Shown here piece by piece: positions 1 through 26,934 of a stretch of DNA of 26,934 bases (positions are counted from its first letter, which is position 1; every line of letters begins with the position of its first letter). A program made the position numbers and the translations under genes. The notes beneath the pieces are model-generated. The model was not told the origin of the DNA, ran no database searches, and was given only the letters and a program-made list of their open reading frames with translations. The DNA is from a virus: positions 1 to 26,934 of the IMG/VR virus record IMGVR_UViG_3300020172_005598, one strand, 5' to 3'.

Positions 1-153
1 CAATTGTTTGAATTTCCCCCTTAATTACAGATAACAAATTTTTTGTTACTGTATTTTTGTTTCTGAATGCTGACATATAATCAGCATTCAGAAACAAAAA
101 CACAGTAACAAAAAATTTGTTATCTGTAATTAAGGGGGAAATTCAAACAATTG
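1..153. repeat. 73-bp near-perfect inverted repeat with a 7-nt spacer
   Basis: Bases 1-73 are the reverse complement of 81-153 with one mismatch (A53 against C101); the spacer is 74-80. The right arm is in-frame coding sequence of the YqeY-like gene, and that frame stays open to base 81, where the spacer puts a stop. The left arm is therefore a copy of the inside of the gene turned round. Seen directly: the symmetry and the interrupted gene. Inferred: a fold-back join at a contig end (amplification or assembly chimera) is the simplest explanation; a real hairpin end of a linear genome is the alternative. Confidence 0.95.
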
Positions 154-446
154 AAAAGAATAATGGTACAGAAAATCTTTCTGATGATGAGGTTACAAAG
201 ATCCTTAACAAGACAGTTAAATCTTTAAAAGAGACTAATGCAAGTTTTCCTTCAGAACAAACAGCTGAAGAATTATTTATAGTTGAATCTTACCTACCAA
301 AACAAATGAATGAGGAAGAAATTAAAACTAAGATTAATGAGCTTGTAGAAGGCGGTGCTGGTAATGTTGCAGAAATCATGAGAGCTTTTGCTTCCCTCCC
401 AGCAGATAGAAAATTAGTTGCTTCAATTTATCAAACATTAAAATAA
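81..446 (+). CDS. YqeY/GatB-tail-like protein, 5' truncated
   Basis: The C-terminal part of a YqeY-family protein, related to the tail domain of the amidotransferase subunit GatB; in bacteria the family is usually about 150 residues and its exact role is unsettled. The frame can be read from base 81, well before the first start-like codon (TTG 117). The residues encoded there (AFRNKNTVTKNLLSVIK) look like the normal family N-terminal helix, so roughly the first 20 residues are missing. Further on, VESYLPKQMNEEEI and the helical C-terminus ending in IYQTLK fit the family. The missing start coincides with the inverted repeat at 1-153. The YqeY call is from pattern recognition. Confidence 0.7.
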   Translation, partial: SAFRNKNTVTKNLLSVIKGEIQTIEKNNGTENLSDDEVTKILNKTVKSLKETNASFPSEQTAEELFIVESYLPKQMNEEEIKTKINELVEGGAGNVAEIMRAFASLPADRKLVASIYQTLK

Positions 447-451
447 ATAAT

Positions 452-976
452 ATGAGCTATATAGTAGTTGACGTGGAGGCAGATGGAGAAATTCCAGGAG
501 AATATTCAATGGTTTGTTTTGGAGCAGTTTTACTAGACGAGAAATTAGAAACACATTTCTATGGTGCAACCCTTCCAATATCAAAAAACTGGAGGCCTGA
601 TGCTTTAGCAGTAAGTGGATTTACAAGAGAAGACCACGAGGGATTTGATGATCCGAAGAAGGTTATGCAAATGTTCTATAACTGGATCATTGAAAATTCT
701 AAAGGAAAACCTGTATTTATATCAGACAATGTTGCATTTGATTGGCAGTGGATAAACTATTATTTTCACAAATATATAGGAGAGAACCCATTTGGTTATT
801 CAGGTAGAAGAATTGGAGATCTTTATTGCGGTATGAAGCTTAACACTTCACTCAATCAAGAATGGAAAAGAAAATACAGAAAAACTAAACACGACCATAA
901 TCCAGTAAACGATGCAAAAGGAAATGCAGAAGCTTTACTTGCTATGAGAGACATGGGGCTTAAAATACCTATTTAA
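452..976 (+). CDS. DEDDh-type 3'-5' exonuclease (RNase T/DnaQ-like)
   Basis: 174 residues, a single exonuclease domain. The N-terminal ExoI motif VVDVEADG supplies D7 and E9, ExoII is FDWQW with D97, and ExoIII is HDHNPVND with H149 and D154 in H-x4-D spacing, so all four metal-binding acids and the catalytic histidine of the DEDDh class are present. Likely cytoplasmic and acting on single-stranded DNA or RNA ends; substrate cannot be told from sequence. It starts six bases after the YqeY-like gene and one base before the Nudix gene, so it is probably in one operon with them. Confidence 0.85.
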   Translation: MSYIVVDVEADGEIPGEYSMVCFGAVLLDEKLETHFYGATLPISKNWRPDALAVSGFTREDHEGFDDPKKVMQMFYNWIIENSKGKPVFISDNVAFDWQWINYYFHKYIGENPFGYSGRRIGDLYCGMKLNTSLNQEWKRKYRKTKHDHNPVNDAKGNAEALLAMRDMGLKIPI

Positions 977-977
977 A

Positions 978-1394
978 ATGTCAAGAAAAGCTAAACTAGC
1001 AGCAACAGCTCTTATTTACAGAGAGGAATTAAAAGGACTAGACCTAACTAAAGCTCAGCTTTTAGGGGTTTCTAGAAAAGATGATCATAACGATTTTGGT
1101 CTCCCTGGAGGGAAGGTAGAAGATGGAGAATCTTTATATGAAGCAATGGTTAGGGAAGTAAAAGAAGAAACAGGATTAGATGTTTTAGAAGCTATCCCTT
1201 TTTTCTTCAGAGAGCACAAAGAAAAAGTTGCTGTTGTTTATTTGGTTACTAAATATTCCGGAATCATACAGACGGAAGAAAAAGGAAAAGTTGATTGGAT
1301 CACTTTCGGAGAACTTAAAAATGGGTCTTTTGGTGATTATAATCTAAATTTAGAAAAATATATTATAAACTTAAATTCTTTATTAAATGCCTAA
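978..1394 (+). CDS. Nudix hydrolase
   Basis: 138 residues with a complete Nudix box at 45-67: G45, E51, then REVKEETG (R59, E60, E63, E64, G66), matching G-x5-E-x7-REUXEEXGU. These residues bind the Mg2+ ions that hydrolyse nucleoside-diphosphate-linked substrates. LPGG just before the box is the usual lead-in. The substrate (oxidised dNTP, ADP-ribose, NADH, capped RNA) cannot be assigned. ADP-ribose-type substrates are worth keeping in mind because the window also holds an NAD module. Overlaps the next start by 8 bases. Confidence 0.9.
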   Translation: MSRKAKLAATALIYREELKGLDLTKAQLLGVSRKDDHNDFGLPGGKVEDGESLYEAMVREVKEETGLDVLEAIPFFFREHKEKVAVVYLVTKYSGIIQTEEKGKVDWITFGELKNGSFGDYNLNLEKYIINLNSLLNA

Positions 1395-1704
1395 GAAAAA
1401 AGAAAGAAAAGAGGAAAAGGTAAACGAAGCTCCTAAGCTTATAGATATCCTTCACGATAGTCTAATTAAAGCAGGTTATGAAGTTAATAGGGATTCATGG
1501 GTAGAAAATGAAAATTCTACTCCGCCTAATGATAACTGCTCTTGGCTAGATATACAAATACCTCATCACGATGACGAGAATAAAAGGTATACAGTTCATT
1601 TATATTTCAGTAATGATAGCACAAAACTGGATGAAGTCTCAATACTTAAATCCAAGAAAAAAACTAAATGGACTAGGGAGAAAATAATCTCGTCTAGAAA
1701 ATAA
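1387..1704 (+). CDS. hypothetical protein with basic N-terminus
   Basis: 105 residues, not recognised. A lysine/glutamate-rich head (1-14) is followed by a compact domain with alternating hydrophobics (about 18-90) and a lysine-rich tail ending KIISSRK. The charged ends suggest nucleic-acid or protein contact, but nothing diagnostic is visible. Its ATG overlaps the end of the Nudix gene and a clear terminator follows 4 bases after the stop, so it is the last gene of the first operon. Confidence 0.65.
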   Translation: MPKKKERKEEKVNEAPKLIDILHDSLIKAGYEVNRDSWVENENSTPPNDNCSWLDIQIPHHDDENKRYTVHLYFSNDSTKLDEVSILKSKKKTKWTREKIISSRK

Positions 1705-1707
1705 TTT

Positions 1708-1731
1708 AAAGGTCCTTAGGGACCTTTTTTT
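1708..1731 (+). terminator. Rho-independent terminator
   Basis: Stem AAAGGTCC (1708-1715), loop TTAG, stem GGACCTTT (1720-1727), then a T tract to 1731. It ends the operon of the exonuclease, Nudix and hypothetical genes. Confidence 0.85.
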
Positions 1732-1736
1732 GTTTT

Positions 1737-1744
1737 GATATATA
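1737..1744 (+). promoter_or_regulatory. GATATATA candidate promoter element
   Basis: GATATATA directly after the terminator and 15 bases before the ATG of the deoxyhypusine-synthase-like gene. It is one of a set of similar elements upstream of transcription-unit starts in this window. Confidence 0.4.
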
Positions 1745-1758
1745 AAACAAAAAAGAAA

Positions 1759-2730
1759 ATGAGAGGACCAATATCCGAGTTTTTAGAAAAAAACTTCTTA
1801 CATTTTAATTCTGCTTCTCTAGTAGACGCAGCTAAATCTTACGAAGATCATATCAATAAGGGAGGCAAAATGATGGTAACTCTTGCAGGTGCAATGAGTA
1901 CAGCAGAATTAGGAAAAACCTTAGCTGAAATGATCAGACAAGATAAGATCCATATTATATCTTGTACTGGTGCAAACTTAGAGGAGGATCTAATGAATTT
2001 AGTGGCACACAGTCACTATAAAAGAATTCCTAATTATCGTGATTTAACTCCATTAGAAGAAAGAGAGCTTTTGGATGGTGGATGGAATAGAGTAACTGAC
2101 ACATGTATTCCTGAAGAAGAAGCTTTCAGAAGATTGCAAAAACACATTTATAAAATCTGGAAAGATGCAGATTCTTACGGAGAGAGATATTTTCCTCACG
2201 AATTCATGTATCAATTAGTAGGTAGTGGAGTTCTAGAACAATATTATGAGATCGATCCTAAAGATTCTTGGGTTATTGCAGCTGCAGAAAAGAATTTACC
2301 TATTATCGTACCTGGATGGGAAGATTCAACAATGGGAAATATTTTTGCTTCGTATATGATGAAAGGCGAATTAGATTCTAGAACTATGAAAAGTGGTCTA
2401 GAATATATGACATATCTTGCATCTTGGTATAAAGAAAATTGTGCAAATGAAGGTGTAGGCTTCTTTCAAATAGGTGGTGGTATAGCAGGGGATTTTCCAA
2501 TTTGTGTGGTACCAATGCTTTATCAAGATATGGAAGAAAATGAAATACCATTCTGGAGTTATTTCTGTCAGATTTCTGATTCCACAACATCATACGGTTC
2601 CTATTCAGGAGCAGTACCTAATGAAAAAATAACATGGGGTAAATTAGATGAAAATACACCTAAATTTATAGTAGAATCTGACGCAACAATCGTAGCACCC
2701 TTAATATTCGCTTGGATATTAGGAATGTAA
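1759..2730 (+). CDS. deoxyhypusine synthase family protein (possible homospermidine/aminobutyl transferase)
   Basis: 323 residues from the ATG at 1759; an upstream TTG at 1735 is possible but falls in the terminator/promoter region. The family uses NAD to move the aminobutyl group of spermidine. Deoxyhypusine synthase puts it on eIF5A, while bacterial relatives, having no eIF5A, are thought to act on free polyamines. The protein looks intact: NAD-site stretch SCTGANLEED (about 69-78), VPGWEDSTMGN, GGGIAGDFP, and SDSTTSYGSYSGAVPN followed by WGK with the catalytic lysine at K295. The sequence appears very close to the Bacteroidota form of the family. Placed tail-to-tail with speD across a shared terminator. 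Exact product is inferred. Confidence 0.9.
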   Translation: MRGPISEFLEKNFLHFNSASLVDAAKSYEDHINKGGKMMVTLAGAMSTAELGKTLAEMIRQDKIHIISCTGANLEEDLMNLVAHSHYKRIPNYRDLTPLEERELLDGGWNRVTDTCIPEEEAFRRLQKHIYKIWKDADSYGERYFPHEFMYQLVGSGVLEQYYEIDPKDSWVIAAAEKNLPIIVPGWEDSTMGNIFASYMMKGELDSRTMKSGLEYMTYLASWYKENCANEGVGFFQIGGGIAGDFPICVVPMLYQDMEENEIPFWSYFCQISDSTTSYGSYSGAVPNEKITWGKLDENTPKFIVESDATIVAPLIFAWILGM

Positions 2731-2735
2731 AAAAT

Positions 2736-2763
2736 CTTAGGAATATCTTCGGATATTCCTAAG
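2736..2763. terminator. bidirectional terminator with TTCG tetraloop
   Basis: A perfect 12-bp stem (2736-2747 with 2752-2763) capped by TTCG, flanked by A-rich sequence on the left and T-rich on the right. It lies between the convergent deoxyhypusine-synthase-like and speD genes and can serve both. Confidence 0.85.
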
Positions 2764-2767
2764 TTCT

Positions 2768-3145
2768 TTATCCTCTAGGAAAATCTATACCTCTCTTAAC
2801 TAAATTGATTTCGTAATCAGCAGGCTTAAACATCTCTAGGATTATTCTTATAGCTTCATCGGTATTAAAATCTTTGCATGAAAAAATATCAATAAAAGAA
2901 TATCCTTTCTCTTCAAAAGAATGAATTGATAAATGACTTTCAGCAATAATAGCTATCCCAGTAATTCCTTTATCGTTAGGTATTAAACCATCATAAGGGA
3001 AAACATAAGGTTGTGTTATTGGAGTCATGTGAATTAACTCAGGTAATCTCTTCAAAAATTCAAAATGAAGATTATAATCAGAAAGTAGTTCCTTTGGGCA
3101 CCCTTTCAGATCTATTGTTAGATGTGGTCCGAATGATTCTTCCAT
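2768..3145 (-). CDS. speD: S-adenosylmethionine decarboxylase proenzyme (class 1B SpeD-like)
   Basis: 125 residues, the usual size for the small bacterial/archaeal pyruvoyl enzyme. It self-cleaves before a serine to make the pyruvoyl cofactor, and normally yields decarboxylated SAM, the aminopropyl donor for spermidine. The processing site ESHLSIHSF gives E69/S70, with H75 five residues on and C90 (DIFSCK) twenty residues on, the same spacing as the S63/H68/C83 triad of the Thermotoga enzyme. Some small SpeD homologues have become arginine or ornithine decarboxylases, so the substrate is not certain. No spermidine synthase is in the window, so product use depends on the host or another region. 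Confidence 0.9.
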   Translation of the reverse strand: MEESFGPHLTIDLKGCPKELLSDYNLHFEFLKRLPELIHMTPITQPYVFPYDGLIPNDKGITGIAIIAESHLSIHSFEEKGYSFIDIFSCKDFNTDEAIRIILEMFKPADYEINLVKRGIDFPRG

Positions 3146-3175
3146 TTAGTTAAATTATTTATTTTTTAATATTAA

Positions 3176-3183
3176 GTATATAT
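3176..3183 (-). promoter_or_regulatory. TATATA candidate promoter for speD
   Basis: Read on the minus strand this is ATATATAC, about 31 bases upstream of the speD start, in the 93-base divergent gap. Confidence 0.3.
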
Positions 3184-3206
3184 TAATTTTTTATTTGAGA
3201 AAAAAC

Positions 3207-3235
3207 TATTAAATTTACATGTATAAAAATATAAA
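3207..3235 (+). promoter_or_regulatory. two-part AT element, copy 1
   Basis: TATTAAATTTA (3207-3217) followed by TAAAAATATAAA (3224-3235), ending 3 bases before the ATG. The same two words in the same order precede the gene at 17182. The first part resembles the Bacteroidota -7 box TAnnTTTG. Confidence 0.35.
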
Positions 3236-3238
3236 GCC

Positions 3239-3451
3239 ATGAAACTCTTTCAAGTAATTTTTGATACCAATTTAATAACACTACTGGCGGAGAATCAAGA
3301 TTCAGCTAAACAACTTCTTCTAGATATGGACGATGGATTTTTTAGGAAAGATGAGGAATTATTTTTTCAATTTCCTGATGAATCTATTGAATGCGAGATT
3401 GAGGAGGTGGATATGAATGGATCCAAAGTTATTCAATGGGAATCCCACTAG
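3239..3451 (+). CDS. small acidic hypothetical protein
   Basis: 70 residues, strongly acidic (ECEIEEVDMNG near the end), single compact domain, not recognised. It stands alone between the divergent speD promoter and a bidirectional terminator, so it is a one-gene transcription unit. It shares its upstream element with the gene at 17182, which suggests joint timing. No signal peptide or membrane segment. Confidence 0.6.
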   Translation: MKLFQVIFDTNLITLLAENQDSAKQLLLDMDDGFFRKDEELFFQFPDESIECEIEEVDMNGSKVIQWESH

Positions 3452-3455
3452 ACAC

Positions 3456-3484
3456 AAAAAAAGCTCCATATAGGAGCTTTTTTT
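3456..3484. terminator. bidirectional terminator
   Basis: AGCTCC (3462-3467), loop ATATA, GGAGCT (3473-3478), flanked by an A tract on the left and T tract on the right that extend the stem to about 12 bp. Serves the small + gene and the ferritin-like - gene. Confidence 0.85.
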
Positions 3485-3504
3485 ATTTTTGTAAGGGGTT
3501 AAGA

Positions 3505-4185
3505 TTAAAAATAATTTTTTTCAAAGAATAACACATCTAATTTGTTGTTTATATCAACTAATTCAAGAGCATTTAATAGATCAGCATATTCTGCTACCTC
3601 GTCAGTTTGATATTCCACATATTTTTGTAAAAGATTAAATGTTCCTGGGTGTAATTGTAACATACCAGTGATATCATTTGAATATTTCATAAATAGTGTG
3701 TACTCTAATTCATAAGCTTTGTTTACTATATCAATTAAGCTAGAGAATTTTTGAGAAACCTCAGGTGTAGGTATGGTAGGAACTGTGTTCCATTGTGTTA
3801 AATAATCCTGAAGCCCTTTAGAGTGTTCTAATTCATTTGCTGCTTCTCCATTAAAGAATTCTGCTGCTTTATTGTAATTAGCATCTTTACACCAGTTAGC
3901 TGCATTTCTGTAAAAGAAATAAGCTTTATACTCATCACCAATTCTTTCGTTTAATAATCCTATAACTTCCTCCGGTAATGTCTTAGGTTTAATTAATCCA
4001 CCAGTAGGTAATCCTATAGGGGATTCTTCTCTTTCTTCTCCTTTGTTAACAACTTTAGCAGGAATTTTTTCCTGTGAATCTATATCTGCTTCTCCTTCTA
4101 ATTCTATAGTGCTTTCTACTGAATCTTCCTCGTTTAGATCTTTAACATTTTTAAATCTATCGAAGGTTATAAAGTTTTCTTCCAT
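3505..4185 (-). CDS. ferritin-like protein with N-terminal extension
   Basis: 226 residues. The ferritin four-helix domain covers about 70-210: first iron ligand in DEYKAYFFY (E85), ELEHSKG giving ExxH (E118/H121), ELEYTLF (about E161) and YQTDEVAEY (about 192-199) in the fourth helix. Such proteins oxidise and store Fe2+ or protect DNA. The first 70 residues are not ferritin: acidic, probably disordered, and starting with FITFDRFKNVKDLNEE. That beginning fits the F-x-x-F...LxE pattern shared with three other proteins here and may be a virion-targeting signal removed after E19. A Dps-type or rubrerythrin-like role is possible. Confidence 0.8.
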   Translation of the reverse strand: MEENFITFDRFKNVKDLNEEDSVESTIELEGEADIDSQEKIPAKVVNKGEEREESPIGLPTGGLIKPKTLPEEVIGLLNERIGDEYKAYFFYRNAANWCKDANYNKAAEFFNGEAANELEHSKGLQDYLTQWNTVPTIPTPEVSQKFSSLIDIVNKAYELEYTLFMKYSNDITGMLQLHPGTFNLLQKYVEYQTDEVAEYADLLNALELVDINNKLDVLFFEKNYF

Positions 4186-4200
4186 GTATTTTATTTTTAT

Positions 4201-4210
4201 TTATATATTC
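4201..4210 (-). promoter_or_regulatory. TATATA candidate promoter for the ferritin-like gene
   Basis: On the minus strand GAATATATAA followed by an A-rich leader, about 16 bases before the ATG. Confidence 0.4.
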
Positions 4211-4263
4211 AAAAAATTTTTTTATGTTTCTACGGATTCTTATATTTAAGAAAAAATTATGTT

Positions 4264-4842
4264 ATGATACTATTAGAAAAAGAATGGAGAGATTTAATTG
4301 TTGCAGACAATAACAGAAGATTTGCACTAGATTATGAAGTTTATGTAAAGAGAGATAAATTCAGAAGCGGAATATCTTGGCACATACCAAATCAAGGATT
4401 AATAGATCTTATAGTTGAGAATTCACCGATAGTAAGTGTAGGGTCGGGATTTGGTTATAGTGAGAAACTAGCATCAGATCAAGGTGCTGACATTATAGCA
4501 ACTGATTTGGAGCCGACAGAAAAAAACCATTGGTGCAGTGAAGGGAAATACTACATAGATGTCGAAAAAATTACAGCTCCTGATGCGGTTAAAAAATATT
4601 CAGGGAGAAACGTTTTTATGGCTTGGCCTCCTTATGATAATCCAATGGCTTATGAAGTTGTTAAAAATATGGAAGTTGGAAGAAAATTAGTATTCGTTGG
4701 CGAAGGTTATGGTGGTTGTACAGGGGATGATAATTTTTTCCAGTATCTGGAAACAAACTTTGAAGAAATTGATATAGATTTTACAATCCCTCGCTGGTCT
4801 GGGATTTACGACGGAGTAAGATACTATATTAAATCTAAATGA
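4264..4842 (+). CDS. Rossmann-fold methyltransferase-like protein
   Basis: 192 residues. The glycine-rich SAM-binding strand-loop is IVSVGSGFGYSEKLA (about 56-70), followed by an acidic strand end in IIATDLEP, and a motif-IV-like AWPPYD at about residues 121-126. The order fits a class I SAM-dependent methyltransferase. The WPPY motif recalls amino-methyltransferases ([DNS]PPY), though the first position is W. Substrate unknown. The ATG at 4264 was chosen because the ATG at 4259 runs into a stop after two codons. Overlaps the next gene in an ATGA. Confidence 0.65.
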   Translation: MILLEKEWRDLIVADNNRRFALDYEVYVKRDKFRSGISWHIPNQGLIDLIVENSPIVSVGSGFGYSEKLASDQGADIIATDLEPTEKNHWCSEGKYYIDVEKITAPDAVKKYSGRNVFMAWPPYDNPMAYEVVKNMEVGRKLVFVGEGYGGCTGDDNFFQYLETNFEEIDIDFTIPRWSGIYDGVRYYIKSK

Positions 4843-5072
4843 AGACTATAATACACGTTAACCAACATGTTATCAAGGCAAACCAAAAGAATGGTGAAGA
4901 AAACCCAGTTCTAACGTGTAAAACGTACAAAGGAAATAACTACGGAAAGGAGGCTATAATCTACGATAAAGAAGGCGAGGAAGTTGCTAGAGTTATTTAC
5001 AGTCCAGCTAAACCATTATCTTGTGGTGCAAGAGTTTGGATAGAAACTAAAAACGAGGTTAAAATACTTTAA
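4839..5072 (+). CDS. conserved small phage protein of unknown function
   Basis: 77 residues. The opening IIHVNQHVIKAN and the closing YSPAKPLSCGARVWIET look familiar as a small conserved protein found in phages and plasmids, but I know no function for it. Predicted small beta domain, no membrane segment. Translationally coupled to the methyltransferase-like gene by an ATGA overlap. Confidence 0.65.
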   Translation: MKTIIHVNQHVIKANQKNGEENPVLTCKTYKGNNYGKEAIIYDKEGEEVARVIYSPAKPLSCGARVWIETKNEVKIL

Positions 5073-5080
5073 GATATATA
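5073..5080 (+). promoter_or_regulatory. GATATATA candidate promoter element
   Basis: GATATATA followed by AAAATAAAAAG and the ATG at 5092. The same element and leader (GATATATAAAAATAAAAA) recur at 21348. Confidence 0.45.
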
Positions 5081-5091
5081 AAAATAAAAAG

Positions 5092-5454
5092 ATGGCACAA
5101 ACTAATAGAGAAAAAATAACAGATTTTTGTAATTCGCTTAATTCTATTATAGATCAGAAATATGAATTCGGATGGGGATTACCTGAAGGTGTGGATTCAC
5201 AAGCCGATGTTCTTTTTGTTAGTTTCTTTGTGAAAGTTAAAGGATCCGAAAATTCAGATCTTATAAAAAGAGATATCGCAAGAACAACTGTTGATAATGT
5301 AATCACTTTCCGTCCTCTTAATAGAGTACTAGTTCCTTTTACAGAAAGAGATGATTATGAAAAATATCCTCTTCACACTATACAGGACGCAACTGAAAAA
5401 AAAGCTGATATTGATCAGTTTATTTACGATTATTTGTACACAACCAAGTATTAA
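5092..5454 (+). CDS. hypothetical protein
   Basis: 120 residues, not recognised. Mixed alpha/beta composition: a helical start (about 5-22), beta-like segments around ADVLFVSFFVKVKG, and VITFRPLNRVLVPF. No signal peptide, membrane segment or metal motif. First gene behind the GATATATA element, followed closely by the next small gene. Confidence 0.6.
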   Translation: MAQTNREKITDFCNSLNSIIDQKYEFGWGLPEGVDSQADVLFVSFFVKVKGSENSDLIKRDIARTTVDNVITFRPLNRVLVPFTERDDYEKYPLHTIQDATEKKADIDQFIYDYLYTTKY

Positions 5455-5471
5455 TCTTTAATATTTTAAAA

Positions 5472-5681
5472 ATGGAAAAAATAGAATCTTTTGATTTTTT
5501 CAAAGGTCTAAAGAAAAGTCGTCTAAACGACTGGAAAAAATTGTATGAATATTGGTTAACTTTTGATGAAACCGATATTAATCTTTCAACAGACAAGAAA
5601 TACACTGAAGAAGAATTGGAAAGAATTCATGACATAGCTCGTCAAAATCTTGAACAGATAGAAAAAGTAGAAAATGAATAA
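5472..5681 (+). CDS. small hypothetical protein, helical and acidic
   Basis: 69 residues, not recognised. N-terminal aromatic/basic stretch (FDFFKGLKKS) and an acidic helical C-terminal half (EEELERIHDIARQNLEQIE). Its end overlaps the next start by 8 bases, supporting co-translation with the deoxyribosyltransferase-fold gene. Confidence 0.6.
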   Translation: MEKIESFDFFKGLKKSRLNDWKKLYEYWLTFDETDINLSTDKKYTEEELERIHDIARQNLEQIEKVENE

Positions 5682-6108
5682 AGGTGAATTGATCTATCTT
5701 GCATCGCCATACAGTATTGGTGACAGAGAGAAAAATTTTGAATTGGTTACCAAGAAAGCTGCTGAGCTTGTATCTGAGGGTTATACTGTTATATCACCAA
5801 TAACATACGGTCACACCCTATTAAATTTTAAGAATATGCCTAATGATTGGGGATTTTGGATGAAATTCTGTTCTGAATTACTTTATAAGTGTGACAGATT
5901 AGTTCTTTATAAAATCCCTGGATGGGACACATCTGTTGGAGTGGCTGAAGAATTGAGTATTGCTGTAGATCATGATATTCCTATCACTTATTTAGAATAT
6001 AAAGAACTAGATAAGGTAGAAGTAATCATAACTTCCGCACCTACTGGACAGAATAATTTTTATGATGAATTTCAGAGCCAGAAGGATTCTCCTAAATGGG
6101 ATTTATAG
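5674..6108 (+). CDS. nucleoside 2-deoxyribosyltransferase-fold protein (DUF1937-like)
   Basis: 144 residues. IYLASPYS at the N-terminus, then VISPITYGH, a CDRLVLYKIPGWDTSVG segment and VAEELSIA follow the layout of DUF1937/DUF4406 proteins, relatives of nucleoside 2-deoxyribosyltransferases and SLOG-like nucleotide-binding folds. The glutamate in AEEL is where the family carries its nucleophile. A second, differently built member is at 14722. Possible roles are base exchange on deoxynucleosides or sensing of nucleotide-derived molecules; neither can be decided here. Confidence 0.7.
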   Translation: MNKGELIYLASPYSIGDREKNFELVTKKAAELVSEGYTVISPITYGHTLLNFKNMPNDWGFWMKFCSELLYKCDRLVLYKIPGWDTSVGVAEELSIAVDHDIPITYLEYKELDKVEVIITSAPTGQNNFYDEFQSQKDSPKWDL

Positions 6109-6138
6109 GAAACAATTGATCGGTTAATCACTACAATA

Positions 6139-6145
6139 GATATAC
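6139..6145 (+). promoter_or_regulatory. GATATAC candidate promoter element
   Basis: GATATAC, 16 bases before the ATG of the small membrane protein at 6162; a weaker match to the set. Confidence 0.25.
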
Positions 6146-6161
6146 TTTTAATCCTATTTTT

Positions 6162-6458
6162 ATGCATTATTTACAAGCAGGTAGTTACCTGATATCAATT
6201 TTCTTTTTCCTTTTTTTATTTTTCTTCTGGAGTAATGAGGATAAATCAAATTTAACATTTAAGATCTTACTTCTGATTTTATTCTTTATTGGTCTTTTAA
6301 CATTTCCTGCTGAAGAATTCTGGGGAATTAATTACCTTATATCTTCTTTGTCAATTCTTATGAAGGTGATTTTCTCTTTTGCACGTAACGTTAAATCAGG
6401 ATATAAATTGTTACTAATCCTATTAGTTGGTATTGACTGTTTATTCTTTATAATATGA
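6162..6458 (+). CDS. small membrane protein with about three transmembrane segments
   Basis: 98 residues, very hydrophobic. Likely membrane segments at about 8-23 (rich in F), 34-48 and 78-97, with short charged loops (NEDKSN, ARNVKSG). Unrecognised. A small inner-membrane protein in a phage could be a holin, a superinfection-exclusion factor or part of an anti-defence set. No lysin is adjacent, so a holin call is not supported. Its stop overlaps the ATG of the esterase (ATGA). Confidence 0.6.
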   Translation: MHYLQAGSYLISIFFFLFLFFFWSNEDKSNLTFKILLLILFFIGLLTFPAEEFWGINYLISSLSILMKVIFSFARNVKSGYKLLLILLVGIDCLFFII

Positions 6459-6934
6459 TTTCAAGAGTAGCTTTTTTCCATGGATTAGAATCTCTTCCAA
6501 GAACAGAGAAGAATGAGATGCTAGAAAAAGAATTTGATTTTGTATTTGCACCTCCAATGGATTACTACAATCCTTTGATTTTCGATAATGTTTTAAGTAC
6601 ATTGGAAGAAAATCCGGTAGATTATTTAATAGGATCTTCGATGGGAGGATTTTTTGCTTATCAATTGTCAACTCTTCTAGGAATACCAACTTTACTTTTT
6701 AATCCAGCAGTACATGGAAGATCTATAAATCCTCCTGTAAAAACTGGGGATTTAAAAGTTCACCACACACTAGTACTGGGGGAGAAGGATGATATAATAG
6801 ATCCTTTCGTAACTTCAAGATGGTTTAACGACAATAAAGAAAACACTTTTATTAATTATGAAAGTATTGGACATAGGATACCAGCGGATGTTTTTAATAA
6901 ATGGATAAATAATATTAAAAAAATAAGAAGATGA
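6455..6934 (+). CDS. alpha/beta-hydrolase, YqiA-like esterase
   Basis: 159 residues, compact like the YqiA/UPF0227 esterases. FFHGLES (8-14) forms the oxyanion region, GSSMGG has the nucleophile S62, LGEKDDIID supplies the acid (D113 or D116), and IGHRIP the histidine H140: a complete catalytic triad. Family members cleave short-chain acyl esters. Substrate in a phage setting is unknown. Lies in a tightly overlapped set (6162-7215) with a membrane protein before it and a hypothetical after it. Confidence 0.8.
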   Translation: MISRVAFFHGLESLPRTEKNEMLEKEFDFVFAPPMDYYNPLIFDNVLSTLEENPVDYLIGSSMGGFFAYQLSTLLGIPTLLFNPAVHGRSINPPVKTGDLKVHHTLVLGEKDDIIDPFVTSRWFNDNKENTFINYESIGHRIPADVFNKWINNIKKIRR

Positions 6935-7215
6935 AATTAGAATTACTTAATTCAGAAGGACCAATATTGGTAGCTGAAAAAATTTACTGCAGTGAAACTG
7001 GAAATCACTCATACGTTTTAAGTTTTCCTGGATCTAAAAAATTAGGAATTGAGGACAAAACATACGAGCTTTCACAAGAAGGATTAAATAGCTTCTTAGA
7101 GGGACAAATGGAAATAGAAGACAGAGAAGGTGAGAAAATAAATTACTCTGCAATGTCATCTGGAATGAAACCTGGTGCTAAGGATTTAGACAATTTTCTA
7201 AATTATAGAGGATAA
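6931..7215 (+). CDS. hypothetical protein
   Basis: 94 residues, not recognised. Beta-rich N-terminal half (LELLNSEGPILVAEKIYC, HSYVLSFPG) and an acidic middle (GQMEIEDREGEK). Coupled to the esterase by ATGA. No membrane segment or motif. Confidence 0.55.
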   Translation: MKLELLNSEGPILVAEKIYCSETGNHSYVLSFPGSKKLGIEDKTYELSQEGLNSFLEGQMEIEDREGEKINYSAMSSGMKPGAKDLDNFLNYRG

Positions 7216-7219
7216 TCAG

Positions 7220-7227
7220 GTATATAT
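7220..7227 (+). promoter_or_regulatory. GTATATAT candidate promoter element
   Basis: GTATATAT, 12 bases before the ATG at 7240, in the 24-base gap after the esterase operon. Confidence 0.35.
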
Positions 7228-7239
7228 TAATAAACTGAG

Positions 7240-7950
7240 ATGGGTATATTGTCATTTAATCAATTCTTAATGGAAAAAATAGATAGGAGTAAACTACCTA
7301 ATCCATTAACAAATATTGAAGGATTCCTTAAAAAAGGATATCCTAAATATGACAATGCACCATTGTATGATGATAAATTAGAGGTCCGTAAAGTTTCTTT
7401 ATCTGCTATGGACCTTTATCCATCACAAAATGCTATATTCTTAGGTAAATCCTTAGATAAAGCAATAAGAGGTATTGCTGGTGGTGATCTAGGAGCAATA
7501 ATATCTAATGATAATTTAATAATGGATGGTCATCACAGATGGGCTTCCACTATACTAAATGATCCTGAATTAGAATTAGGAGGAATAATGGTAGATCTTC
7601 CAGCGGATGAACTAATTTATGTTCTAAGAGCTGTAGGAGATGCGTTACAAAATCCTAGAGGCACTACACCTCCAGGTGGTGACATAAACATATTTAATGC
7701 CACTATCGAAGATCTTAAAAGATGCATATACGAGGGTCTTTATATGGACCCAAAAAATTACTCACAAGATAAAGCTATAGAATGGTTTAATTCAATAGGC
7801 GAATCTGAATTGGAGAGAAGATTAGAAATAATGAAATCTAAAAATCCAGGAGATTCTGCTTTGCCTAGAGAAGAAATGCCTAAGGTTAAAGCTGTACAAG
7901 TTGATTTAGTATCGAAATTACTAAAAAAAGGTGCAATTGACATCATATAA
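7240..7950 (+). CDS. ParB/sulfiredoxin-fold protein with possible virion-targeting N-terminus
   Basis: 236 residues. The ParB-like nucleotide-binding core shows as LIMDGHHRWAS (around residue 92-102), the equivalent of the family's (I/V)DGxHR motif, with an upstream region about 50-90 giving the usual beta hairpin. The C-terminal 120 residues are helical and unrecognised. ParB-fold domains bind or hydrolyse CTP/ATP or act as nucleases. The start ILSFNQFLMEK is set off from the domain and matches the F-x-x-F-x-x-E pattern of T4 capsid-targeting sequences, so the protein may be packaged and injected. It sits in its own transcription unit. Confidence 0.65.
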   Translation: MGILSFNQFLMEKIDRSKLPNPLTNIEGFLKKGYPKYDNAPLYDDKLEVRKVSLSAMDLYPSQNAIFLGKSLDKAIRGIAGGDLGAIISNDNLIMDGHHRWASTILNDPELELGGIMVDLPADELIYVLRAVGDALQNPRGTTPPGGDINIFNATIEDLKRCIYEGLYMDPKNYSQDKAIEWFNSIGESELERRLEIMKSKNPGDSALPREEMPKVKAVQVDLVSKLLKKGAIDII

Positions 7951-7975
7951 ATTTTTTTATTTAGTGGGAAATTTC

Positions 7976-7983
7976 TATATTTG
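7976..7983 (+). promoter_or_regulatory. Bacteroidota-like -7 box (TATATTTG)
   Basis: TATATTTG matches the Bacteroidota -7 consensus TAnnTTTG, 26 bases before the ATG at 8010. A clear -33 box was not seen. Confidence 0.35.
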
Positions 7984-8009
7984 TGTTAATCCATAGAAAA
8001 ATCTATAAA

Positions 8010-8207
8010 ATGAATACCTTAGGAACAATTAAAAATAACGGGGATCAAGACCTTTACGTACAAAAATTAGAATCTGCGGTTAATATACTTAGTCTCCCGT
8101 GGACAGATTCAGAGAAAATTGAAATTTTCAAGAAACTTAATTCTACAAGTAATAGAGTGGAATTAAACGAAGTAAATAATTATTTTTTAAAAATTAATAA
8201 GAAATAA
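8010..8207 (+). CDS. small hypothetical protein
   Basis: 65 residues from the ATG at 8010; a GTG at 7983 would extend it but lies inside the -7-like box. Contains LPWTDSEKIEIFKKLNSTSN, a helix-turn-helix-like layout without a recognisable DNA-binding signature. It starts the transcription unit leading to the SLOG and CCA-type genes. Confidence 0.55.
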   Translation: MNTLGTIKNNGDQDLYVQKLESAVNILSLPWTDSEKIEIFKKLNSTSNRVELNEVNNYFLKINKK

Positions 8208-8221
8208 ATATAAAACTTAAT

Positions 8222-8410
8222 ATGGAGAGAAAGAAACTTCTTTGGTGGGGATATCAACATGTAAATGGATCATTTCAGGTTAAAAGATTTCTAAGCGATG
8301 ACGACATCTCTGATGCGAGAAACAGTCCATTTTGTATTAGAGCAACCGGTCCATTTTGGGCATTAGATAGAGAGGAGGCAATAAAAATATTAAATGAAAA
8401 ATTAAGATGA
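8222..8410 (+). CDS. small hypothetical protein
   Basis: 62 residues, aromatic-rich (LLWWGYQHVNGSF, GPFWALDREEA). Not recognised; compact enough to be one beta-hairpin plus helix. Coupled by ATGA to the SLOG-fold gene, so probably co-translated with it. Confidence 0.6.
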   Translation: MERKKLLWWGYQHVNGSFQVKRFLSDDDISDARNSPFCIRATGPFWALDREEAIKILNEKLR

Positions 8411-8922
8411 GATACTATTCAGGAATAGGTTCTAGAAAGACACCTAAAGCTATTATACCTACGATAGAGGAGATAGCAACTCTCCTAGATTCAAAAGGAT
8501 ATACACTAAGATCTGGTGGTGCAGATGGTGCGGACACATTCTTTGAAGACTATTCAACAAGAAAAGAGATTTATCTTCCTTGGAAAAGTTTTAATAACAA
8601 TGAGTCTGAATTGTACCTAGAAAATATTGATCCTGAAATAGTAACTAAAGCTGAAGAGATTTCTAAAAAATTCCACCCAAGATGGAATTCTCTTAATAAA
8701 GCAGGAAGATCTCTTATGACAAGAAACGTTTTTCAAGTTCTTGGAATGGATCTTAAAACACCTGCAGATTTTATAGTTTGCTGGACCGAGACAGGTAAAA
8801 TCGAAGGAGGTACAGGACAGGCTATGAGAATTGCTAGAAATATGGGTATTCCTATATTTAATCTTTTCTTTTATGATGCAGTATCGGGAGTTAAAGAATT
8901 CCTTTACGAAAATAAAATTTAG
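8407..8922 (+). CDS. SLOG/DprA-like Rossmann protein
   Basis: 171 residues. YYSGIGSRKTP at the N-terminus, RSGGADGADTFFE in the first third and IEGGTGQAMRIARN late in the chain are the glycine-rich nucleotide-binding features of the DprA/LOG (SLOG) superfamily. Members bind nucleotides or nucleotide-derived signals and, in bacteria, often serve as sensors in defence systems or act in DNA processing. No DprA-specific DNA-binding or wHTH region is present. Its place upstream of the NAD module is suggestive only. Confidence 0.7.
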   Translation: MRYYSGIGSRKTPKAIIPTIEEIATLLDSKGYTLRSGGADGADTFFEDYSTRKEIYLPWKSFNNNESELYLENIDPEIVTKAEEISKKFHPRWNSLNKAGRSLMTRNVFQVLGMDLKTPADFIVCWTETGKIEGGTGQAMRIARNMGIPIFNLFFYDAVSGVKEFLYENKI

Positions 8923-8946
8923 TATTAACCTTTTAAACAGGTAAAA

Positions 8947-9684
8947 ATGCCAACACTATTTAAGGTAGGAGGATGTGTAAGGGATAAGATCCTTGGAGTA
9001 CATTCTAAAGACATCGATTTCACTTTTGTTTTAGATGATCTAAATCAAACTGTAGAGCAAGGATTCGAACAAATGACAATTTGGTTAGAATCAGAAGGGT
9101 TTAAAATATTCCTTTCTACTCCAGACTGTTTCACAATCAGAGCAAAGTTTCCAGAAGGGCATAAACACGAAGGACTTGTTGCTGACTTTGTAATGGCAAG
9201 AAAAGAGATAGGCTACATACAAGGAACAAGAAAACCTATCCTTGAGCTAGGTAAACTCGAAGACGATTTAATTAGAAGAGACTTCACTTTAAATGCTCTA
9301 GCTGAAGACGAGGAGGGAAGAATAATTGACTTGTTTGATGGTCAAAAGGACTTGAGAGACGGAATACTAAGAACCCCATTAGATCCAGAAATAACAATGA
9401 TGGACGATCCGTTAAGAATCTTGAGAGCTTTAAGATTCTCCGTAACAAAAGGATTCGGGATTAGCTTTAAAATATGGGACGCAATGGCTCAGCCTGAAAT
9501 CTTAGAGAAGTTAAAAACAACTGTTTCAGTCGAAAGAATGAGAGAAGAAATCTTTAAGATGATGAAACATAATACTCCGCTATCCTTAAGATTACTTCAT
9601 ACCGTTGAAGAATCTTACATACCTGGATTTTTGGATTTAGTATTCTCAAAAGGAATGTGGTTGAAACCTACTAACGAACAATAG
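8947..9684 (+). CDS. CCA-adding/poly(A) polymerase-type nucleotidyltransferase, compact form
   Basis: 245 residues. The head domain is complete: GGCVRD (8-13), catalytic acids in KDIDF (D22, D24), RRDFTLNALA (110-119) and the neck motif DPLRILRALRF (154-163). Bacterial CCA enzymes are usually near 400 residues or more, so this protein keeps the catalytic head and neck and lacks most of the body and tail that measure the tRNA acceptor arm. The reading frame ends cleanly, next to the following ATG, so truncation by frameshift is not evident. It may repair tRNA 3' ends or add other tails. No tRNA gene is in the window. Confidence 0.85.
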   Translation: MPTLFKVGGCVRDKILGVHSKDIDFTFVLDDLNQTVEQGFEQMTIWLESEGFKIFLSTPDCFTIRAKFPEGHKHEGLVADFVMARKEIGYIQGTRKPILELGKLEDDLIRRDFTLNALAEDEEGRIIDLFDGQKDLRDGILRTPLDPEITMMDDPLRILRALRFSVTKGFGISFKIWDAMAQPEILEKLKTTVSVERMREEIFKMMKHNTPLSLRLLHTVEESYIPGFLDLVFSKGMWLKPTNEQ

Positions 9685-10254
9685 ATGATAAAGCAAAAGA
9701 TTTTTTCTTTCTACGGACCTCCAGGGTCTGGAAAGAGTAGTATAGCTGCAAGTTGCTATTCAACAACATCTTTAATGGGGGAGAATTCAACATATTGCTG
9801 GGAATTCATTAAAGATCATGCTAACAGAGGTGAATTTCGACCAACTCCAATGGATCAATTATGGATAGCTGGTAACCAATCCCAATTAATACTTAATGCT
9901 ATTAAAGGTGGTTATAGATACATTTTCTGTGATAGCTCTCCTAAATTAGCTGGATGGTTTTCTAGTTATTATGGAGAAGGAGAATATCCGCATTTAGAGG
10001 AAGCTACAGTTGAGTGGGAAAATTCAATATCCCGTGAATTCCCACATTGTGAATTAATTGATGTTTTTATAGAACTTTCTGATGATGTTTACCGTGAAAG
10101 ATACAAACAGAATGGTAGATGGGAGAGCGTAGAAACGGTTCTTCAAATGAGAGATTCACAAAAGGAATGGCTGAAAAAAAGAAGCAATAACCTAATAGTT
10201 ATTAATGACACAGTACCAACTATATCAATTTTAGAAAAAATTGGAATTTTCTAG
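9685..10254 (+). CDS. P-loop kinase/ATPase (AAA_28/NadR-kinase-like)
   Basis: 189 residues. Walker A is GPPGSGKSS (about 11-19). YIFCDSSPK is the likely Walker B-like strand, and DVFIELSDDVYRERYKQNGR supplies lid arginines. The layout resembles AAA_28 proteins, which include the ribosylnicotinamide kinase domain of NadR. It begins directly after the CCA-type stop and is 56 bases ahead of the Prs-like gene, so a nicotinamide-riboside kinase role feeding NAD synthesis is possible. A DNA- or nucleotide-kinase role is equally compatible with the sequence. Confidence 0.6.
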   Translation: MIKQKIFSFYGPPGSGKSSIAASCYSTTSLMGENSTYCWEFIKDHANRGEFRPTPMDQLWIAGNQSQLILNAIKGGYRYIFCDSSPKLAGWFSSYYGEGEYPHLEEATVEWENSISREFPHCELIDVFIELSDDVYRERYKQNGRWESVETVLQMRDSQKEWLKKRSNNLIVINDTVPTISILEKIGIF

Positions 10255-10310
10255 ATCAAATATTTTTTTTATTGTCGTTTTATTATTATCTTTATAAAAA
10301 ACAAAAAGAT

Positions 10311-11261
10311 ATGAACTACATTTTAAATTTAACCAATCCAGAGAAAGGCGAAATAAATTATGAGCCTTTTAAATTTCCTGACGGTCAGCAATCGATAAAA
10401 ATAAACGATGATAAGATCAAGGGGAATGATATTACAATTATTAGCAGATTAAATTCTTTCCTAGATCTTGAAATGATCGTTTGTGCCAATCAAGCACTTA
10501 AGAATCTTGAATCAGGGGCTATTGATCTTTACATCCCTTATTTTTTAGGAGGTAGATCAGACAGAAAATTTTTCGAGGGAGGAGTTAATTATTTAAGTCA
10601 AGTAATCTCACCTTTAATTAATTCGCAAGGATTTAATAAAGTTTTCACTATGGATCCGCATTCGGATGTATTAGAAGCTTGTATTAATAATTTTAGAAAA
10701 ATTGATAATTCTTCAGTTGTTAGATTCGCAATTGATTCAATTGGTGTGGATCTGAATAATATAGTTTTAGTTTCTCCTGATGGCGGTGCACTTAAAAAGA
10801 TATACGATATAGCAAAAAAATTCGGTATCAATAAAGTTATTAATGCAACAAAACACAGAGATATTGAATCAGGACAAATCCTTAAAACAGAAATTCCTGA
10901 TAACCCATACACAGAAGGACATACATTTTTAATAGTAGATGATATCTGTGACGGGGGAAGAACATTCACTGAATTGGCACAAGTTCTAAGAAACGATATC
11001 TCAAACGAATCTTCCATTTATTTAGTAGTTTCTCACGGTATATTTTCAAAAGGATTTGAGGAATTAGCTAAAAATATAGATGGTATTTTTACGAGTAATT
11101 CTGTAGATGATATCATCATGAAAGATAAACTAAGAGGACTATACGAATATAAAAATTCTAAATCGGAATCGTTAGTTTACAAAAGTGATTATGTTAAGCA
11201 GATGAATGTCTTAAAATCATCCTCAATATATTACACTTTTAAATTAGAAAAGGAATACTAG
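10311..11261 (+). CDS. prs: ribose-phosphate pyrophosphokinase (Prs)-like protein
   Basis: 316 residues from the ATG at 10311, preceded by an A-rich leader. Prs landmarks in order: GGRSDRKF (80-87) for the ATP/metal site, MDPHSD (114-119), SPDGGA (155-160), the flexible-loop ATKHRD (179-184) and the PRPP/ribose-phosphate loop VDDICDGGRT (209-218). The fold makes PRPP from ribose-5-phosphate and ATP. Beside a NAMPT gene it fits either classic nicotinamide salvage or the NARP1 route, where the Prs-like enzyme pyrophosphorylates ADP-ribose. The sequence diverges from bacterial Prs around GGRSDRKF (usually YARQDRK), so the acceptor is open. Confidence 0.85.
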   Translation: MNYILNLTNPEKGEINYEPFKFPDGQQSIKINDDKIKGNDITIISRLNSFLDLEMIVCANQALKNLESGAIDLYIPYFLGGRSDRKFFEGGVNYLSQVISPLINSQGFNKVFTMDPHSDVLEACINNFRKIDNSSVVRFAIDSIGVDLNNIVLVSPDGGALKKIYDIAKKFGINKVINATKHRDIESGQILKTEIPDNPYTEGHTFLIVDDICDGGRTFTELAQVLRNDISNESSIYLVVSHGIFSKGFEELAKNIDGIFTSNSVDDIIMKDKLRGLYEYKNSKSESLVYKSDYVKQMNVLKSSSIYYTFKLEKEY

Positions 11262-11295
11262 AATCTAAATACTTAATATCTTAAAACCAATAATT

Positions 11296-12801
11296 ATGTT
11301 TAAACCAAACAGTTTATTTTATACGGACGGTTATAAAATCGGTCACAAAGCAATGCTTGCACCAGGTACACAATTTCTATACGGAACTTGGATTCCTAGA
11401 TCTGTAAAGTATGCACCAAAAGGAATTAAAAAGATCCTTTCTGCAGGTCAGCAATTAACTTGGCGTTGGTTACACGATGAATTTCAAGAGAATTTCTTCA
11501 GCCAACCAAAAGATGTAGCAACAGATTTTGCTACTGATATGTCTATGTACTTAGGATTAGAGTTTGACGGAAAACACTTTGAGGATTTACACGAATTAGG
11601 TTATTTACCTATCCGCGTTAAAGCACTTCCTGAAGGAATTGAAACACTACCAAATGTTCCACATCAAACTTTTGTTAATACAAAACCGGGGTTTGCTTGG
11701 TTAACCCTTTACCTAGAAACAATCGTTTCTTCTCTTTCTTGGAAAACAGCAACATCTGCAACTGTAGCATTACACTACCGTAGACAAGCAACAGAATGGG
11801 TATTAAAAACCGATCCTACTAATGCTTGGTTAATTGATTTCCTATGTCATGACTTCTCTGCTCGCGGATTGGACCCATTCTCTACATTAGCTTCAGGATT
11901 AGGTCACGCAATGTCTTTCCGTGGATCTGACTCAATTCTTGTTATCCCAGGAGCTCGTTACTTCTACGGAGAACCTGAAAATGAAGTCTGTATCAATTCA
12001 GTAAATGCTTCTGAACACTCAGTAAGTACAACAAAAATCTTTACTGTTGGTGAGCAAGAAATGTTATCTGATTGGATGAAAGTTTTTCCAACTGGTATTC
12101 TTTCTGTCGTATCTGATACATTTGACTTATGGAAATTAATTACAGAATACTTACCTGCACTAAAAGACGAGATCATAAACCGTGATGGCAAACTTGTTAT
12201 TCGTCCTGACTCTGGGGATCCTGTTGACATTATCTGCGGTCTTAACACTCGTCCTGAAATGTTTAGTTCTGAACAAGCAAAACATCCTTCATTCAAAGGA
12301 GTTATTGAATTACTTTGGGATATCTTTGGTGGAACTGTAAATGCTGAAGGGTATAAAGTTCTTGATCCACACATTGGAGCAATCTACGGCGACTCAATTA
12401 CAACTGAACGTCAAGTTCAAATTTACGAAAGATTAGCTTCTAAAGGATTCGCTGCAACTAATATCGTTCTTGGAGTTGGTTCATTCACTTACCAATACAA
12501 TACTCGTGACACTTACGGTTTCGCTGCAAAAGGGGCTTGGTTTACGACTGAAGAAGGCGAGTACAATATCTATAAAGATCCTGCTACAGATGATGGTACT
12601 AAAAAATCTTTAAAAGGTCTTTGTGCAGTATTCCAAGACGAAAATGGTGAATATTATGTAGAAACTGAATGCAGTCCTGAAGTAGAAGCAGATGGTATAT
12701 TAAAAATTATCTATGCAGATGGTAAGTTCTACAACCAAACCACTTTGTCTGAAATTAGAGGCAAGATTTCAAAATTAGTTGAAGCTAAAGAATTAGTATA
12801 A
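11296..12801 (+). CDS. nadV: nicotinamide phosphoribosyltransferase (NAMPT/NadV)
   Basis: 501 residues, full family length. Key residues are visible: YTDGYKIGH near the start, D212 in FRGSD (nicotinamide recognition), H241 in ASEHS (equivalent of the phospho-histidine of human NAMPT), and VIRPDSGDP (301-309) with R303 and D305. The later YGDSITTER matches the phosphate-binding GDG region. It joins nicotinamide to PRPP (or ADP-ribose pyrophosphate in NARP1). Arginine codons are mostly CGT/CGC (11 of 15 by eye), whereas the adjacent Prs gene uses AGA throughout, so the pair may not share the same history or expression level. Confidence 0.95.
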   Translation: MFKPNSLFYTDGYKIGHKAMLAPGTQFLYGTWIPRSVKYAPKGIKKILSAGQQLTWRWLHDEFQENFFSQPKDVATDFATDMSMYLGLEFDGKHFEDLHELGYLPIRVKALPEGIETLPNVPHQTFVNTKPGFAWLTLYLETIVSSLSWKTATSATVALHYRRQATEWVLKTDPTNAWLIDFLCHDFSARGLDPFSTLASGLGHAMSFRGSDSILVIPGARYFYGEPENEVCINSVNASEHSVSTTKIFTVGEQEMLSDWMKVFPTGILSVVSDTFDLWKLITEYLPALKDEIINRDGKLVIRPDSGDPVDIICGLNTRPEMFSSEQAKHPSFKGVIELLWDIFGGTVNAEGYKVLDPHIGAIYGDSITTERQVQIYERLASKGFAATNIVLGVGSFTYQYNTRDTYGFAAKGAWFTTEEGEYNIYKDPATDDGTKKSLKGLCAVFQDENGEYYVETECSPEVEADGILKIIYADGKFYNQTTLSEIRGKISKLVEAKELV

Positions 12802-12815
12802 ATTATTAAAAGCAT

Positions 12816-12836
12816 GGGGCAACGTGTGATTGCCCC
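12816..12836 (+). other. intercistronic stem-loop
   Basis: GGGGCAA (12816-12822), 7-base loop, TTGCCCC (12830-12836). No T tract follows, so it is not a standard terminator. It may attenuate or stabilise the NAMPT message before the flotillin gene. Confidence 0.5.
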
Positions 12837-12863
12837 TATTATTAACAAAAAACAAAATAAAGA

Positions 12864-14741
12864 ATGACAACATTTATTCATTACTCATGGCTTTTATTGC
12901 CTGCATTAGCTCTTATTTTTTACAAATTTACATTAAGAGTTTTCTTTGGAATGGTTATTATACCGGAAGATAAAATTGGTTTAGTAACTAAAAAATTCGT
13001 CTTATTCGGAGACAACAAACAATTACCTGATGGTAAAATCTTAGCTTTAAACGGAGAGCCAGGATTTCAAGCAGACACTCTTGCACCAGGTTTATATTGG
13101 GGATATTGGGTATGGCAATATTCTATAGATCAAGCAGATTTTACAGTGATCCCAAGAGGTAAAATTGGTTTAGTTCTAGCAAAAGATGGTAGACAATTAG
13201 AAAAAGGTGCTATCTTAGCAAGACACGTTGAATGTGACGATTTTCAAGATGCAAGAGCATTCTTAACAACTGGAGGACAAAGAGGTAAACAAATCGGATA
13301 TCTTAATGCAGGGGTTTATCGTATCAACACACATTTATTCGATTTAGCAGCTGCTGATATCTGTAGTATAGAAGATGGAATGATTGGTGTACTTACTTCA
13401 TTAGATGGTAAACCTTTAGATCAAGGAAATATCGCAGGTACAATAATAGAGGGACATAACAATTACCAAGATTTTGATAGATTCATCGAAAACGGTGGAC
13501 AGAGGGGTTTACAAACTCAAGTTATTCAAGCTGGTAACTACTCATTAAATCCATGGGCAGTTGAGGTTGAAAAAGTTCCTATGACTCAAATTCCTATTGG
13601 TAACGTAGGTGTTGTTATTTCTTACGTTGGAGAAGATGGTAAAGACATCACAGGTGAAACATTTAAACATGGTAACATCGTAGAAAAAGGAAATAAAGGT
13701 GTTTGTGTTACTCCATTGGATCCAGGTAAATATGCTATAAACCCACACACTCACAAAATCGAAGTTGTACCAACAACTAACTTGGTACTTAACTGGGCAA
13801 ATGCTAGATCAGAATCTCACAATTTAGATAGAAATCTTAGCACAATCACTGTGAGATCTAAAGACGGTTTCCCATTCAATCTTGATGTTTCTCAAATTAT
13901 CCACGTACCTTCTACAGAAGCACCTAAGGTGATTGCAAGATTTGGCTCTATGGGTAACTTAGTTTCTCAGGTACTTGAGCCTACAATTGGTAACTACTTC
14001 CGTAACTCTGCACAAGATTCAGATGTTATTTCTTTCTTGACCACTCGTCAAACAAGACAAAATGCTGCTAAAGAACAAATCTCTAAAGTTCTTGAAGAGT
14101 ACAACGTACATGCAGTAGATACCTTAATCGGAGATATTACTCCTCCCTCAGAACTTATGAAAACTTTAACAGATCGTAAGATTGCTCAAGAGGAAGAAAC
14201 AACTTTCGAAATTCAAAGAAAAGCACAAGACCAAAGAAAGAGCTTAGAATCTGCAAAATCTTTAGCAGATATGCAAGGTCAAATGGTACACGCTCAACAG
14301 TCAGTTGAAATATCACAAAGACAAGCGGAAGCAGCAGTTAAGAAATCAGAAGGGGAAGCTAAAGCATTGGAATTAAAAGCAGGAGCGGAAGCTAAAGCTA
14401 AAAAATTAATGGCAGAAGCAGAAGCATCTCAGATTAAATTAACAGGTTCTGCAGAGGCGGAAAAAATTGAAGCAATTGGACGTTCAACTGCAGAGGCTTA
14501 CAAATTACAAGTTGAAGCAATGGGTAACGATAACTTTGCTAAATTCAAGATCACTGAAGAAATTGGTAAGAACGGAATTAAAATCATTCCTGAAGTACTT
14601 ATTACAGGAGGTTCTGACGGAGCAAATGGTCCAATATCAGGATTACTTGGAATGGAATTATTAAAGCAGATTAATACTAATAATTTACAATCTGTTCAAA
14701 CTAAAAAAGAAGATTTACAAAATGGAGAAGGAAATATTTAA
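12864..14741 (+). CDS. flotillin/SPFH membrane protein with vault-like N-terminal repeats
   Basis: 625 residues. One N-terminal membrane segment (about 8-33) is followed by four repeats of about 60 residues (32-86, 94-160, 168-233, 242-302) sharing an IG-V/L core, DG.x.L..G and a closing G.Y.xN. Repeats 2 and 3 both contain GGQRG. These resemble the repeat units of major vault protein and of some SPFH proteins. The SPFH/band-7 domain covers about 320-435, then a long Ala/Glu/Lys coiled coil (about 440-550, with repeated EAKA/EAEA) and a Gly/Asn-rich tail. Flotillins oligomerise on the inner membrane and organise microdomains. Overlaps the next gene by 20 bases. Confidence 0.85.
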   Translation: MTTFIHYSWLLLPALALIFYKFTLRVFFGMVIIPEDKIGLVTKKFVLFGDNKQLPDGKILALNGEPGFQADTLAPGLYWGYWVWQYSIDQADFTVIPRGKIGLVLAKDGRQLEKGAILARHVECDDFQDARAFLTTGGQRGKQIGYLNAGVYRINTHLFDLAAADICSIEDGMIGVLTSLDGKPLDQGNIAGTIIEGHNNYQDFDRFIENGGQRGLQTQVIQAGNYSLNPWAVEVEKVPMTQIPIGNVGVVISYVGEDGKDITGETFKHGNIVEKGNKGVCVTPLDPGKYAINPHTHKIEVVPTTNLVLNWANARSESHNLDRNLSTITVRSKDGFPFNLDVSQIIHVPSTEAPKVIARFGSMGNLVSQVLEPTIGNYFRNSAQDSDVISFLTTRQTRQNAAKEQISKVLEEYNVHAVDTLIGDITPPSELMKTLTDRKIAQEEETTFEIQRKAQDQRKSLESAKSLADMQGQMVHAQQSVEISQRQAEAAVKKSEGEAKALELKAGAEAKAKKLMAEAEASQIKLTGSAEAEKIEAIGRSTAEAYKLQVEAMGNDNFAKFKITEEIGKNGIKIIPEVLITGGSDGANGPISGLLGMELLKQINTNNLQSVQTKKEDLQNGEGNI

Positions 14742-15216
14742 ATCCATTATTATTAAACCTGAAGATAAAGAAGCATGTCCAAAGTGGGCATGCTCTATCT
14801 TTTTAGCAGGTAGTATAGAAATGGGTGCTGCTGAAGATTGGCAGAAAAAAGTTGAAGATGCAATCTCTGAATATCCGGTTAACATATTTAACCCTAGAAG
14901 AGATGATTGGGATTCATCATGGGAACAAAAAGAATCTAACAAAGAATTTAATTATCAAGTTAACTGGGAATTAAATAAATTGGAAGAATCTGAAATAATT
15001 TTTATGTATTTCGATAAAAATTCTAAGTCTCCTATATCCCTATTAGAACTAGGAAAATTTTCAGAAACTAGAAGAATGATAGTTGTTTGTCCTGATGGAT
15101 TCTGGAGAAAAGGTAACGTTCAGATATTATGTAACAGGGAGAACATTCCAATATACAATGATCTAGAATCAGGTATCGGAGCATTGATCACAAGGATTAA
15201 TGATATGAATATATAA
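14722..15216 (+). CDS. nucleoside 2-deoxyribosyltransferase-like protein
   Basis: 164 residues. IFLAGSIEMGAAEDWQ (about 27-42), FNPRRDDWD (about 56-64), NWELNKLEESEIIFMYF and SLLELGKF match the PF15891-type deoxyribosyltransferase-like proteins; the glutamate in LLELG is the likely catalytic acid. This branch is longer than the DUF1937-like copy at 5674 and shares little sequence with it. Starts inside the last 20 bases of the flotillin gene, implying coupled translation. Confidence 0.75.
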   Translation: MEKEIFKSIIIKPEDKEACPKWACSIFLAGSIEMGAAEDWQKKVEDAISEYPVNIFNPRRDDWDSSWEQKESNKEFNYQVNWELNKLEESEIIFMYFDKNSKSPISLLELGKFSETRRMIVVCPDGFWRKGNVQILCNRENIPIYNDLESGIGALITRINDMNI

Positions 15217-15219
15217 TAC

Positions 15220-15291
15220 ATGAAAACATATGTTTCTTTAAAAATATTATCTGAATTACTAATAGATTATATTAGAAGAAACCCTAATTGA
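15220..15291 (+). CDS. possible 23-residue peptide
   Basis: ATG at 15220 opens a 23-codon frame (start MKTYVSLKIL, amphipathic, ending RRNPN), filling the gap between the deoxyribosyltransferase-like gene and the next gene and ending 5 bases before the next ATG. The coupling-like spacing is the only support; it may be a leader peptide or chance. Confidence 0.35.
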   Translation: MKTYVSLKILSELLIDYIRRNPN

Positions 15292-15296
15292 TTAGA

Positions 15297-15608
15297 ATGG
15301 AATTTAAAAAGTTTGAATCAATCCTAGATGGATTAAAGAACGTAAGTAAAAAAACACATTCACTATATTCTCTAGGAGTTAATATTATAGAATATACTGA
15401 CAATTACGAATCCATTATAACAAAGCTTCTTACTGAATATTATACAGAAGAAGGATACGATTGGATATCTTGGTATTTGTATGAGAAATTTCCTCCTGGG
15501 TCTGATCAAGAATTAAAAGCATATGATGAAGATAAAAATGAAATATGCAAAGATTACCAGGGGCTTTGGGAATTAGTAGAAGATATAAGAAAGAAAAATC
15601 CGGCTTAG
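15297..15608 (+). CDS. hypothetical protein
   Basis: 103 residues from the ATG at 15297 (a TTG at 15288 is possible). Helical, with DWISWYLYEKFPPGSDQE in the middle and an acidic region after it. I do not recognise it beyond a resemblance to small uncharacterised phage proteins. Its stop lies inside the stem-loop of a strong terminator. Confidence 0.6.
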   Translation: MEFKKFESILDGLKNVSKKTHSLYSLGVNIIEYTDNYESIITKLLTEYYTEEGYDWISWYLYEKFPPGSDQELKAYDEDKNEICKDYQGLWELVEDIRKKNPA

Positions 15609-15621
15609 ACCGGATTTTTTT
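15596..15621. terminator. bidirectional terminator
   Basis: AAATCCGG (15596-15603), loop CTTAGA, CCGGATTT (15610-15617), then T tract. The loop contains the + gene's stop and the structure ends at the stop of the leftward SleB gene, so it serves both strands. Confidence 0.85.
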
Positions 15622-16114
15622 ATAGCTCTTTTAAATAACCAAATCTGTGGTTACCAATATCAGCAGTTTTTTTCCATTTTGAAACCCAATCAGGTGCGGA
15701 AGCAACTTTATTATTTCCTCTATAAGCATAATAAGAATTAGCACCTCCTGTAATGTCTTTAGGATCAGATTTTATTAATTCTATTGCATTTTTCCATTGT
15801 GGATGTTTTTTCCACTTATTTACAATATTTTTTACAGACGGAATATGATAATCTGACTTATTTGATATGTTCTTAGTTACATCATTCCACATGCTAAATC
15901 TATAAGGTCTCAAAGCCTCACCAGCCTTACTAGTTTCTTTTTGCTTAGATCTGTTCTTTAAAACATTTAGAACTGCAGTCATTCCTTTCTTAGGATCAGA
16001 CTCACCTCCAGCTTCACCAACCAAAGTTGCTGCTAATATTTCATGGTCTGTAATAGGCGGTAAATAAGATTCGTTAATAGCTGAATAAGATTCAAAGTCT
16101 ACTAAATTATTCAT
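15620..16114 (-). CDS. SleB/CwlJ-type cell wall hydrolase with possible virion-targeting N-terminus
   Basis: 164 residues. The Hydrolase_2 domain covers about 22-160: EILAATLVGEAGGE contains the catalytic glutamate, AVLNVLKNR follows in the usual place, and GGANSYYAY plus the C-terminal WKKTADIGNHRFGYL complete the fold. Such enzymes are lytic transglycosylases acting on peptidoglycan. There is no signal peptide. Instead the N-terminus reads VDFESYSAINES, matching the F-x-x-Y...INE|S pattern shared with three other proteins. This suits a virion-borne lysin used at entry, though a late lysis role is possible. Confidence 0.85.
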   Translation of the reverse strand: MNNLVDFESYSAINESYLPPITDHEILAATLVGEAGGESDPKKGMTAVLNVLKNRSKQKETSKAGEALRPYRFSMWNDVTKNISNKSDYHIPSVKNIVNKWKKHPQWKNAIELIKSDPKDITGGANSYYAYRGNNKVASAPDWVSKWKKTADIGNHRFGYLKEL

Positions 16115-16128
16115 AATTTATTTTTATT

Positions 16129-16137
16129 GTATATATC
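16129..16137 (-). promoter_or_regulatory. GATATATAC candidate promoter for the SleB gene
   Basis: On the minus strand GATATATAC with an A-rich leader, 14 bases before the SleB ATG, touching the stop codon of the upstream secreted-protein gene. Confidence 0.45.
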
Positions 16138-17078
16138 TAATCCCTATAAGACAGACTAGTAGTAAGATCCTCATAAACTACTATAAAAAATCCTTTATGT
16201 CTCTCAGGATCTATGTCCTTACCCATAAGATCAGTAGCCCTAATAACTTTTAGATTCCTGTTGTTATAAACAACTGATATTATTTCATCATCATACTTTT
16301 TATTCTTTCCATCAAAATCCGTTTGTTCTAGCATATAATAATTTATGCCATCAGAAGGAAAAGGATCTAGGTACTCATACGAGATTGTGTGTGAAGAATT
16401 TCCTGCCCCTGTAATAATAGTTCTTAAATCCCATTGACTGCCGTCTGATGAATGCCATAGACTATAGTAATCATTATTACTTTCTGTAGCTGATGCCCAT
16501 TCTAATTTGTTATACGAACCTCTATTTTTACCTTTAAAATAAAGGAGCTCAATAGGTAGACTAACTGGTGGTGATTCTATGATAGTAACATTGTCTAGAT
16601 AGATTGATGTGGGTGCCCCGTAAATACTAGTGGCTAATATCTGAAAGTATATTGTCTGTGCTGAGGTAGAGAAAAACGTCGAAGACCAGCTATACCATGT
16701 ATTAAAATTGGAGTTGCAACTGGAGTTGGTGTATGTATTATTAGCCAATAGAGTGGTTTGATTTGCCGCTGTGCTCACATTAATCGAAAGCCCACATATT
16801 CTCTTAGTGTAGAATGTAATCGTGTATGTATAGCCATTTTTAGCAGATATAGGAATATAAATATATCTTCCGTTGGCATTAGTTGCACTACTTAATCTTG
16901 CACAATAAGATCCAGAATATGAATTAGTACCGTAATTATAAGAAAAATCCCATTTGGAAACACTAGATGTCCAACCTATGGGATTTACAGAAGAAAATTC
17001 TTCATTAATAACAACACTCTGTGATAAAAAGTAGGTACTGTAGGACAAAAAAATAAGTAGAATAATAAAAATCCTCAT
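16137..17078 (-). CDS. secreted Bacteroidota-type protein with T9SS-like C-terminal region
   Basis: 313 residues. A signal peptide (about 1-20: basic start, FIILLIFLSYSTYF, cleavage near LSQ|S) leads into a Ser/Thr/Asn/Tyr-rich jelly-roll-like domain (about 28-167) ending YLDNVTI, as in adhesin or carbohydrate-binding modules. After a proline linker comes LPIELLYF (174-181), the common start of a module in Bacteroidota secreted proteins, continuing EWASATESNND and YYMLEQTDFDG. The last 40 residues (KVIRATDLMGK, KGFFIVVYED) resemble a type IX secretion sorting domain. The architecture is that of a host surface protein and suggests host origin. Receptor masking or surface change are possible roles. 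Confidence 0.8.
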   Translation of the reverse strand: MRIFIILLIFLSYSTYFLSQSVVINEEFSSVNPIGWTSSVSKWDFSYNYGTNSYSGSYCARLSSATNANGRYIYIPISAKNGYTYTITFYTKRICGLSINVSTAANQTTLLANNTYTNSSCNSNFNTWYSWSSTFFSTSAQTIYFQILATSIYGAPTSIYLDNVTIIESPPVSLPIELLYFKGKNRGSYNKLEWASATESNNDYYSLWHSSDGSQWDLRTIITGAGNSSHTISYEYLDPFPSDGINYYMLEQTDFDGKNKKYDDEIISVVYNNRNLKVIRATDLMGKDIDPERHKGFFIVVYEDLTTSLSYRD

Positions 17079-17100
17079 AAATCAATCATTTATAATATTA

Positions 17101-17106
17101 TATATA
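17101..17106 (-). promoter_or_regulatory. TATATA candidate promoter for the secreted-protein gene
   Basis: Palindromic TATATA about 22 bases upstream of the minus-strand ATG at 17078, in a 103-base divergent gap. Confidence 0.3.
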
Positions 17107-17148
17107 ATTGATAAAATCTAAAATTTATTTTTTTATAAGGAAAATTAT

Positions 17149-17179
17149 TATTAAATTTAGATTATTCTAAAAATATAAA
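17149..17179 (+). promoter_or_regulatory. two-part AT element, copy 2
   Basis: TATTAAATTTA (17149-17159) and TAAAAATATAAA (17168-17179), ending 2 bases before the ATG. It repeats the arrangement at 3207-3235 with 2 extra bases in the spacer. Confidence 0.35.
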
Positions 17180-17181
17180 TT

Positions 17182-17385
17182 ATGAAGCCATTAAAAGTAG
17201 ATGACAAATACAGGACTAATCCTCACAGTTTAGTTCCTGGTGGGTGTGTGGTAGAAATACACACAAAAGACGGAAAGGTTATGATCTATGACAAGGTTAA
17301 AAACCCGGAAGCTTATATTAGAAGAATTTCCAAGGACTACAATATTGATAAGGTCCTTGTCGAAGGAAAAGAATTTAAGTTATAA
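17182..17385 (+). CDS. small hypothetical protein
   Basis: 67 residues with a probable small beta barrel: VPGGCVVEIHTKDGKVMIYDKV, then a helix (PEAYIRRISKDY) and a basic end. The beta part looks SH3/KOW-like, but the match is too weak to name. A one-gene unit between a divergent promoter and a terminator. Confidence 0.55.
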   Translation: MKPLKVDDKYRTNPHSLVPGGCVVEIHTKDGKVMIYDKVKNPEAYIRRISKDYNIDKVLVEGKEFKL

Positions 17386-17408
17386 AAGAGTCTTTCGACC
17401 CTTTTTTT
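17385..17408. terminator. bidirectional terminator
   Basis: AAAGAGTC (17385-17392), loop TTTC, GACCCTTT (17397-17404) with one A-C mismatch, then T tract. Located between the small + gene and the convergent helicase stop. Confidence 0.7.
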
Positions 17409-18831
17409 ATTTTGCTCTAATTTCGTAAAGTTTTTTACTAGCTCTTGTATAAGCTGTGTATTTAATACGGTTTCTTTCAATGACATCAATATTTAAATCT
17501 ATGTCATCTTCAAAAACAAAAGAATACTGATAAGTACTACCCTGTGATTTATGTGCAGTTATACTGTAAGAATATCCAACATCGTCATACTCCCTTAAGA
17601 ATTCGTAGTATTTTAACCAAGCCTTATCCTTTCCACCAACCTTTATTGCATGCTTCTTAAGTGCACTTGCTATCATGTCATATGCACTCTGACTATCCTC
17701 ATGTAGAATATAAATATTGGATTTACATTCTTTAAAGTCGTCGTCATAATATTTCACCTTAGTGTTGTAGAATCTAATATTGGTCTCACCTATTTCCAAA
17801 TAAGGGAATATAAACTTCTCTGAATCCAATTCATAAGATATAACAGTGAATTCCTCATTGGTCGGAAATAAAACACTACCAGTCCTGATTATAGGATTAT
17901 TAGCAATTAGTTTTTCTCCAGGAAGTATTTTGGATTTTTCTGAATCGTCACCAAATATAATTTTTCTGACTAGGTCATTCATAGTGGAAACTGTTTTGTT
18001 TCTCCATGCAATTATTTTGGTGTATTCAGCATCATTTTCAAATTCTTTGCTCTTGAAATATTTTGCTAATATGCCTCTGAAATCTCTTCTAACTTCAGGT
18101 TCATTTATATCAAGGAATTCTATACCTTCACCATTTTCCAATAGATTACTTACAGGATCTAATACCTTACTAGGGCTCTCTATATTTTCTCTAATTTTAA
18201 TCGATGAATCTATTATAGGATTACCGGATTTTTGTCTCATAATCGTTTTAAGGGATAAAGTCTCAATACCGTATTTTTCTAGTAAGTCATCCCTAAAAGG
18301 AATACAATCTGGTCTTCCCACAGGAGGTATCTGTGCTGGATCTCCCATACATATAATCTTTATTCTATCTCTGTGTTTGATTAGTTCTTCAAACAATTCG
18401 TCGTTTAACATAGAAACCTCATCTATTATTAGAAGACTAATATTACCTATTTGAGAACTACCATAATCAGAAACAAATTCTTGTTTTCCATCAGGAGTTA
18501 TTTTCTCCTGTAGGCCAAGCAATTTGTGTATCGTTTGAAAAACAACTCTAGGGTTTCTTATAGAAGATGCCCTTTTTATAACTTTAACCGACTTATTAGT
18601 TGGACCAGTAACTGCTATCTTATACCATCTGTTACTTTTATGAATAACTTCAAGAACATATCTAATTAGAATACTAATACAATATGTTTTACCGGTTCCT
18701 GCCCATCCTTTTAAAACATATACCCTATCATCATAACGATTAATTATAAAATCCCTTAATTCTTCAAATGCTTTCTTCTGATCCTCGTTTAAAGTATCTA
18801 CTGGAACTAATTGTTTAGTAGCTTCTGCCAT
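17407..18831 (-). CDS. dda: Dda-like SF1B DNA helicase
   Basis: 474 residues, close to T4 Dda (439). Q-motif-like LNEDQKKAFEEL (14-25), Walker A GWAGTGKT (42-49), motif II LLIIDEVSML, motif III GDPAQIPPVG, and near the C-terminus SITAHKSQGSTYQ (motif V) followed by YTAYTRASKKL (motif VI). Dda unwinds DNA 5'-3' in replication start and recombination and can displace bound proteins. All catalytic motifs are intact. RecD2/Pif1-type relatives are the alternative. It is leftward, with the secreted-protein and SleB genes also leftward beyond one intervening rightward gene. Confidence 0.9.
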   Translation of the reverse strand: MAEATKQLVPVDTLNEDQKKAFEELRDFIINRYDDRVYVLKGWAGTGKTYCISILIRYVLEVIHKSNRWYKIAVTGPTNKSVKVIKRASSIRNPRVVFQTIHKLLGLQEKITPDGKQEFVSDYGSSQIGNISLLIIDEVSMLNDELFEELIKHRDRIKIICMGDPAQIPPVGRPDCIPFRDDLLEKYGIETLSLKTIMRQKSGNPIIDSSIKIRENIESPSKVLDPVSNLLENGEGIEFLDINEPEVRRDFRGILAKYFKSKEFENDAEYTKIIAWRNKTVSTMNDLVRKIIFGDDSEKSKILPGEKLIANNPIIRTGSVLFPTNEEFTVISYELDSEKFIFPYLEIGETNIRFYNTKVKYYDDDFKECKSNIYILHEDSQSAYDMIASALKKHAIKVGGKDKAWLKYYEFLREYDDVGYSYSITAHKSQGSTYQYSFVFEDDIDLNIDVIERNRIKYTAYTRASKKLYEIRAK

Positions 18832-18893
18832 TATTTATTATTTAAAAACACTTATTTATAGCAAAAATAACTATATTAATTTCACAAAAATCA

Positions 18894-18899
18894 TATATA
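18894..18899 (+). promoter_or_regulatory. TATATA candidate promoter element
   Basis: TATATA 19 bases before the ATG at 18919, in the 87-base divergent gap upstream of a run of small genes. Confidence 0.35.
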
Positions 18900-18918
18900 G
18901 AATAATTAATTTAGTGAA

Positions 18919-19116
18919 ATGAAAAAATTTATGGTGAAAGCTACTAAGATACATTATTACACTACCATAGTAGAAGCTAATAACAAAGAAGAAGCTATAA
19001 AAAAATCTCTAGAATTGAATGAGGAGGACTTTCAAGAGGAAAGAATTGATGGCATTTCAGTTCTTCTTAATTCTGCAAATCGATTAGAAAATGAAGAAAA
19101 TAAGTCAAATATTTAA
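18919..19116 (+). CDS. small hypothetical protein
   Basis: 65 residues. KKFMVKATKIHYYTTIVEANNKEEAIKK is split here as a beta strand pair (3-19) and an EEAIKKSLEL helix (24-32), a pattern common in small phage proteins of beta-alpha-beta shape. Not recognised. Its last 26 bases overlap the next gene in another frame. First gene of a five-gene chain to 20382. Confidence 0.6.
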   Translation: MKKFMVKATKIHYYTTIVEANNKEEAIKKSLELNEEDFQEERIDGISVLLNSANRLENEENKSNI

Positions 19117-19396
19117 AAACAATAAGTCTTTAATAGAAGAGCCAGAAGTTAGTGAATTAATTGACTATTGTAATGATCTTGGGTCAGAAATTATAGATCT
19201 TAGGTACGATCTAAAAAATAATAAGGAAGAGACATTTAGATCGATACTAAATGATATAGATATTTCGTTAAAAGAGATCATTAAATTGGAAACAAATCCA
19301 TCAAGATTCGATAAAGAGATAGACTATAAATCCTTAATCAGTAATCTAAACAATTACTTAGAGGATGCTAAAAAAATATACTCCATAAGATTCTAA
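19091..19396 (+). CDS. helical hypothetical protein
   Basis: 101 residues, almost wholly helical by composition, acidic middle (EEPEVSELIDY), no motif. Overlaps the previous gene by 26 bases and the next by one (TAATG), so translation is probably coupled. No membrane segment. Confidence 0.6.
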   Translation: MKKISQIFKNNKSLIEEPEVSELIDYCNDLGSEIIDLRYDLKNNKEETFRSILNDIDISLKEIIKLETNPSRFDKEIDYKSLISNLNNYLEDAKKIYSIRF

Positions 19397-19677
19397 TGGG
19401 AAAAATACTAATATCTCCAGAAATATTAAAGAAGAAGATTGAAGAATTGGAAAACCAAATATCTTCCAGTCACAGTGACGTAAACAATATCGCTACGAAT
19501 TCCAAAATTGAAATACTTAACTGGTTAATAAATGATTTTAACCAGCCTAATATAACGGAAGTTACATTTAAAGAACTAAGAATAAAATATTTAAGTAATT
19601 CAAGAGACACCATGTCAAGGTGGATGGAAAATTACTATCCTGATGGCTTAATAATAAAGAGAGATGATAAACCTTGA
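19396..19677 (+). CDS. hypothetical protein with possible DNA-binding C-terminal half
   Basis: 93 residues. An N-terminal coiled-coil-like helix (ILKKKIEELENQISS, about 9-23) is followed by a region with EVTFKELRIKYLSNSRDTMS, which could be a helix-turn-helix but lacks a clear signature. Not recognised. Overlaps the next gene by 14 bases. Confidence 0.55.
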   Translation: MGKILISPEILKKKIEELENQISSSHSDVNNIATNSKIEILNWLINDFNQPNITEVTFKELRIKYLSNSRDTMSRWMENYYPDGLIIKRDDKP

Positions 19678-19969
19678 ATCATTAACAGAGGGCACAAAGA
19701 TTTCTATGAAAATGAATGATGCCGACGATCTAGTATGCGTTATTTCAGAATTTGGATACGGTCTTGGACACACAAGACCAAGAATATTCACTATACTTGA
19801 AATAGTAAATTCCACTAACGAAAAAGAATGGCCATTAAAATCTCATATTATATTCCCATTAGAAATGGAGGAAAAAATCGACTCTATGAGTTTTCTTCAC
19901 CAATACAGGGATAATAATTCATACAATGAGATAATAAAAAAATCAAAAATCAACCTAAAATTATCATAA
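19664..19969 (+). CDS. hypothetical protein
   Basis: 101 residues; beta-rich first half (GTKISMKMNDADDLVCVISE, FTILEIVNST) and a helical, basic C-terminus. Not recognised. Sits between two overlapping genes (14 bases upstream, one base downstream), consistent with a coupled cassette. Confidence 0.55.
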   Translation: MINLESLTEGTKISMKMNDADDLVCVISEFGYGLGHTRPRIFTILEIVNSTNEKEWPLKSHIIFPLEMEEKIDSMSFLHQYRDNNSYNEIIKKSKINLKLS

Positions 19970-20382
19970 TGGAGTTACACTTTAATAAAGACGAACACGG
20001 ACTAGTTAGTCCGCAATTACCTGAAGGAGTAAAAAATTACTTAATCGACATTGACGGAACAATCACTGAAGATGTTCCTAATGAGGAGCCAGAAAGAATG
20101 GGAACAGTTTTACCTTATGATGATTGCTTAGAAATTATAAATGAATGGTATGATGAAGGACACATTATAACATTCTTTACATCAAGAGTTGAAGAGCACA
20201 GGGAAGTAACAGAAAAATGGTTAGTCACCCACGGATTTAAATATCACGGATTACTAATGGGAAAACCTAGAGGTGGTAATTACCATTGGATAGACAATCA
20301 TATTGTTAGAGCAACTAAATTTAATGGAAAATGGACACCATTACAATTAGAAACTAGAAGTATTCAAGTGTTTAAGGATTGA
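19969..20382 (+). CDS. HAD-superfamily phosphatase
   Basis: 137 residues. Motif I is YLIDIDGTITED with the nucleophile aspartate in DIDGT (about D28) and its +2 partner. ITFFTSR supplies motif II (T/S), and K in LLMGKPRG plus HWIDNH give the motif III/IV positions. Compact, without a large cap, so possibly acting on a polynucleotide end, phosphosugar or nucleotide. Relatives occur as stand-alone phage phosphatases. Last gene of the overlapped chain that starts at 18919. Confidence 0.8.
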   Translation: MELHFNKDEHGLVSPQLPEGVKNYLIDIDGTITEDVPNEEPERMGTVLPYDDCLEIINEWYDEGHIITFFTSRVEEHREVTEKWLVTHGFKYHGLLMGKPRGGNYHWIDNHIVRATKFNGKWTPLQLETRSIQVFKD

Positions 20383-20423
20383 AACAAAACACAAATAAAC
20401 AAGTAAAATAAATAAAAGAAAAA

Positions 20424-20681
20424 ATGGAATTAACTGAACAATTTAAAAAAGGAATGGAAGAGTTTCAAGAAAACTGGACTAGCATGCTTAAAGGGGATTT
20501 TAAAAATTTCTTCGATCCATCAAAATTTTCTAAATTCACTAACAATTTAGAAGGTGTAGATAAAAGAGTTTTTGAAAACCAAATTAAGTATCAAAAAGCT
20601 TTTATTGAATATCAAAAATCAGTAGTGGCTATGATGGAAGCAGCTTACGACAATTTCAATCTTATTAATAACAAGAAATAA
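20424..20681 (+). CDS. helical hypothetical protein (phasin-like composition)
   Basis: 85 residues, alpha-helical and amphipathic throughout (FKKGMEEFQENWTSML, NQIKYQKAFIEYQKS). The pattern recalls phasins or small assembly chaperones, but there is no family-defining motif. Preceded by an A-rich leader, followed at 2 bases by the end of a convergent gene with no terminator between them. Confidence 0.55.
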   Translation: MELTEQFKKGMEEFQENWTSMLKGDFKNFFDPSKFSKFTNNLEGVDKRVFENQIKYQKAFIEYQKSVVAMMEAAYDNFNLINNKK

Positions 20682-20683
20682 GA

Positions 20684-20989
20684 TTAGGCATTTCTTACTA
20701 ATCTGATATAATGGAGTTCGCTTTTATTTAATAAATGAGGAGAGAATCCAACACGAAGATCATGATACCATCCAACTTGGTTAGAACCCTCATTAGCCCA
20801 ATATCTATGAGGTTTAAATCCTCCTATAGTTAGTTTATAAAGTTTATAAATAATTAGGAATTCGTTGGTATTCGGAAGTCTCCAGTTATCTCCAATAGTT
20901 GAAACATAGGACTGAGCATTGTCCCAGCTTAATTTATTAGGAAGATCGTCCTCCATTATCTCAATCCCGCTTATAAAGATGTTAGCCAT
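20684..20989 (-). CDS. Lcl_C (DUF1566)-like domain protein
   Basis: 101 residues. LSWDNAQSYVSTIGDNWRLP, NEFLIIYKL, YWANE and the closing YIRLVRNA follow the DUF1566/Lcl C-terminal domain, a C-type-lectin-related fold usually found at the end of surface or tail-fibre proteins. Here it is alone, with no signal peptide. It may be a virion decoration, a receptor-binding add-on or a remnant of a longer protein. Lies leftward between two rightward genes. Confidence 0.7.
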   Translation of the reverse strand: MANIFISGIEIMEDDLPNKLSWDNAQSYVSTIGDNWRLPNTNEFLIIYKLYKLTIGGFKPHRYWANEGSNQVGWYHDLRVGFSPHLLNKSELHYIRLVRNA

Positions 20990-20994
20990 ACATA

Positions 20995-21002
20995 GTATAT
21001 AT
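20995..21002 (-). promoter_or_regulatory. TATATA candidate promoter for the Lcl_C gene
   Basis: Minus-strand ATATATAC only 5 bases before the ATG at 20989, which would give an almost leaderless message; weak because of that spacing. Confidence 0.2.
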
Positions 21003-21024
21003 TGTCAAATTAAAAAAAATAGAA

Positions 21025-21201
21025 ATGTACGTAATTATTAAACACGTTGAAAGAAATAGTGGAATAACCGTTCCTGTTATCGTATTAGGTGTAGAAAACG
21101 AGATCTTAGAATTCGAGACCCAGCCAGAAGCAGAAAAAATGAAAGACATATTCCAAAAGAATAGCGATTCTGGGCATGTTTACGAAGTTAAAAAAATATA
21201 A
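21025..21201 (+). CDS. small hypothetical protein
   Basis: 58 residues, from ATG 21025 to TAA 21201. MYVIIKHVERNSGITVPVIV and EVKKI frame a beta-alpha-beta pattern with a helix at EAEKMKDIFQKN. Well-formed frame with an A-rich leader, 5 bases from the next gene. Not recognised. Confidence 0.6.
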   Translation: MYVIIKHVERNSGITVPVIVLGVENEILEFETQPEAEKMKDIFQKNSDSGHVYEVKKI

Positions 21202-21206
21202 TCATT

Positions 21207-21356
21207 ATGGAAGAGAATAACAACATAAAATTAGATTCTGATGTAATATTAGAATTAATTAACAGATTTCCAAATGATATGGACTTAGGGAAATTTGTAA
21301 GGAAATATTACAATAGATTAGCAGAAAGGGAATCTATTGAAAAAAAAGATATATAA
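21207..21356 (+). CDS. small acidic helical protein
   Basis: 49 residues (ATG 21207 to TAA 21356), helical: LDSDVILELINRFP then LGKFVRKYYNRLAERE. Five bases after the previous stop. Its stop codon lies within the GATATATA element used by the following gene. Not recognised. Confidence 0.55.
   Translation: MEENNNIKLDSDVILELINRFPNDMDLGKFVRKYYNRLAERESIEKKDI
21348..21355 (+). promoter_or_regulatory. GATATATA candidate promoter element
   Basis: GATATATA followed by AAAATAAAAAAACA and the ATG at 21370, nearly identical to the element and leader at 5073. Confidence 0.45.
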
Positions 21357-21369
21357 AAATAAAAAAACA

Positions 21370-21846
21370 ATGGAATTAAAACACATTAAATTATTTGAAA
21401 ATTTCAATCCGTCAATGATTAACGAATCTAGTGAAGCTACTGGATTTGTAATGGATTGGATGCCTTTCGATCAATATTTAGAAGATCCTATTAACGGAAC
21501 AATTCCTTCTGAAGTTACTACACTTACTGAAGCTGTATCATTATTAGAAAATAGTGATGAAGTTAAAGAAAAAGGATGCTTTATTGGTCTTGAAAAAAAC
21601 GAAAAGGGTGTTGCAATGCTTGTGGTTCCTAATCCAGACGACCACAATGATCCTTTTGTAGTAAATTTCTTCGATAATGAGTTTAAAAAGAATGAAAGCT
21701 CTATAACTAAGGATACAATTACTGCTGATTTTAAAACAACTAATGCACTTTCAACTTTCCCTACCATCTATAAGGAGGTAGTTAATAATTACGGAGACGA
21801 AAGAAAAACTAAAACTGCTTCTAGATTAGGAGATCTTGGTTTCTAA
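21370..21846 (+). CDS. hypothetical protein with possible virion-targeting N-terminus
   Basis: 158 residues from the ATG at 21370; an in-frame TTG at 21337 would place the start before the promoter element and is disfavoured. The first 20 residues, LFENFNPSMINES in the key part, match the F-x-x-F...INE|S pattern, and the INES is shared with the SleB protein. The rest is acidic and unrecognised, with VAMLVVPNPDDHNDPFVVNF the most ordered-looking part. Followed by a terminator, so a single-gene unit. A candidate minor virion or injected protein. Confidence 0.6.
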   Translation: MELKHIKLFENFNPSMINESSEATGFVMDWMPFDQYLEDPINGTIPSEVTTLTEAVSLLENSDEVKEKGCFIGLEKNEKGVAMLVVPNPDDHNDPFVVNFFDNEFKKNESSITKDTITADFKTTNALSTFPTIYKEVVNNYGDERKTKTASRLGDLGF

Positions 21847-21866
21847 AAAATTAATTAGATTTTTCT

Positions 21867-21896
21867 TGGCAGTTTATTTTTTAAGCTGCCATTTTT
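21867..21896 (+). terminator. Rho-independent terminator
   Basis: TGGCAGTTTA (21867-21876) pairs with TAAGCTGCCA (21882-21891) with one G-T pair, T-only loop, then five T. Confidence 0.8.
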
Positions 21897-21899
21897 GTT

Positions 21900-21907
21900 T
21901 ATATTTG
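21900..21907 (+). promoter_or_regulatory. Bacteroidota-like -7 box (TATATTTG)
   Basis: TATATTTG ending 4 bases before the ATG at 21912, matching TAnnTTTG. It would give a leaderless transcript for the phosphatase gene, so may instead be chance. Confidence 0.3.
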
Positions 21908-21911
21908 TATT

Positions 21912-22718
21912 ATGAAAATATTATCAATAGGAGATATACACGGAAAAAATTCATGGATGAATTTAACACATAATAGTGTAAGTTCTTATAATAATTGGAG
22001 GGTAAGCGTAGAAAGCGGTGCTCATGCTGATAATGAATTCTGGGATGAATTTCCATACATGGAATATGACAAAATAATATTCGTTGGAGATTATGTTGAC
22101 TCTTACGATTTAAGTAACGTAGAGATCTTACACAATTTAAAAGAGATAATCTGGTTTAAAAAAAATCTACCAGATAAGGTTATTCTTTTAATAGGTAATC
22201 ACGACATTCAATATTTTATTCCTAATGAAATATGTTCAGGATATAGAGCAGAAATGAAACCTGATTTAGAGGATCTTTTTAATTCAAATATAGGGCTTTT
22301 TAAAATAGCTCACCAAGAATTGGACAAAGATGGTAAGCCATGGATATGGACACATGCTGGAATAACTGAGGGATGGTTAAAGGAGGTAAGGACTGAGGTT
22401 TACAATAAATTCTATAGATTTTATGAATTTGTAAAAGATATCGAAGAAAATAATATAGATGAATTGTTAAATGTTCTTTTTGATCTAAGAAACGGAGTTT
22501 TATTTAATATAGATGCACACAGTGGTGGATTTAATTTGTGGGCAGGTCCAGTTTGGGTAAGACCACAAATATTAAATGAATTCTGTTTAAAAGGTTGGAA
22601 CCAAATTGTAGGACACACAAGACAGAAAGATATCAAAGAAGTAGATCTTGAAACACACAAGATTTATTATATAGATTGTTTAGATTCAGAAGGTAAAGGA
22701 TTAATACTAGATTTATAA
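21912..22718 (+). CDS. PPP-type metallophosphatase
   Basis: 268 residues with the full calcineurin-like metal-site series: GDIHG (7-11), GDYVDS, GNHD, THAG and GHT near the C-terminus, all in order. The GDIHG/GDYVDS/GNHD forms are those of Ser/Thr protein phosphatases and diadenosine tetraphosphatases. Lambda phage phosphatase is a known phage example. It may act on phosphoproteins or nucleotides. Overlaps the SmpB start by one base (TAATG), so the two are translationally coupled. Confidence 0.85.
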   Translation: MKILSIGDIHGKNSWMNLTHNSVSSYNNWRVSVESGAHADNEFWDEFPYMEYDKIIFVGDYVDSYDLSNVEILHNLKEIIWFKKNLPDKVILLIGNHDIQYFIPNEICSGYRAEMKPDLEDLFNSNIGLFKIAHQELDKDGKPWIWTHAGITEGWLKEVRTEVYNKFYRFYEFVKDIEENNIDELLNVLFDLRNGVLFNIDAHSGGFNLWAGPVWVRPQILNEFCLKGWNQIVGHTRQKDIKEVDLETHKIYYIDCLDSEGKGLILDL

Positions 22719-23143
22719 TGGCAAAGGCAGACATAACTAACAGAAAAGCAAGATATGATTATTTTTTCATAGACAACTACACTGCAGGTATACAATTATT
22801 TGGTCCTGAGGTAAAAGCTATAGAAAAAGGTAAAGTCACTATGCTGGATTCTTTTTGTTATTTTAAAAAAGGAGAGCTTTTTGTAAAAGGCCTTGTAATT
22901 ACTACAACAGGTACCTTTATGCCTGATCCTAAAAGAGATAAAAAACTTCTTCTTAAAAAAAGAGAGCTTAGGAAAATACAGAAGGAGATTAACCCAGGTA
23001 TCACAATAGTACCTAAAAAAATATTCAGTAATTCTAGAGGAATGATAAAATTAGAAATCTCTATTTCTAAAGGTAAGAAGGATTACGATAAAAGAAATAC
23101 AATAAAAGAAAGGGATCTTAATAGAGAGATGAAGAACTATTAA
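22718..23143 (+). CDS. smpB: SsrA-binding protein SmpB
   Basis: 141 residues, slightly short of the usual 150-160. Family landmarks are clear: NRKARYDYFF at the start, GPEVKAIEKGKV (usually GTEVKS.R.GK), a DSFCYFKKGEL strand, KKLLLKKRE, IVPKKIFSNSRGMIKLEIS and the C-terminal KGKKDYDKRNTIKERD with basic tail. SmpB brings tmRNA into stalled ribosomes and its tail lies in the empty mRNA channel. The conserved NHDPxRxR loop is altered to PDPKRDKK. No ssrA gene is seen here, so it would work with host tmRNA or one elsewhere in the phage. Confidence 0.92.
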   Translation: MAKADITNRKARYDYFFIDNYTAGIQLFGPEVKAIEKGKVTMLDSFCYFKKGELFVKGLVITTTGTFMPDPKRDKKLLLKKRELRKIQKEINPGITIVPKKIFSNSRGMIKLEISISKGKKDYDKRNTIKERDLNREMKNY

Positions 23144-23169
23144 TTGGTAGAAAGGGCTACGGTTTTTTA

Positions 23170-23177
23170 GATATATA
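23170..23177 (+). promoter_or_regulatory. GATATATA candidate promoter element
   Basis: GATATATA 18 bases before the ATG of the YceI gene, in the 52-base gap after smpB. It would drive the YceI-kinase-regulator operon. Confidence 0.4.
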
Positions 23178-23195
23178 CTTCTAAAAGATCATATT

Positions 23196-23693
23196 ATGCC
23201 TAACTACATTCTAGATCCGTCAAATTCGCAAATTAGTTTTTACGTAAGCTATTTAGTAATAGCTAAAGTTAAAGGTGATATATTATCATTTAAAGGAAAT
23301 GTTGAATCTGAATTAGAGGATTTTACTGATTCGCAAATAGAATTTACTGGTGATACTAATTCAATAAATACTGGAATCTCTGATAGGGACGAACATCTAA
23401 GATCAGAAGATTTTCTAAACTGCACAGAATTTCCAAGCATTAAATTTATTTCCACCTCGGTAGAGAAAAAGAAAAATAACTATATAGTTAAGGGGGTACT
23501 TAGAATAAAAGATGTAAGTAAAGAAGTTCAATTTACAGGAAATTACAATTTAAAGGAATCATCATTCTTGATGAATACAAATATATCACGTGAAGAATAT
23601 AACTTAAAATTTAACTCGACACCAAAAGGGAATCATTTAGTTGGTGACGAGATTAAGGTATTCGTAAATGTGTCGCTTACAAAAAAAGATTAA
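23196..23693 (+). CDS. YceI-family lipocalin-like protein, cytoplasmic form
   Basis: 165 residues. YILDPSNSQISFYVSYL is the typical YceI start. ISDRDEHLRSEDFLNCTEFPSIKF is the family's most conserved segment (split here as GISDRDEHLRSEDF and FPSIKF), and GVLRIKDVSKEVQF follows. The fold binds isoprenoid lipids such as polyprenyl-type molecules. No signal peptide, so it would stay in the cytoplasm unlike E. coli YceI. Two bases upstream of the histidine kinase gene, which suggests a shared operon. Confidence 0.88.
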   Translation: MPNYILDPSNSQISFYVSYLVIAKVKGDILSFKGNVESELEDFTDSQIEFTGDTNSINTGISDRDEHLRSEDFLNCTEFPSIKFISTSVEKKKNNYIVKGVLRIKDVSKEVQFTGNYNLKESSFLMNTNISREEYNLKFNSTPKGNHLVGDEIKVFVNVSLTKKD

Positions 23694-23695
23694 AT

Positions 23696-25465
23696 ATGTG
23701 CAACAAGACTAGAATATCCTTAATAATTTCATCAGTATTGATAGCAGGATTTTTATTTATTAAGATAGCAACGCAATCAGGTATAATAAACGAAACTGAA
23801 TTCACAAAACTATTAGAGATGTGTTTCTTCGGACTATCATTGCCATCTTTTATTATGATTGTTAAAAAATACACATCAAAGAGCAAGGAATACGAATACA
23901 TAAGCGATTATTTAACTAGATTAGGAAACATATTAGTTGAACAATCACAGGATCATTTATTTTATACTGGCGACATAGAAAAATGTTCTAAACAATTAAC
24001 AAAAGCCTCTTCCATAGCACTTAATTCTGGAAGATGCTCAATATGGCTATATAATGAATCCAGAACATCAATACTATGTGAACAGCTCTACATAAAAGAT
24101 AGAAACGATTGGGAGACGGATATGGAAATAAAGAAAGAAGATTTCCCATCATACTTCGAAGTATTAGAAAGCAACCCAATAATAATAGCTAACGACACTA
24201 ATGAACACCCAGCAACTATATGCTTTAAGGAGGTTTATACTACACCATTAGGTATAAAATCTATGCTCGATGTTCCTATTATATATAGGGGTGAAGTAAT
24301 AGGAGTAGTTTGTGTAGAATCATTAGAATCTAGAATATGGATGGAAGCTGAAATAAATTTTGCACACTCAATAGCATCTTTATACGCTTTTGCTTATTCA
24401 GTATTCGAAAACAACCTAGTAACTAAGGATCTAATAGAAATAGAAAAATTTATAGATCACGCGGCTCTTATATCTAAGACCAATAAAAAAGGAGAAATAA
24501 TATACGCAAATAAGAAATTCACTAAGGTTTCTGGATACACAATAGAGGAGGTTTTAGGAAAGGATCATAGACTATTAAACTCAGGATTACATAACAAAAA
24601 TTTCTGGAGTAATATGTACAAAATGGTAGTAGACGAGAAAAAGATCTGGAACTCAGTTGTGACAAATAAAGGAAAGAAAGGAAATTTATATTATGTGGAC
24701 ACTTATATAAAAGCTGATTTTGACCAAGAGACTGGAGAATTAAAAGGTTTCACTTCAATAAGACAAGATGTAACAGATATTATAGAATCATTAAATGAGG
24801 TAGATAAAAAGAACACTTATTTAGAACACGCTGCTAAAATCCTAAGACATGATATGCACAGCGGAATTAACACTTATATCCCAAGAGGTATAACTTCATT
24901 AGAGAGAAGATTAAGTCCAGAAATAATTAAAGAATTTAAGTTAGAAATACCTTTAAAAATGTTAAAAGAAGGGCTTAAACACACACAGAAGGTCTATACC
25001 GGGGTTTACGATTTTACTAATTTAGTAAAAAAAGATTCTATATTAGAAAAAGGATCTTATAATTTAGGAAGAATACTAACATCTTTTCTTGAATCAACAG
25101 CATATTCTAACCAGGTTTTAATATCTGAATGGATGCCAACTATCGATGTTAATGAATCTTTATTCTGTACAGCCATAGATAATCTAATAAGAAACGGGCT
25201 TAAATACAATGACAGTGAGACGAAGATAGTAGCAGTCTATATGGATTCAGAAGAATGGATTGCAATACAGGACAATGGTAGGGGTTTATCACAGAAAGAT
25301 TTTGAAGAACTATCTAAGCCATATGCTAGAAAGAAGGGTCAAAAAGAAAGTGGTACTGGATTAGGTCTTAACATTTGTGTAGCAATATTAGAAGAGCATG
25401 GATTCTTAATCACTTGTGAAAAAACCAAAGATGGTGGAACCAAGATAAGAATAAAAATTAAATAG
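23696..25465 (+). CDS. membrane sensor histidine kinase with GAF and PAS domains
   Basis: 589 residues. Two membrane helices (about 7-25 and 42-57) are joined by a short acidic loop, so there is no external sensor. A GAF domain (about 95-235) and a PAS domain (about 250-365, with ANKKFTKVSGYTIEEVLGKD) are in the cytoplasm. The phosphoacceptor helix carries LRHDMHSG with H385. The ATPase has N-box DNLIRNGLKYND (495-506), G1 QDNGRGL (525-531) and G2 GTGLGL (553-558). All catalytic motifs look intact. It probably senses a cytoplasmic small molecule and passes phosphate to the regulator at 25503. Confidence 0.92.
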   Translation: MCNKTRISLIISSVLIAGFLFIKIATQSGIINETEFTKLLEMCFFGLSLPSFIMIVKKYTSKSKEYEYISDYLTRLGNILVEQSQDHLFYTGDIEKCSKQLTKASSIALNSGRCSIWLYNESRTSILCEQLYIKDRNDWETDMEIKKEDFPSYFEVLESNPIIIANDTNEHPATICFKEVYTTPLGIKSMLDVPIIYRGEVIGVVCVESLESRIWMEAEINFAHSIASLYAFAYSVFENNLVTKDLIEIEKFIDHAALISKTNKKGEIIYANKKFTKVSGYTIEEVLGKDHRLLNSGLHNKNFWSNMYKMVVDEKKIWNSVVTNKGKKGNLYYVDTYIKADFDQETGELKGFTSIRQDVTDIIESLNEVDKKNTYLEHAAKILRHDMHSGINTYIPRGITSLERRLSPEIIKEFKLEIPLKMLKEGLKHTQKVYTGVYDFTNLVKKDSILEKGSYNLGRILTSFLESTAYSNQVLISEWMPTIDVNESLFCTAIDNLIRNGLKYNDSETKIVAVYMDSEEWIAIQDNGRGLSQKDFEELSKPYARKKGQKESGTGLGLNICVAILEEHGFLITCEKTKDGGTKIRIKIK

Positions 25466-25466
25466 G

Positions 25467-25474
25467 GTATATAC
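25467..25474 (+). promoter_or_regulatory. GTATATAC candidate promoter element
   Basis: GTATATAC right after the kinase stop, 28 bases before the ATG of the response regulator; could allow separate expression of regulator and partner. Confidence 0.3.
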
Positions 25475-25502
25475 ACAATAGTATATTAAATAAGATAATG
25501 AG

Positions 25503-25937
25503 ATGATTGAATCTATATTACTAGTAGACGACGAGGATTTATTCCACTTTGTTTTTGAAGACGCTTGTAGTGTTCTAGATATATCGGTTACATTAAAAGG
25601 TGTAAACAGTTCCGACGAAGCTGCTAAGATGTTTAAAGAGTGGCACGAAAATAATCCTAAGGGTAAACCAGAATGCGTTTTTGTAGATCTTAATCTTATA
25701 GGATCAACATTTGATGGTATAGAATTAGTTAGAAAAATTAACTTCGAATATGGTAATCACGTTGTAATAGGAATAATTTCATCATCTAATGAGTCAACAG
25801 AACAAGCTAAAGCATTACAAGCTGGGGCACAATTCTGGATTATTAAGTCTAATGATATAGAACCTAGATTAGAGGAATTTAAAACAGATTACGCTAACTA
25901 TAAAAATAGAACAGCACCTTTTAAAATTTATAAATGA
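25503..25937 (+). CDS. single-domain response regulator
   Basis: 144 residues, one receiver domain and no output domain. The acidic pocket is VDDED (D9, D10), the phosphorylated aspartate is D62 in FVDLNL, the switch Ser is in IGIISSS, and the conserved lysine is in WIIKS. GSTFDGIELVRKI follows D62 as in CheY/Spo0F-type proteins. Without a DNA-binding domain it must act by protein contact, either as a phosphorelay step or by binding a target. The coupled membrane protein at 25934 (ATGA overlap) is the obvious candidate. Confidence 0.9.
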   Translation: MIESILLVDDEDLFHFVFEDACSVLDISVTLKGVNSSDEAAKMFKEWHENNPKGKPECVFVDLNLIGSTFDGIELVRKINFEYGNHVVIGIISSSNESTEQAKALQAGAQFWIIKSNDIEPRLEEFKTDYANYKNRTAPFKIYK

Positions 25938-26611
25938 GATTCTGTAGAGAGGATATAGAAAGATTAATAGAACTTAAAAATACTAGAGGAATAATTCTAG
26001 AAGGGGATATTTTGAAAGTTACCGAAGATGATGGAGATCCTCTAATTAAAAACTATATCGAAGAGTGTTTAGTACTAGACAAAGAAAAAAGAAAAAAGAG
26101 ACTAGAAATAACTAAACAGATCCAGATTAAAAACACAGAATTAATAAAAAAAGATGAGGAGAACGGTAAGCTAATGCAGGAATTGCAGGAAGCTTTTGAA
26201 TCATCAAAAGAATCAAAGGAAGAAATAGAAAATCAGAACAAAGAACTTATAAGCTGGAGAGAAGAGCACGAGAGATTGAGTAAAGATTTACAGGATGCAC
26301 TAGCTTCAGCAGAAAAATCTAAATCAGAAGCAATAAGATCTAAAGAAAATGCGGAGAATGATTTAGATATACTCCAAAAAAAGACACAATTCGAGCTCAT
26401 AGGCACAATAGTTAAAGTGTCCCTAGGTGTTATATTGGGTATAGGAATAATAACGTCTATAATGTACATTATTTCAATCTATTTAAATAGAGAAACACAA
26501 ACTATAGGATCCGCATGGAGCAACCTATTCGGTATCTTATTAACCAATGCTTTTAGTATTATTGGTACCATTATGGGTATTAAATATGCTTCAAAAGACG
26601 ATCACAAGTAA
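25934..26611 (+). CDS. coiled-coil protein with two C-terminal membrane segments
   Basis: 225 residues. An N-terminal 50-residue region (CREDIERLIELKN, ILKVTEDDGDP) is followed by a long Lys/Glu coiled coil (about 50-150) and two membrane helices (about 155-178 and 195-218) joined by a short loop, so most of the chain is cytoplasmic. Family not recognised. The coupled start with the response regulator suggests it is that regulator's output or an anchor. A toxin-like or membrane-remodelling effector is possible but there is no direct evidence. Confidence 0.7.
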   Translation: MRFCREDIERLIELKNTRGIILEGDILKVTEDDGDPLIKNYIEECLVLDKEKRKKRLEITKQIQIKNTELIKKDEENGKLMQELQEAFESSKESKEEIENQNKELISWREEHERLSKDLQDALASAEKSKSEAIRSKENAENDLDILQKKTQFELIGTIVKVSLGVILGIGIITSIMYIISIYLNRETQTIGSAWSNLFGILLTNAFSIIGTIMGIKYASKDDHK

Positions 26612-26685
26612 AAATAATCAGTAAAATATTTTTTTTTCTCGCTACTTTTTGGTATATTTAATCTATAATTAAAAAGTAAAAATTT

Positions 26686-26934
26686 ATGGCAATTACAATT
26701 AAACCTAATGAACCGTTAAAACATTATTTTAACCGTGTATTAAAAAGAGCAGATCACCACGCTAAGGAGGTTGAAGAAGTTGCTCTTTCTATTATGGGAG
26801 CAGTTATCTGGAAAGCTGAAGGAGACATAGAAGTTAAAGAAACAAAAGAAAATGAAACAGGAAATATTCTATGGTTTTGGTGTAACGGGAGTAGATATGC
26901 CCTTTACTATAAACACGAAACTAGACAAATAGAA
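26686..26934 (+). CDS. hypothetical protein, 3' end outside the window
   Basis: At least 83 residues from the ATG at 26686, open to the window end. HYFNRVLKRADHHAKEVEEV is helical; then AVIWKAEG, ILWFWCNGSRYALYYKHETR form a beta sheet. It recalls small single-domain proteins sometimes annotated as integron-cassette or phage hypotheticals, without known function. Preceded by a TATATTTA word at about 26652-26659 and an A-rich leader, so it begins a new unit. Confidence 0.55.
   Translation, partial: MAITIKPNEPLKHYFNRVLKRADHHAKEVEEVALSIMGAVIWKAEGDIEVKETKENETGNILWFWCNGSRYALYYKHETRQIE

Follow-up and report, generated by a model that had tools for sequence, protein, structure and literature searches.

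The locus and its neighbours

The window analysed here is an entire IMG/VR virus record of 26,934 bp. The gene of interest is an intact ORF of 313 codons, read on the minus strand from an ATG at 17078 to a TAA ending at 16137, which bears out a first-pass annotation that had placed an ORF at 16137-17078 without naming the strand. It is not a chance ORF, since relatives of its C-terminal module were detected at no fewer than 565 loci in Bacteroidota and 192 in IMG/VR, and its N-terminal domain recurs in 16 IMG/VR contigs. The features noted earlier are present, namely a hydrophobic N-terminus, an LPIELL...GAGNSS...YYMLEQTDFDGK module and a KVIR...KGFFIVVYED ending, as are the two flanking phage genes, both on the minus strand. 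The elements of the locus are as follows:

15594-15619, minus strand: terminator-like hairpin after the hydrolase gene (11 bp stem, T-rich tail)
15620-16114, minus strand: SleB-like cell-wall hydrolase (PF07486, 2.5e-6; PHROG endolysin, 5.5e-10)
16140-16274, minus strand: compact C-terminal tail, residues 269-313, proposed short T9SS sorting signal (motifs, profile and model)
16275-16562, minus strand: LPIELL module, residues 173-268, with a fibronectin-III-like fold (VIA-align Z of about 11 to FNIII domains)
16563-17021, minus strand: N-terminal domain, residues 20-172, a jelly roll like those of CBM, MAM and cleaved-adhesin domains (VIA-align)
17022-17078, minus strand: Sec signal peptide, residues 1-19, MRIFIILLIFLSYSTYFLS (hydropathy; no lipobox cysteine)
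17407-18831, minus strand: Dda-like helicase (PHROG, 5e-82)

The hydrolase gene lies 22 bp downstream of the secreted-protein gene on the same strand, and the two are possibly co-transcribed. A pattern scan for terminator-like hairpins returned two sites against 0.9 expected in shuffled sequences, which is weak evidence. The window also encodes further genes typical of large phages, among them a PRPP synthetase and NAMPT pair for NAD salvage (10272-12801, plus strand). A relative of the PRPP synthetase adjoins a gene with the sorting module in the 642-kb phage LR756502 and also at L115, L119 and L126, and three relatives in a syntenic phage clade adjoin both NAMPT and PRPP synthetase, as in the window. 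At the DNA level the window has a single close match, again in LR756502, of 822 bp at 72.8% identity, which falls in the gene for an SPFH/Band 7 protein of 625 aa with an N-terminal hydrophobic segment (12864-14741, plus strand). Other plus-strand genes encode a poly(A) polymerase head domain or nucleotidyltransferase-like protein (8947-9684; PF01743, 5e-19), the tmRNA partner SmpB (22718-23143; PF01668, 1e-43) and a GAF-PAS-HATPase sensor kinase with an N-terminal hydrophobic segment (23696-25465). No tmRNA or tRNA was found in the window.

Architecture of the encoded protein

T9SS cargo carries an N-terminal Sec signal peptide, and the hydropathy and composition of the N-terminus indicate one here: its best 10-residue hydropathy is 3.42, it ends in ..YFLSQ and it has no lipobox cysteine. 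The region is a helix (residues 2-17) in the structure model. The following domain, part of which is modelled with low confidence (27-49), aligned by VIA-align with TmCBM61 (Z 12.7, 137 residues, rmsd 2.8), the highest score among the CBMs, with meprin MAM (Z 12.0) and with the K3 cleaved adhesin of Kgp (Z 11.4, 140 residues). The adhesin-like label of the first-pass annotation is thus supported, in the sense of a bacterial adhesin- or CBM-like domain that shares this fold and is predicted to bind. The domain family is essentially confined to phages, the 16 contigs comparing with weak matches in 4 out of 249 host genomes from the order of Brumimicrobium. In all 15 complete members among these contigs the same C-terminal module comes next. 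No relative emerged when IMG/VR was scanned with the full-length sequence by itself, the relatives having surfaced through alignments of the C-terminal module, and a sequence search of solved structures with the whole protein gave no match either.

The 141-residue C-terminal module was modelled by AlphaFold2 with a mean pLDDT of 93.7. After the FN3-like fold, the tail forms three strands (residues 106-111, 124-130 and 135-140 of the model) with a pLDDT of about 90 or more, and it carries a B-like motif (LMGKDI), a D-like motif (GFFIVVY) and a degenerate motif E. Foldseek and VIA lists for this model were filled by FNIII domains, with no T9SS CTD structure among them; these searches therefore barely probed the tail's own fold, and the missing CTD match is not counterevidence. 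Searching the sequences of solved structures with the compact module returned matches at chance level.

The first-pass annotation had proposed comparing the ending with sorting-domain models of the TIGR04183 and TIGR04131 types. Neither the whole protein (E up to 1) nor its last 141 residues (E up to 10) matched any NCBIfam model, these two included, or a Pfam sorting domain, while a related protein used as a positive control, from the 462-kb phage LR756500, matched TIGR04183 at 5.3e-8. The clear homology to phage tail or virion proteins that would have spoken against the annotation was likewise absent, as no PHROG virion or structural family matched at E up to 0.01.

The tail of this protein is a divergent member of its family. 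It scored 30.7 bits against a leave-one-out profile, the third lowest of 80, and in its terminal motif a leucine replaces the near-invariant lysine or arginine, as well as the preceding glycine, each of which is conserved in 76 of 80 relatives. Gene decay, which such a change could suggest, was set aside: a sister protein (L113/L304) has the same kind of altered ending in an intact ORF, so that a subclade variant fits better than fresh decay. Nevertheless, given the missing residues and the reported importance of motif E lysines for secretion (PMC10202324), the signal of this particular protein could be weak or altered.

A compact tail in Bacteroidota and in phages

Among relatives of the C-terminal module, the number of residues following the YYRL motif falls into two classes, a canonical one of 90-123 residues and a compact one of 60-79. 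The long class ends in a canonical YPNP-type CTD and the compact class in a tail of about 45 residues, with the consensus xVKxxNxLGQEVdxxxkGxxIxxYxDGxxxKxxx. Of 141 proteins, 140 carry this tail at their very C-terminus. It also caps unrelated proteins that lack the LPIELL module and have signal-like N-termini, namely endonuclease I, beta-lactamase-like, LRR and laminin-G-like (lectin-like) proteins. One endonuclease I, found in a different record, carries the canonical type A CTD of a solved structure (8glk_D), which implies that one protein family can bear either signal. When 10 unrelated tail-capped host proteins were compared with the curated sorting models, none matched. Taken together, these patterns suggest a recurring C-terminal module that behaves like a sorting signal.

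The tail was found in 3 out of 296 genomes of the phylum (a sample that includes the centre), in 98 of 150 from the family of Brumimicrobium and in 139 of 249 from its order, with up to 24 copies per host genome. Brumimicrobium is placed by NCBI in the Crocinitomicaceae, Flavobacteriales. An initial reading of the tail as specific to the Crocinitomicaceae was dropped on the order-level figure, and host prediction accordingly extends to the order rather than the family. The T9SS translocon protein SprA was detected in 228 of the 296 phylum genomes and in 149 of the 150 family genomes, the single negative one also lacking the compact tail. SprA is present in every tail-positive genome of these two samples, the phage's own host being a prediction.

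In phages, the non-redundant IMG/VR proteins comprised 89 with a compact ending, 12 with a canonical CTD and 8 with other short forms. These counts merge two scans of opposite bias, the compact-query scan alone having given a ratio of 86:3 skewed by its query, which the canonical-query scan was added to correct. Some of the eight other forms look intermediate (PTGIYLRKC...EKIFK, for example), and intermediates combining PxGxY with K..K exist, one of them in a genome record (L066). A further short ending, YxLxGxxID...PxGxYLRKC...KIIK, terminates four phage proteins (L267, L274, L281 and L287) and possibly links the canonical and compact tails. In one phage stretch (L097, 123-1516), two canonical-CTD proteins lie close to two compact-tail genes, and a single phage may therefore use both signal types.

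Signal-like N-terminal segments were found in 62 of 70 compact-tail phage relatives versus 88 of 686 other genes (p 4e-40). The eight lowest-scoring relatives are each the first ORF of their stretch; seven of them have apparently cut N-termini, and in the eighth (L121) the signal comes after the called start. Relatives of the C-terminal module are carried by four phages of 462-642 kb, and phages hold one or two copies each, those with genomes of several hundred kb included. In one of the four (LR745206, 634 kb; L002, 3688-5366), the secreted part and the module lie in overlapping ORFs in different frames, a split that could be due to an assembly error, a mutation or frameshifting. Other relatives adjoin RNA ligase, NAMPT or capsid genes, with no hydrolase alongside; at 12 loci, including L098 (2361-5408), the compact-tail gene shares a stretch with the gene for a T4-like major head protein, often just downstream. 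On the tree, host and phage labels changed 8 times, compared with 34.7 for shuffled labels, which points to several transfers between hosts and phages.

Near-identical phages differ in the binding-type domain. Their flanking proteins are 97-99% identical and their C-terminal modules 83-94%, compared with 54-60% for the N-terminal domains. At the DNA level, the signal peptide and C-terminal module of three relatives (L109, L116 and L134) are 93-100% identical over much of their length, the middle is 45-80% identical, and the boundaries are sharp at the nucleotide level. The pattern is not universal, being absent from one set of four relatives (L136, L137, L146 and L150) and from another pair (L102 and L155). 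Positive selection on the N-terminal domain was unsupported, with dN/dS below 1 and dS raised too; since dS is raised in the middle, domain exchange fits better than point selection. Phages thus exchange the N-terminal domain while the signal peptide and the C-terminal module on either side are conserved, a pattern to be expected of a protein that faces variable ligands. A Pfam search of 51 phage N-terminal parts gave no clear enzyme match; the few matches were to MAM, CUB, fn3, PPC and galactose-binding families, together with weak, near-threshold ones to phosphatase N-terminal and phospholipase families.

Proposed role and comparison with known systems

We consider it fairly probable that the gene encodes a phage-made, secreted protein that binds at the host cell envelope and is displayed through the T9SS. 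Export by the Sec pathway, the first step, is strongly indicated by the signal peptide. The compact tail would then act as a short sorting signal by which the host T9SS carries the protein over the outer membrane, as the family suggests, and a glycan- or protein-binding domain, predicted from the fold, would be displayed on the infected cell or released from it. The most likely benefit, which is a guess, would be a cell surface altered so as to be closed to competing phages or other binders, or a change in attachment. For the family, T9SS secretion has good support; for this protein it is plausible. The first-pass proposal of a secreted protein with a T9SS-like C-terminus therefore stands in part: relatives on secreted proteins of T9SS-bearing bacteria and the likeness to short CTDs argue for it, and the curated models against. 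Its further suggestion, receptor masking and a block to superinfection, is best regarded as a guess.

Short CTDs have been described in Prevotella intermedia, where they comprise 40-51 residues with closely spaced motifs B, D and E and are predicted to form a single three-stranded sheet; like the long ones, they undergo cleavage and glycosylation, and it is the sole species reported to have both CTD lengths (PMC11969387). In addition, the 22 residues that end the HBP35 CTD, containing motifs D and E, can drive the secretion of GFP (PMC10202324). The tail described here resembles the P. intermedia CTDs in its position at the C-terminal end, its length of about 45 residues and its three predicted strands, and their lysine-bearing motif E is present in the compact-tail family at large, although not in this protein. 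P. intermedia, however, belongs to another order, and its cleavage and glycosylation are proven, whereas the tails reported here, from another lineage and from phages, are candidates likened to its CTDs by length and strands. The type A CTD (TIGR04183/PF18962) likewise lies at the C-terminus, in most hosts behind the same LPIELL module, and has B- and D-like motifs that can be aligned with those of the compact tail. Nevertheless, it spans 72-80 residues with a YPNP motif and a seven-strand Ig-like fold, whereas the tail of this protein has no YPNP and three modelled strands. Profiles of the two tail classes aligned by hhalign with 65% probability, over 19 columns only, and a forced full alignment paired G..V, G..Y and K..K across a 16-residue gap, which is no more than suggestive of sequence homology.

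The two alternatives that keep a role for the protein in the phage differ in where they would place it. It might be a Sec-exported protein confined to the periplasm, its tail a folding or interaction element or a decayed signal, perhaps acting in lysis with the adjacent SleB-like hydrolase. The proximity of that gene, followed on the same strand by a terminator-like hairpin, and the absence of the conserved glycine and lysine or arginine from the tail favour such an arrangement, but no hydrolase gene adjoins the relatives that have other neighbours, the altered ending is shared with an intact sister, and a periplasmic location does not readily account for hypervariable binding domains; we regard it as unlikely. 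Less likely still, the protein might decorate the virion or serve it in adhesion, comparable to phage Ig-domain proteins, and would then sit in the particle and bind surfaces or hosts. FN3-like domains are indeed found at phage tail tips, as in the T5 tip proteins, the binding domain is variable, as in receptor-binding proteins, and the major head protein gene nearby at 12 loci would suit a virion role as well. Against this, no PHROG virion family matched, the gene has no fixed position among structural genes, and nearly all intact relatives have a signal peptide, unusual for a virion protein assembled in the cytoplasm; moreover, the conserved part is the C-terminal module, which is common to secreted host enzymes.

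That the gene has no selected function, being a chance pickup from a host or part of a host fragment in a contig wrongly called viral, is disfavoured and seems very improbable. The LPIELL module is indeed common in host genomes, and the tree points to several host-phage transfers, but the N-terminal domain is carried by phage contigs with fully intact ORFs and hardly seen in hosts, three relatives occur in a syntenic phage clade beside NAMPT and PRPP synthetase, and related proteins are present in the four very large phages. We therefore retain display at the host envelope as the preferred reading. More tentatively, phages of this Bacteroidota order, huge ones included, might share a surface-display scheme of one or two genes, in which exchangeable binders are held between a fixed signal peptide and a fixed short T9SS signal, coating the infected cell with a ligand binder of the phage's choice. 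A host secretion system would then be put to phage-wide use by means of an uncatalogued sorting signal.

The idea of phage-encoded T9SS cargo is already known (PMC7468147, PMC6949934). Bellas et al. (2020) described T9SS cargo genes in a 76-kb Cryophage and suggested superinfection exclusion or inter-strain competition (PMC7468147). That phage resembles the present case in encoding proteins with T9SS sorting domains that vary among otherwise near-identical phages, but there the signals are type A CTDs, borne by an endoglucanase, a GH39 and a PA14 protein, in contrast to a short, uncatalogued signal on binding-type domains; it is also one phage, whereas here there are many, including huge ones, in which the N-terminal domain is exchanged between conserved ends. 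BACON cluster 2 of gut crAss-like phages similarly combines T9SS sorting domains with carbohydrate-binding-type domains, albeit found in passing by BLAST and with no short signal described (PMC6949934). A literature search, from whose coverage most subscription papers fell outside, returned no short CTDs beyond P. intermedia and no phage proteins bearing them; the scale, the short signal and the domain swapping look new.

If the preferred reading holds, many phages of a common environmental Bacteroidota group would use the T9SS of the host to reshape the surface of infected cells while these are alive, with binding domains exchanged in the manner of tail-fibre tips. The short signal would represent a class of T9SS cargo, on host enzymes and phage proteins alike, that present annotation models miss, and would provide a sequence tag hinting at the hosts of phages that largely lack an assigned one. 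As regards record names, genome records with MAG titles naming Kuenenia, Chryseobacterium and Chitinophaga (L065, L066 and L006) group with the Brumimicrobium family, and their titles therefore look wrong.
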